Notes under the pieces: model-generated | What the model saw: the letters and a program-made list of their open reading frames with translations, nothing else | The model's database searches: none | What the model was told of the DNA's origin: nothing | Made by a program: the position numbers and the translations under genes | Shown here: one piece after another, positions 1-64,000 of the stretch | Numbering within the stretch: position 1 is the first letter of the stretch | How the letters are laid out: each line of letters starts with the position of its first letter | Origin: Methanoregula sp. SKADARSKE-2 | GTDB taxonomy: Archaea > Halobacteriota > Methanomicrobia > Methanomicrobiales > Methanospirillaceae | Direction: 5' to 3' | NCBI GenBank assembly: GCA_030919125.1 | Contig: CP121470.1 | Coordinates: 434,001-498,000, forward strand | Length of the DNA: 64,000 bases

Positions 1-244
1 TAAAGGCCCAGACCGGCGATCCAAATACGATGAGATCGTATGTTGAGACATCGATCCCAGCAGGTTCGATAGGGGTAAGTTCCTCCCCCCGTGCCATCTT
101 GCACCAGGAGAGGAACCGGGTAATGCGCGAATGGTTTGCAGTCTCGCGCACTTCAACCAGTTTTGCATCGTACACCGATCCGATGTGCTGGGCTACATGA
201 CGGGTGTTTCCGGTTTCGCTGTGATAGATTACACAGATTTTCAT
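1..244 (-). CDS. Flavodoxin-like protein (partial, C-terminus outside window)
   Basis: The first 81 residues of a short-chain flavodoxin are encoded, reading leftward off the window edge. The N-terminus starts MKICVIYHSETGNTRHVA, where SETGNT is the FMN phosphate-binding loop between strand 1 and helix 1. A later segment reads YDLIVFGSPVWAF, typical of the strand and loop that contact the flavin ring. It is expected to be a cytosolic FMN electron carrier or flavodoxin-like oxidoreductase; the partner cannot be told from the fragment. An inverted repeat lies just upstream of the start (271-292). Confidence 0.85.
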   Translation of the reverse strand, partial: MKICVIYHSETGNTRHVAQHIGSVYDAKLVEVRETANHSRITRFLSWCKMARGEELTPIEPAGIDVSTYDLIVFGSPVWAF

Positions 245-270
245 CGTTAGATACTGTGGTTCACCGCTAC

Positions 271-292
271 AAAAAGGTAACATCACCTTTTT
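271..292. promoter_or_regulatory. Inverted repeat upstream of the flavodoxin gene
   Basis: An 8-bp perfect inverted repeat, AAAAAGGT and ACCTTTTT separated by six bases, lies 27 bases upstream of the flavodoxin start. On the minus strand it sits where a promoter element or operator would be expected. The T-run on the plus strand could also make it a terminator, but no plus-strand gene reads into it. Operator is the preferred reading; this is inference. Confidence 0.35.
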
Positions 293-360
293 TTTAAGTT
301 CAAAACCGGAGTACGGGAAAGTCGTTGCGCAACCAGACGGAATATTAAAAAAAGGGTTCT

Positions 361-403
361 AAAAAAATTCCCGGGTCGGGGCTGTCACTTCTGACCGGGA
401 AAC
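361..403 (-). terminator. Hairpin plus T-run after ilvC
   Basis: Just beyond the ilvC stop codon the minus strand has a GC-rich stem (TCCCGGGTC at 369-377 pairing with GACCGGGA at 393-400, one bulged base) followed by seven T residues. This is the classic shape of an intrinsic terminator; archaeal termination also relies on the T-run itself. Confidence 0.5.
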
Positions 404-412
404 CTGCAAAAA

Positions 413-1402
413 TTATTTTTTGAACTGGGGCATCATCGCCCGCACTTCAGCGCCGACCTCTTCAATAAGATGGTCTTCATCGGCATTGGTAAGCGCAGTA
501 AAGACCGGGCGGTTTACCATGTTCTCAAGCATCCATTCCCGGGCAAATTTCCCACTCTGGATCTCTTCGAGGATCTCCTGCATCGCCACATAGGACTCTT
601 CCCCGATGACCCGGGGTCCTCGGGTGAGGTCGCCATACTGCGCGGTGTTGCTGATGTACCTGCGCATGTTGGTAAGACCACCTTCATAGATGAGATCGAC
701 GATAAGCTTGAGCTCGTGGAGAACTTCGAGGTAGGCCATCTCCGGCTCGTAGCCTGCATCAACAAGCGTCTCGAACCCTGCTTTGACAAGGGAAGTGCAT
801 CCTCCGCAAAGGACCGCCTGCTCGCCGAAAAGATCCGTCTCGGTTTCTTCACGGAACGAGGTCTCAAGGACAACCGCCCGCGTAGCACCGATCCCCTTAG
901 CATAAGCCAGGGCGATCTCATGGGCTTTACCCGAGGGGTCCTGGTGAATGGCAATAAGGGCCGGGACTCCCTTCCCTTCTTCGTACTGCCGGCGAACCAT
1001 GAATCCCGGTCCCTTGGGGGCAACCATGATAACATCCACCGTGTCCGGGGGGACGATCTGGCCGAAATGGATATTGAACCCGTGGGAGAACATCAGGACT
1101 TTCTTATCCGAGAGATTGGGGAGAATCTCGTTTCTGTACACCGCGCCCTGGTGTTCATCAGGGAGGAGAATCTGGATGATATCGGAATTTTTTACTGCTT
1201 CCCCAACAGTCATAACCTTCATGCCATCCTTGACGGCGGCATCCCAGCTCTTGCCTTTCCGGAGACCAATTACCACATCGAGCCCACTGTCACGTAAGTT
1301 CAGCGACTGCCCGCGGCCCTGTGAGCCGTATCCGATCACGGCGATGCGTTTTCCCTTCAGCAGACCGAGATCAGCATCCGATTCGTAGTATTTCTTGAGC
1401 AT
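413..1402 (-). CDS. ilvC: Ketol-acid reductoisomerase
   Basis: Class I ketol-acid reductoisomerase of 329 residues, the usual short length. It converts 2-acetolactate (or acetohydroxybutyrate) to the dihydroxy acid with Mg2+ and NADPH, the second step of valine, leucine and isoleucine synthesis, in the cytosol. The N-terminal Rossmann motif [17 protein letters not shown] is near residue 25. The C-terminal knotted domain shows [14 protein letters not shown] and [12 protein letters not shown] with the acidic Mg2+ ligands. The gene stands alone, divergent from mptA across 84 bases. The reading frame is intact. Confidence 0.97.
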
Positions 1403-1486
1403 AGGTGTTCCATTTCATATCAGCAACACAGCACATAAATATGTTATAAAAAACTAAGAGAAAACGGGTAAAACCATCTGGATGCG
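1403..1486. promoter_or_regulatory. Divergent ilvC/mptA promoter region
   Basis: These 84 bases separate two divergent starts. An A/T-rich core around 1434-1453 (CATAAATATGTTATAAAAAA on the plus strand) offers TATA-like boxes in both directions: TTATAAAA for mptA and, read on the minus strand, ACATATTTATG for ilvC. No operator-like repeat was noticed. Confidence 0.45.
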
Positions 1487-2488
1487 ATGACAATTAGGAC
1501 CACACACTCTGCCGACGCTCCCAACAGAACATTCGACCGGGTACTTCCGGATGTTCAGTCGACAAGCCCCGATGTACGGATCAATCTCACCCGGGTCGGC
1601 GTAAAAAATGTAAAAAAACTCGTCGAAGTCCACCGCCAAGGGAAGCGGCCTGTAATTTTCATCTCGAATTTTGACGTGTATGTCGATCTCCCGGGCAGCC
1701 TTAAGGGGGCCAACCTCTCGCGGAATTTCGAAGTTATCGATGAGGTTCTCCAGCAGGCTATTGACGGGGATGTAAACGAGATCGAGAGACTCTGTAGCGT
1801 TGTAGCACGAAAACTCCTTGACAGGCACGAGTACGCCGACCGCACTGAAGTCTTTATGCGCAGTGAGTTCATGGTAAAGCGCGAGACACCGGTCAGCCAC
1901 ACCGCCTGCCACGAAGTTGTCAAGGTCCATGCCCGTGCTGTTGCGCGCCGCACGTTCCGCGACCCGATCGTCCGCAAAAGTATCGGCGCTGAAGTAACCG
2001 GGATGACTGCCTGCCCCTGCGCACAGAACATCATGAAGGAACGGGCGAGCTACGTGCTCCAGAATCTCGGCCTCGATGAGGACAAGATCGATGAGTTCTT
2101 CTGTGAAGTCCCCATGGCAACCCACAACCAGCGCGGGCGGGGCTTCCTCTGTATCGAGACCGATGACGACCAGCATGTTGATCTGGAGAAAGTGATTCAC
2201 ATCCTCAAGGAATCAATGAGCTCAGGCATTTACGAGCTCCTCAAGCGCGGGGATGAAGGTGCAGTAGTTCTTGCCGCGCATAAAAATCCGCGGTTTGTTG
2301 AAGATTGTGTCCGCGAAATGGCAAAGAAAGTCCTTGCAGAATTCGAGTACCTCTCCGGCGACTCTGTAGTGACCATCAAGCAGACCAACGAGGAGAGCAT
2401 CCACCAGCACGATGCCTACGCAGAACGACGGGCTACGATCGCAGAATTATTCGATGAAATGAACGCGGATAAGAAAGATAGCTGCTGA
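1487..2488 (+). CDS. mptA: GTP cyclohydrolase MptA (GTP cyclohydrolase IV)
   Basis: This 333-residue protein belongs to the FolE2/MptA family. MptA opens GTP to 7,8-dihydro-D-neopterin 2',3'-cyclic phosphate, the first step toward tetrahydromethanopterin, using Fe2+. The family signature TGMTACPCAQN near residue 176 carries the metal-binding cysteine, and SHTACHEVVKVHARAV carries conserved histidines. CEVPMATHNQRGRG is another conserved block. Length and frame are normal. The start is an ATG 34 bases downstream of the TATA-like box. Confidence 0.95.
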   Translation: MTIRTTHSADAPNRTFDRVLPDVQSTSPDVRINLTRVGVKNVKKLVEVHRQGKRPVIFISNFDVYVDLPGSLKGANLSRNFEVIDEVLQQAIDGDVNEIERLCSVVARKLLDRHEYADRTEVFMRSEFMVKRETPVSHTACHEVVKVHARAVARRTFRDPIVRKSIGAEVTGMTACPCAQNIMKERASYVLQNLGLDEDKIDEFFCEVPMATHNQRGRGFLCIETDDDQHVDLEKVIHILKESMSSGIYELLKRGDEGAVVLAAHKNPRFVEDCVREMAKKVLAEFEYLSGDSVVTIKQTNEESIHQHDAYAERRATIAELFDEMNADKKDSC

Positions 2489-2649
2489 AATGCTTCCGAT
2501 GGTGCAGGGCTTGCATCGTCAGAGAATTTTCCTTTTTATCAGGATCTTTACCCTCCTACGTAGTGGGGGATAAAACGGACCAGATTAAACCTGAAACGTT
2601 AAAACACTCTTTTTTTTCATTTGTCAGGAACCGCAAACGGATAATAAAG

Positions 2650-2776
2650 GTTATAAAACCGCTGGTGTAAGATAGAACTGAACGTACTTTGTACGGTCAT
2701 TTATCTCTAGAGATGAGAGAGGTATAGAACAATTTTAGTACTGCAGTAAGAATAACTCAGAATAATATGAGGCGAT
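2650..2776 (+). promoter_or_regulatory. frh operon promoter and leader with two palindromes
   Basis: A TATA box (TTATAAAA, about 2651-2658) lies some 125 bases before frhA. Downstream are a hairpin-forming palindrome CGTAC-TTT-GTACG (2683-2695) and a perfect 12-bp palindrome ATCTCTAGAGAT (2703-2714). Both are at or after the expected transcription start, so they could be operator sites or structured leader RNA. GAGGCG at about 2769-2774 serves as ribosome binding site for the TTG start. Confidence 0.5.
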
Positions 2777-2780
2777 AATA

Positions 2781-4148
2781 TTGTCGAAAGTTGTAGAGAT
2801 TTCCCCAACCACAAGACATGAAGGACACTCAAAGCTCGTCCTGAAGGTCAACGACGCCGGCATCATCGAGACGGGTAACTGGTGTTCCATTACCCCGGTG
2901 AGGGGAGTTGAGAAACTCGCCGTCGGTAAGACCCCGGAGCAGGTGCCAAAGATTGCATCCCGTGTCTGTGGTATCTGTCCGATTGCCCACACCCTTGCAG
3001 CAACCGAGGCTATGGAAGCATCCATCAAGTGCGAGATCCCGAAGGACGCACTTATGCTCCGTCACATCCTCCAGCTCGCAAACCGGTGTCACAGCATTGC
3101 ACTGCACGATATCCTGATCCTGCCCGATTTCTATATCCCGGGAACCGAGACCAAGATCAACCCGTTCACTGCAGAAGAGCCCGTACGCACGGTAGCCAAG
3201 CGCATCCAGCGCCTCCGTGAGATCGGCCAGACCATCGGCCAGATTGCCGGTGGCGACTGCATCCATCCGCGGAACACCCGCGTTGGCGGTATGTACCGGA
3301 ACGTATCCGAGCAGGCCAAGACCAAGATGTACGACCTCGCGAAGGAAGGGCTCACGCTCGCCCATGCGCAGGCAGAGTTCATGATCGCAGTCATCCGCTC
3401 CTACCACAAGAGAGACTTCGTGGATGTTGGCGGCATGAAGGTCGCTCTTCCCAAGACCCTCGGTTACCACGATCAGGGATACCTTGCAACCCATGCATTC
3501 TACGGAAGCTCAAGCCAGGATGAATGCCCCAGCTGGGACATCAGCCGGTTCAAGGAAGCTCGCCCGTGGGACTGGTATATGGGTGAGATGACTGTGGACC
3601 TCGAAGAGCCCCGGTACCCGATTGGCGGAACCACCAAGGTCGGCACGAAGGTTAACCCCCAGATGGAAGCCTGCACCGGCATCCCGATGTACGACGGCCA
3701 GCCCGTTGAAGTCGGACCCCGTGCCCGTCTCGTCGAGTATAAGAACTTCGACATGAAGGGAACTCAGGGCCAGAACATTGCCCGTGAGATGGAATACCAG
3801 GACTGCTTCTACGAGATGATCGACTGCCTCGACGCGCTCAACACGAGCGGAAAGGTCGTTGCAGACTACATCCCCAACGGTGATGGCTCGCTCGGGTGGG
3901 CTTCCAACGAAGCTCCCCGTGGAACCGATGTCCACCTTGCACGTGTCAAGGACTGGAAGGTCCAGTACTTCAGCATGCTCGTCCCGACCACCTGGAACTT
4001 CGCAACCTGCAGCAAGGCACTTGAGGGTGCACCCTGGCAACTCGCGGAGGTCATTATGCGCGGGTACGACCCCTGTGTATCATGTGCAACCCACATGATC
4101 GTACTGGATGAAGACAACAAGCTAGTTGCTCAGAAGCTTATCCAGTAG
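2781..4148 (+). CDS. frhA: Coenzyme F420 hydrogenase subunit alpha
   Basis: Large [NiFe] subunit of F420-reducing hydrogenase (455 residues), which splits H2 and feeds electrons through FrhG to the F420 site of FrhB. The proximal Ni-Fe ligands are in RVCGIC (C63, C66) and the distal pair in DPCVSC (C432, C435). The maturation protease is expected to cut after H438, removing 17 C-terminal residues. The start is a TTG preceded by a GAGG site; it gives the family N-terminus MSKVVEISPTTRHEG, so the rare start codon is well supported. It is the first gene of frhADGB. Confidence 0.97.
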   Translation: MSKVVEISPTTRHEGHSKLVLKVNDAGIIETGNWCSITPVRGVEKLAVGKTPEQVPKIASRVCGICPIAHTLAATEAMEASIKCEIPKDALMLRHILQLANRCHSIALHDILILPDFYIPGTETKINPFTAEEPVRTVAKRIQRLREIGQTIGQIAGGDCIHPRNTRVGGMYRNVSEQAKTKMYDLAKEGLTLAHAQAEFMIAVIRSYHKRDFVDVGGMKVALPKTLGYHDQGYLATHAFYGSSSQDECPSWDISRFKEARPWDWYMGEMTVDLEEPRYPIGGTTKVGTKVNPQMEACTGIPMYDGQPVEVGPRARLVEYKNFDMKGTQGQNIAREMEYQDCFYEMIDCLDALNTSGKVVADYIPNGDGSLGWASNEAPRGTDVHLARVKDWKVQYFSMLVPTTWNFATCSKALEGAPWQLAEVIMRGYDPCVSCATHMIVLDEDNKLVAQKLIQ

Positions 4149-4159
4149 AGTGTTCCCTG

Positions 4160-4699
4160 ATGCTGCATTCGGAAATCGTAATAGTGGGGTGCGGAAACCC
4201 CCTGTTTGGCGATGACGGCTTTGGTCCTGCGGTAATAGAGGAGATGGAGAAGATTACACTTCCCGACAATGTAACAATACAGGATGGTGGGGCTGGAGCT
4301 CCGCACTTTATTTTTAATTTCCTTGATCCCGCAGTAACAAAGAAACTAATCGTTGTTGACATTTCAGATTTTAACGCAAAGCCTGGAACAATATCCAGGA
4401 TCTCCGGAAAAGAACTGAAACCGGGGGCATATGTTGATCCCCATTCATGGGACGGAGTCGATCAGCTCTGTCGTATAAGAGATCTGATCGATACAACAGT
4501 TGTTCTGTGCCAGCCGACGAAGATCCTGAAAAAAGGAGATGCGGAAGTTGATATGGGGCTTTCAGAGGATGTAAAAAATGCGATTCCGAAAGCAATCAAG
4601 GTAATACTGGAAACTATAGGGGTGGATTATGGGACTACTATCAAGTGTCTTCAAGAAGAACGCCAGCACGGAACCGCCAAAAGCGGCACCGAAGGCTGA
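4160..4699 (+). CDS. frhD: F420 hydrogenase maturation protease FrhD
   Basis: Hydrogenase maturation endopeptidase of the HycI/HybD family, 179 residues, expected to clip the C-terminus of FrhA after nickel insertion. The N-terminus GCGNPLFGDDGFGP contains the conserved acidic nickel-sensing residue; later acidic and His residues (VDISDF, DPHSWDG) match the family fold. The C-terminal 25 or so residues after ILETIGVDYG look non-conserved and run over an upstream in-frame ATG of frhG (4629). It lies 11 bases after frhA. Confidence 0.93.
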   Translation: MLHSEIVIVGCGNPLFGDDGFGPAVIEEMEKITLPDNVTIQDGGAGAPHFIFNFLDPAVTKKLIVVDISDFNAKPGTISRISGKELKPGAYVDPHSWDGVDQLCRIRDLIDTTVVLCQPTKILKKGDAEVDMGLSEDVKNAIPKAIKVILETIGVDYGTTIKCLQEERQHGTAKSGTEG

Positions 4700-4739
4700 C
4701 GTTGCAAAAAAAGTGGAACCAACAAAGGAGGTTAAGCCT

Positions 4740-5498
4740 GTGGCAGATAAGATTACAGTAGGCTATACACACCTGAGCGGGTGTACCGGATGCACAGTTG
4801 CCTTAGCAGACAACTACGCCGGATTGTTAACGCTCCTCGACCGATACGTCGACCTTAAATACATACCAACACTTGCAGACGCAAGGCATGTTCAGAAGGT
4901 TGATGTCTCATTCATCGAGGGTTCAGTTTGTATCAACGACAAACTTGCAGTGGAAGAGCTCAAGGAAACCCGTGAGAAGTCGGCAGTCGTAGTCGCCCTC
5001 GGTGGCTGCGCATGCTACGGGAACATCACCCGGTTCTCCCGCGGTGGCCAGCAGAACCAGCCGGCACACGAGGCATACCTGCCCGTCGGCGATGTCATCA
5101 AGGTCGATGTCTTCATCCCCGGATGTGCACCAACCCCGCAGCTGATACGGAACGTTGCGGTCATGGCATACCTGCTCCTGAAGGGCACCAAGGAACAGAA
5201 GGATCTCGCAACCTTATTCCTCAAGCCACTCATGGAGGCAACCGAGAACACCCACGCCTGCTTCTGCGAGCTGATGACCAAGGTCATCAACCAGAGCCTG
5301 TGCATGGGATGCGGCAGCTGTGCATCATCCTGCCCGGTCAATGCAATTACCATGGAATATGGTAAGCCCCAGGGTGAGCGCGACCTGTGCATCAAGTGCG
5401 GAGCCTGCTACAACCAGTGCCCACGCAGCTGGTACAGCTTCGATGTTGTCGACAACTATGAGGCGATCAACGAGGCCATAATGGCGGCCCTCCAGTGA
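4740..5498 (+). CDS. frhG: Coenzyme F420 hydrogenase subunit gamma
   Basis: Small subunit of F420-reducing hydrogenase carrying the Fe-S relay. The proximal cluster ligands are in SGCTGC (C15, C18), LGGCACYG and IPGCAPTP; a C-terminal ferredoxin-like part has CMGCGSCASSCP and CIKCGACYNQCP for two [4Fe-4S] clusters. The GTG at 4740 is chosen because it has a strong AAAGGAGGT site 8 bases upstream and its product VADKITVGYTHLSG aligns with known FrhG N-termini from residue 1. An in-frame ATG at 4629 would add 37 Lys/Pro/Ala-rich residues and overlap frhD by 71 bases. Confidence 0.93.
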   Translation: MADKITVGYTHLSGCTGCTVALADNYAGLLTLLDRYVDLKYIPTLADARHVQKVDVSFIEGSVCINDKLAVEELKETREKSAVVVALGGCACYGNITRFSRGGQQNQPAHEAYLPVGDVIKVDVFIPGCAPTPQLIRNVAVMAYLLLKGTKEQKDLATLFLKPLMEATENTHACFCELMTKVINQSLCMGCGSCASSCPVNAITMEYGKPQGERDLCIKCGACYNQCPRSWYSFDVVDNYEAINEAIMAALQ

Positions 5499-5509
5499 AG
5501 GTGATTGAA

Positions 5510-6436
5510 ATGGGAGCAGAACTCGGTAAATACAAACTTGCTGTCTCAGCACGGAGCGCAGACAAGGAAGTCCAGAAGGTCGCACAGGATGGCGGCATTG
5601 TCACCTCGCTCTTCGGATTCGCCCTTGAGACGGGTATCATTGAAGGAGCTATCGTTGCAGCCTCCAAGGAATGGGCTGCAAAGAACCAGGACAGAATCCT
5701 GATGGAGAACTCCAACTTTGAGATGGCTGAACCATGGAGACCATACCCTGCAATCGTCTACAACAAGGCAGAGCTCATCGCAGCAGCAGGAACCAAGTAC
5801 AACATCAGCCCGAACGTTTCCTTGATCAAGGAAGCAACCCGCAGCTTCGGCCTCGACAAGGTCGGTATCGTCGGAACACCCTGCCAGATGCAGGCGATCA
5901 GGAAACTCCAGCTGTACCCGATTGGTGCCCGGGATGTCGGCGCCAGCATCGCACTTGCGGTCGGGATCTTCTGCATGGAGAACTTCCCCTACCAGTCCAT
6001 CCTCCAGCTCGTGGAAGACCACGCGGCGATGAAGATGGAGTCCGTCAAGAAGATGGAGATCGGCAAGGGCAAGTTCTGGGTATACGGCAAGCGCGGACAG
6101 GTAGTCCAGCTTCCGCTCAAGGTTACCCACAAGTACGAACAGCCCGGATGCCACGTCTGCCTCGACTACGTCGCAAACCTCGGTGATATCTCCACCGGCT
6201 CAGTCGGCAGCCCCGATGGCTGGTCAACCGTCTTCGTACGCTCGAAGATCGGTGACGATGTCTGGGCAAAGGCAATGGCAGCCGGCGTCTTTGAGACGAA
6301 GGCTATCGAGAGTGTCAAGCCCGGCCTCGAACTCGTGACCAAGCTCGCAAATGAGAAGATCACGAAGAACAAGGCAACCGTCGAAGCTCGCAAGACCTTC
6401 GGTGTCGGCAAGGGACTCAGGATTCCCTACATCTAA
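5510..6436 (+). CDS. frhB: Coenzyme F420 hydrogenase subunit beta
   Basis: FrhB carries FAD, a [4Fe-4S] cluster and the F420 site, and passes electrons to F420. The flavin/F420 region shows VAQDGGIVTSLF near the N-terminus and GTPCQMQAIRKLQ. Cysteines in GIFCMEN and GCHVCLDYVANLGDIS fit the cluster ligands. The ATG at 5510 is preferred over the in-frame GTG at 5495, because AAGGTGA is correctly spaced before it; the gene then starts 11 bases after frhG. About 308 residues. A T-rich stretch follows the stop. Confidence 0.95.
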   Translation: MGAELGKYKLAVSARSADKEVQKVAQDGGIVTSLFGFALETGIIEGAIVAASKEWAAKNQDRILMENSNFEMAEPWRPYPAIVYNKAELIAAAGTKYNISPNVSLIKEATRSFGLDKVGIVGTPCQMQAIRKLQLYPIGARDVGASIALAVGIFCMENFPYQSILQLVEDHAAMKMESVKKMEIGKGKFWVYGKRGQVVQLPLKVTHKYEQPGCHVCLDYVANLGDISTGSVGSPDGWSTVFVRSKIGDDVWAKAMAAGVFETKAIESVKPGLELVTKLANEKITKNKATVEARKTFGVGKGLRIPYI

Positions 6437-6979
6437 TCTTTTTTCTTTCAGGTTTTTCCCGGGAAATTTTTCCGGCGGGTGTGATTGTACCGTCGCTATA
6501 TCTTTGGATAAAAATCCCAGGAAATGTGCTGTAAAGGGTATATCCGGGAAAGACTGAGCCATTTTTACGAACGTTCCGTCGAAGAAAAAGAATCACCGTA
6601 CTCCCATTCCTGAAGGCTTTCCTGAATATAACGGGTCTGAAATATGGAGCAAAACCAGCCGGGGTAAAATGGCCGTTGGTGGCGATTACGAGAGGGTATT
6701 ATGGGCGTATTTCAACAAACAGAGCGATATCCCCCGATTTTCCACAGGAACAGAGAACGGGAGCTGAGGTGGATTTCCGGGTATAAGCCCTAGGACTAAA
6801 ACGTGAAAAAGAATCAGACACGGGCTTGTTTCCGGGCCTCCGACTGACCCTCTGTACTAAAGGGATCCATCCTTTTTCAACGGGTGAATATGCCGCACTG
6901 AAAACATGCGGGCACCATGACATGTCCGGACAGAGCTGTCGCTCTCTATCAGCATCTGTAGGCCGGGTGGATTTTTTGC
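6437..6979. other. Convergent spacer after frh, no gene seen
   Basis: This 543-base spacer separates convergent frhB and the cupin gene. It starts with a T-rich stretch that can terminate the frh transcript and contains one copy of a dispersed non-coding repeat (6636-6771). No credible coding region was found in it. Confidence 0.6.
6636..6771 (+). repeat. Dispersed non-coding repeat, copy A
   Basis: Similar, on visual alignment, to the reverse complement of 12652-12778 and more weakly to 24761-24863. Shared blocks are GCAAAACCAGC, GTAAAATGGCC, TTGG, GGGCGTATTTC, CAAACA and TTTTCCACAG. The element has no open frame shared between copies and lies in a convergent intergenic spacer. It may be a small RNA gene, a miniature mobile element or the relic of a longer repeat. 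Confidence 0.55.
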
Positions 6980-7318
6980 TTACAGCAGCTTCGTCTCTTC
7001 CGTTGGTTTTGGGACCTTGACCACGAGCACCCGGAACACACCGGTACTCTCGTTGGTCCACGTGTGCGGGATGCGGGCCGGGCTCTCAACCAGCATGTCT
7101 TTCCCGACTGTTTTCTTCTCGTCACCGATCTCGACAATGCCCGTGCCTTCCAGCACATAGAAGAAAACGTCGACCGGCGTGATATGCTTCTTCAGCGCCT
7201 CACCGGGCTGGAGCGTGATGACAACGGCCATGGCATGCGGCGAATCATAGACCTTTCGGACGTCCACGTGATGCGGGTTCGAGCCGGATACGACTTTTGA
7301 TACATCGGTAATTTTCAT
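6980..7318 (-). CDS. Small cupin protein (cassette copy 1)
   Basis: A 112-residue single-domain cupin. The barrel shows HHVDVRKVYDS, GEALKKHITPVDVFFYVLEG (cupin motif 1, metal-binding histidine and acidic positions partly altered), and PARIPHTW (motif 2 histidine). It is about as long as its paralogue at 29255-29593 and nearly identical in large blocks. Its ATG overlaps the stop of the upstream HTH-like gene by ATGA, so the two are translationally coupled. The family gives no firm substrate; a metal- or ligand-sensing role beside AtwA and Mrp is inference. Confidence 0.85.
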   Translation of the reverse strand: MKITDVSKVVSGSNPHHVDVRKVYDSPHAMAVVITLQPGEALKKHITPVDVFFYVLEGTGIVEIGDEKKTVGKDMLVESPARIPHTWTNESTGVFRVLVVKVPKPTEETKLL

Positions 7319-7726
7319 TTTTCCACCTTCGAATAGATCTCCATCTGGACCGGAAGGAATAAAAAGATATCCAGACCGGCTCGCCCGGACTGGCCGCTCT
7401 TTGCTGTGCATCGCACATGCGACCGCACGTGGTCCATCGTACCCGGGACGGGCACGAAAGCCGATCTTCGTTTGACCAGGTACCGGCGTTTCGGGGGGGG
7501 TCCGATGGCGAAGTGCGTTCGATCCGTTCGATCTTGAGAACGATAAAGGGAAACTACGAAACGGCCCGTATTCCAGCCGGCGCAGGAAGCCCGAGATCGT
7601 GTTGTACTCGTAGCGCGGCAGGCCGAACCGGTCGCAGAGTTCGCGCACGGTAACCCACCGCTCATCGGCGCCGTTCTCCTCCATGTACTGTTCGAGCAGT
7701 GCAGGAATGCCGGAATATTTTCTCAT
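7315..7726 (-). pseudogene. HTH-like small protein, frameshifted (cassette copy 1)
   Basis: The first 58 residues (MRKYSGIPALLEQYMEENG, later WVTVRELCDRFGL and NTISGFLRRL) match the proteins at 10933-11250 and 16290-16718 and the remnant at 28915-29194. The pattern of charged helix, WVTV-strand and a second helix suggests a winged HTH-like fold, but I do not recognise the family. Two single-base losses break the frame: AAA at 7545-7547 (one more base restores FPFIVLKIER) and the G8 tract at 7493-7500 (one more restores PKRRYLVKRR). The restored product is about 137 residues and ends in an ATGA overlap with the cupin. Confidence 0.7.
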
Positions 7727-7777
7727 GCGGTCACGCCATGGTTCTTTTTCGAAATATCCAAACGCAGGCTTACCGGA

Positions 7778-8536
7778 TCAGGATTCGACCTGCTTTACCA
7801 GGTTCTCCATAACATCATTCACCGCTTTCCATGCAGGAGAATCCAGGTGCCGCACGATGAACGCCCTCCCGCTGTCACCGGATTTCACCATCTCCGGATC
7901 AAGGGGGATTGCGCCCAGGAATGGAACGTTAAGATCTTCCGCTGCCTTCCTTCCGCCGCCCTTGCTGAACAGATCGATCTCTTCGTGGCAATGCGGGCAG
8001 ATCAGCCCGCTCATGTTCTCGATGACACCGATGACCGGCAACGCAAGCATTTCGATGAACTTCGCCGCTTTCATCGCGTCCATGACCGCGACATCCTGCG
8101 GGGTCGTTACGATGACTGCTCCCCTGACGTTCGGGGAGAGCTGGGCAATCGAGAGTGCTTCATCCCCGGTGCCGGGCGGGAGGTCGACGACGAGGTAATC
8201 GAGAGGACCCCAGTTCACCTCAGCGAGGAACTGCTGGATCGCGACCATCTTCATCGGCCCGCGCCAGATAACCGGGCTGCTCGTGTCCGGCAGCATGAAC
8301 GCGATCGACATGACCTCAAGATTTCCGGTAACATGAACCGGTTCGAGAGCGTTCGCGAGGACCGCAGGCCGCTGGTCTTCGATGCCCAGCATCTTGGGGA
8401 TGTTGGGGCCGTGGAAGTCAAGGTCGAGCAGGCCGGTTTTTTTCCCGTGATTTGCAAGCGCAAACGCAAGATTCACCGAGACGGTGGACTTGCCGACTCC
8501 GCCTTTCCCGCTCAGGACAAGGATGACGTGCTTCAC
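7778..8536 (-). CDS. Mrp/NBP35-family P-loop ATPase (cassette copy 1)
   Basis: A 252-residue ATPase of the Mrp/NBP35/ApbC family, Fe-S cluster carriers. The deviant Walker A GKGGVGKS is at residues 10-17, [11 protein letters not shown] near 117 is the family hallmark, and CPHC (C180, C183) is the dimer-bridging [4Fe-4S] pair. As read it begins at a GTG with no conserved N-terminus. The upstream 100 bases encode, one frame off, a cysteine-bearing leader (EHCDTC then APKGLP) that joins perfectly if the C4 run at 8553-8556 is C5. Either the N-terminal cluster domain was lost or the sequence lacks a base. It lies between atwA and the HTH-like gene. Confidence 0.9.
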   Translation of the reverse strand: MKHVILVLSGKGGVGKSTVSVNLAFALANHGKKTGLLDLDFHGPNIPKMLGIEDQRPAVLANALEPVHVTGNLEVMSIAFMLPDTSSPVIWRGPMKMVAIQQFLAEVNWGPLDYLVVDLPPGTGDEALSIAQLSPNVRGAVIVTTPQDVAVMDAMKAAKFIEMLALPVIGVIENMSGLICPHCHEEIDLFSKGGGRKAAEDLNVPFLGAIPLDPEMVKSGDSGRAFIVRHLDSPAWKAVNDVMENLVKQVES

Positions 8537-8692
8537 ATCGATCTTTGCTTTCGGGGCAGCCCTTTTGGTGCATTGTTGTTCGGTTGTGCAGGTGGACAGG
8601 TATCGCAGTGTTCGGTCTTCTCTTTATTCGTGGGTAGTGGTGTCAATAGTATCAGCTCGGAAAAAATACTCTGGAATTCATGCAAGAGCTAT

Positions 8693-10288
8693 TCAGCCGC
8701 GCTTCTCTTCCTCGGTAACCTGTGCGAGGATCGATGCTGTGGGCCCGATATCGATGATCCTCCCACCCCGCATCAGGGCAAGCCGGTCGCAGATGTCCCG
8801 GACGAAGTCCATGTCGTGCGAGACAACGATGAACGTCTCGTCCATCTCGTCGCGGGCGTTCAGGATAGAGTGTTTCACATCCTGCTTGGTGATCGGGTCC
8901 ATGGTGCCGGTCGGCTCGTCGAGGATCACGAGGCGCGGCTCCCGTATGAGCACCTGGGCGAGGGCCACCCGGTGGCGCTCGCCGTCCGAGAGCTCCCCGG
9001 GGTAACGGTTCAGGATCCCCCGGGACTTTTCCTCGGTGAACCCGGCCATCCTAAGGGTTATGACAGCTTTTCTTATCGCGAGCTCTTTGGGGAAGTCAAG
9101 CCCGATCGAGTCGGTGAGGTTGTCGATCACGGTGCGGTGGGGGAAGAGATCGTACTCCTGGTGCAGGAGGCCGATGTACTCCTTCGCCCGGCCCCGCTGG
9201 TCGATGCCGGGTTTTGTCATGTCCACCCAGTCGTCGCCGATCAGGACGTTCATCTCGCCGCTCGTGGGCTCGATAATCCCGGAGATGATCTGGGAGAGCG
9301 TGGTCTTTCCCGCCCCGCTCTTCCCGATGATGCCGAAGATCTCTTTCTTTTGGACATCGAAGGTGACCGAGTTCACCGCCCTCACGACACCGCGGTCGAC
9401 CGAGACATACTTCTTGGTCACGTCCCGGGCTGAGAGGATCTTCCCTCCCAGTTCCACCGTGGCCTGCTCCTCGAACTCGTGGTAGTCCTCTGCAAATGCA
9501 CGGATCACGGACTTTGGCGAACCGATGGACGCGATCTCGCCATCCACGAGCAGCAGCGCCCGGTTCGCCATATCCTCGATCACCTGCGAGAAGTGGGAGG
9601 TGACGATCATGCCCATCGTATTTTTCTTCGCAGCTTCGATCAGCATCCCGTGAACCAGCCGGGCGGTCTCGGGGTCGAGGGTTCCGGTCGGTTCATCGGC
9701 AAAGAGCATCGCCGGGTTCTTGGCCAGCTGCCGGGCAAGGACGACCCGCTGCTTCTCGCCGCCCGAGAGGTCGCGGGCGATGTGCATCATCCGGTGGGAG
9801 AGCCGTACCTTGTCGATGAGATCGGCGGCGCGGCTGATGGCGTGTTCCTGCGGGTAGCGGATATCATCGAGCGCGTGCAGCACGTTCTCGATCACCCGAT
9901 TGTCGCCGTAGAGCGCAAACGAGCGCTGGAACATGATCGCGGTCCGGCTCATGACCCGGGACTTCATGCCATCGGTCTTCTTATCCCAGAGGTCGATATC
10001 GACGGCGACCAGCTTTCCCCCGCACTCAGGACATTTCCCGCCGGCCCGGCTCTGGACATCCATGTAGGTGCAGCGATCGCATGCTGCCATGTGATAGATG
10101 ATTGTGCCGTGTGTCGGCGGCTGTTCAACGCCGCGGAGGAGGTGCATGAGCACGCTCTTTCCCGCCCCGCTCCTCCCGATAACACCGATGATCTCTCCCT
10201 CGGGAATCTCGAATGAGATGGTATTCAGGACCCGGGTGTCGTCGAAGTCCATGCAGAGGTCGTGTACGCTGATGAATGGCTTGGTCAT
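8693..10288 (-). CDS. atwA: Methyl-coenzyme M reductase activation component A2
   Basis: Twin-ABC ATPase of about 531 residues matching component A2, the ATP-dependent factor needed for reductive activation of methyl-CoM reductase (Ni(II) to Ni(I) F430). ABC domain 1 has Walker A GRSGAGKS (38-45), a zinc-ribbon insert with CDRC and CPEC (C70, C73, C86, C89), signature LSGGEKQR and FADEPT. Domain 2 has GKSGAGKT, signature LSDGERHR and ILDEPT. No membrane segments. The ATG at 10288 is preferred over 10324, because a TATA-like box (10325-10334) directly abuts the earlier ATG and would place transcription start downstream of it. Confidence 0.93.
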
Positions 10289-10310
10289 TGATTGCTCGCA
10301 GGAGATTATT

Positions 10311-10334
10311 GCGCATATGAGCATAAAGATTTAA
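10311..10334 (-). promoter_or_regulatory. atwA promoter with quasi-palindromic motif
   Basis: On the minus strand a TATA-like TTAAATCTTT (10334-10325) is followed at once by the near-palindrome GCTCATATGCGC (10322-10311). The same 11-mer, in inverse orientation, lies between the TATA box and start of the Cys-rich gene at 11554-11564. Its position at the expected transcription start fits a repressor site; this is inference. Confidence 0.5.
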
Positions 10335-10494
10335 GGATCTGTACCAAAAAAGAACGTATGCGGGAGAGGCCGCCCGTGCATCTCCCGGTCGAAAATCCGA
10401 CCGGCACGCCGGTTCTAGTTCTTCCGCAAGCGACACCGTTACAGATTTTACGTTAACCCCCGGTGACCTGAAAAGTTACCGGGTCGGCGAAGGG

Positions 10495-10857
10495 CTATTT
10501 CTTCGGGCACTTCGGGCAACGGCCTTCCGCTGCCTTCGTGCAGCCGGCCATCTCGATTCCCTTGCCGTTGACGAGCGCGTCGGCGATCTTGTGCCGGGCT
10601 TCGTGGAGATCGCGCCAAGCGGTCTTGCGCGAGACGCCGAGCTTTTCCGCAGCCTCTTCCTGCTCGAGGCCTTCGAGGTCTATGAGGCGCAACAATTCAA
10701 TCTCGTCGGGGTTTAACGCTATCCCTGCAACTTCTTCTTCCGGGCAACAGCAGGGTTTGAAACACCGCGATTCGGATGCTGCGGTAATGATGCGCCGGAG
10801 CCGGGGCCTTCCCCGCCGGGGACATGCTTTTACTTCGTCGGTCCCGTCCGTTGCCAT
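10495..10857 (-). CDS. DUF134 / UPF0251 HTH protein
   Basis: A 120-residue protein of the DUF134 (UPF0251) family. The central domain resembles sigma-70 region 4: LNPDEIELLRLIDLEGL then QEEAAEKLGVSRKTAWRDLH, a clear helix-turn-helix. It is flanked by cysteine-rich ends: CFKPCCCPEE before and CTKAAEGRCPKCPKK after, likely a metal site. Members often sit beside Mrp-type ATPases and Fe-S genes, as here (atwA and mrp follow on the same strand). A TATA-like CTTAAATTAA lies about 30 bases before the ATG. A metal- or redox-responsive regulator of this cluster is a reasonable inference. Confidence 0.9.
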   Translation of the reverse strand: MATDGTDEVKACPRRGRPRLRRIITAASESRCFKPCCCPEEEVAGIALNPDEIELLRLIDLEGLEQEEAAEKLGVSRKTAWRDLHEARHKIADALVNGKGIEMAGCTKAAEGRCPKCPKK

Positions 10858-10932
10858 TTACCAGTCCTGAATTATACTGTGTCTCCGGATTAATTTAAGA
10901 TGCGTATCATCAGCTCCGGACCATCGCCCGGG

Positions 10933-11250
10933 TTACCGGAAAGATTCTTCGACCCCGGCGGCCCGATGTTTTTTCCGGGCCGGGCGTTCTTCGACAAAAT
11001 ATTTCCTGATGAGACGGTGGGGAGGAGCAGTATCCCGGAATTTTTCTATCCTCGCTACTTTGTACCGGCAGGAGAAGAAGGATCCGTGATGAATCTTGCT
11101 CAGGAACCCCGAGATCGCCGGTCCGTTCGACTCGGCAAGCTGGAAACGAGTGCGGATATCCTTAACAGTGATCCACTGCTTGGACCTCCCGGAGCTTTCC
11201 ATATACCGGTCCAGAAGTTCTGGAAGATCCGGGATCCGGGACAAAGACAT
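10933..11250 (-). CDS. HTH-like small protein, intact paralogue
   Basis: A 105-residue basic protein related to the three other HTH-like proteins of the window. Shared landmarks are a leading LPELLDRYMESSG helix, QWITVKDIRTRFQL, AISGFLSKI, the KVARIEK strand and RKYFVEER near the C-terminus. It has no membrane segment and is rich in Arg/Lys, consistent with nucleic-acid binding. It lies between the Cys-rich gene and DUF134, all on the minus strand. I do not recognise the family; the HTH call rests on the predicted helix pattern only. Confidence 0.75.
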   Translation of the reverse strand: MSLSRIPDLPELLDRYMESSGRSKQWITVKDIRTRFQLAESNGPAISGFLSKIHHGSFFSCRYKVARIEKFRDTAPPHRLIRKYFVEERPARKKHRAAGVEESFR

Positions 11251-11280
11251 CAGGGTTTCCCTCCTGAAAAAAATGGATTT

Positions 11281-11520
11281 TTAATGGCACCGCGGGCCGT
11301 GGCCGCAGGGGGTGCTGCGCCCCTTTGCTTCCTTGCCGGATCCGCAGCAGCAGGTGTCGCCGAACTTCAGGTAGGAGGTGCAGGCTTCCCGGTGGCTGAC
11401 ACCTTCTGTATGATCTTCGTGAGTTTCGCCACAGGCGCAGGTGTGGAGATTGGTGGTATCCACTTGTTCAACAGATTCTTTCTTTCCGGTGTTGGTTGTG
11501 CTGGTCGTTGGTTCTGACAT
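11281..11520 (-). CDS. Small Cys/His-rich metal-binding-type protein
   Basis: A 79-residue protein with a Ser/Thr-rich N-terminal tail (MSEPTTSTTNTGKK) and a dense C-terminal Cys/His part: CACGE, HEDH, C, TCCCGSG, PCGHGPRCH. The eight cysteines and five or so histidines strongly suggest metal binding, possibly metallothionein-like or a metal chaperone; no named family is recognised. The ATG at 11520 is chosen over an in-frame ATG at 11595, because the TATA box TTTAAATG (11578-11571) lies downstream of the latter. It heads the minus-strand cluster leading to atwA and shares a promoter motif with it. Confidence 0.75.
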   Translation of the reverse strand: MSEPTTSTTNTGKKESVEQVDTTNLHTCACGETHEDHTEGVSHREACTSYLKFGDTCCCGSGKEAKGRSTPCGHGPRCH

Positions 11521-11553
11521 AATGTTTCCCTTGGATTTGTAAAGGTATATTGA

Positions 11554-11578
11554 CTCATATGCGCGTAAATCATTTAAA
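11554..11578 (-). promoter_or_regulatory. Promoter of the Cys-rich gene with shared motif
   Basis: Minus-strand TATA box TTTAAATG (11578-11571) followed six bases later by GCGCATATGAG (11564-11554). The 11-mer is the exact inverse of the one in the atwA promoter, and its inner 9-mer GCATATGAG recurs at the modA start (16143-16151). Confidence 0.5.
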
Positions 11579-11692
11579 GGATCGCATCCATACATTGGTC
11601 CGAAGATGGAAACGTATGAAACGATATCAGAAAATACGGCATCCTTCGATCGAAAAGAAAGCGATATTTCCTTTTACCTGGGATAATTTCCA

Positions 11693-12541
11693 ATGGAACT
11701 CAGCCTTACCGTACTTACCGATGACACCAAATCACCGGACAATATTTTTGCCGGGGAGTTCGGGCTCTCGTTCTTCCTGGAAACGGGAGGGAAGAAGATC
11801 CTGTTCGATACCGGCTATTCGGATGTGTTCCTCGCAAACGCCGGGATAATGGGGATCAACGTCGGGAACCTGGATTATGTCGTTCTCTCGCACGGGCACA
11901 ACGATCACACGGGGGGCCTTATTCCGCTCTCCAGGTACCTGGCGGAAAAAAGAGACGGGGCTGGTACAGGTAAGGTGCCGGAGCTGATAGCCCACACGCG
12001 CTGTCTTTACCCAAAGCCAAAAGGGCAGGATCCGAATACTGGATCAATCCTGAGTGAGGACGAGGTCAAGCAAACGTTTTCCACAAATCTGTCCGACAAA
12101 CCGGTCTGGATTACCGATGACCTGGTATTCTTGGGGGAAATTCCCCGAAGGTTCCCGTACGAACGGACGGAACCGGGCGACCGAAGGATAATTTTCCCGG
12201 ACGGGAGTGTAAAACCCGATCTTCTTCTGGACGATTCGGCGCTCGCGTTCCGTTCCGGTGCGGGACTCGTCATCCTGAGCGGCTGCTCACATGCCGGGAT
12301 CTCCAACATCGCGGAATATGCACTGGAGGTCTGTGAGGAGCGGATGGTTACCGACATCATCGGAGGGCTTCACCTGCTTTCGCCGGAACCTGAACGGCTC
12401 GCAAGGACGGGGAAATACCTGAACCGTCTTCATCTTAAAGCCCTTCACGTCTGTCACTGCACATCAGCTGATGCGAGAGTTACGCTCGCCGATTACTGCC
12501 CGGTGGAGGAAGCGGGAGTGGGGATGAGGTTTAGATGGTAA
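11693..12541 (+). CDS. MBL-fold metallo-hydrolase (COG1237 type)
   Basis: A 282-residue metallo-beta-lactamase-fold protein. The metal site motif LSHGHNDHTGG is near residue 64 and the distal LSGCSHAGISN near residue 197; HVCHC near the C-terminus supplies the last histidine. This subgroup is annotated in archaea as dihydropteroate-related phosphate synthase or simply metal-dependent hydrolase; the substrate is not established by sequence. It is cytosolic, with no signal peptide. It runs opposite to the atwA cluster, with its start about 115 bases from that cluster's first promoter. Confidence 0.9.
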   Translation: MELSLTVLTDDTKSPDNIFAGEFGLSFFLETGGKKILFDTGYSDVFLANAGIMGINVGNLDYVVLSHGHNDHTGGLIPLSRYLAEKRDGAGTGKVPELIAHTRCLYPKPKGQDPNTGSILSEDEVKQTFSTNLSDKPVWITDDLVFLGEIPRRFPYERTEPGDRRIIFPDGSVKPDLLLDDSALAFRSGAGLVILSGCSHAGISNIAEYALEVCEERMVTDIIGGLHLLSPEPERLARTGKYLNRLHLKALHVCHCTSADARVTLADYCPVEEAGVGMRFRW

Positions 12542-12651
12542 GAATCGGATGGGACCGCCGGATCATCCCCGTGGCTTAAAACCAAGCCCGAATCGGACCC
12601 CGTTCCGGATTTTCCTTGTTCCTGCTGTTTGCGGGAGCCTCAATACATCCT

Positions 12652-12778
12652 GGTTTTCGGTTTCTGTGGAAAATACGCGTTATTATTGCTTTGTTTGCCG
12701 AAATACGCCCGAAAATGCATCTCACCTAATTGCTGCCAAGGGCCATTTTACTGAAGCTGGTTTTGCCCCGTAGTTTAG
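12652..12778 (-). repeat. Dispersed non-coding repeat, copy B
   Basis: Reverse complement of this stretch aligns with 6636-6771 along about 120 bases, including GCAAAACCAGC, GTAAAATGGCC, GGGCGTATTTC and TTTTCCACAG. It again lies in a convergent spacer, between the MBL-fold gene and modC. The rest of the 357-base spacer holds no gene that I can see. Confidence 0.55.
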
Positions 12779-12898
12779 CATGTCCGGGCCCCGAAAAGGC
12801 CAAAAAAGGGGGAGTACGGGAATCTTTTTTCCGGGGACCTCGTTGAACGAACAGATTGCGGGACCTCGGAGATTCATTCAGGATCCAATCCTTTGCGA

Positions 12899-13960
12899 CT
12901 ATTCCGTATTGACGGGAATCGCGTGCACCGCGGACGCCTTGAACGTCGCGTAAACCCGGCTTCCGGGTTCCAGCTGCAGTTCATGGCAGCTCTCCCGGGT
13001 GAGGAGCGCGGTAAGCAAGAACCCGACATCAAGGATCACCCGGACCGTGCTCCCGAGAGGAATAATTTCTGAAATAGTTCCCAGCAGGCAGTTGCGGGCA
13101 CTGGAAGCAAATGGTTCCTGGGACAGGATCACGTCTTCGGCGTGAAGGGGGGCAACCACTTCCCCGGCAATGCCGGAAGCGGCAGAGAACTCCGGGCCGC
13201 TGTCAGGAATTATCCGGGAGAGATTTCCGGATCTGGACGAATTTCCCCGGATAATGTTGCCGATGCTGAGGAACCCTGCGACAAACGTATCGGCAGGATG
13301 CAGGAAGACCTCCGGGGTTTTTCCCAGCTGGACGATCCGACCCTCGTGCATGATCGCTATCCTGTCGGCAAGCGCAAAGACGTCGTCCAGGTGATGGGTG
13401 ATCTGGATGATGGTCATCCCGGTGAGTTTCTGGACGCGGGACAGTTCCCTGCGCAGCCATTCCCGGGTCTGGCTGTCAAGAGCGCTTAGGGGCTCGTCGA
13501 GAAGCAGGATCTCCGGCCGGAGCACGAGAGCCCGAGCCAGGGCGACCCGCTGCTGCTCGCCCCCGGAGAGCGATCTCGGGTATCTCCCGGTGAGGTGATC
13601 GATCTCCAGAAAGGAGCACATCTCGTTCACGACTGCATGCTGCTCTTCCGTGGGTAGCTTCCTCTGGCGCAACCCGAACGCGATGTTTTCTTCCACGGTG
13701 AGGTGGGGGAAGAGCATGTAGTCTTGGTATAACATCCCAATTTTTCGCGAGCGCGGCTCTGTCGAGGTTATCTCCCGGTCGCCGAGGAAGATCCTGCCTG
13801 AACCGGGTGTATGGATCCCGGCGATGGTCTCCAAAAGAACGGTCTTTCCTGCTCCGGTCGGGCCGAGGATGATGAAATATTCCCCGCGTGGTATCTCGAG
13901 CGACACGTCCCTGACCGAGAATTCCTCCAGGGTTATGGAGAGCGATTCTATACGCAACAC
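12899..13960 (-). CDS. Molybdate/tungstate ABC transporter ATPase
   Basis: Import ATPase of 353 residues of the ModC/WtpC type. It has Walker A GPTGAGKT near residue 33, signature LSGGEQQR, Walker B ILLLDEPLSALD and the H-loop THH. The C-terminal third is a TOBE domain (VVAPLHAEDVILSQ and later GSTVRVILDVG), usual for oxyanion-binding importers. With the permease 12 bases upstream and the binding protein at 15293-16138 it makes a complete transporter, likely supplying Mo or W for formylmethanofuran and formate dehydrogenases. Mo versus W preference cannot be read from sequence. Confidence 0.92.
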   Translation of the reverse strand: MLRIESLSITLEEFSVRDVSLEIPRGEYFIILGPTGAGKTVLLETIAGIHTPGSGRIFLGDREITSTEPRSRKIGMLYQDYMLFPHLTVEENIAFGLRQRKLPTEEQHAVVNEMCSFLEIDHLTGRYPRSLSGGEQQRVALARALVLRPEILLLDEPLSALDSQTREWLRRELSRVQKLTGMTIIQITHHLDDVFALADRIAIMHEGRIVQLGKTPEVFLHPADTFVAGFLSIGNIIRGNSSRSGNLSRIIPDSGPEFSAASGIAGEVVAPLHAEDVILSQEPFASSARNCLLGTISEIIPLGSTVRVILDVGFLLTALLTRESCHELQLEPGSRVYATFKASAVHAIPVNTE

Positions 13961-13972
13961 GAGGGATCACTC

Positions 13973-14746
13973 CTAGAAAACATGGACGCCCCGGTCAAAG
14001 TGCTCCACCGCACACAGGACCGCAAGGGAGATCAGGATCAGGATGGTCGCGGCGGCAACGGCGATGTTCAGCTCGCCCGCCGAGATATTCAGGTAGAGCG
14101 CTATTGGCAGCGTCTCGGTCCTCATGGTCGTAGCACCAGCGAGCATCAGCACCGCCCCGAATTCCCCCATCGTCTTCGACCACGTGGTTACCGTTCCGGC
14201 AAGGAGGCCGTGGCGCGCCATCGGCAGGGTAACCTGGAGGAAAGCACCGGTTTCCGTGCAGCCGAGTGTCTTTGCCACGTTTTCGTACCGGGGATTGATC
14301 GCGGTAAAGGCGGATCGCAGAATCCGGATCATGAAAGGAATGTTCACAAAAACTTCGGCGACAACGATGCCCAGCGGGGTAAAGATTACAGAAAAGCCGG
14401 CCTGGTCAAGGGCCCTACCCCACGGGGTCGTGCCAAAGAAGAGGAGGAGGGCGATGCCGGCAACCAACGGGGGAAAGGTGAGGAGAGGGGTCAGCGCGAG
14501 GGTTACAACCCGTTTCCCGAAGAACTCGTACCGGCTAAGCGCGTACGCAACGAGGATGGCTATCGCGATACAGATCAGGGTCGATACCACGCTCGTGATG
14601 AGGCTGAGCAGGATCGCAAACTGGATTTCAGGATTCAAAAAACTCCCGGCAAGAACCGGGAGCGGTGAATAGAGGATCAGACCGAGAAGGGTTGCACTGA
14701 TGACAAAAAACAGGATAAGAGTGATGGCCAGGGAAATTTTTCGCAT
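13973..14746 (-). CDS. Molybdate/tungstate ABC transporter permease
   Basis: Integral membrane permease of 257 residues with about six hydrophobic helices, starting MRKISLAITLILFFV. The cytoplasmic EAA loop, contacting the ATPase, reads ENVAKTLGCTETGAFLQV followed by PMARHGLLAG. It belongs to the ModB/WtpB/CysT group. The ATPase gene follows by 12 bases; the TrmO-like gene precedes it by 17 bases, so all are probably one transcript. Confidence 0.92.
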   Translation of the reverse strand: MRKISLAITLILFFVISATLLGLILYSPLPVLAGSFLNPEIQFAILLSLITSVVSTLICIAIAILVAYALSRYEFFGKRVVTLALTPLLTFPPLVAGIALLLFFGTTPWGRALDQAGFSVIFTPLGIVVAEVFVNIPFMIRILRSAFTAINPRYENVAKTLGCTETGAFLQVTLPMARHGLLAGTVTTWSKTMGEFGAVLMLAGATTMRTETLPIALYLNISAGELNIAVAAATILILISLAVLCAVEHFDRGVHVF

Positions 14747-14763
14747 CCGTGATCATCCTGCTG

Positions 14764-15264
14764 CTATCCCTGCCGGAGTTTTTTGTCGAGATCCTGATGT
14801 GCCTGTAAGCTGGTTTCGCGAATCCGTCCGATATGGGTTTCGGACACCCAGCCGGACAGGGCATCGGGAATGCTGTCAAAGGCCGGAATATAGGGTTTGA
14901 TGTCGAGAATGGGTGTCCCGTCAAGGAGATCCATGCCCCTGACTGAGAGCCTGCACCCGGTCACTTTTGCCAGGGTCATGTACGAGATCCCGATGGGATT
15001 GGGGCGGTTGAAGTGGCGGCACGCAAAGATGCCGTGATCCATCTCCGCATCTAATAACGGCTGTTCCGTAAGCGCCCGCCGTTCAGCTTGGTCGAAATAG
15101 GAAAGGATAATGAGGTGGGAGAAACCTTCGATATTTTTCAATCCCTCCCGGAATGCCGGAAATACTTCGATCTCGCCCACTTCATGGGAGAACACACTCT
15201 GGAATGGCGGTGCCCCGGCGGTTGAAAGCCGTGATCGGGCGATCCCGACCGGTTTGAACTCCAT
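14764..15264 (-). CDS. TrmO/TsaA-family methyltransferase-like protein
   Basis: A 166-residue protein of the TrmO (TsaA, UPF0066) family; TrmO methylates N6-threonylcarbamoyladenosine at tRNA position 37 using S-adenosylmethionine. Landmarks are PVGIARS, FSHLIILSYFDQA, GIFACRHFNRPNPIG, and DLLDGTPILDIKPYIP. The start at 15264 is fixed by an AAGGAG site nine bases upstream; longer in-frame starts run back over the modA coding region. Its location inside a molybdate/tungstate operon is odd for a tRNA enzyme, so archaeal members may do something else. A paralogue is at 21561-21968. Confidence 0.88.
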   Translation of the reverse strand: MEFKPVGIARSRLSTAGAPPFQSVFSHEVGEIEVFPAFREGLKNIEGFSHLIILSYFDQAERRALTEQPLLDAEMDHGIFACRHFNRPNPIGISYMTLAKVTGCRLSVRGMDLLDGTPILDIKPYIPAFDSIPDALSGWVSETHIGRIRETSLQAHQDLDKKLRQG

Positions 15265-15292
15265 TACCGGTAACTCCTTCCGGTTCGTATTG

Positions 15293-16138
15293 CTATGGTT
15301 TGACATTGGCATAGACCGTGTCCGGGTAGGTCGGGAGCCCGTGCTTTGCAAAGAAAGCCTTCCCTTCATCTGATGCAACATAGGCAACGAATTTGTTGGC
15401 CACATCCGTATTCTGTGAGTACGTTGTCACACCAATCGGCGTGATCAGGACAGCATTGTCTTTGACCGGGATAGGAATGGCGTCGACCTTCGTGGAATCG
15501 ATCTGGTCGAGGGTCAGGAGCGCTGCATCCGCCTGCCCGAGATTCATGATCACGGTAAGTTCGTTGACGGTCGGGGTCCGGGTGACTACGTTCTTTTCAA
15601 CTGCTGCCGCAATGTTGAGTTGTTTGAACATTTTCGCGCCGGCTTTCCCGATTGCGGTGGCATTGGTATCGCCAAGGGCGATCTTAAGACCGGGCCGGGC
15701 AAAGTCCTTAAGGCTCGTGATATTTTTCGGGTTGCCTTTCTGGACAGCGATCACCGGCACGTGATAGGCAACCAGCTGGTTCGTAGTGACGAGGCCCTGG
15801 TCTTTTGCGATCTGGAACTCGGTGGTCGATCCGGGCATGAACACATCACCCTTCCGGGTCAGGTTCATCTGGGAGACAAGGGTGCCTGCGCCCCCGTAAT
15901 TGTACTGGACCGCGATACCGTATTTCTGCGTGAAGGCCGGCCCGATCTCATCAAGCGAGGTTTTGAGGCCTGCACCGGCAAAAACGAGGAGGGCGTCCTG
16001 CTGGGCTGCCGGGGTCCCGGCCGCCGGGAGGACCGGTGTACTTTGCGTCCCGGCCGCTGGCGATGAAGTACAGCCAGCGGCGACAATGACAGAGAAAACC
16101 AGTAAGGTTAAAATGAAAAAATATCGGAATTGTTTCAT
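15293..16138 (-). CDS. Molybdate/tungstate-binding lipoprotein
   Basis: Periplasmic-type substrate-binding protein of about 281 residues, ModA/WtpA group, anchored as a lipoprotein: hydrophobic signal then VIVAAGCTSS with the lipobox cysteine. The mature part starts LLVFAGAGLKTSLDEIGPAF and later has YNYGGAGTLVSQM, both typical of oxyanion binding sites. The ATG at 16138 follows a GAGG stretch; in-frame starts 18 bases upstream are possible. The 9-mer GCATATGAG, shared with two other promoters, overlaps this start. It is first in the operon with trmO-like, permease and ATPase genes. Confidence 0.92.
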   Translation of the reverse strand: MKQFRYFFILTLLVFSVIVAAGCTSSPAAGTQSTPVLPAAGTPAAQQDALLVFAGAGLKTSLDEIGPAFTQKYGIAVQYNYGGAGTLVSQMNLTRKGDVFMPGSTTEFQIAKDQGLVTTNQLVAYHVPVIAVQKGNPKNITSLKDFARPGLKIALGDTNATAIGKAGAKMFKQLNIAAAVEKNVVTRTPTVNELTVIMNLGQADAALLTLDQIDSTKVDAIPIPVKDNAVLITPIGVTTYSQNTDVANKFVAYVASDEGKAFFAKHGLPTYPDTVYANVKP

Positions 16139-16289
16139 ACCCCTCATATGCATCATAATTCGTAATATAGTTAATTAATTGTTATTCATATTTTGAAAAA
16201 ATTAAATAAAAGTAGTAAATAAAGAAGCGGTCGAATCAGGTGCATCATCAGCTTACTATGCCTAGGGGCGAGGTGCGAGACCTCATTGG

Positions 16290-16718
16290 TCATTTCTCCT
16301 CTTTATTCAGGATTTTGTTGAATAGTTGAACCGCATCATAATCAGTGCAGAACCTGGGATTATCTGGTCCTAATGCATGAGGTGCGAAAGGATTGCCGGT
16401 ATTTTTGTTCGCACCTGCTTTTCGGCTGCACTCCGGGGTCCATTCCCGCAGTTTGAGAAGATATCGGCATTTTTTGGGAGCTGATGGTTTTTCGCCATAT
16501 GTCTTTTCGATCTTTGCGACAATAAAAGGAAACTGGCCGAATGTCCCGGATTTCAGCCGGCGCAGGAAGCCTGATATCGTATTGGCCTGATACTGTGTCA
16601 GGTTGAACCGCTGACGGAGTTCGCTGACCGTGACCCATTTCTCTTCCTCAGCAGACTCGTTCATAAACTGCTCCAGCAGTTCGGGAATCCCGGGATATTT
16701 TTCATGGTGCCGCTTCAC
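16290..16718 (-). CDS. HTH-like small protein (cassette copy 2)
   Basis: A 142-residue protein, GTG start, and the longest intact member of the family. It contains KYPGIPELLEQFMNES, KWVTVSELRQRFNL, NTISGFLRRLKSGTFGQFPF, IVAKIEKTYG and KKCRYLLKLREW, then a variable tail ending NKILNKEEK. Homology to cassette copy 1 is clear over the first 105 residues. The fold looks like a winged HTH with a C-terminal basic strand; no known family is recognised. It lies 42 bases downstream of the broken mrp copy 2, the same relative order as in copy 1. Confidence 0.75.
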   Translation of the reverse strand: MKRHHEKYPGIPELLEQFMNESAEEEKWVTVSELRQRFNLTQYQANTISGFLRRLKSGTFGQFPFIVAKIEKTYGEKPSAPKKCRYLLKLREWTPECSRKAGANKNTGNPFAPHALGPDNPRFCTDYDAVQLFNKILNKEEK

Positions 16719-16760
16719 GCAATTTTATCAGATGAGTATGGTAAAAAAGGGGCAGCCCGT

Positions 16761-17455
16761 CTATGATTCAACCACTTTCACCAGGTTTTCCATCACCGCG
16801 TTCATGGCCTTCCATGAAGAAGTGTCGATATGACGGAGAACATACGGGCGCCCCTCTTCGCCGGCTTTTACCATTGTCGGATCCAGCGGGATGGCGCCAA
16901 GGAATGGAACACCCAGGTCCTTTGCCGCTTTTTCTCCCCCACCCCGGCCAAACAGGTCAATTTTTTCCCCGCAACCGGGGCAGACCATCCCGCTCATGTT
17001 CTCAATGATCCCGATTACGGGCAGATCCAGTTTTTCGATGAACTTTACGGCCTTGATCGCATCGAGCACTGCCACATCCTGCGGGGTAGTCACGATAACT
17101 GCTCCTTTGACATTCGGTGCGATCTGGATGATGGTGAGCGCCTCGTCCCCGGTCCCAGGGGGACGGTCGACGATAAGATAGTCAAGCGATCCCCAGTTCA
17201 CTTCGTTCAGGAACTGCTGGATCGCTGCCATCTTCACAGGTCCGCGCCAGATCACCGGGCTGCTCGTATCCGGCAGCAGGAGCCCCATCGATATGACCGA
17301 CAGGTTCCCCGTGACATGGGCGGGTTCCATGGTCTTTTCGAGAACGGTAAGGCCCTGGCCTTCGATGCCAAGCATCTTGGGGATGCTCAGGCCGTGGATA
17401 TCGAGATCAAGGAGCCCGACATTCCTTCCGTTGGCCGACAGGGCCGTTGCAATCG
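16761..17455 (-). pseudogene. Mrp/NBP35 ATPase, N-terminally truncated (cassette copy 2)
   Basis: About 230 residues matching the Mrp at 7778-8536 from ALSANGRNVGLLDLDIHG to the stop. The CPGC bridging cysteines and PPGTGDE are kept, but the deviant Walker A loop and everything before it are gone, so ATP-dependent function is lost. VVDLPPG has become IVDRPPG. The truncation point abuts a permease remnant on the opposite strand at about 17455, a recombination junction. An open frame continues upstream by chance through permease DNA, which can mislead gene finders into a 387-residue product. Confidence 0.85.
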
Positions 17456-17990
17456 TGGTCACCGGCATCGCTGCCGGGGTTGCGGGACCTGCGATGATCC
17501 TTTCGGTCATCATCGCTGGGATCATTGCTGTCTTCTCGGTAATGAGCGTTGCCGAACTGGGCACCTGCTCCCGGAATTGAGGGTGGAACAGAAACTTATC
17601 TCGCCCTTTGCCGGGTTCATGGCCGGCTGGATCTGGAGCTTTTCCAACATTTTCGTCGGAGCAACGGTCTCGTTCGGTTTCGCCCAGTATTTCGTCCCCA
17701 TCTTCCCGGTCGTGCCGGTAAAGATACTTGCCGTCGTAATCTGCCTTGTTTACCTCGCCATCAATTACATCGGTCTTAAGGACTCGATCCTTTTCAGCGA
17801 TCTTCTGGTGACGGTTAAAGTCCCGATTCTTTTGTTCTTTGTCGGGTTCGGCCTGCGATTTTTCCGTCCGGGAAATTCTTGCTATAACCGGGCTTACGAT
17901 GAAAGAGACCGGCATGTATGGCAAAGGGGTCCGGTTCGGGATCCTGGTGCGGATGGAAAATACCGGTTACACCCGCCCCAAAAACCGCTC
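17450..17990 (+). pseudogene. APC-superfamily amino-acid permease remnant
   Basis: Hydrophobic stretches in two frames match an APC amino-acid permease: GVAGPAMILSVIIAGIIAVF and SVAELG (early helices), then after a frameshift near 17575 FAGFMAGWIWSFSNIFVGAT, AVVICLVYLAINYIGL and VTVKVPILLFFVG. The N-terminal helix and the whole C-terminal half are missing. Both ends are truncated, the left one against mrp copy 2 and the right one near DUF2124. Confidence 0.75.
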
Positions 17991-18018
17991 CGGGCCGCAA
18001 CGGGACACGTTTAGAAAA

Positions 18019-18507
18019 TCACTGTTGTGTGGTAACTTCCACGGGATCGATATTCACATCGATCAGGCAGTCGAATGAAACGGCCTGAAGCCACCCTGAT
18101 TTTTCGAACATGTGCATGAAGCAGATGCCGATAACCGGCGCACCCGGGTGCCCTTCAAGCATTGCCTTCACTTGTTCCGCCTTGACCGGTACATTGGGCA
18201 TCGAGAGCCCGCCCATGATGACGATCGCTTTTGGTTTCACGGTCACGGGGGCTAAGCGGGCCTGCATCCCGAAGTTGTCGAGATAACCGATCTTTTTTGC
18301 CCGGCTCTCATCGACAAAGGGTACGAAGACCTGTTCGGGTTCGAGTGACCTGACAGCAAACGCGAGGAGTTCGACAAACGGCGAGCACGTTCCCGGGACA
18401 CCGTAGTAGGCGATCTGGTCGCCTTTTTTCAATCCATTTTTCACAATAAAATCCTTAAATGGGCGAAGGATGCCCGGGACTCCTTGGAAGACTTCTTTCT
18501 GGGTCAT
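18019..18507 (-). CDS. DUF2124 family protein
   Basis: A 162-residue methanogen protein of the DUF2124 family, function unknown. Typical blocks are GILRPFKDFI, GDQIAYYGVPGTCSPFVELLAFAV, KAIVIMGGLSMPNVPV and IGICFMHMFEKSGW. The alternation of strands and glycine-rich turns suggests a Rossmann-like alpha/beta fold. It is soluble, with no signal peptide. A second, decayed copy is at 44071-44595. Start ATG at 18507 overlaps the head of the plus-strand remnant that follows. Confidence 0.88.
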   Translation of the reverse strand: MTQKEVFQGVPGILRPFKDFIVKNGLKKGDQIAYYGVPGTCSPFVELLAFAVRSLEPEQVFVPFVDESRAKKIGYLDNFGMQARLAPVTVKPKAIVIMGGLSMPNVPVKAEQVKAMLEGHPGAPVIGICFMHMFEKSGWLQAVSFDCLIDVNIDPVEVTTQQ

Positions 18508-18508
18508 G

Positions 18509-19011
18509 ATGGATCAGCTGTTCTGGCGGGGAGATGATAAGATTTTCCGGCATCCGCTCCAGTTTTTGACGAAAAGAGCGGACCAGAAAACCGGGGATTT
18601 CATCTCCCCCAATTTTATCATGGCTTCTGCCTATTATCTTATAAAACGGGGTACCATCGACGGGAAATCGTACCACATAGATAACCTCGCGGCAGAAGTA
18701 ATCCCTGAGTTTGCCCTTAACGAGAAAGCCCAGGAGAACCCGGATAGGGGGACCGCTCTCTTTGCCGGGGCCGTTCTCACCCAAGAGCTGCAGTACATCG
18801 GCCATACGATCATCAACGTGACCGTGCCGGTCGCGGTCGCAATCCCCTGTCTGGAGAAGATGCAAAATCTGCATCAAAACGTGCGGAAACCGGGGCGTAC
18901 CACACGAAGGCGATTCCATGATACCGTAACCGGGCATTTGATGTTGCACGGCTCGCCAAAAAGATCTCTACCTGCCTTGACAATCCCTCCCCCCTAGGAA
19001 ATATGGCATGA
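18509..19011 (+). pseudogene. Unidentified gene remnant upstream of larC
   Basis: An open frame gives FISPNFIMASAYYLIKRGTI, later HIDNLAAEVIPEFA, then GTALFAGAVLTQELQYIGHT and NVTVPVAVAI, which has protein-like composition but no family I recognise. Near 18870-18920 the frame shifts, and a third frame continues as DVARLAKKISTCLDNPSP to a TGA that overlaps the larC ATG by ATGA. The original gene was therefore probably the upstream, translationally coupled partner of larC. Its 5' end seems cut against DUF2124. Confidence 0.5.
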
Positions 19012-20194
19012 ATGTCCTTGTAGTCGACCCCAAAATCGCCGGAATATCTAGGGATCTGCTCCTTGCTGCGCTCGTGGACCTCACCGGATCTGAAGGGCTC
19101 CTTGTTCCTCTTGCCGATCCGGGAACTCCTCTTCTGCAAACATTTTTCGTACGAGATCAGCGATGCCGACGCGGGTGGAATAACGGCAAAAAATTTGCTC
19201 TCGATATTCAGGTGAAAAACCACACACGCCATAACGAGATGCGGAATTCGGCAGAAGAGGGTGCAAAAAGATCGGGCTGTCGGCTCTCGCACAGGAAAAA
19301 ACGCTGTCTATTATAAGCGATCTCGTTGCCGCAGACGCAAAACTTCACCGTTCCGGTTTCCACCATCACGATATGGCCTCGGTTAATTCTTCGATATCCT
19401 GGGATTGCTTCTCATTCTCGACCGTCACGGGTTCCTTGATGGAGAAATCGTGGCACGCCCCCGGTACTCGGCTCGGAATTTGCCCGGATCGCGTGCGGTG
19501 AAATTGCCTACCCCGCACCGGCAACACTCGAGATTCTCTGCCGGCACCGGGCCCCGTATTCCCCATTTCCCGCAGATGTGGAAATGAGTGCCCCAACGGG
19601 AATAGCAATCTTTTCCAACATCGCACAAAAGATCGTCAATGCCTACCCCCCGATGACCCCGTTGAAGACCGGCTATGGGATGGGCCCCCGGATCGTTCAG
19701 GGGAGGCCATCGGTCCTCTGGGTGGTTGAAGGAACCAATTTTGATGCCATCCAGGACAGGATAGTCATGCTGGAAACTAATCTCGACAACCCTCCGGGAG
19801 AGACAATCGGTTATGTTGTCGAAAAACTCCGGGAAGCGGGTGCAGTCGACGTGTACGTGACCACGGGATGCGGAAAAAAGAACCGGCTCGCCCAAATCCC
19901 GCATATCATCACGGACCCGTTTGACTACCCGGGATTGCTGAAGCTTCTCATGGAGGAGACCGGCACACTGGGTGTCAGAATCCTTGACATCCCCGTCTGG
20001 TAGCAAACCGTTCCCCGCAGTTGATGAACGTCACGTCAGAGAGGCAGGAATTTGAGATCAGCGTAAAAACCTCCACGGTGAATGGCAAAGTCATCGCAAA
20101 GAAGCCGGAATACGAGGACCTGAAATGGATTGCCCGGACCCTGAACATCTCACTGAACGCGGTGAGGGAGATCGTTCTCTCCGTGATCAAGTAA
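19008..20194 (+). pseudogene. larC: Nickel-pincer cofactor synthesis protein LarC, broken
   Basis: Homology to LarC, the CTP-dependent enzyme that inserts nickel into the pincer nucleotide of lactate-racemase-type enzymes, runs over about 395 codons, the full length. Pieces in order: MNVLVVDPKIAGISRDLLLA, HFSYEISDADAGGITAKNLL, FHHHDMASVNS, VPAPATLEILC-like AYPAPATLEILC, PTGIAIFSNIA, MLETNLDNPPGETIGYV, AGAVDVYVTTGCGKKNRLAQ, GTLGVR, and a C-terminal VIAKKPEYEDLKWIA. At least four frame changes (about 19140, 19210, 19275-19460, 19985) break it. GISGD, expected in the N-terminal motif, reads GISRD. Confidence 0.82.
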
Positions 20195-20247
20195 AAGGAC
20201 AGAGTTGAGCTACAAAATCCAGAGATCTTGTGCCGGTTCAATCCGAA

Positions 20248-21392
20248 TAGGACTTACGCCCTTGGTTTTGACCGAAAGATCTAAGAGTTAGTAGCGCCCA
20301 TCCAAGGGTTAGACAAACCCGGGATGGAGATCGAACGAGAGTGAATCCTCCGAAATGCACGAGCGGCAATTTTGTAAACTTTCTGATATCGACGTATCAG
20401 GTTTGCTCGTGTACAGAGGCATCCCGGTGTTTTCCCGCTGAACCAGTATCAATAGCTCACGCTTCCGTCAAGCGTTTGTTAGAGAGGCAGCCAGCCTCAC
20501 CACACGGGGGCGCTGTATGAGGAAGCGCAACGGTTGCTCCGGGCTAACGAAGGAGTATTGGTAATCGATGATAGTACCCTCGACAAACCGTATTCCCATC
20601 AGATTGAACTGGTGACCCGGCACTGGAGTGGGAAGCATCATCGGGTAGTTCAGGGAATCAACCTAATCTCAACCATTTGGACTGATGGTTCTGCGATAGT
20701 TTCGGTAGATTTCCGGATCTATTGTCCAGACAAAGACGGGAAAAACAAAAATGATCATTTCCGGGATATGCTACGAGCAGCCGAAGAAAGAAAGTTTCAG
20801 CCGGGATGTGTCATCTTTGATTCGTGGTATTCGAGTATCGCCAACCTGAAATTGATCCGCACGCTGAAGTGGCATTGGTGTACCCGTCTCAAATCCAACC
20901 GGTTGGTTGATCCTGATAATACGTACAACCGTTCAGTTTCTGAGATTGAGATTCCTCCCGAAGGAAGAGTTGTTCATCTGAGACAATACGGTTTCATCAA
21001 GCTATTTAGGATCGTTCACTCTGATAAGGAACCCGAACATTGGGCTACCGATATTCTCGATGCATCGGAAACCGACAGAAAAACGTTCAAGGAACTTGGA
21101 TGGAATATCGAAGAGGATCACCGTGGCATCAAGCAAGGTTGTGGCATCGAGAGATGCCAGGGTCCCAAAAGAGGTTGTTCAACAAGGACATATTCTGCTC
21201 TCGTTGCTGGCATTTCTTCGCCTCGAAACCCATCGATTGAATACAGGTTCCAGCTGGTACGAGTCGAAACGCTCGATTCATCGATCCGCTTCTTCTCTCT
21301 TTATCGCTTCCACGGCGTTCTAATCTGATTATTTTTGTAGTGCTGTGATGAAGATTTCTTGCTCGAATCTGCCTTCAACCGCGTAAGTCCTA
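20248..21392 (+). mobile_element. Defective IS4/IS701-like insertion sequence
   Basis: Perfect 12-bp terminal inverted repeats TAGGACTTACGC (20248-20259, and inverse at 21381-21392) enclose a 1.1-kb element with a single broken DDE transposase gene. No target-site duplication is obvious in the flanks. It is inserted between larC and the TrmO-like gene. Confidence 0.8.
20355..21326 (+). pseudogene. IS4/IS701-like DDE transposase, frameshifted
   Basis: Pieces in three frames rebuild a transposase: MHERQFCKLSDIDVSGLLVY, SHASVKRLLERQPASP, LYEEAQRLLRANEGVLVIDD (first catalytic Asp in the IDDS block), GCVIFDSWYSS (second Asp) and LGWNIEEDHRGIKQGCGIER (catalytic Glu and YREK-like region). The tail continues in another frame as VQQGHILLSLLAFLRLETH. 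Frameshifts near 20440, 20518 and 21160 make it inactive. Confidence 0.78.
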
Positions 21393-21560
21393 AGGGAAAA
21401 AATATTATTTCTGTGCACCGGGCTTCAAGGAGAAATTCGATTCGGACCCGGTAAAGTATGCGTGAGCAATCCGGACGAATGGAAGATCGCCGGGAACAGG
21501 TGAAAGTTACTTCCGGAATCCATTATTTTAAGCATTTTTCCCTTCATACCATCTTGTTAT

Positions 21561-21968
21561 TCAGTTTTTTACACAATCAATTTCCGGAATGTACGGCTTG
21601 ATGTCAACTACCGGCGTACCGTCAAGCGCGTCAAGCCCGCGAACACGCAGGATATTTCTGTCGCGCCCGAGCAGGTCCACAACAGAGAATGCTACGGGGT
21701 TTTGACGATTCGGAGACCTGGTGGCAAATACCCCGTGCTCAACAGGATCATGCGGGGGTGTTGCCCGGAGCATTGTCCTGTCCGCACGGTCGAACCAGGA
21801 TAGTACAATAAGATGTGATGACTTCTCAACATCATCCAGGCCGGAACAGTATTTCTCTTCGATCACGATCTCCGAAACGGTATCCGACAATCGTCCCTGT
21901 CGGGGGGCATCGTTCTTTTCCCTGTGCGAAGACCGCACATAACCAATCGGCCAAATAGTAAGATCCAT
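21561..21968 (-). CDS. TrmO/TsaA-family protein, second copy
   Basis: A 135-residue TrmO-family protein, shorter than the copy at 14764-15264 because it lacks the C-terminal extension. Conserved blocks are WPIGYVRSSHR, SHLIVLSWFDRAD, GVFATRSPNRQNPVAFSVV and LDALDGTPVVDIKPYIPEID, including the SAM-pocket RSPNRPN-like motif. It is soluble. It lies alone between an insertion sequence and the divergent sulfite-reductase-like gene. Confidence 0.88.
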   Translation of the reverse strand: MDLTIWPIGYVRSSHREKNDAPRQGRLSDTVSEIVIEEKYCSGLDDVEKSSHLIVLSWFDRADRTMLRATPPHDPVEHGVFATRSPNRQNPVAFSVVDLLGRDRNILRVRGLDALDGTPVVDIKPYIPEIDCVKN

Positions 21969-22072
21969 TATCCCTTAATCTCCGGTATAAATCTTATCCC
22001 AGCCTCCATTAAACATCATATACTATTGCGTCCAGTGCCGTGAACACAAAATATTCATGGCCAGGGGGTCAG

Positions 22073-22747
22073 ATGTATCCGGGCATAAAAATGACCGATA
22101 CAACCTACGGTGCAAAACTCCAGCGGGATGGCAGGACCTATGCGATCCAGACCCGGATTCCGGCCGGTGTAGTAACGCCGGAAAATCTCGAAACAATCGC
22201 CCGGGTTGCAAAAGAGTTCCATATCCCGATGATCAAGATCACGTCAGGACAGAGATTCCTGCTTATGGGGGTACAGGAGCAGGACATCGCAGCAGTGCGC
22301 AAAGAACTGGGCGATATCGGCGCTGCATCCATAACGCCCGGCGTGCGGTACGTCCAGTCCTGCCCGGGGATTTCGTTCTGTAAAAATGGTACTCAGGATT
22401 CCCTGAGCCTGGCCCGGGAGATCTCCGATGAGTATGCAGGAAAAGAGTTCCCGGGAAAGATCAAGATCGGTATCTCCGGCTGCCCGCGTTGCTGCGGGGA
22501 GAGCAGGGTCCGTGATGTCGGCATCATGGGTTCTGCAAAAGGGTGGACCATATTCTTCGGGGGGCACAGCGGATTTATCGCCCGGCAGGGAGAACAGGTG
22601 GCGACCGGGCTGAGTTCCGAAGAGACGCGGGATCTTGTCCGGAGACTGATTGGTTATTACAAGACTCATGCGCAGCCGAAAGAGCGGACCTCCCGGTTTC
22701 TGGATCGGGTTGGAACGGCGTGGCTGAAACCCTGCCCATCGGAATAA
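22073..22747 (+). CDS. Small sulfite/nitrite reductase-like protein
   Basis: A 224-residue protein of the siroheme-[4Fe-4S] reductase superfamily, matching the small Dsr-like proteins of methanogens (single ferredoxin-like half plus catalytic domain). The coupled cofactor site is SCPGISFCKNG (C-X5-C) with GCPRCCGES (C-X3-C). An N-terminal ferredoxin-like half reads PAGVVTPENLETIARVAKEF. The reaction of these short forms is not established; sulfite, nitrite or another siroheme substrate is possible. The ATG at 22073 follows an AGGGGGT site. The IS5-type element begins 17 bases after its stop. Confidence 0.9.
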   Translation: MYPGIKMTDTTYGAKLQRDGRTYAIQTRIPAGVVTPENLETIARVAKEFHIPMIKITSGQRFLLMGVQEQDIAAVRKELGDIGAASITPGVRYVQSCPGISFCKNGTQDSLSLAREISDEYAGKEFPGKIKIGISGCPRCCGESRVRDVGIMGSAKGWTIFFGGHSGFIARQGEQVATGLSSEETRDLVRRLIGYYKTHAQPKERTSRFLDRVGTAWLKPCPSE

Positions 22748-22760
22748 ATCCTTTTTGTAC

Positions 22761-22764
22761 CATA
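22761..22764. repeat. Target-site duplication CATA
   Basis: CATA lies immediately left of the IS end (22761-22764) and again immediately right of it (23936-23939), the expected 4-bp duplication for an IS5-type insertion. Confidence 0.6.
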
Positions 22765-23935
22765 GAGAATTCTGAAAACCTCCCTGTAGCCGGTAGTACT
22801 TTATCTTAGTACGATCAATGACGAGTATGGAAAATCTGGTTGATTTTGCGTTCGAGAAGCGGTATGAGAGTATCAAACGACTCGGGGATCGGCTTGACGG
22901 ATTTTCGACATTAATCAATTGGGAGAGGTTTCTGACGGTAGTGGGAGGTCTGTATCGAAACCAGACCGAAGAGGGCGGTCGACCGAATATTGATATCGTT
23001 CTCATGGTTAAGATGCTGGTACTCCAGTCGATGTACAGCCTGTCCGATCCCGAACTTGAGCGTCAGGCCAATGATCGCATATCATTTATGAAATTCCTCG
23101 GGTATCCTAACAAGGTCCCGGATCAGACCACCGTCTGGTATTTCCGGGAGCGGTTGGCAAAGACCGGAAAGGATAAGGCTATTTGGGATGAGCTCCAGCG
23201 ACAACTCGATGCACAATGTCTGAAAATCAAAAAAGGCACCATTCAGGATGCGACTTTCATCACCTCAGAGCCCGGTCATGCTTCAACGAATACACCCCGG
23301 GGTGATGCTGCAAAAACTCGAAGAAGCCGGGATGGAACATGGGCGATAAAGGGCAAGAAATCTTATTTTGGATACAAACTCCATACCAAAGAGGATTGTG
23401 ACTTCGGACTGATCCGGGCTCTCGAGGTTACAACTGCCTCAACCCACGATTCGCAAATCGACCTGTCGAACGAAGGAGAGGTGATCTACCGTGACCGAGG
23501 ATATTTCGGTACCAAAACAAAAGGTTTCAACACCACCATGCAACGGGGTGTTCGTGGGCATCCGATCGGTATCCGCGATGTTCTCAAAAACGCTCGAATC
23601 TCTCGAATCCTATCTCCCGGGGAACGCCCATATGCCATCATCAAGAATGTGTTCCATTCTGCTCATACCAAAGTCACAACCGTTCTCAGGGTGCATACCA
23701 AAATGCTGTTCTCGGCCTTCTGCTTTAACCGGTTTCAACTCGCAACCCTCAAAAAACAAGGGGTTCTTGAGCGGATGCTCTCGACAAAAAACTGAAATGT
23801 GGCCTGAAAATGCAAGAACCGGATACATAGACCCACTCACATTGGTGCTATTTTGTAAAATTGGGGCAAGCCGAACGCTCGGGAAGCACCCCTTTCCGGT
23901 ACGATCGTAAAATAAATGGGTTATTCGTTATCCTC
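22765..23935 (+). mobile_element. IS5-family insertion sequence, intact copy 1
   Basis: A 1171-bp element, left end GAGAATTCTGAAAA and right end TTCGTTATCCTC, forming imperfect inverted repeats (about 12 of 18). It is flanked by CATA duplications. One transposase gene fills it. A near-identical copy lies inverted at 60243-61415 and an internally deleted one at 54793-55223. Confidence 0.9.
22818..23795 (+). CDS. IS5-family transposase
   Basis: An intact 325-residue DDE transposase. It has an N-terminal DUF772-like part (LMVKMLVLQSMYSLSDPELE, FMKFLGYPNKVPDQTTVWYF), first catalytic Asp in GTIQDATFI, second in VIYRDRGYFG and the Glu in SPGERPYAIIKNVFHSAH. It differs from the copy at 60383-61360 at only one residue noticed (AFEKR versus ALEKR), so transposition was recent. 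Confidence 0.95.
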   Translation: MTSMENLVDFAFEKRYESIKRLGDRLDGFSTLINWERFLTVVGGLYRNQTEEGGRPNIDIVLMVKMLVLQSMYSLSDPELERQANDRISFMKFLGYPNKVPDQTTVWYFRERLAKTGKDKAIWDELQRQLDAQCLKIKKGTIQDATFITSEPGHASTNTPRGDAAKTRRSRDGTWAIKGKKSYFGYKLHTKEDCDFGLIRALEVTTASTHDSQIDLSNEGEVIYRDRGYFGTKTKGFNTTMQRGVRGHPIGIRDVLKNARISRILSPGERPYAIIKNVFHSAHTKVTTVLRVHTKMLFSAFCFNRFQLATLKKQGVLERMLSTKN

Positions 23936-24028
23936 CATAATTTTTGTACGAGAATTGAATGACAGATACTTATGAACATGAATCCCTGATTCATTAATCA
24001 GGAGATATAGACACGTCACGTGATACTT

Positions 24029-24642
24029 ATGACTCCTCACCTCAAATCCTATACCGACACCGTGGCCTTTCACGGCCATTCCTGCCAGGGCCTCGCTCTC
24101 GGCTACCGGGCTCCGGATATGCAATGAAAACCCTTTCGACAAGCCGTTCAGAGGATGAAGATCTTGTCTGCATCGTCGAGAACGATGCCTGTGGCGTCGA
24201 CACGATCCAGGCTGTTGCAGGCTGTTCTGTCGGCAAGGGTAACCTGATTCTCCGGGATCTCGGAAAACATGCATACACGTTTATCGACCGGAAGAGGGGG
24301 AGGGCGATCCGTATCATCCAGCGCCCGGAACCTTTGATCGAGCGAATCGACCCGCGTGCCTCGGAACTGCGGGCGAAGGTGATGGGAGGCGCCGTCACTC
24401 CTGCGGAAAGAGACGAGTTTTACGCAAGGCAGGCTGAGGTTATCGAGAAGATCCTTGCGATTGAGATCGGGGAGCTCTTCCATATCCGGGATGTCCCGCA
24501 GGATATTCCGGAGCGTGCGAAGATCTTCAAATCGGTGCAGTGCACACGCTGCGGGGAGATGGTTGCGGAGGACCATGTCCGGATGAAAGACGGGAAGGTT
24601 GTCTGCATTCCCTGCGCAGGGGAATACGGGCGGGGCTGGTAA
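24029..24642 (+). pseudogene. FmdE-family protein with one frameshift
   Basis: FmdE (formylmethanofuran dehydrogenase subunit E family) proteins have an N-terminal HGHSCQG metal motif and a C-terminal zinc finger. Here the first 32 codons (MTPHLKSYTDTVAFHGHSCQ then GLALGYRAPDM) are in one frame and hit a TGA at 24125. The rest, VENDACGVDTIQAVAGCSVG to CTRCGEMV and CIPCAGEYGRGW, is in the next frame. One inserted base near 24120 would restore a protein of about 204 residues. A sequencing error cannot be excluded. It lies 90 bases after the IS5-type element. Confidence 0.8.
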
Positions 24643-25126
24643 GGGAGAAAACCCCTACCCTGTTCTCTGACCCCCGAGGGAGAAAAAAGATCCCCGTATT
24701 CGCCATTTTGGCAGGGTTTCCGGGGCCCGGATATGCTCAATTACGTTCCAAAAATCACGTCAGCAAAACAGCCCTTGGTACCAACCTGGAGAGGGGCAAT
24801 TCAGACGTTTTTTGACAGTCAAAACGATATTTGGGCATATTTTTCACGGGAACGATAAAGGGGACCAAATTGGGGTTTGCCGAAATGCCATAAAAAAGAA
24901 AGAAACCATATTCGGGATTATTTCAGCTCAGGCCTCATACTCCGGATTTTCTGAATAGTCCGGGTATCACTTGAGCGCCCGAGTTTTCCGGTCATGCTCC
25001 CCAATTCCGCGAATAACCGGATGATCCATGGCAGTGGAGTCGAACCCTGTTAGGACTATTCTGGACGCGGGGATATACCCCAGGTGATGAGTGAAAAAAT
25101 GGTACCGTTATATCATCACCGGCTGT
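24643..25126. other. Intergenic, no gene seen
   Basis: Apart from the repeat copy at 24761-24863, I find no coding region, RNA gene or clear regulatory site in these 484 bases, which separate the convergent fmdE and serpin remnants. Confidence 0.5.
24761..24863 (+). repeat. Dispersed non-coding repeat, divergent copy C
   Basis: Aligns with copy A at GCAAAAC-AGCC, TTGG, GAGAGGG, ACGTTTTTT/CGTATTTC, CAAAACGATAT, ATTTTTCAC and GGAACGATAAAGGG, with an internal gap of about 10 bases. Similarity is weaker than between copies A and B. Confidence 0.35.
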
Positions 25127-25490
25127 TCATTTTCCTTCGGTGACGGATCGACAACCCGGCCCAAACTGGATGTTGCCGGATTCCGTATCCTGGATCAGGA
25201 AAATGAACGGGTGATCGGCCCGGAACTGGACGGGGATATAGGCAGGTAGTTCTCCCTGGGCAACACGTGCCCATGCAGCAACAGCTGCTAATGTTCCTTC
25301 CTCCGTCACTTCTGCATGGGCCATATGGACAATCTCATCGAGGTAAAGGGTATTAGTACCACCCCCATTCCCGAGAAATCGGCGCTGCGGGAGGATGCCG
25401 CCGGCCTGCCCATTGCCCTTGAGGGTATCGAGCGTAAATTTCGGATTCAGCGATACGTGATTTTTTTTGCACATGCCCAGGTGAGCGGGA
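25127..25490 (-). pseudogene. Serpin (serine protease inhibitor) C-terminal remnant
   Basis: The frame encodes the last third of a serpin: KNHVSLNPKFTLDTL (strand region), LDEIVHMAHAEVTEEGTLAA (hinge of the reactive-centre loop) and FRADHPFIFLIQDTESGNI (the PF00079 C-terminal signature). The usual LFMGRVVDP end is broken by a frameshift after ESGNI, and the N-terminal two thirds are missing. A functional inhibitor is impossible. Serpins are infrequent in archaea and usually exported. Confidence 0.78.
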
Positions 25491-25701
25491 ACGATCACTG
25501 CCGGTGGAGGGCCGGTGATCGCGAGGAACAGGGGTTTTTGTCAGGGATTCAACAACACCTCATGAGATCGCGGTGGAGGGCCCGGGGGGGATATTATCCC
25601 AAAGAGCATGTATTCATTCACCTAATCATCTCTCCTCCGTCTCGAAAAAGCTAACATGAAGGGTCCCTCGCTACCCGAAGGAACACTTTCCCGAAGACCC
25701 G

Positions 25702-26046
25702 TTACCTGAAAAGTACGAGCCCGGCTGCGAAGGAGGCTGCATTCGCAAGAAGCGAGACTGCGGCTGCAGGCAGGGGCCGCATTTTCAGGACGAACATATA
25801 CACCACTGCCTCGAGCGCGATCACGATAATTTCCCCTGAAAGCGGATAATATCCCATATCAAGGTACGGCGGTAAGACAAACCAGAGGTAAGGAAGGGTG
25901 AGCGCGGTGGCGATGAACCCGGTGCCGACAATTTTCCCCCAGGGCAGCCGGTCTTTCCCGGAAATCCGAACAAAGATGAGGAGGACCGGAATCTCGATCA
26001 GCCAGGAGAGCGAGAGCGCAACCAAAAACTGCGTCTCATACAGCAT
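25702..26046 (-). CDS. Small integral membrane protein, unknown
   Basis: A 114-residue hydrophobic protein with about four membrane segments: FLVALSLSWLIEIPVLLIFV, IVGTGFIATALTLPYLWFVL, EIIVIALEAVVYMFVL and AAAVSLLANAASFAAGLVLF. Family not recognised. Its ATG starts just two bases past the stop of the decayed secreted-protein gene upstream, so it was probably the second gene of that operon. Confidence 0.75.
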   Translation of the reverse strand: MLYETQFLVALSLSWLIEIPVLLIFVRISGKDRLPWGKIVGTGFIATALTLPYLWFVLPPYLDMGYYPLSGEIIVIALEAVVYMFVLKMRPLPAAAVSLLANAASFAAGLVLFR

Positions 26047-26687
26047 TCAGCGGGCCCCACCGAAAAGCCGGTTCAGGAACGAGAGAAATTCATGGAAGAG
26101 ATCGGTCGTGGCCGGTGAGCCCGAACGGCTTGTGTTCACCGGATTTTCTGGAGAAGGCAACGGGACCCTCAGTTCACATACCCTCATAACCGGGTGACCG
26201 TTCGGATCCAGGATTCTATCCGAGCGGTTAACTTTTTCCAGCTCATACATCCCGAGATCGGGAACCATTCTGCAGTTGGGATCCGGTGTGCTGGAGAAGT
26301 TCCGGAGAAGGAATTTGGCACCATTATGGTCTCCTTCGATATCACACCGGGTGATGTGCCGATAATTCAGGTAAAGGGCTCGTAGATTTTGCACCCATAC
26401 GTGGGGCAGGTCTCCGAGAACGAGAAGACAACGCTCTCGTTCTGCGGAGTCGCATCCTGAACCCGTTTATTTCAGCAGTCTTCCGAGGGGCGACAGGCCG
26501 TGCCATAGCAGTTCATGGTAAAAGAGACGGATTCATTAACCGGGGTTCCGTTTCTCTCGAAAAATACGTTTGTGAGAGTGGGTATGCTGATATCAGCAGA
26601 TACCGGTATAACACAAAGGACCAACACAATCGCTAAGGCAGAGAAAATTCCAGCCAGGTACTGGGTTGCAGGTAAATCACGTTCCAT
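26047..26687 (-). pseudogene. Secreted protein with LNYRHITRCD motif, broken
   Basis: The 5' part encodes a signal peptide (IFSALAIVLVLCVIPVSA) and the mature start DISIPTLTNVFFERNGTPVN to CRPSEDC, then an in-frame TGA. The same frame resumes as NKRVQDATPQNESVVFSFSE and TCPTYGCKIYEPF, and shifts by one base to LNYRHITRCDIEGDHNGAKF and a variable tail ending RLFGGAR. Paired cysteines and the signal peptide point to an extracellular protein of a methanogen-specific type; function unknown. The TGA and the frameshift make it a likely pseudogene. Confidence 0.7.
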
Positions 26688-26767
26688 ATCAGGTCACTTC
26701 CCTCCAAAAACTTCCTTCCGGGACATTATTGCTCCGGTTTTTCCCGTCAGTTTTTTCTTGATCCTCC

Positions 26768-26890
26768 TTAGTATTTGTTTCTTTTCAGGAAAACGAGAAT
26801 AAGACCGATAAGAATCGGCGAAAAGATCACGCTTGTAAATGGGGCAAGAGGTCTCCTCGTGTAGGAGGCCTGAGATCGTGCCGATGGGTG
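26768..26890 (-). pseudogene. C-terminal anchor of a lost surface protein
   Basis: The frame ends TRRPLAPFTSVIFSPILIGL then ILVFLKRNKY and stop: a single transmembrane helix followed by a short basic tail, the usual C-terminal anchor of archaeal surface proteins. No matching ectodomain is readable upstream. It lies just upstream of the secreted-protein pseudogene on the same strand. Confidence 0.4.
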
Positions 26891-26930
26891 CTCTCATCAA
26901 ATATGCTGCTTCTGCAAACTCCATCTCTGT

Positions 26931-27705
26931 CGTCTCTCGTTTGAGATCTGATGTCGTCCACTGGTTTGTTGTGGTTGCCTCCCCGACTCACCCTCATTAT
27001 TGCCCCACGTTGTTGAAGCGCTGGCGCTTGAATTAATCCAGTATGTTGCTTTGAAAGAATCCCCGCAATTCGCAGGCCATTCCAATATCCTTACAGGCAA
27101 ATGAGGGCATTTTTTCGTAAACCAGTGTATGTTTCGATCCGATAATCCGATCGGGTTTCAGAACGCATCTTTTTCTTCACTATTGTCTATAAACTACCGG
27201 CTGGTATACATTAACTCGATCGATCTTTGGAAAAATCACGAGTGGCCGTGAAGGGGGATACGACGGACGGGGATGGAGTGTCGGATCTTTTCAATCCGGG
27301 TTTTGTGCGATTCCCATTCCGCTGAACCGAAATTTTTTTTGAGCAGGGGGTGGGGGAAATGCCGAAAAAACGGAGGGGGTCCGGGCGTTCACCCGAACCT
27401 GGGATCCCGGCATATGCGAGCATATCGAGGGGTCCAGGCTCCGGCCCAGGGCAAAACACGAGCCTGCTCTCATGCCTCATCCGGAGCCGTACTGGCGGGG
27501 GGACCGACCCCTTCCGAAAAGGATCCAGAAAACCCGGGTTTACAACAGAGTTTAATCGGAAAAATGGCAAATTTGAAAAATTGGGGGAGCCTGCAGGAAA
27601 ATTCCCGAGCCGGAGGGGATCGGATACCTCGCTCCCTCAAATGAGCGGCAGCTCTTCAGCATCAGACTTTGTCCTGCACGGGATGGTATACCGGATGGGA
27701 ACGAC
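26931..27705. other. Degenerate stretch, no gene recognised
   Basis: Open frames here are short or compositionally improbable (Gly/Pro/Arg-rich frames of a GC-rich strand). The region ends abruptly at the atwA fragment at 27706, so it probably contains the breakpoint that removed the rest of that gene. Confidence 0.5.
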
Positions 27706-28017
27706 AGGAGAGCGGCACCGGGTCGCTCTTGCCCAGGTCCTGATAAAGGAGCCCCGGCTCGTCATTCTCGACGAGCCGACCGGGACCATGGACCCGATCA
27801 CAAAGCAGGACGTGAAGCACTCGATCCTCAACGCCCGGGACGAGATGGATGAGACGTTCATCATCGTCTCCCATGACATGGATTTTGTCCGGGATGTCTG
27901 CGACCGGGTCGCCCTGATGCGGGGCGGAAAGATGATCGATATCGGCCCGACCGCTGCGGTCCTTGCAGAGGTTACCGATGACGAGAGAGAGAGGACTGAT
28001 TTCGCGGAGAGGAAAAA
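27706..28017 (+). pseudogene. AtwA C-terminal fragment (cassette copy 3)
   Basis: About 104 residues match the end of AtwA from the second ABC signature on: [40 protein letters not shown], then [20 protein letters not shown] and the tail. Both Walker A loops and the entire first ABC domain are absent. The original stop is lost; the frame runs into the mrp copy that follows. Residues are almost all shared with the intact gene at 8693-10288. Confidence 0.85.
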
Positions 28018-28867
28018 CCTGAATGCAACGAGAACTGTACCAGCTGCGGATCTGCACAGAACAGCGCACCGAAGGGACTGCCTCCCAAGGCAAAGATCGA
28101 TGTCAAGCACGTCATCCTTGTACTCAGCGGAAAATGCGGGGTGGGAAGATCCACCGTCTCTGTGAACCTGGCATCAGCCCTTGCCGGCCAGGGCCGGAGG
28201 GTAGGGCTCCTTGGAGCCTGACTTCCCTGGACCCAACATCCCCAAGATGCTGGGAATCGAGGAGCGGGGGCCGGCCGTTCTTGCAAACGCGATTGAGCCG
28301 GTCCGTGTTACCGGCAACCTCTCGGTCATCTCGATGGCGTTCCTGCTCCCGGATATCAGCACACCAGTCGTCTGGCGCGGCCCGATGAAAATGACTGCGA
28401 TCCACCAGTTCCTTGTTAAAGGTTGCCTGGGGGGCGCTCGATTACCTTGTTGTGGATCTCCCGCCAGGCACCGGGGACGAGGCGCTCTCGATTGTCCAGC
28501 TCGCACTGAACGTGCGGGGGGCGGTTATTGGGACAAAACCCCAGGATGTTGCCGTGATGGATGCGATCAAGGCTCCAAAATTTATCGAAAAACTGGAACT
28601 GCCGGTTCTCGGTGTCATCGAGAACATGAGCGGGATGATCTGTCCGCACTGTGGCAAGAGCGTAAGTCTTTTTGGCGAAGGGGCGGAAAGAGGGTGGCTG
28701 AGGATCTTGGCGTACCCTATCTTGGTGCGATTCCTCTCGACCCGGAGAGGGTCTGGGCCGGGGATGAGGGTTGGCCCTATCTCCTCCGTCACGCAGACTC
28801 CCTAACATGGAGAGCGGTGGATGCGGTTATGGGGCGCCTTGTCTCAGAGATTGAGACAGAAGCGTAG
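28006..28867 (+). pseudogene. Mrp/NBP35 ATPase, multiply frameshifted (cassette copy 3)
   Basis: The whole gene is present in pieces: a cysteine leader [15 protein letters not shown], then [20 protein letters not shown] with GVGRS in place of the KS of Walker A, a stop after GLLGA at 28219; GPNIPKMLGIEERGP in a second frame; [19 protein letters not shown] to CPHC in a third; and [19 protein letters not shown] to the stop in the second frame again. Three or more frameshifts and the damaged P-loop make it inactive. It preserves the N-terminal CX3CX2C motif that copy 1 has out of frame. Confidence 0.87.
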
Positions 28868-28914
28868 CCACGAACAGGATCAACGACAAGGACAAGCTTC
28901 TCCGGGGGGCATAC

Positions 28915-29194
28915 GTGAGAAAATATCCGGATATGCCGGAACTGCTGGAGCAGTTCACGGATGAGCAGGATGCAGACGAGCGGGGGGTGACGGTTAAGGA
29001 GGTCCGCGAACGGTTTGCCTTGACGCAAGCACCAGGCCAATACAATCCCGGCCTTCCTCCGGCGGCCTGAATTCGGGGCCTTCCGTGGATAACCGTTTGG
29101 GGTCCTCCGGATTGAACGCACCTCCCCATCGGAACCCCTGAAAAGCCGGTACCTGGTCAGACGAAAGAACTGCAGACCCGCAGAACAACGATAG
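28915..29194 (+). pseudogene. HTH-like small protein, broken (cassette copy 3)
   Basis: GTG-initiated VRKYPDMPELLEQFTDEQ, then GVTVKEVRERFALTQ in one frame; after a shift near 29030 QANTIPAFLRRPEFGAFRG, a TAA where the family has Phe, then VLRIERTSPSEPLKSRYLVR and a stop. All landmarks of the family are present, so the identity is sure, but one frameshift and one nonsense codon inactivate it. Confidence 0.8.
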
Positions 29195-29254
29195 GATAAT
29201 CACCGGGTCCAGCCTGACCCACTAGTATCGCGGAAGCAATGCAATGGGGGGAAA

Positions 29255-29593
29255 ATGAAGATCACCGATGTTTCAAAAGTTGTCTCAGGGCCAAACCCGC
29301 ACCACGTGGATGCACGCAAGATCTATGATTCGCCCCATGCGATGGCGGTAGTGATCACCCTGAATGCGGGAGAGTCGCTCAAAAAACACCTCACGCCTAT
29401 CGATGTCTTCTTCTATGTTCTGGAAGGGACCGGGGTTGTCACGATAGGGACTGAGAGCCAGACGGTGGGGAAGGATATGCTGGTCGAGAGCCCGGCAAAG
29501 ATCCTCCACACGTGGAAGAATGAGGGGGATTCTGTTTTCCGGGTCCTTGTCGTGAAAGTTCCAAAACCCACAGAAAAGACGAGGCTGCTCTGA
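29255..29593 (+). CDS. Small cupin protein (cassette copy 3)
   Basis: An intact 112-residue cupin, paralogue of 6980-7318: MKITDVSKVVSGPNPHHVDA, GESLKKHLTPIDVFFYVLEG, SPAKILHTWKNEGDSVFRVL and KVPKPTEKTRLL. It is the only undamaged member of cassette copy 3. It is preceded by a GGGGGG stretch five bases from the ATG that can serve as ribosome binding site. Selection on it alone would imply a role independent of Mrp. Confidence 0.87.
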   Translation: MKITDVSKVVSGPNPHHVDARKIYDSPHAMAVVITLNAGESLKKHLTPIDVFFYVLEGTGVVTIGTESQTVGKDMLVESPAKILHTWKNEGDSVFRVLVVKVPKPTEKTRLL

Positions 29594-29606
29594 CGAGAAC
29601 AGTTCT

Positions 29607-30002
29607 CTAGGGATCGATCCCACGGCATGCCGGGCAGTTCAGTCCGTAGTCATGGTAGACCTCGGCCCAAGGAGCAAAACCGACACAGACAGCCGGCTTG
29701 ACCGCGTGGATCCGGCAGTACACCTTCCCGTCATCCCTCTTCCAGTAGAACGGGCAGTACGAGATCGTCCTCCCCTCCGGGTCCACCCAGTAATCGATCC
29801 GGCCAATACGGGAGAGATCTTCCCGGGTGATATCCTTCCCGCTGAGCCGGCTCCCGTCCTGCATTTTTATTGCGACGTGCCGGAGAATATCTTCGCGGCC
29901 CGCAGCGATCCAGGGAAGAAGGTCTCCAACGATCCCCTTCTGCCCCCAACCCCACTTCTCGCAGCACCGGCCGCACTGGAGACAATCCTGTTCCGGGATC
30001 AT
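29607..30002 (-). CDS. YkgJ-type cysteine cluster protein
   Basis: A 131-residue protein of the YkgJ/CxxCxxCC family (putative zinc- or Fe-S-binding). It starts MIPEQDCLQCGRCCEKWGWG, giving CX2CX2CC, and has further cysteines in ISYCPFYW, VYCRIHAVKPAVCVGF and NCPACRG. The start at 30002 puts the motif at the N-terminus, as usual in the family; a 48-residue extension is possible but unsupported. It is convergent with cupin copy 3. Confidence 0.88.
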   Translation of the reverse strand: MIPEQDCLQCGRCCEKWGWGQKGIVGDLLPWIAAGREDILRHVAIKMQDGSRLSGKDITREDLSRIGRIDYWVDPEGRTISYCPFYWKRDDGKVYCRIHAVKPAVCVGFAPWAEVYHDYGLNCPACRGIDP

Positions 30003-30134
30003 GGATATATTCCGTTGGTTGTCCAGGATATTAGCCGTTATTTTTTTACAGAAAAAATTTACCCGGGCAATCAGAGAAATCCTAAAGAGGGTCAGAGAGC
30101 GAATAGAGCTGTAGCGATAAAACGGGGAAACCGG

Positions 30135-32110
30135 ATGAATGACCATAACCAGAATATGCTCCTCGACCAGCAGCCTCTTGGAACAATAACATTCGCAGAG
30201 AACCCGGAGCCGCGATGCCCCTGCTTATTATTGCTCGATACCTCCGGATCGATGGCAGGGCAGGCCATCTCCGCGTGGCCCACCGATCTCCTCCGGATAA
30301 AACCGGACGGTCCGGTCGTTGGCTTCCTGATGCCGCGGATTGCGGACTGCGAACCGATCCACAAGGCGTACGGGCCCACGCACCGGAAGGAGACGTTCCC
30401 CCACGCCGACTGACGGTTCCTCATCCGGATCGCAAAAAATCTCGCCGCCACATTCTATGTCATCCACAAGTTCGGGTACGTGATAGGGGACGTGAACGAG
30501 GGCAATATTCTCGTGGACGACAAGGCCTGCGTCCGGCTGATCGACTGCGACTCGTTCCAGGTACGGGCGGCGGACCAGCTCTACCGCTGCGAAGTCGGGG
30601 TCGCCCAGTTCACCCCCCCGAGATCTCGAAATCAAAAAATTTCCGGATGGAACGGACAGCAAACCACGACAACTTCGGGCTTGCGATCCTGAATTTCCAG
30701 CTCCTCTTTCTCGGGAGACACCCGTACTCGGGGGTCTACTCGGGAGCAGAGGAGATGCCGATCGAACGGGCGATCACAGAGTTCCGGTTTGCGTACAGCA
30801 AACAGGCTCCTACAAAATCGATCTCCCCCCCGCCGAACTCAGTCGGGCTTGAGGTTGTCCCGGGATACGTGGCCGATCTCTTTGAGCGGGCGTTCTCTGA
30901 AAGGGGAACATCGCCCACGGGACGTCCGACCACCAGGGACTGGTGGGATGGACTCGAAGCCTTGGAAAAAAATGCGCCCGTGCAGTGCGGACTCCGTCCA
31001 CACCTTCTACTCAGGCCTTGCTGCCTGCCCATGGTGCAAACTCGAAGAGGTCTCAGGAATTTTGTTGTTCCTCAGCCGGGACCGGATATCCAGGATCGAT
31101 ATCCTCCGGGAATGGCAGAAGGTGGACGCGATCAGACCCCCGGGCCCGGTCCCTTCGCTTGGCCCCGCGAACTTTCCAGGCCAGCCAAGACCACTCTCCC
31201 CAGCGATCGAACAGTCGCTCGGGTTTGCGAAGATCCGCCAGATCGCCGGGCTTGTCGTTGTCGCCGGATGCGCGGTCATGGCGGCGATGGGAACGATCCC
31301 CGAGAACGATTACCCGGCCCTCATCGTCACGGCCATTGTTGTCGCCATACTGTTCCTCTATCTCGGCTAGGCAACCGGAGAGAAGCAGCGGAGGAGACAG
31401 AACCTTGAGAATGCCCGGTACATGTGGGATCTCTGGAACAGGAAATGGGTGAGTGAGGCGGGCGACGGGGCGTTTCTTAACCAGATGAACCATCTCCGGG
31501 AACTCCGGCGAAAATACGAGAGCATAGACCGGGGATACCGGGCCGGGCTCCTCACCCTTGAAAGCTCGGGAAGAGGGAGGGTGGGTGGGAGCTGCAGCAG
31601 TTTCTTGCCCGCTGCAGCATCGAGAACTGCCCGATTCCCCGGCTTGCCCGGCTCAGAACGATCCTCAGGTCATGGGGCATCTGCACCGCGGCGGATGTAA
31701 ATCCGAAAAACCTGATGAGCGTTCCCCAGCTTGACAACACCCTGGCAAACGAGATTCTCACCTGGAGGGAGAGGATGGAGAAGAATTTCCTGTTCGATGC
31801 AACCAGAGGGATCCAAAGGTCCGATCTCAAGACTCTTATCCAGCGGTTCCAGCCGCAGATGAGACCGGTGGAGCGGGAGATCAAGAGCGGGATCGTAAGA
31901 CTCCAGTGGATAGAGGAGGATATCCGGAAGAAACGGATAGGTCTCCGGCCGGCGGTTGAGAAACGAGCCCGCGAACTCGCGCAGGCCAAAGCCGACTTTG
32001 AGGTCTTCAGCAGTACGCCGGAGGAGGCGATCCGGCGGGGTCTCGATCAGATTATGCATCCGCGGGGATCCGTACGGCAAATCCATTTTTGCCTGAGAGA
32101 CAGACATTAG
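30135..32110 (+). pseudogene. VWA-kinase (TerY/YegI-type) fusion remnant
   Basis: Starts as a VWA protein (RCPCLLLLDTSGSM, the MIDAS motif), which at about 30265 passes directly into a kinase-like protein: GFLMPRIADCEPIHKAYGP, FGYVIGDVNEGNILVDD (catalytic loop with D and N), VRLIDCDSFQV (DFG-like), LLFLGRHPYSG, two membrane segments (GLVVVAGCAVMAAMG, ALIVTAIVVAILFLYL) and an HhH-like C-terminus (VNPKNLMSVPQLDNTLANEI). This matches the VWA, PP2C, kinase triad (YegLKI/TerY-P). The PP2C gene and kinase N-lobe are deleted. Trp to TGA at 30411, shifts near 30620, 30945 and 31570 and a TAG near 31368 complete the inactivation. Confidence 0.78.
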
Positions 32111-32143
32111 TAATGACAACACTATTTCACTAGAGTGGTTGGG

Positions 32144-33166
32144 ATGGCAGGAAGAAGAGCAGCCGGATCCAGGCCGGGTCCAAAAAAAGAGAGTTCTTCT
32201 CCAGGATGGGTGATCCGGAAACCTTCCGGTAAGACCAAACGGGAGAGACGGGAGCAAGATGATGGGGAAGCCGAAAACAGAGAGCCGGAGAGCTCCAGCA
32301 GGCGATCCTCATGGAGAAAGAAAGAACCTCCCGGGGAGGAACGGCGATCCCCTCCGGGACAAAAATCCGGGGATGGGCCGAAGATCCGGCCGGAGCCAAA
32401 GTCCCGGAGGCCGGAGCAGCAGTTCCAGCAGAACAAGCGACCACGTTCCGGAGAGAATTCCGGGGTCCCTGCAGAGGATCTCCGGCAGGTTCTGCCAAAG
32501 GCAAAGCCGGTCGACAGCCCTCCCCTTACCAGCCGGCAACGGATGGCGCAGGAGTTTGATGAGGGGCGACCGATGGCAAGGACCGGACGGTCGCTGGAAA
32601 GACCTGAAGGGCTGATCCGGCAGGAGAAGGGATCCCGGTCGGCGACGGCCCGGCAACCCGGCGACCGCCGACAACCGGCCCGACCCCGGCCTGCACCCGG
32701 GCGATATGAAAACAGGTCTGCATCCGGAAGATCGGACCGCCCGCTCGCGGAATTCAAGGAGTTTGTACCCGAACACCGTACCCGGCAGCTGGGAACTGAG
32801 CCTGAAGGGCCGGGGCGCCAGAGTCCGCAGTCACGGCCGGCCCCAAGAGCCGGAGATGTACGGCCAGAGAGGGGGAGATCGCGGGATTTACGGATACACA
32901 AAGAAGGGGCCGGCCCAGTCACACGGATGCAACCCGGCGGGAAGCCTCAGGAAGCACCCGGTGAAAAACAGAGGTTCCCTTCCCGAAGAACTACGAGACC
33001 AAAATCGAAGAGACCAGCAGGGCTGCCCCTCCTGAAACATGAAGACAACCGTGCACAAAAACGCAGGGAGCGGGATCTGCAAACGATGCAGGATGCCAAA
33101 ACGGGGGGGAAGGCAGCCCGCCCGGCCAGGAAATGGGGTGTGTCGGAGCGGGGCCGGAAGAACTGA
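32144..33166 (+). CDS. Possible basic disordered protein, Arg/Pro/Ser-rich
   Basis: A long open frame (about 340 codons) of extreme composition, almost only Arg, Pro, Gly, Ser, Glu, Gln and Lys, without predicted secondary structure. It follows the kinase remnant closely. No domain is recognised. Purine-rich, GC-rich DNA easily yields such frames by chance, and overlapping frames on both strands are also open, so coding status is doubtful. If real it would be a disordered nucleic-acid-binding protein. Confidence 0.3.
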   Translation: MAGRRAAGSRPGPKKESSSPGWVIRKPSGKTKRERREQDDGEAENREPESSSRRSSWRKKEPPGEERRSPPGQKSGDGPKIRPEPKSRRPEQQFQQNKRPRSGENSGVPAEDLRQVLPKAKPVDSPPLTSRQRMAQEFDEGRPMARTGRSLERPEGLIRQEKGSRSATARQPGDRRQPARPRPAPGRYENRSASGRSDRPLAEFKEFVPEHRTRQLGTEPEGPGRQSPQSRPAPRAGDVRPERGRSRDLRIHKEGAGPVTRMQPGGKPQEAPGEKQRFPSRRTTRPKSKRPAGLPLLKHEDNRAQKRRERDLQTMQDAKTGGKAARPARKWGVSERGRKN

Positions 33167-33542
33167 AACTACCGGTCTCACCAGAACTTTTTACCCGGTC
33201 GGCAATGGATCTGTTGCCAGCGTACAGGAATCGGATGTCTTTTTATTCAGCGGGATGCAATGGCAGTTGATATCATCTTCTCCCTCCTTTTGAAGCGAGT
33301 TGACTTTTAAGAGACCATGAGAATCCCTCACAACCATTGGTGTGATCGCCATCTCCATCGCTCTACGGTTTCACCCCATGATGCCCTGTACGGGGGTAAT
33401 GAAGAAACGAAAGAGCGATGACAGGGGCTGAACGGAGATTTTTGAGTATGCCGCCCGATCCTTTTCAGAGAGCGTATAAATATTTATTTCGCCAAGCAAG
33501 GACAACGTGCCGTAAGAACAGAGGGGCGGAGGATCGTACGTG
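33167..33542. other. Intergenic with promoter for ferredoxin-like gene
   Basis: No gene seen in these 376 bases. A TATA-like AAATATTTAT near 33477-33487 lies about 60 bases before the ferredoxin-like gene, and GGAGG near 33529 is its ribosome binding site. Confidence 0.45.
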
Positions 33543-34301
33543 ATGCGAAAGATTATCCAGATTGACGAGAAGAGATGCACGGGATGCGGCCAGTGCATAC
33601 CGGACTGCCCGGAGGGGGCGATCCATAGTGTCGAACGGGTGGCAGAGGCGTATAACGAGAAAGCAGTGATGGAGAATATCGCACGGCAGGGTCCGGCCGT
33701 GATCAGGGCACATCTCGAACACCTCACCAGCCACCGGCAGCAGGAGTACTATCACCAGGCGCTCGAGTACCTGGACGAGCACAACCTTCCCGTCCCGCCG
33801 CACAGCAAACCGAAAGCCCCATCCGGTGAACCGTCCTGTCCGGAGCACGGTCACGTTGGTTCATGCCCCGGATCGGCTGCGCGGAGTATCGCACGCGGGC
33901 CACTTCGGTCCGTCGCACCAGCTCCAAGCCGAAAGTCCGAGCTCCGGCAGTGGCCGATCCAGCTCGCGCTCCTGAACCCTGATGCCGCGTATTTCGAGGA
34001 TGCGGACCTCCTCATCTCAGCCGACTGCGCACCGTTTGCGTACGCGGATCTCCACAAGAATCTCCTCCGGGACAGGATCGTGATCATCTTCTGCCCGAAA
34101 CTGGATTTGGACATCGAGGGCTACATCACAAAACTCGCAGAGATTTTTTCAAAACACGCGATCAAATCGGTCACGGTCCTCCGGATGGAAGTGCCGTGCT
34201 GCGGCGGGGTGAGGTACGTGCTCGATCAGGCCCTGGGAAGATCCGGCAAAACGATCTCGGTTACCGAGATGACGGTAACGATCCAGGGAGAGATCGTCTG
34301 A
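33543..34301 (+). CDS. [4Fe-4S] ferredoxin-domain protein
   Basis: A 252-residue cytosolic protein with an N-terminal ferredoxin motif CTGCGQCIPDCPEGAI (four cysteines, one cluster), a His/Pro-rich linker with CPEHGHVGSCPGSA, and a C-terminal domain ending MEVPCCGGVRYVLDQAL. Homologues in methanogens, from memory, carry two adjacent cluster motifs before this linker. Here the text jumps from DCPEGAI straight to the segment that normally follows the second motif, suggesting in-frame loss of one cluster by recombination at repeated CPEGA codons. These proteins accompany redox enzymes such as hybrid-cluster proteins; no partner is seen here. Confidence 0.82.
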   Translation: MRKIIQIDEKRCTGCGQCIPDCPEGAIHSVERVAEAYNEKAVMENIARQGPAVIRAHLEHLTSHRQQEYYHQALEYLDEHNLPVPPHSKPKAPSGEPSCPEHGHVGSCPGSAARSIARGPLRSVAPAPSRKSELRQWPIQLALLNPDAAYFEDADLLISADCAPFAYADLHKNLLRDRIVIIFCPKLDLDIEGYITKLAEIFSKHAIKSVTVLRMEVPCCGGVRYVLDQALGRSGKTISVTEMTVTIQGEIV

Positions 34302-34304
34302 ATT

Positions 34305-34570
34305 ATCTCCGGCGTCAAAAACATACAGACCGTTTTGGCAAACTCATCGTTGAATGCGAGAACCGCCGCCCTCGCCCCCTCCGTTCGCTTTTGCGTCCGC
34401 GACTGCTTTGTTCACGAGCGCAAAGGAGATCGTTTCCCAGGTACCTTTTGGCAGCCGGGCCCTGGGATTCCGGGGAACCGACGGTTGGGGTCTCGCTCCC
34501 CCGAAGGTAATCTGAGGGGCCGGGGTTGCAGCAGACGCCGGCTGCGACTCCGTGCAGCCCGATGCGGGGA
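34305..34570 (-). pseudogene. Possible Cache-domain lipoprotein remnant
   Basis: The minus strand reads SGCTESQPASAATPAPQITF, like the lipobox and spacer of an archaeal lipoprotein, then GTWETISFALVNKAVADAKA, resembling the first helix of a single Cache sensor domain, and in another frame AFNDEFAKTV. No intact frame exists. The call is tentative. Confidence 0.35.
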
Positions 34571-34791
34571 TACGTCCTCCACGGATCCGGCGACCAAAAA
34601 AAATTTACAAAAACCCATGCAGGAGATGCATGGAGACAAAATAAACGCATTCTTTTTGGTTTTTTCGGAGGTTTTTCCCGAAAATCAAGGAGAGAATGTA
34701 ACGAATTATAAAGACGGGGATACAATTCTTACTATTCCCTGTGGATCCAAAAGGGTCCGTTACTTCTGAAAAATTCCGGAGAGGCATACCC

Positions 34792-36840
34792 ATGATCGCA
34801 ACGTACATCCTTGACATCATCATCGTTCTTGCCCTTGCGATTCTCGTGATTACCCTCGGTACCCGGCTCAAAATTCCCGGGGTTGTCGGGTTCCTCCTGA
34901 CCGGGGTCCTGGTGGGGCCATACGGTCTCGGCCTTGTCAGGGACGCCGATATGGTTGAAGTGCTCGCAGAGATAGGGATCATCTTCCTCCTCTTCACCAT
35001 CGGGATGCAGTTCTCGTTCAAAACCCTGCTCGAGATGAAGAAGATCGTCATCGTTGCCGGGACCCTCCAGGTCGCGCTCACGATCCTTGCAGTATACGCG
35101 ATCATGTACTTCTTCGGGACACCGGCAGGGAGCGCCCTCCTCTTTGGCTTTTTGATCTGCCACAGCAGCACGACCATAACCCTGAAAATTTTCCAGGATC
35201 GGGCTGAGGTCAACACCCCCTATGCCCGGTCAACCCTGGGGATCTCGCTGTACCAGGACATCATGACCGTGCCTATGCTCATTGCCATCCCGATCCTTGC
35301 CGGCCACGAAGCCGACATCACCGCGGCGATGCTGAACCTCGGGCTCACACTTCTCGTGCTCGTCTCGATTGTTCTTGCGGTCGCAATCTGGGTCCTCCCC
35401 CGGATCATGGACAAGATCGCTGGTGTCCGGTCTTCGGAAATTTTCCTCCTCTCCATCGTCCTGATCTGCTTTGTCATCACCTTCATCTCCGCAAAACTCG
35501 GCCTCTCCCTCGCGCTCGGTGCGTTCCTGGCCGGGCTCACGCTCTCGGAGTCCGCGTACTTCCACCAGGCATTTGCAAGCATCATCCCCTTCCGGGACAT
35601 ATTCACGAGTTTCTTTTTCATCTCGATCGGGATGCTCCTCAACATCTGGTTCGTCCTCGAAAATCCGGTCATCATCATCGCACTTGTGATCGGACTCCTC
35701 ATCCTGAAGACCGTGATCGCTGCCGGGAGCACGCTTGCGATCGGCCAGTCGCTCCGGACCTCCGTACTTGCCGGCTTTGCGCTCTGCAACATCGGGGAGT
35801 TCGCCTTCGTCCTCTCGGGTCCCGCGCAGGAGTACGGGGTCTTGAGCAAGACGAACAACCAGTTCTTTCTTGCAGTCGCCGTCATCACCATGGCCCTGAC
35901 ACCGTTCATCATCAGCGCCGGCCCGGGCGTCGCTGACCGGGTCTGCCGGCTCCCGTTCCCGGACCGGATGAAAGCCGGGTGCATTCCCCCGGAGAGGGAG
36001 AAAAACGGGAAGCCCCCGATTACCGGCCACGTGATCGTTATCGGATACGGCCTCAACGGCAGGCACCTCGCAACGGTGGCGAAGATCGGGAACGTACCCT
36101 ATGTTGTTATCGACCTGAACCCGGAGACGGTTGAAGAGGAGCAGAAGAGAGGCGAACCGATCTTTTTCGGAGATGCAACGAATGAGTCCATCCTCTCCCA
36201 TGCCGGGATAGAGGAGGCACGGGTCCTGGTCATCGCCATCAACGATGCGCTCTCCACCCGGGCCATTACCCGTATCGCCCGGCCAATGAACCCGAACCTG
36301 TACATCATCGCAAGAACCCAGTTCCTCCCCGAGGTGAAGATGCTCCAGGGCCTCGGCGCGAACGAAGTTATCCCGGAGGAGTTTGAGACTTCGGTCGAGA
36401 TCTTCTCACGGGTCCTGAAAAAATATCTGGTACCGAAAGGAACGGTTGAGCAATTTGTCCACGAGATCCGCGCCGACTCCTACCAGATGCTCAGGAACCC
36501 GGCCGAATTCTCGGCCGACCTTACCGATCTCCGGTTAACGATCCCCAACACTGAGATCGCCGCGCTCAAAGTTCTTCCCGGTGCAGAGGTTGCGGGCATG
36601 GATCTTGCAGGGATAGAGGTCCGGAAAAAGTACTGCGTCTCCATCCTTGCGATCCGCAGGGCCGGGGAGATCATCGCCAATCCTGCAGGAGAGATGGATC
36701 TCAGAGCCGGCGACGAAGCAATTGTTATCGGGGCGCCGGGCGATGTGGCCCGCCTCTCCCTCCACTTCCATCCGGAGAGTCCGGCCGGGTCCGGATCATC
36801 CGCGGCCTCCGGGCCGGGGAAAACCGGTAACGAAGAATGA
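34792..36840 (+). CDS. CPA2 cation/proton antiporter with RCK domains
   Basis: A 682-residue KefB-type antiporter. Residues 1-380 form about 12-13 membrane helices with FLLTGVLVGPYGLGLV and the exchange-site region FLAGLTLSESAYFHQAFASI. A TrkA-N (RCK) domain follows with nucleotide motif VIGYGLNGRHLATVAK, then a TrkA-C domain ending in a GDEAIVIGAPGDVARL strand pair. It likely exchanges K+ or Na+ for protons under nucleotide control. The ATG at 34792 is preceded by GGAGAGG. It converges on a paralogue with only 140 bases between. Confidence 0.93.
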   Translation: MIATYILDIIIVLALAILVITLGTRLKIPGVVGFLLTGVLVGPYGLGLVRDADMVEVLAEIGIIFLLFTIGMQFSFKTLLEMKKIVIVAGTLQVALTILAVYAIMYFFGTPAGSALLFGFLICHSSTTITLKIFQDRAEVNTPYARSTLGISLYQDIMTVPMLIAIPILAGHEADITAAMLNLGLTLLVLVSIVLAVAIWVLPRIMDKIAGVRSSEIFLLSIVLICFVITFISAKLGLSLALGAFLAGLTLSESAYFHQAFASIIPFRDIFTSFFFISIGMLLNIWFVLENPVIIIALVIGLLILKTVIAAGSTLAIGQSLRTSVLAGFALCNIGEFAFVLSGPAQEYGVLSKTNNQFFLAVAVITMALTPFIISAGPGVADRVCRLPFPDRMKAGCIPPEREKNGKPPITGHVIVIGYGLNGRHLATVAKIGNVPYVVIDLNPETVEEEQKRGEPIFFGDATNESILSHAGIEEARVLVIAINDALSTRAITRIARPMNPNLYIIARTQFLPEVKMLQGLGANEVIPEEFETSVEIFSRVLKKYLVPKGTVEQFVHEIRADSYQMLRNPAEFSADLTDLRLTIPNTEIAALKVLPGAEVAGMDLAGIEVRKKYCVSILAIRRAGEIIANPAGEMDLRAGDEAIVIGAPGDVARLSLHFHPESPAGSGSSAASGPGKTGNEE

Positions 36841-36980
36841 GGGGAAAGTTCCCGCAACGGTACCTTTTTTTCGGGAAAATTCGGCGGTAAATATCTTTCA
36901 GAATGGTATTTCGCCCGCCGTGGGGGTACGGAAGAGTTATCAAAAGGGGAAAGGATGCGCCTGGGCAGGAGAGGAGCAGA

Positions 36981-38990
36981 TCAGGACCCCTCCGGCCCCG
37001 CAAACAGGTCGACTGCGTTGGTGATATCTTCCGGCGTCCCGTAGACGATTGCAATATCTCCCGCTTCAAGGGACGACTCGCTGCCGGGACCGGTCAGCAT
37101 CTCCTCGCCTCGCCGGATCGCCAGCACGAGAATGTTGTACCGTTTCCGGAGGTTGAACCTGCCGAGTGTCTGCCCTGCCAGCGCAGAGCCAGGTGCCACC
37201 GTAAACGCGGTGATAGTGATGTTGGGGATATTCCGGACAAGGTCAGGCAGCGTCCCCCCGGGGGCGCTCCGGCTCCGGAGCATCCGGTACCCGTTCGCAC
37301 GGACATCGGTGATAAATTTCCCGATCTGGTCGTGCGGTACAAAAAATTTGTTGAGCACGACCGTGAAGATCTCAACCGAGGTCTCGAACTCCTCGGCAAC
37401 AACCTCATCCGCACCCAGGGCGTGCAGGGCTTCAACCTCGCTCACGTACCGGGTACGCACAATGACAGAGAGGGCCGCGTTCAGGTTTCGGCAGAGGCTC
37501 GTGATCTTCCGGGTGGCCACGGGATCGTTGATCGCAATAACCGCGATTCGGGCATCCCGGATGCCGGCATGGCGGAGAACTCCCTCCCCCGTTGCATCCC
37601 CAAAGATAACCAATCCCCCGTTCTTCCGGGCCTCCGTGACAAGGTCAGGGTTGAGCTCGATAATGGTATATTCGATTCCGGCCTGCCGGGCCGTACGGGC
37701 AAGGTTGCGGCCGGTGACGCCGTACCCGATGATGACAAGGTGATCACCCCGAGTTCCGGGGGCGTTCTCCGTCTCGATACCGCAGGTGCCTTTCGCAAAC
37801 CGGGAAAGGGCCGGAACCCGGCAAAGTTTTCCGGCTAACGGCTGGCAGATTCCCATGACAAACGGCGTAGCCGCCATGGTGATGAGGGCGACGATGAGAA
37901 ACGTCTGGTATGCAGAAAACTGCAGGATGCCCACCGTGTACCCGCTCTGGGCAAGAATAAACGAGAACTCCCCGACCTGTGCGAGCGCAAGGCCGCTCAT
38001 TGCTGCAGTCCGGAGCGGATATCCGAGTGCGAGAGGTGCAACCGTCGCGAGCACGGCCTTTGCAACGATTGCTAGGATGATGAGGAAGAGGACGAACCCG
38101 ATGTTGTCGATCAGGAACCGGACATCGACGAGCATCCCGACCGAGATAAAGAAGAAACTGGTAAAGATATCACGGAAGGGAAGCACGATGCTTGCGGCCT
38201 GGTGGCTGTACTCTGAGCCCGAGATGATCAGCCCGGCAAGGAGTGCACCGATCGCGATCGAGATGCCGGTGTAGGAGACCAGCAAGGCTACGCCAAAGCA
38301 GGTGAGAATAACCACGAGCAGGAAGAGTTCCTGGTTCCGGGTTCTGGCGATCTCGTACATGACCCGGGGGATGATCCATTTTGCTGCTGCGATGAGGACG
38401 AGGATGATCAGGAGGTCCTGCGTGAGGAGGAGGAGAAGGGCGTCCCCCGGGAGAAACGGGGTCGGATCAAAGAGAGGGAGGCTCGCGAGGAAGGGTACAA
38501 CCATCATCATCGGGATTGCGACGAGGTCCTGGAAGATCAGGATACCCAGAGCTATGCTCCCGTGCGGAGAGTCCATCTCGCCATTCTGGTGGAGAATCTT
38601 GAGCACGATCGCGGTGCTCGATAACGAGAAGAGAAAACCCATCAGGATCGCTTCGTTCATCGGGCGGCCCAGCAGGAATGCAAGCCCGCAGAAGAAGACG
38701 AACGAGAGACCCACCTGGAGAGCTCCTCCTGCAACCGCAATGAGCCGGATCTTCCAGAGATCCTTGAACGAGAACTCAAGTCCGATGGTAAAGAGGAGCA
38801 GGATGATCCCGATCTCCGCAAGGTTCGCAACCTCCTGCCCCCCGATGACACTGAGCCCGTACGGCCCGACGATAACGCCGGTCAGGATGAAGGCAACGAG
38901 CGGGGGGACCTTGATCTTGTTGAAGACCATGCCTACGCCGAGGGCAATGGCAAACACAATCAGGATGTCGGTGAGCAGGTCAAGAACCAT
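36981..38990 (-). CDS. CPA2 cation/proton antiporter with RCK domains, paralogue
   Basis: A 669-residue protein with the same architecture as its convergent neighbour: membrane part (FILTGVIVGPYGLSVIGGQE, GALLAGLIISGSEYSHQAAS), TrkA-N with IIGYGVTGRNLARTARQ and a TrkA-C domain ending AGDIAIVYGTPEDI. Identity between the two is moderate, so this is an old duplication. A TATA-like CAAATTTATCC lies about 40 bases before the ATG. Confidence 0.93.
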   Translation of the reverse strand: MVLDLLTDILIVFAIALGVGMVFNKIKVPPLVAFILTGVIVGPYGLSVIGGQEVANLAEIGIILLLFTIGLEFSFKDLWKIRLIAVAGGALQVGLSFVFFCGLAFLLGRPMNEAILMGFLFSLSSTAIVLKILHQNGEMDSPHGSIALGILIFQDLVAIPMMMVVPFLASLPLFDPTPFLPGDALLLLLTQDLLIILVLIAAAKWIIPRVMYEIARTRNQELFLLVVILTCFGVALLVSYTGISIAIGALLAGLIISGSEYSHQAASIVLPFRDIFTSFFFISVGMLVDVRFLIDNIGFVLFLIILAIVAKAVLATVAPLALGYPLRTAAMSGLALAQVGEFSFILAQSGYTVGILQFSAYQTFLIVALITMAATPFVMGICQPLAGKLCRVPALSRFAKGTCGIETENAPGTRGDHLVIIGYGVTGRNLARTARQAGIEYTIIELNPDLVTEARKNGGLVIFGDATGEGVLRHAGIRDARIAVIAINDPVATRKITSLCRNLNAALSVIVRTRYVSEVEALHALGADEVVAEEFETSVEIFTVVLNKFFVPHDQIGKFITDVRANGYRMLRSRSAPGGTLPDLVRNIPNITITAFTVAPGSALAGQTLGRFNLRKRYNILVLAIRRGEEMLTGPGSESSLEAGDIAIVYGTPEDITNAVDLFAGPEGS

Positions 38991-39402
38991 GAAAAACCTC
39001 CGGGTTGCCCAGGATGATTCCGGATGGATAAATTTGGCCGGAAGACAAGAAAACGTTTTAGGAAGAGAGATGAACGGGTACCCCGCTCAGATCGTAACAA
39101 GCCGGTCTTCATCACGGACCCTATCCCAAAAAAAGCTGCCGAAATTTTTCAGAAACGATCTCCCGCAATTTTAGGGAGACGTTTTATTTCATAGCGAAAA
39201 GTCCAAAAAAAATTTCCGGATAGTGGCAAATCCGTGGGGGGAGGGGAGAGCGGCGGGACACTTCCCTCCTGCGGTTGCGTCCAACCCGCAACAAAGAGGG
39301 CAAACAGGATATGGCAGAGTGCCGATACGAAGAAGTTTGTTAGGTGAAAAAGATCTCTCCGGTTTTTTTACCCGGGGTAACTCAGGAAAAAACCATTTCT
39401 CT
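38991..39402. other. Intergenic, no gene seen
   Basis: These 412 bases hold the promoter of the minus-strand antiporter and several A-rich runs (a string of A at 39204-39212). No gene or repeat was recognised. Confidence 0.45.
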
Positions 39403-39772
39403 TCATCCCTCTTCCCGGAGCACGCCGGCCTGTTGAGGAAGGAAGAGCTGCAAGTAAAACCAGTAGCATACGAATCCGATCACGGGGAATACCACGCAGA
39501 TCCCAAACGCCATCGTCTGGCTGCCCCGGAATGGTGGAACGTAATTCCGGGCCACGTACCACCCGCTTGAGGAACCCGAGGCCGAACAGGACAAAACTGA
39601 GATCGAGTGTCGCGACATCTCCGGAAGCCGCGAGGAGCACCGCGACCACGTAGAGCAACATAAGGATCAGGAGAGCGGGGTGCATTCCCCGAAAGCCAAA
39701 TACCGGCGGGTCTTCGGGATCGTCCATTCGGGAGGGTCTCCGCAGCTTGCGGGCTTTTCCATTTCCTTGCAT
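39403..39772 (-). pseudogene. Three-helix membrane protein with a frameshift
   Basis: The N-terminal part, MQGNGKARKLRRPSRMDDPE to MHPALLILMLLYVVAVLLAA and LDLSFVLFGLGFL, is in one frame; the natural continuation WYVARNYVPPFRGSQTMAFG and VVFPVIGFVCYWFYLQLFLP is in another, to a stop at 39403. One base change of length near 39570 breaks it. Family unknown. Confidence 0.6.
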
Positions 39773-39829
39773 CAGATCACCTCCTCCAGAAATAATCCCG
39801 GAATTGGATCTCAAAAATTGCCCCTTCTC

Positions 39830-40234
39830 TCAAAAATCATAGTCAATCGCCCATCTTCCAGAAGATCTGAGGCGTATTAGCGTTCTCTTAGCGTTTTTTT
39901 CTGAGCCTGGAATCGCCCCAGTTTGCCATAAATCCCCATAAATCACAAACATCCAAAATCCGTGTGACAGAATTCGACACTTTCTGCAACCTGTACGCTT
40001 TCCGAATTTGTCAGTGAAATACCCGGGAAAGAGCTTGACGAAACTCGAAGCGCCGTCGCTCAAACCTTCGATGATCCCGAGCGCAAAGACCGGGGCCCCA
40101 AGGATGATCAGAAACGATGGCAGGAGAACCGCCACGGACTCGTACCCGAGATCGCCAAAAAAACTCGCGATACCGGCGCAAATGACCGTGGTATTCAGCC
40201 ACGCGGGCCATTTCATACGTCTCCAATCCCGCAT
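39830..40234 (-). pseudogene. MFS transporter N-terminal fragment
   Basis: The first 75 or so residues match the start of a major facilitator transporter: VICAGIASFFGDLGYESVAV, LPSFLIILGAPVFALGIIEG and the loop FPGYFTDKFGKRTG (the GxxxD(R/K)xGR(R/K) signature between helices 2 and 3). After that the sequence loses similarity and membrane character. At least nine of twelve helices are missing. Confidence 0.72.
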
Positions 40235-40374
40235 GCTACTCCATAATGACCGATCTCCTCATGCCGCATTCGTTCCCCGCACGTCAAGCTGAAGGGGTGC
40301 GGCTCGTCCCGGTCTCTTGCGGTGGAAACGAAAGAACAAAAATAAAAATCAGATAATCCCGTGCTACCTCGCAG

Positions 40375-40387
40375 GTTATATATTTTA
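40375..40387 (+). promoter_or_regulatory. TATA box of the DUF4013 gene
   Basis: TTATATATTTTAA at 40375-40387. Transcription would start some 25 bases on, near 40405, which favours the ATG at 40411 over the one at 40399. Confidence 0.6.
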
Positions 40388-40410
40388 AGAGCGCGAAAAT
40401 GGACGATTAT

Positions 40411-41232
40411 ATGGAATTAGATGAGATGCTGGGCGATTCGTTCGCATATACAAAAGAGGCATTGTGGGGCAAGTGGGTCCGGTGGATAACTTTCATGATC
40501 CTGAGTATTCCTTTTACCCTCATCCCCTTTGTCTTCGACATGGACAAGATCGTGGTCGGGACGGAGTTTCACTGGGAGCTTGTTCCCTGGGACCAGGTTG
40601 CACTCGTACTCGCGGCGGGAATTCTCTTCTCGTTCGTTATCTCCGGCTACCTTGTCCGGATCTACAAGGGAACAAAACCCGCACCGGACTTTACTGAATG
40701 GGGTCGTCTCTTCATTGACGGGATCAAGCTCCACATCGTCTGGCTCCTCTGGTTTGTCCCGGTTGCGATCATCGTACTGGCCCCGCTCGCGATTGCCATT
40801 ATCGCGACTGTCATCATCGCCATTGCAGGCGCTGGCTCGAATGTGGCTGCCGGCATATTTATCGGAGCTGTGCTGGTTGCGATCGTGATCGAGTTTGCCC
40901 TGATCATCATTGCCCTGCTCTACGGGTGCATGGGAGCGATCCGGTTCGCACGGATGGGAAGCATCCGTGAAGGAATCCGGTTTGGTGCGATCGGCAAACA
41001 TATCCGGACCATCGGATGGGGATCGTACATCCTCGCACTCATCGTTATCATTATCATCGGCGCATTTTTCTTGGGAATCTCGTACCTCGCTTCGCTCATG
41101 CCGTACGCCTGCTGGGCAATCGAGGCTGCGATTACACCGTTTATCGCCATCTTCATCGCCCGGTTCATCACGCTTCTGTACGAACAGGGTGAGAAGCAGC
41201 AGCCTGCAGAACCGGCAGTGGTTCCGGCCTGA
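40411..41232 (+). CDS. DUF4013 integral membrane protein
   Basis: A 273-residue membrane protein of the DUF4013 family, function unknown. Three or four strong hydrophobic blocks are ITFMILSIPFTLIPFVF, VALVLAAGILFSFVISGYLV, IIVLAPLAIAIIATVIIAI and ILALIVIIIIGAFFLGISYL, with the charged IYKGTKPAPDFTEWGRLF motif typical of the family. The start at 40411 is nearly leaderless relative to the TATA box; 40399 would add MDDY. The C-terminus is Gln/Pro-rich. Monocistronic. Confidence 0.88.
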   Translation: MELDEMLGDSFAYTKEALWGKWVRWITFMILSIPFTLIPFVFDMDKIVVGTEFHWELVPWDQVALVLAAGILFSFVISGYLVRIYKGTKPAPDFTEWGRLFIDGIKLHIVWLLWFVPVAIIVLAPLAIAIIATVIIAIAGAGSNVAAGIFIGAVLVAIVIEFALIIIALLYGCMGAIRFARMGSIREGIRFGAIGKHIRTIGWGSYILALIVIIIIGAFFLGISYLASLMPYACWAIEAAITPFIAIFIARFITLLYEQGEKQQPAEPAVVPA

Positions 41233-41990
41233 AAACCGAGACAACCTTTTTTCCAAACATTTTACGATTGTTTCCGGTCTTCTGGACTCCCAATTTTTCC
41301 TGGGTTTTTCCGGAAGTTATCGTCTCATCAGGATCGGGAATGGGGGGGTTTACCGCGAGGAGGGATCTCGCGTACCACAAATCCCGCTCACGGTATACAG
41401 CCCGCTTATCGCACTGCAGGCCGTTCTCCCGGTCATGCGAAAGCAGGGCGGCGGGGCAGTCGTCACCATCAGCTCGGGTGTGAGCTCGCGGCATCCCCCC
41501 ACTCGGCGGGTAGGCGGCACCCGAGGCAGCACTACGCAGGATCGGCCCCGCCGCCCGGACGGTACCTGCCGCAGACAACATCGTAGTCTCCGAGAGTCCT
41601 GCCCGGAGCAACAGGGACAGATTTTTCCCGGAACAGCATGGAGGGAAGGATCCCGTCCGCTCCTCCGGTCCGGACAGTGCCGCGGGATCCGCGGTCGGGA
41701 AAGACCCAGAAGGAACTCTCGGAAGGGATCGGGGCCGGGGAGGCAGAGATCCTCCTTGCCCGGATCGAGAACCGGCCTGGTGATCCGACAGCGGGTGAAG
41801 AGGGGGGTCCCTTCAGGTATATCCCGGGACGGGAATGAGGCATGCTCGCTTAACGGGCAGCAAGAATTTTTTTTTTCGGTTTCCGGTCAGGACAATCGAG
41901 CCAATCTTATCTCCCTGGTACGTGGCCGGGCCGATACATTTTGCTCGTGCCACCAAAAGTTTTTATAATACCCGTTCCATTGCTGCACTC
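41233..41990. other. Degenerate stretch containing an SDR relic
   Basis: No intact gene. Around 41391-41480 one frame reads YSPLIALQAVLPVMRKQGGG then AVVTISSG, which matches the helix and strand before the catalytic serine of short-chain dehydrogenases. The rest of that gene is unreadable. The remaining frames here are GC-rich noise. Confidence 0.45.
41391..41480 (+). pseudogene. Short-chain dehydrogenase fragment
   Basis: About 30 codons only: LIALQAVLPVMRKQGGGAVV and TISSG resemble the middle of an SDR Rossmann domain. Neither the nucleotide-binding TGxxxGxG nor the YxxxK motif is found in the flanks. Confidence 0.45.
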
Positions 41991-42170
41991 ATGCCAAAGA
42001 TCAAGATACGCCCGGCAGATATGGCAAAGATCCACAAGACCCACCCCCTTGGTGAATACGGCCCGTGCGAGTTTGCATACTGCAGCTGTCCTGAATTTTT
42101 CCCGGGTGAGATATCGGATATTATTTGCAACAATTGCGGACATGACCGGCGCTATCACGCGAAACGATGA
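41991..42170 (+). CDS. Small zinc-finger-like protein
   Basis: A 59-residue protein MPKIKIRPADMAKIHKTHPL continuing to CEFAYCSCPEFF and ICNNCGHDRRYH. Five cysteines and a C-terminal His give a plausible single zinc site. A TATA box (TTTTTATAATA, about 41960-41970) lies 25 bases upstream of the ATG, so the message is probably leaderless; longer in-frame starts upstream of the TATA box are excluded by it. Family not recognised. Confidence 0.7.
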   Translation: MPKIKIRPADMAKIHKTHPLGEYGPCEFAYCSCPEFFPGEISDIICNNCGHDRRYHAKR

Positions 42171-43317
42171 TGAGCCCCCAAGGGAAAAAAAGCGGGATCC
42201 TCTCCTCAGCGTGCGGGCACTACAGGAAGTCGGGTCTGATGGAGCGCCGGGTGCCTTCATGCCGGTCATTCTCCGGCCGGGGAGAGGTGTGATGGATGGA
42301 GGGAGTGGCGCCTTCGGCATCAGGATGAGAAGAGAGACCCGCACCGTTTTTGCCGGACGAGATGGCTGCAGACCCGGTCTCATTTCGGGTCAATAAAACC
42401 GGTCTCGATGACGGACGGTTGATCGGACCAGCCCCGCAATTGGCCTTGAGATCGCATTCCAAAAAAAGTCACCGGTTTTCTTTTTTCTCTGCCTGGATAC
42501 CAGCGGGGCGGATCCCCTCTCAAACGCTTGTGATCGCATGCCGGGTCCCGTTGGAAGAGTTGGGAAAATTTTCCCGGTCTCAACCGAACCTGGCCTTGTG
42601 CAGGGCCCGGCTCACAGGAGAGTCCGGTGAAAACAATGCAGTACTATTCCCGGTCTGCCCCGTAACCTCCGGCTTCGATCCTTCGGAATGGGTCACCCGG
42701 GATCCGGGAGGTCCTGGTTGCGCCCGGAAGAATGACTGCGGTTTTTGCGCCCCTTCCACCATGGGATCTGCCAAACTCCCCCATCACTCATCCCATTCCT
42801 CCCGGCGAGTCTGAACCCTGCGGGATGGACCGGCTGCCCGCCGGCATTTTCTGCCGTAACGCAGATCGGGATGGCAGTTGCATTCTCAAGCCGGGGTGCT
42901 CACCCAAAAACGGTTAAGAGAGAGGGGAAACGGGTCTGCTGCAGTCCCTACGTTACTCTCGTGTCTGAAGGTAAGGCACTCACCGGCTGTGATACTGGCG
43001 CAGATCGCAAAAAGGGCGGGGGTGCGGGTCTTTTGTACCGGATTTCCCGGCGGGTTGGAGGGCGTACAGCCTGCAACCGGCGGGGAGCCGATGGCGATGG
43101 CAGGGGGGATGATCGTTCTGACGGGCTTATTTCCTGATGAACAGGTAGTCATCTGCACGGGATCGATGCTTGGGGTAAAAATATTGTTTGCCGGCATCTC
43201 CGTACTTTGAGAGAGACCTTCGGAGAGCTCCGGCAAATTCCTCTCCAGAATAAAATAGGATCCGATACACCTCGTAATCGGGAGAATCTATCGGGAACTT
43301 CAATGAAAAGAAGGCGG
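42171..43317. other. Gene-poor stretch of about 1.1 kb
   Basis: Several short overlapping frames exist on both strands, none with domain-like sequence, a ribosome site and a promoter together. A frame at 42950-43210 (ending IVLTGLFPDEQVVICTGSML) has some protein-like character but no recognised family. I treat the stretch as non-coding or eroded DNA. Confidence 0.45.
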
Positions 43318-43893
43318 TTATGCCGGTAAGATCGCACCGGGATCGATTGCCCATGCCACGTGATAATCCGGTTTCAGGGACGGTGTGACATTCTCTCCCT
43401 GCTCCATAAAGTACACGTCCAGCACCGCCTCGTCCTGGAAGGCGGCGAGGTGCTCAGCCGAATCTACCACAACAAAGTCCTTCGCCGCCTCGGTTCTGTT
43501 GGGAAAAATCCAGGCGGTCCGTGCACCGTTTCCGTTGTGCGAACACCCGATACCCCCGTAGGCGTCTCCATTCTTCTCGGTGAGTTTGCTGAACCAGACG
43601 AACTTGATCGGGTCTTGACCGGTATTTTTTGCCGCAACATAGACGGCAACCTCGGTCGAGTTGTCAGCCTGAGGGGCGAGCTCGAAACTGTCTATCCAGA
43701 CGGATATCCCATGCGTTGCGTTCCCGAGCGGCACAACGGAATGCATCGGTAACGCGTTCTTCGGAAGATTCTTCGTATGGCTCGTGGTTGCCGGGGCGGT
43801 TGTACCGGCAGGGGAGGTCGCGACCGGCGTTGTCGTACAGCCGGCAATAACCAGAAAGATAACCGCGATTGCAATGAGGGCAATTTTTCTCAT
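43318..43893 (-). CDS. Secreted lipoprotein, unknown function
   Basis: A 191-residue lipoprotein. The signal peptide MRKIALIAIAVIFLVIAGC ends in a lipobox, followed by a Thr/Pro-rich linker. The mature domain (HGISVWIDSFELAPQADNST, VYVAAKNTGQDPIKF) has the alternating pattern of an immunoglobulin-like beta-sandwich, similar to DUF4352-type extracellular domains. The ATG at 43893 is chosen because it begins the signal peptide. No operon partner. Confidence 0.82.
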   Translation of the reverse strand: MRKIALIAIAVIFLVIAGCTTTPVATSPAGTTAPATTSHTKNLPKNALPMHSVVPLGNATHGISVWIDSFELAPQADNSTEVAVYVAAKNTGQDPIKFVWFSKLTEKNGDAYGGIGCSHNGNGARTAWIFPNRTEAAKDFVVVDSAEHLAAFQDEAVLDVYFMEQGENVTPSLKPDYHVAWAIDPGAILPA

Positions 43894-44070
43894 CTCTAAA
43901 ACCTCTCTTCTGACAATGATAGGATACACTTTTGTCGTCCGATAAAAAAAAGTGTGGCCGCAGCAGGCAATCTGCCCGGGTTGACCGAACCCGGTCTTTC
44001 CTGTTGCGGCGGCTCCGGCGGTCTCCTCGGGAGCGGGCTCACGGTGCCTGAAAGAGCCAGACTCGCTTTC

Positions 44071-44595
44071 TTATTCTTTTGAGGAAGACCCGGGATCAGA
44101 ACATTTTATTCGTGGCCTCATTTCCGTAACCTTCACCGGGTCGAGCGTCCCATCGATGAGCAGATCGAACGGGACCGTATTCAGCCATCCCGCCTTCTCA
44201 AACATGCTCATGAAACAGACGCCCGCGACCTTCACGCCAGGGTGGGATGCGATCACCCCGGTTACCTCCTCCTTTGTCACCGGCATATACGGCATCGCGA
44301 GTCCCCCCCATAAAGACGAGAACCTTCGGCCGGAGCTGCGCAGGGCCGCCGCTCACCTGCATGCTGACATCGGGAATATCGCAGAGGGTCTGCGCTTTTG
44401 TCTCATCGAGTAAGGGCACATAGACCTGTTCGAGGTGGCATCCGCGGATGGCCAGTGCAAGAAGTTCAACGAAGGGGGTGCAGGACAACCGTAGTACACG
44501 ATCTGATCGCCCGGCGTTGGCCTGAGATCCTAGATATACTCCTTGAACGGCCGGAGAAGCCCGGTGATACAGGTGAATGTTTTCGTCTCGCTCAT
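44071..44595 (-). pseudogene. DUF2124 family protein, decayed second copy
   Basis: Pieces of a DUF2124 protein in order: MSETKTFTCITGLLRPFKEY then TAG; DLRPTPGDQIVYYG; after a deletion and shift SCTPFVELLALAIRG to PKVLVFMGG; after another shift LAMPYMPVTKEEVTGVIASH to VCFMSMFEKAGWL and the tail. One nonsense codon and two or more frameshifts. The intact relative is at 18019-18507. Confidence 0.85.
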
Positions 44596-45150
44596 ACGCG
44601 AATGAATATCAGCCGCAGGAGAGGATAAGGACTCCCTGAGTCCGGTACCGAAAAGTAAAGAGCGGGAGGCGCGCCGGAGAGAGCCTGCTCCTCGGAACAA
44701 CGTCCCTCCTCGTCCCGCAGATCCCCGGGTTTGAGGGGTTGGGCCCGGGATGATCGGGAAAGGACCGCCAACTCCATCTGCCATTGCGATCTCTCTGCCG
44801 GTCGGCGAGGGCTTCGACCAGGTCAACCGCAGAGACGATGGCACCGATCAGGAGCGAGAGGAATTTTGCACGAGCGATCGGGCGTCCCGGTTGTGAGGCA
44901 AGGAAAAAAGGAAGGAAGAGTACCAAGAACCGCCCGCTGTAGGTTACCGCCCGGTATTCTGTCGGGACAAAGATGCGTTTCACCAATTATTCCGGCCCGG
45001 GTAGGGATCAGGATCTCCCGGGTCTCAAAGACACCCGAGAAAAAGCTGGGACGAGATTTTGCGCGATGCCCTGCGATAGGCGCCGCATTCCAGAGACAAA
45101 ATGTTCTTCACGCGTCCGGCACTTCTGAGAAGAGTATGAAAAGACGGATA
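44596..45150. other. Intergenic, no gene recognised
   Basis: These 555 bases lie between two minus-strand genes. The open frames present are GC-rich and lack recognisable domains. Nothing convincing was found. Confidence 0.4.
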
Positions 45151-45924
45151 TTATTTCATCGCGCTGACGGTTGCGACGCTTGTCATGATCCGTAACTGGG
45201 CCCGGTAATCGAGGACCGCGTTCCGGAACTGCTGGTTCAGGAACTTGATGTCACTGTTGACCGACTGGATCGTCACATCCCCCCGATGGGCAAGTGCGTT
45301 TTCGAGATTGGTGCGCTGGGAATCGATCTGGTCCGAGATCTCGCGGGCCTTCGTAACATCGATTCCCTGCCGCACGAGGTCCGAGAGGGTTGTATTGCGC
45401 TCGGACGAACTGGCATTGAAGACCGCAAGCCTCGCCCCGCTTCTCGCAAGCCATTGGGGATCTCTTGCAGAAACGAAGGAGTCGCTCAGTGCGATCATCG
45501 AGTCGTTGACATAATCCTTCATCGTGTTGAAGTTCCCGTTGAAAAAGAGGAGCTGATCCTGTGCTGCGTTTGCGAAGTTGAGCGACTGCTTTCCCATCTC
45601 TTCTCTCGCAGCGTTGATCTCACGGGCCGTATACATGAGGGGGATGGATGAGGCCTGGGTCAAATAATCTTCCTGGATCCATTCGAGATCGATCTTTGCG
45701 GTGCCATTGCTGATAAGATCGATGTACCGGATAATGCCATTCATCCGGGCCTCCTGCGATTCGCCGACGTACACGATGTGATTCTTCAGCGCAGAGATGA
45801 TCTCCGGGCTGTTCTCCGCAAGCGGCCGGGGCAGATTTTCACCAAAAGCACTTGCAACCGGTACGAAGAGCGCAATAAGTACGAGCAGACACATGGCGAT
45901 CCTGTCTATTCCCTGATACCGCAT
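45151..45924 (-). CDS. Exported helical protein, unknown
   Basis: A 257-residue protein with an N-terminal signal peptide (IAMCLLVLIALFVPVASAFG). The mature part is almost all helical with heptad-like regions (REINAAREEMGKQSLNFANA, REISDQIDSQRTNLENALAH), so a coiled coil outside the membrane is likely. No family is recognised. It could be a sensor-like or surface protein. No nearby operon partner; frame intact. Confidence 0.78.
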   Translation of the reverse strand: MRYQGIDRIAMCLLVLIALFVPVASAFGENLPRPLAENSPEIISALKNHIVYVGESQEARMNGIIRYIDLISNGTAKIDLEWIQEDYLTQASSIPLMYTAREINAAREEMGKQSLNFANAAQDQLLFFNGNFNTMKDYVNDSMIALSDSFVSARDPQWLARSGARLAVFNASSSERNTTLSDLVRQGIDVTKAREISDQIDSQRTNLENALAHRGDVTIQSVNSDIKFLNQQFRNAVLDYRAQLRIMTSVATVSAMK

Positions 45925-46264
45925 AGATCCAAAACTCCCGAAACCGGCGTGATATCTGTGAGCGAATCACGTGATTAAAGGTTCCCGGCTGCCACACAAA
46001 TATTAGCCTGATATCCCGGGTTATTCACCGGACCTCCGGGTTCATTGGCGTAACCCGGTGGTTAGTACAATTTTCGATCCATCCCTTCGAAAGGTTTGTT
46101 GAGGGAGATAGCCTATTCCAGCATGCAAATCAGGATTTAAAAGATTTCCGGGGTTTTATAAACCAGAGTATATCCGTCCAGAACCATCGCCCGACCCACC
46201 CGGACCGGAGTTGTCCGCGATGGGCGAATCTCTTCTCATTGGACCGGAATTTTTTTTTGGCAGG
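45925..46264. other. Divergent intergenic, promoter only
   Basis: Between two divergent genes. A TATA-like TTTTATAAACC at about 46153-46163 faces the methyltransferase gene. No other feature seen. Confidence 0.4.
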
Positions 46265-47098
46265 ATGATAAAGAGAAGCTCTATACAAGCGGCAGGAGAA
46301 GATTATGCGAGGATCGGGTGCGTGGCGGGCAACTTTTGTTATTGGGATACCCGGACAGCGATCATCAACGAGGATGTCTTTGCCACAAAAAACGTTGGGG
46401 CGGAGAGTATCGATCTCGTGGTCACGTCGCCGCCTTACAATGTGGATATCCAGTACACTTCCCACAACGATAAGGTAACATACGGGGAGTATCGTGAGTT
46501 CTCCCGGGCATGGATGGAGCGGGCCTTCGGCTGGCTGAAACCGGATGGCAGGTTCTGCCTGAACATTCCGCTCGACAAGAACAAGGGAGGTCAGCAGAGC
46601 GTCGGGGCGGACCTCACAACGATCGCAAAGGAGATCGGGTTCAAGTATCACTCGACCATCATCTGGAACGAGGGAAATATCTCCCGGCGCACCGCGTGGG
46701 GATCGTGGGTGAGCGCCTCGGCCCCGTATGTGATTGCCCCGGTCGAGCTGATCGTCGTCCTGTACAAGGACTCATGGAAGAAGACGAGCGGTTCGCGCAG
46801 GTCCGATATCACCCGGGAAGAGTTCCTGGAATGGACAAACGGCCTCTGGACTTTCAATGGCGAGCGCAAGAAACGGATCGGGCATCCGGCCCCGTTCCCG
46901 GTGGAGCTGCCGATGCGGTGCATGAAACTCTTCTCGTTTACCGGCGATACCGTGCTCGATCCCTTCATGGGAAGCGGCTCGACGCTCGTCGCGGCTTCCC
47001 GCAATAACCGGAAGGGGATCGGCATCGAGATCGATCCCCGGTATTGCGAGATCGCGGCTGACCGGATTAAAAGAGAGGGGCAGCCGGCGCACGAGTGA
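46265..47098 (+). CDS. DNA methyltransferase, N4-cytosine/N6-adenine type
   Basis: A 277-residue site-specific amino-methyltransferase. Catalytic motif IV is VVTSPPYNVDIQY near residue 59; TSPPY is typical of N4-cytosine enzymes, though N6-adenine ones exist. Motif I follows later as FSFTGDTVLDPFMGSGSTLV, so the order is that of the beta class. GIGIEIDPRYCEIAADRI completes the SAM fold. No restriction endonuclease is recognised next to it, so it may be an orphan. The start at 46265 is uncertain. Confidence 0.9.
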   Translation: MIKRSSIQAAGEDYARIGCVAGNFCYWDTRTAIINEDVFATKNVGAESIDLVVTSPPYNVDIQYTSHNDKVTYGEYREFSRAWMERAFGWLKPDGRFCLNIPLDKNKGGQQSVGADLTTIAKEIGFKYHSTIIWNEGNISRRTAWGSWVSASAPYVIAPVELIVVLYKDSWKKTSGSRRSDITREEFLEWTNGLWTFNGERKKRIGHPAPFPVELPMRCMKLFSFTGDTVLDPFMGSGSTLVAASRNNRKGIGIEIDPRYCEIAADRIKREGQPAHE

Positions 47099-47318
47099 GT
47101 ACACCTCCCGTCTTCGCACAATTTTCCGGATATTATTCCGGAGATATTGGGCCAGAGACCTCACGGTTTTTTTACCATTTTTAAAATTTATCGGGATCGC
47201 CGGGCCGGCTCTCTGGTCCTCTTCTACCGCGATACCGGAGAACCAGGACCCTGGAGGTCGGGGCAGGCTGATCTCTTCATTGCAGATGCATCCGACAGGA
47301 TGGCATTTTTTCCACTAC

Positions 47319-47559
47319 CTACGCCAGGAGATCCTTCGCCACCACCACCGGTGCAACGGGATCCCGCAAACGATACAGGGAATTGTCCTTTCATCTGAGC
47401 AAATATCCTCTTCGGGTCTTCGGATGAGATGCAGACGGGCGTCGCAGGTATTACCAAATGGGCCATTTTGGTGCTGAATGCAGACAAGATTTTGTGCGCT
47501 TCCTCCAGGGCGATCCCGAAGTCTCCCGCAACCGCGTCGTCAGCGCGTCTCATCGTCAT
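47319..47559 (-). pseudogene. Small protein with a probable frameshift
   Basis: MTMRRADDAVAGDFGIALEE to ISSEDPKRIFAQM is in one frame; the natural-looking continuation DNSLYRLRDPVAPVVVAKDL and LA stop is one base off. One surplus A near 47393 explains it. About 80 residues, unknown family, no signal peptide. Confidence 0.45.
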
Positions 47560-47640
47560 ACGTACTGCGTGGAGGGATGGGGAAAAAGGGGTAGGATCGA
47601 GAGGAAGGATATGGTCCCGACGGGAGGAGTGCTCTTACGA

Positions 47641-47958
47641 TTAGATCTTCGACTGATCGCGGGCCCTGTTCGCGCCACCGGGTATATTTTTTCCCTGGGG
47701 CCCGAGGCCGAGCATCGGATCGCGCGCCTTCCATCTCTTCCGGCTCCCTGCACCCCCCTCCGGCTGATCAGGTTTTGCTGCAAGGAAGCACTCGACCGGA
47801 TCCTTCTCCCCAGCACATTTCCGGTCCTTGAAGTCCTCACAATCCTCGCAGCTCGGTACCTTGGTCGGGAGGAGCGACGGGAAATGATTCTTCCAGAGCG
47901 TGGGATCGATCTTTCCCTGCTCCAGGAACTTCTGGATGTGTCGCGCCGTATATCTCAT
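47641..47958 (-). CDS. Small Cys-containing protein, unknown
   Basis: A 105-residue protein starting MRYTARHIQKFLEQGKIDPT, with SCEDCEDFKDRKC and VECF supplying four cysteines, then a basic Gly-rich tail. The start is favoured by a TATA-like CATAAAAGTG about 28 bases upstream, which would give a near-leaderless message. Family unknown. The last 40 residues look low in information and could be read-through of an eroded end. Confidence 0.5.
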   Translation of the reverse strand: MRYTARHIQKFLEQGKIDPTLWKNHFPSLLPTKVPSCEDCEDFKDRKCAGEKDPVECFLAAKPDQPEGGAGSRKRWKARDPMLGLGPQGKNIPGGANRARDQSKI

Positions 47959-48655
47959 GATCAGTACTATGACAAGATTCACTTTTATGCTCTTCTTTGG
48001 CTGCAGTCCGAATCTCCGCGGGCCGGTACTGGCCTGGGATTCCTGCAAAGTCCGGGAGGAGAACCAGATCGTCAACAGATCCCCGGCAGTGGTTCGATCT
48101 TCTTGGGAAGATCTCCCCGACCCGGATGACTCGTTACGGGATCGGATGTCCCGAATCTCCCGGCGCTGTTGATCAATGGGATCGGGGCCGCTTCGAGGCG
48201 GACGGGCCGGAAGCCGGGGCCTTTGGAAGGTTCGTCCACGAAAGATCCCCGGAATTTTACTCCGGCCTTCACAAATACGCAGAATCCGGCGGGCCGGACG
48301 CATTCTCAAGGAGAAGCGCGGGATTATTGCGGAGATTCTCTCAGGGGCAGGTACGGGTTTTTACGTGGACGACGCGTTCGGGCGCGCTCTTCTCTGACAA
48401 AAAGTCATGACCTGCGGGCATGCGGTACCTGGACGACCAATCCCGGGATCGTTCTCCAGAATCATCTCTGCAAAGTATGCGGATGGGGGAGATCTTTGCA
48501 CCCGCCCGAGATCCTAAAGGCTTCAAGATTGCCAGACAGGGCAGATCTTCACTCGAATTTTCTCGGCCAGAAGATCCTGCTCCGGGTCCTCACATACGCA
48601 TGACCTTCTCCTGCACATCGCTTCGGTCATTGAGAGATATGGTCGGAGGTGTTGG
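47959..48655. other. Unresolved 0.7-kb stretch
   Basis: Several frames are open, with short protein-like pieces (GIIAEILSGAGTGFYVDDAF, VMTCGHAVPG), but no frame is long and no family is recognised. It may hold a gene broken beyond recognition, including the missing signal peptide region of the PEGA protein that follows. Confidence 0.35.
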
Positions 48656-49470
48656 TTGAGGCTGGATCTTCCCGACGATCTCCAGCCGTCACCACCCCCA
48701 GCCCGCCAGACCGGAACGGTCATGGTGTCCTCCCAGCCGGGCGCTGCGCTCATCTCTGTTGACGGAAATTACCAGGGAAAAACACCGCTCACCACCACCC
48801 AGTACTTCGGGAGCCATACGGTCAGGCTCTCGCTCCCGGGGTACCATGATTACTCGCAGACCATCTACGTCAACGCGGGCACAGACCAGCAGATGAACGC
48901 GATCCTGACCCCCGCAGTCTCCGGGACGGTCGCGGTGACATCGTGCCCGGCGCTGCAGTTGCGATGGACAATGACCCGCAGGGGACGATCCCCTCCTCGG
49001 GAACCATGACCATCTACCATGTCGCAAACGGCAATCATCTCTTCAGGATCAGCGCAACCGGGTACACCACCTGGCTCAACAGCATCTATGTCCAGCCCAA
49101 TACCCTGACCTCATTTGCCGCTACCCTCGCACCGGTGGGTCCGAACCCCACGCAGGCACCGCAGACGGGAGGGATCAATATTGCCTCAGCTCCGACAGGG
49201 GCGGAACTCTTTGTCGACAACCTCTTCCGCGGGTACACCCCCATGGTTCTTGGCGATCTCTCCCCGGGGCAGCATGCGATTCTGCTGAGATATACGGAGT
49301 ACGTTGACTACAGGGGGACCGCTGACGTGATCTCCGGGCAGACAACCCCGCTCTCGATCGCGATGATGCCTGCCCCCACGCCAGAAGCAGCTCTCTCCAT
49401 CGCGGCGGTGGTCGGGGTGATTGCAGTGATTGCAGGATCTGTTGTACTTGAAAGGAGGCGGGAGCAATGA
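48656..49470 (+). pseudogene. PEGA-repeat surface protein, frameshifted and 5'-truncated
   Basis: Three tandem PEGA domains are readable: GTVMVSSQPGAALISVDGNY, GTVAVTS then PGAAVAMDNDPQG, and GGINIASAPTGAELFVDNLF. The frame shifts by one base at about 48943, inside the second repeat. The C-terminus is a transmembrane anchor (IAAVVGVIAVIAGSVVL) with a basic tail. No signal peptide is found at the 5' end. PEGA domains decorate cell-surface proteins of methanogens. Its stop overlaps the next start by ATGA. Confidence 0.8.
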
Positions 49471-50159
49471 CGGGTACGTGTTCATCGACGAAACTTATGG
49501 TCTGCGGCATACTGGCTTTCGTAATACTATCCGCACTCACGGCATTTGCCTATTCGAGTGAAGATGCGGCACTGAAACACGTCTCCACGATTGGCCTGAA
49601 ATCAACCGCAGGGGTCATGGCGGCCGAGCTCAACGCGAGCGATGTTGAAGGTCTCAAACCCGGGGACGAGATGTCGCCACGGTACCTGGCGGTTGCACAG
49701 CATCTCAAAACGATGCGGAGCATGAATGACAATATCCTCAACGCGTACGTCCTGAAAGTAAATCCGGACGGGACGATAACGTTCCTGGTCGACGATCTTT
49801 ATCCGGAGGATCTGCTGGGATCCGCAAGGATTGGTGAGGTCTCAAGAGCCCCGGACCGGGCGGACATCTTGAGCGCCCTCTCCGGCCCGACCACCTCAAA
49901 AGAGCCGTATACGAAGAAGTACGGAGCGTTCATGACCGCTTATGCGCCCATCGATGACTCCGCAGCCGGTTCGAACGGCAACACGTATGCGATCCTTGCG
50001 ATCGATATATCGGCAAAGGATTACCTGAACGCGACATCGAAGGGGCAGCTCATCATCCTGACAGGAGTTGTCTCGATCATCATTACGCTGGGGGCGATCA
50101 TCGGCCTCGGCATGAGACTCAGAAGAGCGGAGAACGGTTCGCTCCCGCACCAGAGATAA
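49467..50159 (+). CDS. Membrane-anchored extracellular sensor-like protein
   Basis: A 230-residue protein with an N-terminal membrane segment (LMVCGILAFVILSALTAFAY), an extracellular domain of about 150 residues and a C-terminal membrane helix (LIILTGVVSIIITLGAIIGL). The ectodomain (MRSMNDNILNAYVLKVNPDG, FLVDDLYPEDL, YTKKYGAFMTAYAPIDDS) resembles Cache/PAS-like sensor folds of chemoreceptors and histidine kinases. No output domain is fused, and no kinase is adjacent. Translationally coupled to the PEGA gene. Confidence 0.75.
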   Translation: MTGTCSSTKLMVCGILAFVILSALTAFAYSSEDAALKHVSTIGLKSTAGVMAAELNASDVEGLKPGDEMSPRYLAVAQHLKTMRSMNDNILNAYVLKVNPDGTITFLVDDLYPEDLLGSARIGEVSRAPDRADILSALSGPTTSKEPYTKKYGAFMTAYAPIDDSAAGSNGNTYAILAIDISAKDYLNATSKGQLIILTGVVSIIITLGAIIGLGMRLRRAENGSLPHQR

Positions 50160-50213
50160 TTCCGGCGGTCCATTCAACACGCTTTTATTTTTTTAACGTG
50201 GACACCAGTACCC

Positions 50214-50870
50214 ATGGAAAGGAGATACTTCTTCCTCGTCGCATGCCTTGCAGCCATGCTTGTACTCTCTGCAGGGTGTACGCAACAGAGTCCGGCTGGC
50301 ACAGCAACCCCGACCGGGACGCAGGCAACGGCACCTGCAGAAACTTCCGCAACCCTCACGGCAGCGTCTTCACCCGCTGAACCGAAAACATCGGTGACCG
50401 TTGCACCTCCTGGTTCGATGCAACAGGTCCGGCTCGAGACGAGCATGGGTAACATAACCCTGGCGCTCGATCCCGAGATGCCCATAACCACCGGTAACTT
50501 CGTGAAACTGGTTAGTGCCGGCTATTACAACGGGGTCATATTCCACCGGGTCATTGACGGTTTTATGATCCAGGGCGGCGACCCGACGGGGACAGGCAGG
50601 GGTGACCCGGGCTACACGATTCCCGATGAGTTTACAGAGAAGAGAAGGAATAACCGCGGGACCATCGCAATGGCAAATGCCGGCCCGAATACCGGGGGTT
50701 CCCAGTTCTTCATCAACCTTGTCAACAACAACTTCCTTGACGGGAAGCACCCGGTCTTTGGAGAGGTAGTCGAGGGCATGGAGGTCGTGGATGCGATCGG
50801 GAAGGTTGCCACCGGGCCGGAAAACCGGCCGGTCCAGACTGTTACGATCATAAAAGCAGAACTTGTGTAA
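50214..50870 (+). CDS. Cyclophilin-type peptidyl-prolyl isomerase, lipoprotein
   Basis: A 218-residue cyclophilin with a lipoprotein signal peptide (ACLAAMLVLSAGCTQQ) and a Thr/Ala-rich linker. The catalytic domain includes IFHRVIDGFMIQGGDPTGTG (active-site Arg and Gln), GTIAMANAGPNTGGSQFFIN and GKHPVFGEVVEG. It should catalyse prolyl cis-trans isomerisation outside the membrane. A cytosolic paralogue follows 161 bases downstream, and the two share long near-identical DNA tracts. Confidence 0.95.
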   Translation: MERRYFFLVACLAAMLVLSAGCTQQSPAGTATPTGTQATAPAETSATLTAASSPAEPKTSVTVAPPGSMQQVRLETSMGNITLALDPEMPITTGNFVKLVSAGYYNGVIFHRVIDGFMIQGGDPTGTGRGDPGYTIPDEFTEKRRNNRGTIAMANAGPNTGGSQFFINLVNNNFLDGKHPVFGEVVEGMEVVDAIGKVATGPENRPVQTVTIIKAELV

Positions 50871-51031
50871 ACCCTCTCTCTTCTTTTTCCCTTTCGAAAT
50901 TTCCAGGTGACGATCGTTCTCACCAGAAACGAGGGAAGATAGGTTCCCGCGGGCGGATAAAAGGCGGAACAACCGAAGGAGTATCCACAAAAGTGAAACG
51001 TTATGAAGGACTATGAGACCGGAGATACATC

Positions 51032-51496
51032 ATGACCGAAGTTAAGAGACTGGTCAGGCTCGAGACAGACATGGGAGTGATCACCATCGCTCTCGATCCC
51101 GAAATGTTGATCACCGCCGGGAACTTTGAGACGCTCGCAAAGAAGGGCTATTACGACGGTGTAATCTTCCACCGGATTATTCCTGGGTTTATGATCCAGG
51201 GCGGCGACCCGACGGGGACAGGCAGGGGTGGCCCGGGCTATGCGATCCAAGATGAGTTCTCCCGGAAGAACCGGAATGACCGGGGCACCATCGCCATGGC
51301 AAACGCAGGCCCGAACACCGGTGGCTCGCAGTTTTTCATCAACCTTGTCAACAACAATTTCCTTGACGGGAAGCACCCGGTCTTTGGAGAGGTAGTCGAG
51401 GGCATGGAGGTCGTGGACAAGATCAGCAAGGTAAAGACCGGACCTGCCGACAAGCCCCTCCAGAACGTGACCATCCTTCACGCGGTCATGGTCTGA
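51032..51496 (+). CDS. Cyclophilin-type peptidyl-prolyl isomerase, cytosolic
   Basis: A 154-residue single-domain cyclophilin without a signal peptide, so the cytosolic partner of the lipoprotein upstream. Active-site blocks are IFHRIIPGFMIQGGDPTGTG, NRNDRGTIAMANAGPNTGGS and QFFINLVNNNFLDGKHPVFG. The ATG follows GGAGATA. Frame intact. Confidence 0.96.
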   Translation: MTEVKRLVRLETDMGVITIALDPEMLITAGNFETLAKKGYYDGVIFHRIIPGFMIQGGDPTGTGRGGPGYAIQDEFSRKNRNDRGTIAMANAGPNTGGSQFFINLVNNNFLDGKHPVFGEVVEGMEVVDKISKVKTGPADKPLQNVTILHAVMV

Positions 51497-51539
51497 ACCT
51501 CTTTTTTTGCTACCGAGGAAGTATCTCTTTTGACTGCAC

Positions 51540-51962
51540 TTCCTTCCGCACCTCACCCCGGGGCCCGCGTTGTCCTGATATTGAGCTTCCCGCAAAGCCC
51601 GGCAACAAACCCGGCAAGAGCCCCGGATGAACCTGCAGGTCCGGTTGTATCGACAGGAACGGTGGTCGCACCACCAGGTTTCTGCCGGGTTGCATCGGAA
51701 CAGCCGGAGGCCAACCCCCATCTATTCAGAAACGATGATCTCGCGGGCGAACGCAAAAACCGTTCCTGCCCGGGGGGCCCGAGAGAGAGATCTGCGTTCC
51801 GGCAGATTCTGTCCTGCCACAATCCAGGGCAACAGTTTTCGTCCCACCGGCACGATCTGCTTCGACATGCCGCGATTCTGGATCGGGTCTCCGGATGAGC
51901 GTGGTCTTTCCTGCGCCGAACGCAACGAAGATGGCGATCTTGTACCTGCAGCGGCCGTCCAT
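51540..51962 (-). pseudogene. Small GTPase remnant
   Basis: One frame reads YKIAIFVAFGAGKTTLIRRP, a G1 P-loop, then DPESRHVEAD, GGTKTVALDCGR (G2 Thr region) and ISLSGPPGRNGF, a corrupted G3 (GTPGQERF in relatives). The downstream part continues in a second frame (AREIIV) and a third (TTVPVDTTGP). This matches the small GTPases paired with roadblock proteins in archaea (COG2229 type). Several frameshifts inactivate it. Confidence 0.7.
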
Positions 51963-52188
51963 TCTTGAGAAAATGTTCCTTTATACCAGACCAATCCTTT
52001 CATGACTGTCCACTATCGACAAAAAACTGAAAAGTAATTTAATCCCGATTATCGCCAGTAAAAACGCGGATTGAATTATTTTGTACATCGGTATTCACCG
52101 GGGGAGAGCCGAACAAGAACCTGGAGCCAAATGACGCTGATAGACGGCTCGGATGTAAACCATCGGGCATCTTGGCATAGTAGACGGG

Positions 52189-52575
52189 ATGTTTGATACC
52201 CTTGAGATCGGACAGTATATCGATGAAGTCATTCCAAAATCCCGGTGCCATCACCCAATCACCCGCGGGACCGCAGTAAAAGCACTCTCGTTAAACGGTC
52301 TTGGGTATAATGAAGGCCGACTCTCCCTGATGCCGAATTTCTTTGAAGACAGAGCGACCGAGCGGTTACTCGGCAAAGGAATAAAACCGGAATATCTCCA
52401 TGAATACGTTTTTGGTGAGAGGCTTGGTGCGATAACTGCGTATGGTCCTACCAGGCTCTTCACCTTGAGATAGTACTTCGCAAGATGGGAAAACTGCCGT
52501 TTGGCGTCCAGCGTCTCCACCCTGATACCACATCAATCAGCTTCACGGGTGAATATGATCACGAATTTAAAACCC
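52189..52575 (+). pseudogene. IS1634-family transposase N-terminal fragment
   Basis: FDTLEIGQYIDEVIPKSRCH, TRGTAVKALSLNGLGYNEGR, FEDRATERLLGKGIKPEYLH and GAITAYGPTRLF match the N-terminal DUF4277 part of IS1634 transposases. After a stop near 52471 another frame continues FGVQRLHPDTTSISFTGEYD, the start of the catalytic core. The remaining 300 or more residues are missing, and the fragment ends inside a nucleotidyltransferase gene on the other strand. Confidence 0.8.
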
Positions 52576-52731
52576 GGATTTCTTCGCCCTTCCGGAATGT
52601 GACGAGGACGTCCATGTCGCTGTCTGGCCGCTCCTCACTGCGTACGAATGAGCCGAAGACTCCGATCTTTGCAGCATCGAACCGTTTTTGATCTCGGGTT
52701 CGTGTTCCCGGAGCAGGGCGAGCGCGGCCAT
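52559..52731 (-). pseudogene. MNT-type nucleotidyltransferase fragment
   Basis: MAALALLREHEPEI in one frame is followed, one base off, by RFDAAKIGVFGSFVRSEERP and DSDMDVLVTFRKGEEI: the GSxxR and SDxDxxV motif of minimal nucleotidyltransferases, the antitoxin half of HEPN-MNT pairs. One more T in the T5 run at 52685-52689 would restore the frame. The C-terminal half is replaced by IS1634 sequence. A TATA box (TTTATATATT) lies just upstream of the ATG. Confidence 0.72.
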
Positions 52732-52804
52732 CTGTGCATCCAATATATAAATTGCCTGACTTAAACGTGTGGGTGAACCCCGGGGCCGCACGCAGGGATC
52801 TACG

Positions 52805-53419
52805 TCAGCCACAGATCAATTTTTTTCTGGGATCGATCCTCCGGTTCAGGAGATCTTTCCGGCAGGGCAGATTCCTGCATCTTTTTTTCTGCCACGCAAC
52901 TGCTGCCTGCCGGTCCAGATCTCCTGCCGTGACAACCGGTACGGGTGCGGGGGGACCCGGCTCATCTTCAGGATATTGGTCCGGATTATCGCCGCATGAT
53001 TCGATCACGACCGGATACTTCACCCCATCAACCGGCAATGCTCTCCCCTTTGCCTGCACGATGAAGCGCCACTCGTCGCCAAAGTCATAGACAAAGAGCA
53101 TCTTCTTCTTTGGTTCAGGAAAGACGGTTGCGATCTTCGCTCGCTTCACCCCGGGAAACCGGTTCCCGATCCCAACGCCGGATGTCAACACATAGCCCTC
53201 CTGTGAATGGTAATACCGGTGAAGGTTTTCGTAGAACCCGAAGAGATGGTCGCGATAGAACCGGAACGCTGACAGGATGGCATGGCCGAGATCGTACAGA
53301 TGCATTCTCCGGAATTGCGAGACCCGGTACGGGAATCCCCGGACGTGTCCGTACCAATCGGTTTGCGTTACTTTCAGCAGCGCCAGCACTTCATCCGGGG
53401 GTGCGATTCGTTTTTTCAT
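52805..53419 (-). CDS. pRiA4b ORF-3-like protein
   Basis: A 204-residue protein of the plasmid pRiA4b ORF-3 (IS1096 TnpR-like) family, function unknown. Landmarks are FRRMHLYDLGHAILSAFRFY, LHRYYHSQEG, KKKMLFVYDFGDEWRFIVQA (the DxGDxW core) and YPVVIESCGDNPDQYPEDEP. The C-terminus beyond it is basic and variable. It is the third gene of a minus-strand row with the TPR gene and a second, broken family member upstream. Confidence 0.85.
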   Translation of the reverse strand: MKKRIAPPDEVLALLKVTQTDWYGHVRGFPYRVSQFRRMHLYDLGHAILSAFRFYRDHLFGFYENLHRYYHSQEGYVLTSGVGIGNRFPGVKRAKIATVFPEPKKKMLFVYDFGDEWRFIVQAKGRALPVDGVKYPVVIESCGDNPDQYPEDEPGPPAPVPVVTAGDLDRQAAVAWQKKRCRNLPCRKDLLNRRIDPRKKLICG

Positions 53420-53442
53420 CTCCTGCTCCTTTCAGAGAGTGA

Positions 53443-53760
53443 CATCCATTTCCTGTCCTTTGCCCTATAGTGGATGTCAGAATAATCATCCGGTTCATCG
53501 TCATCATCATCCCAGTACTGCAAACGGGTTTTTCCCACGGTTTTCCTGCATTCCGGCAGGGTTTTTATGCAGTACCGGTTCAATCTCCAGGAGTTCGATG
53601 CGGAATCTCCAGTTGTCACCGTAGTCGAAGAGGAAGAGTATCTTCTTTCCCGGAGCGGGAAATGCCGTTTCCACCAGGGTCCTCTTCACGCTCTTTACGA
53701 ATGGCGGGCATTTACGGAAACCGGGGCCGAAAGGGGGGTGCCGGGGCACTGACCCATCAA
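53443..53760 (-). pseudogene. pRiA4b ORF-3-like fragment, frameshifted
   Basis: Only the C-terminal half is readable: VKRTLVETAFPAPGKKILFL, FDYGDNWRFRIELLEIEPVL, then a one-base shift near 53570 to KTLPECRKTVGKTRLQYWDD and a run of Asp/Glu. It parallels the intact neighbour at 52805-53419. The N-terminal half is absent. Confidence 0.7.
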
Positions 53761-54751
53761 TGTGAGCGTGTGACTTTAGGACCGCGTCCTCTTCCCCCCG
53801 GTTTCCTGCGGAAGGTTGCATGGATAAGCTTCATCCACATCAGGGCGCCTTGCGTATTCATCCAGACGTGTGCATTGTCCCCCGCATATACAACGGCTTC
53901 GGTCTCGCCACCGATACTCATATACTCGGAAGTTCGTGACGACAATACTTTCTTCCCGAGAAGATACAGCGGTACAAACCGGTTCTGTTCAAATGCAGCA
54001 ACAAGGCATGCGTCTGCCTCAGGCGTCCGGCCCCCCGCCGGAATTTCAAAAGCGCCCGGGAATAGAACCATACCGCGGAATATTCATCCGGGTACTCGTC
54101 GATGAGCTTTTGCAGCGCTTCCATGTCCCCGTCCTCCAGCAGGCAGCCGGCCAGTTCATGCCGGACACCCTGGTTGTCGCCGGGATTGAGCCGGAGGAGT
54201 TCCTGCATATGAGCAGTTCCCTCTGAACGCTTCCCCCCAATACAGAGAAGGGGGGCAAGATCGAACCGGGCCCGCATATAGGGACGGGTCTCAAGGATAC
54301 CCCAGAAATTGCCGGCCTCTTCCTCAAACATCTTCTTCCCGAGGGCACGCTCTCCGGCAGAGACGCCCTCCTCAAGAAACCGGATTGCCTCTGAAAGACT
54401 GGTTGCTGCTTCGTGGGAGAGGAGTACATACGCATCCGCACAGTCCTTTGAAACCGCCAGGGCCTTGTATGCCAGGTCAATCCGCTCTTTTCCCTTTGCA
54501 TCCCAGGCATCGTACATGATATCCTGCGCTTTCTCAAGCGGTGTTGTACCGGTCTTCTTTCTTAATGAGAAATCCCCGGCCGCGAGCTTGCCCTGAAGAA
54601 ACGCATTTACCTCATCAATACTCTCGAAATCTTTTCCTTCAAGTGCCTCCCGGATCGCGGCAAATACCCATTCGTTTGACGGCATATCGAGGAGGGGGGG
54701 AAGATCCTGCCCGGGTTTTCCAGGTCCTTTTTTCCCATGAGGTTTTACCAT
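53757..54751 (-). pseudogene. TPR-like protein with one frameshift
   Basis: About 240 residues in one frame: a basic start MVKPHGKKGPGKPGQDLPPL, then helical repeats (ERIDLAYKALAVSKDCADAY, LSHEAATSLSEAIRFLEEGV, AHMQELLRLNPGDNQGVRHE, LIDEYPDEYSAVWFYSRALL) of tetratricopeptide type. At about 54035 the frame shifts to ADACLVAAFEQNRFVPLYLL and the tail. One base would rebuild a protein of about 330 residues. It lies directly upstream of the pRiA4b-like genes, and homologues, from memory, are often associated with that domain. Confidence 0.75.
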
Positions 54752-54792
54752 TTGATGCCTACACTCCTTTAGAGAAGGAGAGTTTTACCAGA

Positions 54793-55223
54793 GAGAATTC
54801 TGAAAAATTCCCCCTGTAGCCGGTAGTACTTTATCTTAGTACGATGCATCCGATCGGTATCCGCGATGTTCTCAAAAACGCTCGAATCTCTCGAATCCTA
54901 TCTCCCGGGGAACGCCCATATGCCGTCATCAAGAATGTGTTCCATTCTGCTCATACCAGAGTCACAACCGTTCTCAGGGTGTATACCAAAATGCTGTTCT
55001 CGGCCTTCTGCTTTAACCGGTTTCAACTAGCAACCCTCAAAAAACAAGGGGTTCTTGAGCGGATGCTCTCGACAAAAAACTGAAATGTGGCCTGAAAATG
55101 CAAGAACCGGATACATAGACCCACTCACATTGGTGCTATTTTGTAAAATTGGGGCAAGCCGAACGCTCGGGAAGCACCCCTTTCCGGTACGATCGTAAAA
55201 TAAATGGGTTATTCGTTATCCTC
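54793..55223 (+). mobile_element. Internally deleted IS5-type element, MITE-like
   Basis: Both ends match the 1171-bp element (left GAGAATTCTGAAAA, right TTCGTTATCCTC), but 743 bases equivalent to 22816-23558 are missing; the left leader joins directly to the transposase C-terminal part. The junction makes an ATG that opens a 79-residue frame (54844-55083) equal to the transposase C-terminus. It lacks two of three catalytic residues. No target duplication is seen. Confidence 0.88.
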
Positions 55224-55455
55224 AAGTACTTTCGAGAGATCAAGATTCTCATGAACATTGTTCGTATCTGAACTGATTCCGTATCGGTGCTGGCACGAAG
55301 CAACGGGAGATAAATAAACCAGGGGAAGGACCTCCGCCCTGCCTTTTTGGTAGTTATTGTATAAAACCCTTAACCCGTTATTCGCCGGTAGTCCCGGGGA
55401 TAGAGGTGCAGCCCCGAAGGCGAAGATTGAGAGAGGAGCGTTCTCAAATATTTTA

Positions 55456-56328
55456 TCAATGCGTTTTTCCGGTAACCGGTTTCTTCCACCAGATCTTCGC
55501 AAACGTCGAATCGCCCGAGATGACAATCTCGTTCCCCTCGTGCCGGATCAACGGCGTAAGATATTTCCCGAGCACCTTCTCCTGTTCCGGAGTTGTCACA
55601 CTGAACCTCCCCCGGAAGAATGCTATCATCTCCTCCACCGATGCAAACCGGTACTCCTTCTCGAGCGGGAGCATCTCTACGTTTGCGTAGATTCCCATCT
55701 GGTACAGGACGTTGAAGAGGCAGTCCACCTTCGGTCCCGGGAAGTAGGGGACGCCGTGCAACGGTTCCCAGAGATCATCGTACATCTTCTCCCAGAAGGG
55801 GGAGTTGACGAACCAGAAGAGATAGACGTACTTCGTTGATGCCTGGTTCATCTTTGCAAGCGCAGCCCGTATGTCGTGCATGGTCAGCGAGAGCGATGCG
55901 ATGACGACGTCGTAGTTGCCATCGAGGTCGTGCTCGATCTCTACCTCCTCCCAGCGTTTTTTGATGCAGGAGATGTTTGTGATCCCGTCTTTATGGATGT
56001 GACTCTCAAGGATTCCCACCATCCCCTCCCCGGGTTCAACCGCAGAGATCTCCCGCACGAGCGGCGAGAGGGGGAGCGCAAGCGTCCCCGGGCCGGCACC
56101 GATGTCAAGTACCCGGGAGTCAGGGGTAATATCGAGGCTCCGTATCGTCAGCTGGATCCTCGCGTCATACCGGCTGCTGGAGTTCTTCTCGTACCGGGCT
56201 GCATTCTCCAGCTTGTCCCAGTTGTGCGAGGGATCGTCGAAGTGCTTTGAGGATGCATGCCGTTCCTGCCTTGCCATCCAGATCGCGTTCCAGTCCGGAT
56301 CGCACGTGCATGCCGGCTCGGGATTCAT
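55456..56328 (-). CDS. Class I SAM-dependent methyltransferase
   Basis: A 290-residue methyltransferase. The SAM-binding motif I is VLDIGAGPGTLALPL near residue 71, motif II ISAVEPGEGM with the acidic ribose ligand, and VVIASLSLTMHDIRAALAKM is the motif IV region. The N-terminus has CTCDPDWNAIWMARQ, a family trait. The substrate is not evident; in methanogens such enzymes occur beside corrinoid or metal-related genes. No operon partner is clear. Confidence 0.88.
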   Translation of the reverse strand: MNPEPACTCDPDWNAIWMARQERHASSKHFDDPSHNWDKLENAARYEKNSSSRYDARIQLTIRSLDITPDSRVLDIGAGPGTLALPLSPLVREISAVEPGEGMVGILESHIHKDGITNISCIKKRWEEVEIEHDLDGNYDVVIASLSLTMHDIRAALAKMNQASTKYVYLFWFVNSPFWEKMYDDLWEPLHGVPYFPGPKVDCLFNVLYQMGIYANVEMLPLEKEYRFASVEEMIAFFRGRFSVTTPEQEKVLGKYLTPLIRHEGNEIVISGDSTFAKIWWKKPVTGKTH

Positions 56329-56416
56329 ACCAGTCAGTGGACGCGAAACCGGTTATAGATTTCTGCCTCCTCCCCGGATCGATGGCACGGAGCGAAAGCT
56401 GTAAAAAGGGGATGAA

Positions 56417-57478
56417 CTATTCGTGCCGGAGCGCATCGATCGGGTTGAGATGGGCAGCCCTCCAGGTCGGGTAAATCCCGCAGATGAGGCAGACGATGAT
56501 CCCAAACGAGACGCTGTACACGATGATGATGAGGCTTGACGGGACAAACAGGTATTTTGTCGTCTGGAACAGCATACTGCTGATCGCGTAACCCCCGATG
56601 AGGCTTCCCACCACGCCGAGGATCAACGCCTCGTAGAGGAACATCGCCATGACCTCCCTCCGCTGCGAGCCGATACTCCGCATGATACCGATGGCCGAGA
56701 CGAAGGCGGTTATCTGGCCGAAGGTCTGGAAGATGGTCTCCATGGCCTTCCGGGTATCCATCACGTCGACGATCTTGTCCCGCTTGTTCATCTGTTTCTC
56801 GATCGCGGTCTTCACGGACGCAGGATTGTCAAGGGTATCGACTCTGATGACAAACCTGTCGTAATCGTTACGGTTGTAGGAGTTCTCGAACCCGTCCCTG
56901 GTGACGACTACTGCGGAGTCGGTACTGACATCGAAGGCCATACCCCGCTCCTCGATGATGCCCGTTACGCGGAGCGTCCCGAGGGAGATCCGGGATCCGA
57001 CCTTGATATTATTGTCTTCCGCGAACTTCGATCCCACGAGGCACCCGGAGTTCCCCCGGCTGTACCCGCCTTCCTTGAGCTTGAGAAGGCCCGGGACATC
57101 GTCGGGATTGATCCCGTAGAGCATGGTGACGATATCGTCCTTCCCGACCCCGAATTTCATCCGGTCCGATGTCTGCAGGACCGGTATGGCAATATTGGGG
57201 GCGGATACGCGCTTGATCTGCTGGAACTGCTGTTCGCTGATCGTGAGGTTGGCTGCGCCTCCCCCACCGAATACGTTGCCGTTGCCGCCGACATGGGGAG
57301 TAACAATGACACTGTCCCCCACCGATCGCAGGCTGTCGGATACGGTGAGGACCATGATGTTCCCGAGTATGCCCATGGTCGAGATGGCGACCACGCCTAT
57401 TACGATGCCAAGCATGGCAAGGAACGACTGGAGCATGTGGAGCTTGACGTTCCGTTTTGCTATCTCCCAGAAGATCAT
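56417..57478 (-). CDS. MacB/FtsX-type ABC permease, internally shortened
   Basis: A 353-residue permease: first helix (FLAMLGIVIGVVAISTMGIL), a large MacB-PCD extracellular domain, then FtsX helices (MFLYEALILGVVGSLIGGYA, LIIIVYSVSFGIIVCLICGI) and YPTWRAAHLNPIDALRHE. Between FGQITAFVSAIG and IMRSIGSQRREV the second FtsX helix, about 30 residues that normally end in KEIGIMRSIG, is absent, an in-frame deletion. With a truncated ATPase partner just upstream, the exporter cannot work. Start overlaps the ATPase stop (ATGA). Confidence 0.85.
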   Translation of the reverse strand: MIFWEIAKRNVKLHMLQSFLAMLGIVIGVVAISTMGILGNIMVLTVSDSLRSVGDSVIVTPHVGGNGNVFGGGGAANLTISEQQFQQIKRVSAPNIAIPVLQTSDRMKFGVGKDDIVTMLYGINPDDVPGLLKLKEGGYSRGNSGCLVGSKFAEDNNIKVGSRISLGTLRVTGIIEERGMAFDVSTDSAVVVTRDGFENSYNRNDYDRFVIRVDTLDNPASVKTAIEKQMNKRDKIVDVMDTRKAMETIFQTFGQITAFVSAIGIMRSIGSQRREVMAMFLYEALILGVVGSLIGGYAISSMLFQTTKYLFVPSSLIIIVYSVSFGIIVCLICGIYPTWRAAHLNPIDALRHE

Positions 57479-57775
57479 TCTACGATCCTCCCGTCAGCGA
57501 TCCGGATCGTCCGTCTTGAATATTCGGCAATGTGCGGATCATGGGTCACCATGATGATCGTGGTGCCTTTCTTGTTCAGCTCGGTCATCAGGTTCATGAT
57601 GCCATCCCCGGGCTTCGAATCGAGGTTTCCCGTCGGCTCGTCGCAGAGGAGGATGTCCGGATCGTTGATGAGTGCCCGCGCGATCGCGACCCGCTGCTGC
57701 TGGCCGCCCGAGAGTTCGGTGGGCGTGTGGGTAAAAAATTTCTCTTCGAGCTGGACTGCCCGGAGGACCTCACAT
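57475..57775 (-). pseudogene. MacB-type ABC ATPase, C-terminal fragment
   Basis: About 98 codons: EVLRAVQLEEKFFTHTPTEL, signature SGGQQQRVAIARALINDPDI, Walker B LLCDEPTGNLDSK and H-loop VTHDPHIAEYS. The Walker A half (about 130 residues) is missing; the fragment abuts the end of the CARDB-like gene. The stop overlaps the permease start. Confidence 0.87.
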
Positions 57776-58952
57776 CCCCTCTCCGGGTTTACCGCCCTTC
57801 TGCCGCTTCAGGTAGAAGATCCAACCGCTGACAAAAACCGCGACGATAAGCACCGCAACGACGATGATTGGGGCTACATTCGATCCGCTGCTCTTCTGCG
57901 CCGTCATCCTGGATGAGAGGAGCTGGACGTCCTGCACAAAATTGTAGACGTTCCCGTCAGCATCCTTATACGAGAGCTGCAAGGGCACGCTGCTCGTGTT
58001 CGTTGCCGCAAAGGTCACCTCGAAGCTCCCGAAATCGTCCAGCTTGAGCGCCCCGACGACATAGCGTTTGTAGGGATCCTGCGGGATCAAGGGTCGTCAC
58101 CATCACACGGTATTTGCGGTCTCAAGACCTGCGTTGTTGACGTCCCCGGTGAGATGGTAGAGGCCAGCATCCGGCTTGACGATAAGGTTGCTCACGACAG
58201 GGTATGCCTGCTTCTTGTCATCACCAAAGGGGAGGGAAATTTCTGTCTTCACGACGTGGATATTATCTCCGTTCTCGTAGGTGAGAGCCAGAAGGGCGGT
58301 TGTAGGCTTGTCAGGAGCGACGGTGAAGTTGACCGGTATCTTGGAATTGGCGGGGAGATCCCCGACAAATATCCTTGATGGGGAGGGGGTCACGCCCTCC
58401 CCTGAAATTTCGAGGATCACGTTCTTTGCGGTATTGTCCCGGGGGTTTGCGACCAGCATGAAGATGGTCTTCTTTCTCCCCTGCGCGTAGGCATCAGGCT
58501 TGTCCAGTACCGTGAATACGAGCGCGGGGTATCATCGATCTTGACCGTAGCCCAGTTGAACAGGCTGTCTGCGTCCCGGAAGCTCAAGGAAAATGTCGGA
58601 TAGTGCGTACCGACAGGCCCATCGGCTACGATGGAGAAGGTGAAGGTCTGCGTCTGGCCGGGTCCAATGGTTGTCGATGAATCGTAGGGCCTGCTGATTA
58701 CCCGGATCTCGTTATCGTTAAACGTCGCATGATTCACCACAATTCCGGAGTTATTGTTTCCATTTGTTACCTGGATTGTGACTGTCCCGGTGTCGCCCTG
58801 GAAGAAGACTGCCTGCCGGATTGTACGTGACGCTGGAGACGTACACCTTTCCCGCAGCGGTGATTGAGTCCGGGGTTGTAAAAGCATTCACCGTCGTCGT
58901 CACTACGACAACAAATACGAGGATACCAAATAAAGATGGAAGGGTTTTTCAT
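57770..58952 (-). pseudogene. CARDB/S-layer-like surface protein, frameshifted
   Basis: Signal region FGILVFVVVVTTTVNAF is one base off the ATG at 58952. Beta-sandwich repeats follow in changing frames: DTGTVTIQVTNGNNNSGIVV, FTFSIVADGPVGTHYPTFSL, LVANPRDNTAKNVILEISGE, PVVSNLIVKPDAGLYHLTGD, and GSFEVTFAATNTSSVPLQLS. The C-terminus has a membrane anchor (APIIVVAVLIVAVFVSGWIF). At least four frameshifts (near 58930, 58820, 58500, 58100). The COG1361-type protein was the exported partner of the ABC system. Confidence 0.8.
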
Positions 58953-59632
58953 ATTTGCATCACTGTCAGATTGTAGACCCTGAAGAGAATGGACGCGACC
59001 ACGGGAACCATGACGCAGATAACTGCATCTCTCATCGATAATCCCCGTGCATGTTGTGCCCCGAAGATCCATATGTTTGCACTCCAGAGGAGGAAGACTA
59101 TACTGATAAGGGTTGAGATTTGGGTAAATTCCAGCAGTGCGGGATCGCGCGTGAGCAATTTTATCGCCTCCTGCATCAGATCGGGATCCTGCAAGGCTGC
59201 CAGGGAGATGTGTGGGATGACGACTTTCGGGAGGTATTCGAGCGCAACGATGAGCGAAATCACGGAACCGAGTACCTGGGGGAGGAACCTGTACCCGATA
59301 AATTCGAGAGTCCGTTTGAAGGTTCCCGTTCCCTTAAACAGCATCGACATCAGGAAGATCACTCCCGCCCAGACGGCCCAGAAGATAAAGATTCCAAGGA
59401 ATGCTCCGATAACTGAAACTGCAAGGATTATGGGCCCGATACCCTTCATTTCGCCTGCCATCAGAGTCGCCGTGAGGCCGCCATACTCGTACCCGTATAT
59501 CGCGCCGATAACGACGGCCGCAAGCAATATCAGAAAGGGGATTTTAATATTCTCTTTTTCCTGCATTGCTCTCTGGAAGAAAGTATTTGGATTGACAAGA
59601 ATGTCAAGAATGTCAAGGATTCTGGGACTCAT
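58949..59632 (-). CDS. YIP1-family membrane protein
   Basis: A 227-residue protein with five membrane helices in the YIP1 pattern: FLILLAAVVIGAIYGYEYGG, IILAVSVIGAFLGIFIFWAV, FLPQVLGSVISLIVALEYLP, ISIVFLLWSANIWIFGAQHA and AVICVMVPVVASILFRVY. Its stop overlaps the CARDB ATG (ATGA); it is first of the four-gene row YIP1, CARDB, ATPase, permease, and the only one undamaged. Confidence 0.87.
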   Translation of the reverse strand: MSPRILDILDILVNPNTFFQRAMQEKENIKIPFLILLAAVVIGAIYGYEYGGLTATLMAGEMKGIGPIILAVSVIGAFLGIFIFWAVWAGVIFLMSMLFKGTGTFKRTLEFIGYRFLPQVLGSVISLIVALEYLPKVVIPHISLAALQDPDLMQEAIKLLTRDPALLEFTQISTLISIVFLLWSANIWIFGAQHARGLSMRDAVICVMVPVVASILFRVYNLTVMQI

Positions 59633-60036
59633 GCTGTATTCACCATGGAAAGAGACGTATTCCGCGAATTAAGGCTTGCGGGTAACGATTCACCACTTTC
59701 TGTCAATATTTTGATGTTGACAGGAAAGAGGTTCTCGGTAAGCGGGAAATATTTCCTGATCATGAAGGATTACCCAAAGAATAAGAATTCATGAATTACA
59801 CCGTTATCATTTGTGAAAAACAACTTCTCCCTCAAAGTTTTCGCTTCTTGTACAGAGAGTACCGGTGAATAATAACTTTGTGGTACTGCCGGCCCTCTAA
59901 GGTTTATGATGTCCCTGACTTTCCCTTTGGTGGGTCAAGACTCTCACGGGGAATCTCAAGTGCAATGAACGAATAAAAACAATAGACGACAATATTGCTC
60001 TGTAATGTATATATTAGTACAAAGCAACCTACTAGT
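59633..60036. other. Divergent promoter region, no gene
   Basis: These 404 A/T-rich bases separate the YIP1 gene and the trpB2 remnant. TGTATATATTA at 60006-60016 is a TATA box for the latter, about 26 bases before its ATG. Nothing else was recognised. Confidence 0.5.
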
Positions 60037-60242
60037 ATGCAGACAAAAATCCTCCTCGATGAGGAGCAGATGCCAAAAAAATGGTATAATATCCAGCGGA
60101 CCTGCCATCCCCGCTTGATCCGCCGCTTCATCCGCAGACGAAGAAACCGATCGGCCCGGAGGATCTCTCCGCAATTTTCCCGATGGAAATCATCCGGCAG
60201 GAAGCCACAAGACCAATACCTCGATCCCCCAGGCCTATTACA
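60037..60242 (+). pseudogene. Tryptophan synthase beta (TrpB2) N-terminal fragment
   Basis: [20 protein letters not shown] in one frame, then, one base off, [20 protein letters not shown] and [20 protein letters not shown]: the N-terminus of a TrpB2-type tryptophan synthase beta chain (WYN, DLP and HPQT motifs). Another shift follows at about 60218, and the IS5-type element begins at 60243. The PLP-binding body of the enzyme is absent from the window. Confidence 0.75.
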
Positions 60243-61415
60243 GAGGATAACGAATAACCCATTTATTTTACGATCGTACCGGAAAGGGGTGCTTCCCGAG
60301 CGTTCGGTTTGCCCCAATTTTACAAAATAGCACCAATGTGAGTGGGTCTATGTATCCGGTTCTTGCATTTTCAGGCCACATTTCAGTTTTTTGTCGAGAG
60401 CATCCGCTCAAGAACTCCTTGTTTTTTGAGGGTTGCGAGTTGAAACCGGTTAAAGCAGAAGGCCGAGAACAGCATTTTGGTATGCACCCTGAGAACGGTT
60501 GTGACTTTGGTATGAGCAGAATGGAACACATTCTTGATGATGGCATATGGGCGTTCCCCGGGAGATAGGATTCGAGAGATTCGAGCGTTTTTGAGAACAT
60601 CGCGGATACCGATCGGATGCCCACGAACACCCCGTTGCATGGTGGTGTTGAAACCTTTTGTTTTGGTACCGAAATATCCTCGGTCACGGTAGATCACCTC
60701 TCCTTCGTTCGACAGGTCGATTTGCGAATCGTGGGTTGAGGCAGTTGTAACCTCGAGAGCCCGGATCAGTCCGAAGTCACAATCCTCTTTGGTATGGAGT
60801 TTGTATCCAAAATAAGATTTCTTGCCCTTTATCGCCCATGTTCCATCCCGGCTTCTTCGAGTTTTTGCAGCATCACCCCGGGGTGTATTCGTTGAAGCAT
60901 GACCGGGCTCTGAAGTGATGAAAGTCGCATCCTGAATGGTGCCTTTTTTGATTTTCAGACATTGTGCATCGAGTTGTCGCTGGAGCTCATCCCAAATAGC
61001 CTTATCCTTTCCGGTCTTTGCCAACCGCTCCCGGAAATACCAGACGGTGGTCTGATCCGGGACCTTGTTAGGATACCCGAGGAATTTCATAAATGATATG
61101 CGATCATTGGCCTGACGCTCAAGTTCGGGATCGGACAGGCTGTACATCGACTGGAGTACCAGCATCTTAACCATGAGAACGATATCAATATTCGGTCGAC
61201 CGCCCTCTTCGGTCTGGTTTCGATACAGACCTCCCACTACCGTCAGAAACCTCTCCCAATTGATTAATGTCGAAAATCCATCAAGCCGATCCCCGAGTCG
61301 TTTGATACTCTCATACCGCTTCTCGAGCGCAAAATCAACCAGATTTTCCATACTCGTCATTGATCGTACTAAGATAAAGTACTACCGGCTACAGGGGGAA
61401 TTTTTCAGAATTCTC
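60243..61415 (-). mobile_element. IS5-family insertion sequence, intact copy 2
   Basis: A 1173-bp inverted copy of 22765-23935, with the same ends (GAGGATAACG at left, CAGAATTCTC at right) and an intact transposase. The flanks, TACA and TCAT, do not repeat, and unrelated DNA lies on the two sides, so a rearrangement followed insertion. Confidence 0.92.
60383..61360 (-). CDS. IS5-family transposase
   Basis: 325 residues, near-identical to 22818-23795; DDE residues in GTIQDATFI, VIYRDRGYFG and SPGERPYAI are all kept. It should be active and able to mobilise the deleted copy at 54793-55223. Confidence 0.95.
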   Translation of the reverse strand: MTSMENLVDFALEKRYESIKRLGDRLDGFSTLINWERFLTVVGGLYRNQTEEGGRPNIDIVLMVKMLVLQSMYSLSDPELERQANDRISFMKFLGYPNKVPDQTTVWYFRERLAKTGKDKAIWDELQRQLDAQCLKIKKGTIQDATFITSEPGHASTNTPRGDAAKTRRSRDGTWAIKGKKSYFGYKLHTKEDCDFGLIRALEVTTASTHDSQIDLSNEGEVIYRDRGYFGTKTKGFNTTMQRGVRGHPIGIRDVLKNARISRILSPGERPYAIIKNVFHSAHTKVTTVLRVHTKMLFSAFCFNRFQLATLKKQGVLERMLSTKN

Positions 61416-61452
61416 TCATGTTTAAATATCTATTTATAATTTGCCTGTTCGC

Positions 61453-62461
61453 TGCTGTGTTGCACAAATGATTATGAGCGCAGGGCTTAGATTTATCCGG
61501 TATCCGGTTCTTATAAAAAATAATGGCAAAGAACAAGCGCTGGGGTAAACCGTATGAGGACAACCGGGAATGGCCAAAATATAACGAACATTTAGTCCAG
61601 CGAGGTGAATTTTATCTTTCATTGGAATTTATAGCCGTGTGGGATACCGAATTATCCCGAATGAATGCTCACAAAGGTTGCAGCAATTCATGTTCTCTTC
61701 TCTATGCCGTACCGTCAGATGGAGGGATTTCTTCGAAAATTATCCCCATTCGTTCAGCAGGATCTTGCTGCCGATTACACGACTTTATTCCGTCGAATCC
61801 GTTTGTTCGAATTGCCGGTGTCCGACACGATCGGGCAAACCGGTAAGGATGTTGTTGTCGCGATAGATAGCACGGGGATTAAAGTTACCAACCGGGGTGA
61901 GTGGATGCGAGAAAAGTGGAGAGTTCATCGTGGTTGGATCGAGGTTCATGTTGCCATTGATCGGAAATCCCGTAATATCCTGGAGATGGAAGTTACTAAC
62001 GAGACCATTCCGGACGAGAAGTGTTGTATTCCTCTTATCGATTCTGCACAAAACTCTCTCCAGTCTGGTACTGTCCGGAAGGTACTCGGAGACGGAGCGT
62101 ACGATCATATTTCGATTTTTAACGACCTTGAAAAGCGGCACATTTCTTCGGCGATCAAGATTCGATCGAATGCTTCGAGAAGATCGAAGGGTTCCTCCTA
62201 TCGGGCTCAATGTGCCCGGGAGTTCCTTGATGCGGGATACGAGGAATGGGCTCAAAGACACAACTATGGTTCGAGATGGGCGGTCGAAGGCGTTTTCTCT
62301 TCAATGAAACGGATTTTGGGGAAATCGGTCAAAGCTACCAGCATCAATGGAATGTTTCATGAGTTCCCACTGAAATTCAGTCTTTACAATATCCTCATCA
62401 ACAGTTAATACGCCCAGATTTCTAAACCGGGGAATTTAGTACGGATTTGTGCAACACAGCA
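61453..62461 (+). mobile_element. Second IS5-group element (ISH-like), defective
   Basis: A 1009-bp element bounded by perfect 17-bp inverted repeats TGCTGTGTTGCACAAAT (61453-61469 and inverse at 62445-62461). It carries one frameshifted transposase gene. It lies only 37 bases from the IS5-type copy 2. No target duplication was found. Confidence 0.88.
61523..62408 (+). pseudogene. IS5-group transposase, N-terminally frameshifted
   Basis: MAKNKRWGKPYEDNREWPKY to WDTELSRMN is in one frame; from 61665 another frame gives VLFSMPYRQMEGFLRKLSPF, then VVVAIDSTGIKVTNRGEW (first Asp), LGDGAYDH (second Asp) and the Glu in YGSRWAVEGVFSSMKRI. A segment of about 15 residues that relatives have after the N-terminal block seems lost at the same point. 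The catalytic domain is whole, but no contiguous protein can be made. Confidence 0.8.
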
Positions 62462-62468
62462 CGGTTGC

Positions 62469-62544
62469 AGGAAATGCTGTTGGCGATGCATCACGCCCGA
62501 TGATGAAAAGGATGGCTCAGAAATACATGGATGATCCGGTCTAG
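62469..62544 (+). pseudogene. C-terminal fragment of an unidentified gene
   Basis: Right after the IS, one frame reads GNAVGDASRPMMKRMAQKYM then DDPV and TAG. It looks like the natural end of a protein whose upstream part was cut off by the IS. No family recognised; it need not belong with the trpB2 fragment. Confidence 0.35.
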
Positions 62545-62624
62545 CATTCCGGAGAAGCCCCTCACCTCGTTGGTCGACGGTATAATGACAAGTGTTATCA
62601 TCGGGCTTTTTCAATATTGAATCA

Positions 62625-63536
62625 ATGCTCGAAAAATTCAAAGGGTGTCTGCTGGGCGCGGCGATAGGCGATGCGCTTGGAATGCCTAACGAGAGCGCAG
62701 CTCCCAACCTGAGTAAGATGAGATACGGCTACCGGCGCCCGTACAAAGGCCATCCCAATGATAATCTCCATCCCGGCCAGTACACCGATGATACCCAGTT
62801 GATGCTGCTTCTCGGAACCCTCCTCGCCGATGGCAGGTATAACGAGGAGCGGTATGCAACAGCGCTTCGCGCATTGTGTGCGCGGGGGGCTCTTCGTTTT
62901 CCGGATGGATCCGTGACTTCCGCGTGCGAGCGGGCGGTCAAGGAAAGCGTTCCCCAGAAAGGGGTTAAATCGACAACCTCCGGTTGCCTCCCGGTCTCGA
63001 TCTCGTTCGCGCTCACCTTCCCGGATATGAACGAAGGTTGCGAACGGGCGGTCCGCGCCTGTAATGTCACGCACTCCCATCCCGCAGCCCATGCAGCGGT
63101 TTCAACATTTGTAACTCTCCTCTACCATGCCCTCCATGAATCTCCGGCTCCGGTTGAACGTGCACTTGAAAAAGCCCAGGCTGAGGATGAAGCCCTGGGA
63201 GCGAAGCTCAGAAATGCAGTTATCCTCGAAAAAGACGGGATGGAGACCGAAACGGCGTTACTGAAGATCGGCAATGATGTCTCCGTATTCCAGACTCTCC
63301 CCATAGCATTCTTCCTGATCAACCGGTACCACCATCCTCCGGATCTCCTGACCGTTGCTGCGAACACCGGCGGCAACACCGATACGATCTGCCTCCTCTG
63401 CGGTGCTTACATCGGGGCATCAAAAGGGATGGGCGCACTCCCTGCAGATCTTCTGGAAACACTGGAGGACCGTCAGCGTATCGAGCTATTAGCCCAGCGA
63501 CTTCATACAGTGTATAGCCGGAAAACCGGACAATAA
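62625..63536 (+). CDS. ADP-ribosylglycohydrolase family protein
   Basis: A 303-residue ARH/DraG-fold hydrolase, which removes ADP-ribose or acts on related ADP-ribosyl compounds with two Mg2+. Motifs are MLEKFKGCLLGAAIGDALGM, YTDDTQLMLLLG (metal ligands T-D-D) and the C-terminal NTGGNTDTICLLCGAYIGA (third and fourth metal ligands in G-N-T-D-T). Relatives may act on O-acetyl-ADP-ribose, Arg-ADP-ribose or DNA-linked forms; which one is not evident. The ATG at 62625 begins the family N-terminus. Confidence 0.92.
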   Translation: MLEKFKGCLLGAAIGDALGMPNESAAPNLSKMRYGYRRPYKGHPNDNLHPGQYTDDTQLMLLLGTLLADGRYNEERYATALRALCARGALRFPDGSVTSACERAVKESVPQKGVKSTTSGCLPVSISFALTFPDMNEGCERAVRACNVTHSHPAAHAAVSTFVTLLYHALHESPAPVERALEKAQAEDEALGAKLRNAVILEKDGMETETALLKIGNDVSVFQTLPIAFFLINRYHHPPDLLTVAANTGGNTDTICLLCGAYIGASKGMGALPADLLETLEDRQRIELLAQRLHTVYSRKTGQ

Positions 63537-63602
63537 ACCCGCACTTTGTTTCCCGATACATTCCCACAGTCGGGGTAATTTTTTTGGTGATTCCTTAATA
63601 AC

Positions 63603-63612
63603 CATTAAATTT
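63603..63612 (+). promoter_or_regulatory. TATA box of argC
   Basis: CATTAAATTT about 25 bases before the argC ATG, implying a leaderless or near-leaderless message. Confidence 0.5.
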
Positions 63613-63632
63613 TCACAACCGGATATTCTTTT

Positions 63633-64000
63633 ATGAAAATTGCGATTATCGGTGCCTCCGGCTACGCCGGTGGTGAGCTTATCCGTCTCCTCGCTTGCCA
63701 CTCTGCTGCCAAAGTGGTCTGCGCCACTTCGCGCACGCTGGCAGGAACTCCTCTCGATCAGATACATCCCCATCTCAAGGGGTTCACGGATCTCAAATTC
63801 GAGAACCCGGCGGTTGATGCTATCGACGCCGATGTCGCATTTCTCGCAGTTCCCCACACCGCTGCAATGACGTACGCGGGAAAGCTCCTCTCCCGGGGAA
63901 TAAGAGTCATCGACCTCAGTGCCGATTACCGGTTGCCCCAAGAAGTTTTCGAGAAGGTCTACGGTGTCCCCCATACCGATTACTTCTGCGCACCCTACGG
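63633..64000 (+). CDS. argC: N-acetyl-gamma-glutamyl-phosphate reductase (partial)
   Basis: The first 122 residues of ArgC, cut by the window end. ArgC reduces N-acetylglutamyl phosphate with NADPH in arginine synthesis. The Rossmann motif [40 protein letters not shown] and [10 protein letters not shown] are family signatures. The catalytic cysteine lies beyond the end shown, or just at CAPYG. Frame intact. Confidence 0.96.

Follow-up and report, generated by a model that had tools for sequence, protein, structure and literature searches.

The window analysed here, a stretch of 64,000 nucleotides from Methanoregula sp. SKADARSKE-2, carries at positions 30135-32110 the start of a TerY/YegL-type VWA gene (about 45 codons) joined in frame to codon ~72 of a YegI-type kinase gene. 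The frame opening at 30135 reads MNDHNQNMLLDQQPLGTITFAENPEPRCPCLLLLDTSGSMAGQ-AISAWPTDLLR... and ends at a TGA codon, with the kinase segment AISAWPTDLLRIKPDG... following directly after the VWA-like MNDHNQNMLLDQQPLGTITFAENPEPRCPCLLLLDTSGSMAGQ and continuing up to that codon, and the downstream parts of the kinase are spread over other, changing frames. The features recognized in this region are collected in Table 1.

When the pieces were compared with Pfam, each separately, solely weak kinase-like matches under the cut-off were obtained, so that the relatives were needed for identification. A 237-residue query taken from the kinase remnant showed up to 76% identity to relatives, with E values down to 1.6e-126, far beyond chance. 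The original prediction had described a kinase with two membrane helices and an HhH tail. Both helices are seen in the kinase remnant when the sequence is read by eye, and the HhH-like nature of the tail rests on its alignment to E. coli YegI, in which HHH_5 scores E = 0.00093 and 20.1 bits (under the Pfam cut-off of 27); the Methanoregula kinase tail, however, had no match in Pfam, and an HhH was not called in it or in the window pieces. Just 3' of the remnant, at 32135-33166, a basic, low-complexity open frame of 343 aa has been observed which may not be a gene; it is unmatched both in Pfam and in the 38 other genomes of the genus.

Table 1. Positions of the remnant pieces, the deletion junction and the smaller lesions in the window
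Feature	Position	Strand	Evidence
VWA (YegL/TerY-like) gene remnant, ~45 first codons, with DTSGS of the MIDAS motif	30135..30269	+	frame; blastn to VWA gene start in 16/20 loci; relatives' sequence at the break
Deletion junction CATC; 1,523-1,542 bp absent vs 19 relatives	30266..30269	+	blastn and alignment to relatives
YegI-type kinase gene remnant, ~codon 72 of 672 (L031 numbering) to lost-stop site	30267..32080	+	matches to relatives
Nonsense codon TGA	30411-30413	+	TGG in 8/9 near relatives, TAC in L038
-1 frameshift within a run of C	30617	+	ungapped in 9/9 relatives
-2 frameshift within a run of A	30969	+	ungapped in 9/9 relatives
In-frame indel, +6	31299		comparison with 9 near relatives
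Nonsense codon TAG, between membrane helices and cytoplasmic tail	31368-31370	+	frame; comparison with near relatives
+8 frameshift insertion in GGGTGGGTGGG-like sequence	31575-31582	+	missing from 9/9 relatives
In-frame indel, -3	31645		comparison with 9 near relatives
Stop lost, replaced by CAA; last frame continues to a stop at 32108-32110	32078-32080	+	comparison with near relatives

The intact triad in Methanoregula

In relatives with an intact triad, the gene for a VWA protein is followed by one for a PP2C-type phosphatase and then by one for a predicted membrane-anchored Ser/Thr kinase. This arrangement was found in 19 of the 20 genus loci fetched, the twentieth (L035) starting inside the PP2C gene at a contig end. 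The intact triads that had been anticipated in related methanogens are thus present, and alignment to them has located the deletion in the window copy. The genes of one intact triad, L031, encode a VWA protein of 227 aa, a PP2C of 254 aa and a kinase of 672 aa, which share 63% identity over 208 aa with E. coli YegL, 32% over 252 aa with PphC/YegK and 35% over 646 aa with YegI. The VWA protein of an intact relative is matched by PF00092 (E = 1.8e-10), and the phosphatase lying between VWA and kinase is matched by PF13672 (E = 2.4e-45). The kinase, with membrane helices recognized by eye, carries a C...H...CxxC motif whose residues C311, H317, C326 and C329 are invariant in 4 aligned rows. No match to PDB sequences was obtained with the L031 kinase and VWA protein at E <= 0.001, and NCBIfam gave weak matches only, far under the cut-offs.

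With the 237-residue kinase query, matches at E <= 0.001 were obtained in 36 of a set of 60 genomes that includes SKADARSKE-2, and the window DNA matched 26 of the 38 other genus genomes, two of which (G025 and G032) had the VWA part only among the matches listed. Five of the 22 other genus genomes of at least 90% completeness (G001, G018, G022, G026 and G060) showed no match to the remnant, and in these the unit is maybe absent or diverged. Within the limited flanks of 84 kinase loci, all three matches were present in 57, PP2C and kinase in 4 and the kinase only in 23. A VWA and a kinase without PP2C occurred in none of the 84, so that the naturally fused homologues named in the original prediction as the contrary finding were not encountered. 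Neighbouring genes around the Methanoregula loci are common within subgroups only, among the neighbours listed. A search of titles and abstract starts within the open-licence literature found no paper on this triad in methanogens.

Deletion and further lesions

By blastn, the VWA piece of the remnant is matched in its relatives up to positions 30259-30273, while the kinase piece is matched in 20 of 20 relative loci from positions 30262-30345 onwards, with the two sets of matches overlapping at 30262-30273 in several loci. As shown by alignment, a single deletion of about 1.5 kb has taken most of the VWA gene and the entire phosphatase gene, together with the beginning of the kinase, where ATP is bound. 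In L031 numbering, the lost parts comprise the VWA gene past codon ~45 (about 80% of the gene), the whole PP2C gene and kinase codons 1 to ~71, the last including the glycine loop (G24-G29) and the ATP-site lysine K44 of VAKIY, a residue invariant in 4 aligned rows. It had been proposed that a VWA MIDAS segment runs straight into a YegI-like kinase and that the phosphatase gene and the kinase N-lobe are deleted. The first is borne out by the in-frame join in the frame from 30135, both sides of which are matched by the relatives, and the second by the one deletion of ~1.53 kb against intact relatives, which also removed the ~80% of the VWA gene left unstated in that proposal.

The deletion join preserves the reading frame. 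At the joined codon, a common run of 4 bp is seen in 5 of 19 relatives, of 3 bp in 2 and of at most 2 bp in 12, and thus the short flanking repeats that had been suggested are represented weakly. A long direct repeat flanking the deletion can be dismissed, as none of the 19 relatives shows a run of more than 4 bp there. Deletion mediated by an IS was considered as well, and the one repeated element examined has no copy at the junction, the nearest found lying at 22764-23941. When the window DNA was compared with 38 other genus genomes, none of the matches listed crossed the junction, which lies at query positions 132-135; these matches end by position 139 or start at position 128 or later.

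Beside the deletion, alignment of 9 near relatives revealed five disabling lesions, two nonsense codons and three frameshifts, in agreement with the five or so originally predicted. A lost stop is present in addition to these five frame-breaking lesions. DNA identity to the relatives amounts to 73-85% for the VWA piece and 67-73% for the kinase remnant (blastn). At columns invariant in nine relatives, changes found only in the window copy number 37 of 354, 25 of 420 and 16 of 92 at codon positions 1, 2 and 3, respectively. Positions 1 and 2 account for a share of 0.79 of the changes in the remnant versus 0.45-0.79 in the nine relatives, a value equal to that of some intact ones. Identity and codon-position bias fit a long functional history followed by recent loss, without proving neutrality; a retained codon-position bias would be expected if the loss was recent.

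Probable loss of the triad and competing explanations

With these parts gone and its frame broken, the window copy is not a complete triad but a remnant, and no working member of this kind of system. The region 30135-32110 is very probably a pseudogene derived from a YegL-PphC-YegI (TerY-P-like) signalling triad, and probably a recent one of a known kind, the outcome of ordinary gene loss. Searches of the SKADARSKE-2 genome with PF00092 (VWA) and PF13672 (PP2C_2) gave no match at E <= 0.001, and the sole match to the L031 kinase at E <= 10 was the remnant itself. Since no intact copy turned up in these searches at any other place of the genome sequence, the unit has probably been lost as a whole in the SKADARSKE-2 lineage.

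It is very unlikely that the remnant reflects an assembly or sequencing artefact, with a misassembled deletion, frameshifts that are read errors and a triad that is intact in the organism. The -1 and -2 frameshifts are situated in runs of C and A, so that read error could account for both, but the remaining lesions are hard to explain in this way: two nonsense codons, an 8-base insertion, a lost stop and a 1.5-kb deletion all fall within one gene cluster. Among homologous gene places taken from the window and eight 20-kb stretches of the same genome, 19 of 23 were intact, two were broken (the remnant locus being one of them) and two partial, which makes a general sequence error unlikely. The control sets also contained broken places (2 of 21, 5 of 14 and 3 of 23), some of which are probably shadow frames, and for this reason only the 19 of 23 intact places of SKADARSKE-2 were used. 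The adjacent frames, 699 and 669 aa long, are likewise open.

The fact that the join is in frame, that the VWA piece retains FAENPEPRCPCLLLLDTSGSMAGQ, identical to L031, and that the C-terminal frame 31715-32110 cleared the coding-score filter with a score at the low end of the range (0.13, filter 0.12) could indicate that a shortened product with a new role is still made, either a 92-codon VWA-kinase fusion or a C-terminal tail from 31715. This is nevertheless extremely improbable, given that little of the VWA fold and neither the ATP site nor the catalytic loop is left in the 92-codon frame, that none of the 84 kinase loci combines VWA and kinase without PP2C, and that the join is absent from the matches listed in genus genomes. 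A natural and functional VWA-kinase fusion family, in which the frame breaks would be secondary, can be given hardly any credence: in each of the 19 complete relative loci the two genes are separate and PP2C lies between them, and a fused protein would be devoid of the kinase glycine loop and lysine, even though the reading frame is kept across the join.

Related systems, origin and genome setting

The three parts of the intact archaeal triad recur in E. coli, in identical order, as yegL - pphC (yegK) - yegI, whereas the window copy is broken. In strain K-12, pphC and yegI are separated by yegJ, which is encoded on the opposite strand and absent from the intact archaeal loci. YegI is reported to be a membrane-bound Ser/Thr kinase that phosphorylates itself and is dephosphorylated by PphC (PMC13232886). 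Judged by sequence, the archaeal triad is a homologue of YegL-YegK-YegI, and by homology the two may have a common mode of action. By extension from E. coli, the kinase would phosphorylate itself and other targets, the phosphatase would reverse this phosphorylation, and the VWA protein would bind metal or partners via its MIDAS site.

The TerY-P triad has been presented as a VWA, a PP2C and a Ser/Thr kinase with a C-terminal cysteine motif, proposed to act as a metal-sensing phosphorylation switch, and its OB-fold versions are reported to have been shown to act against phage (PMC11090510). The same parts, with the cysteine motif, are also found in the Methanoregula triad, the loci of which, in contrast to TerY-P, have no neighbour gene common to all among the neighbours listed. 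When compared to PADLOC defence models, the VWA and PP2C proteins were unmatched at E <= 0.01 and the kinase gave weak matches (the best being PD-T4-6 at 3.1e-7, with STK_OB at 0.0011). A stress or defence role for the triad is a prediction based on the literature.

Triads also occur in other Methanomicrobiales, where VWA, PP2C and kinase were found together in three of the four first loci from G036, G041, G046 and G056, and PP2C and kinase were seen in the fourth, L025, before locus extension. Their VWA proteins are 48-49% identical to that of Methanoregula, below the 53-63% of the bacterial YegL-type proteins (L086-L097). A VWA query in a 294-genome sample of the phylum gave 13 matches at E <= 1e-20, four of them from the genus (79-84%) and nine from others (40-49%). 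In both the VWA tree (35 rows) and the kinase-domain tree (34 rows), the 13 Methanoregula rows form a single branch within YegI-type bacteria, while the other Methanomicrobiales, represented by six VWA and four kinase rows, are placed elsewhere. The branches separating the two archaeal groups have values of 100/99 and 99/99, under a midpoint root and with a warning of long branches that meet. Across loci L031-L050, L072-L097 and L152-L155, this grouping with bacterial YegLKI, away from the other Methanomicrobiales triads, suggests horizontal transfer into the genus, and acquisition of the triad by Methanoregula from bacteria is the simplest reading of the sequences, though not proven. The intact YegL-PphC-YegI homologue of many Methanoregula, nearer to the bacterial unit than to the other Methanomicrobiales triads, is more useful than the collapse itself, as it serves as an archaeal comparison for a kinase system with an unsettled physiological role in E. 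coli; SKADARSKE-2 in turn constitutes a natural lineage from which the triad has been lost.

The SKADARSKE-2 genome measures 1.95 Mb, small for a genus in which the 22 other members listed with at least 90% completeness span 1.9-3.3 Mb. An IS-like element has 43 matches in this genome, of which 21 cover almost the whole element at 99-100% identity; this points to a recent expansion, while the other genus genomes have 0-10 matches among those listed, all at 78% identity or less except one short one. In the window, copies are located at 22764-23941, 54791-55223 and 60237-61416, the first with a 325-aa frame (22818-23795) which we take to be the transposase. A nitrite/sulphite reductase-like frame recognized by eye at 22040-22747 stops just before this copy, perhaps cut by the element.

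Mean coding cover amounts to 0.64 in SKADARSKE-2 (8 stretches) versus 0.62 and 0.71 in two relatives (6 stretches each), with 0.46 in the window, and the share in frames of at least 300 aa to 0.47 versus 0.58 and 0.56, with 0.31 in the window. Neither coding density nor gene intactness supports heavy decay across the genome. Symbionts of anaerobic ciliates related to Methanoregula have been reported (PMC12662959, PMC8852324). A broader scenario, in which a shrinking, IS-rich Methanoregula lineage, perhaps host-restricted like those associated with ciliates, recently shed a bacterial-type membrane phosphorylation unit that its genus took from bacteria, is speculative and rather unlikely.

Additional aspects of the window have been noted. 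Positions 6984-8983 and 27707-29589 constitute an inverted segmental duplication. Genes for a cupin, an Mrp/NUBPL-type ATPase and an ABC protein lie at 6984-10324, and a second copy at 27.6-29.6 kb has the ABC gene as a short remnant and the ATPase split; a third copy of the Mrp/NUBPL-type ATPase is found at 16761-17924. Two intact, convergent Na+/H+ exchanger-TrkA paralogues, with a mutual identity of 42-43%, occupy 34741-36840 and 36981-38990.
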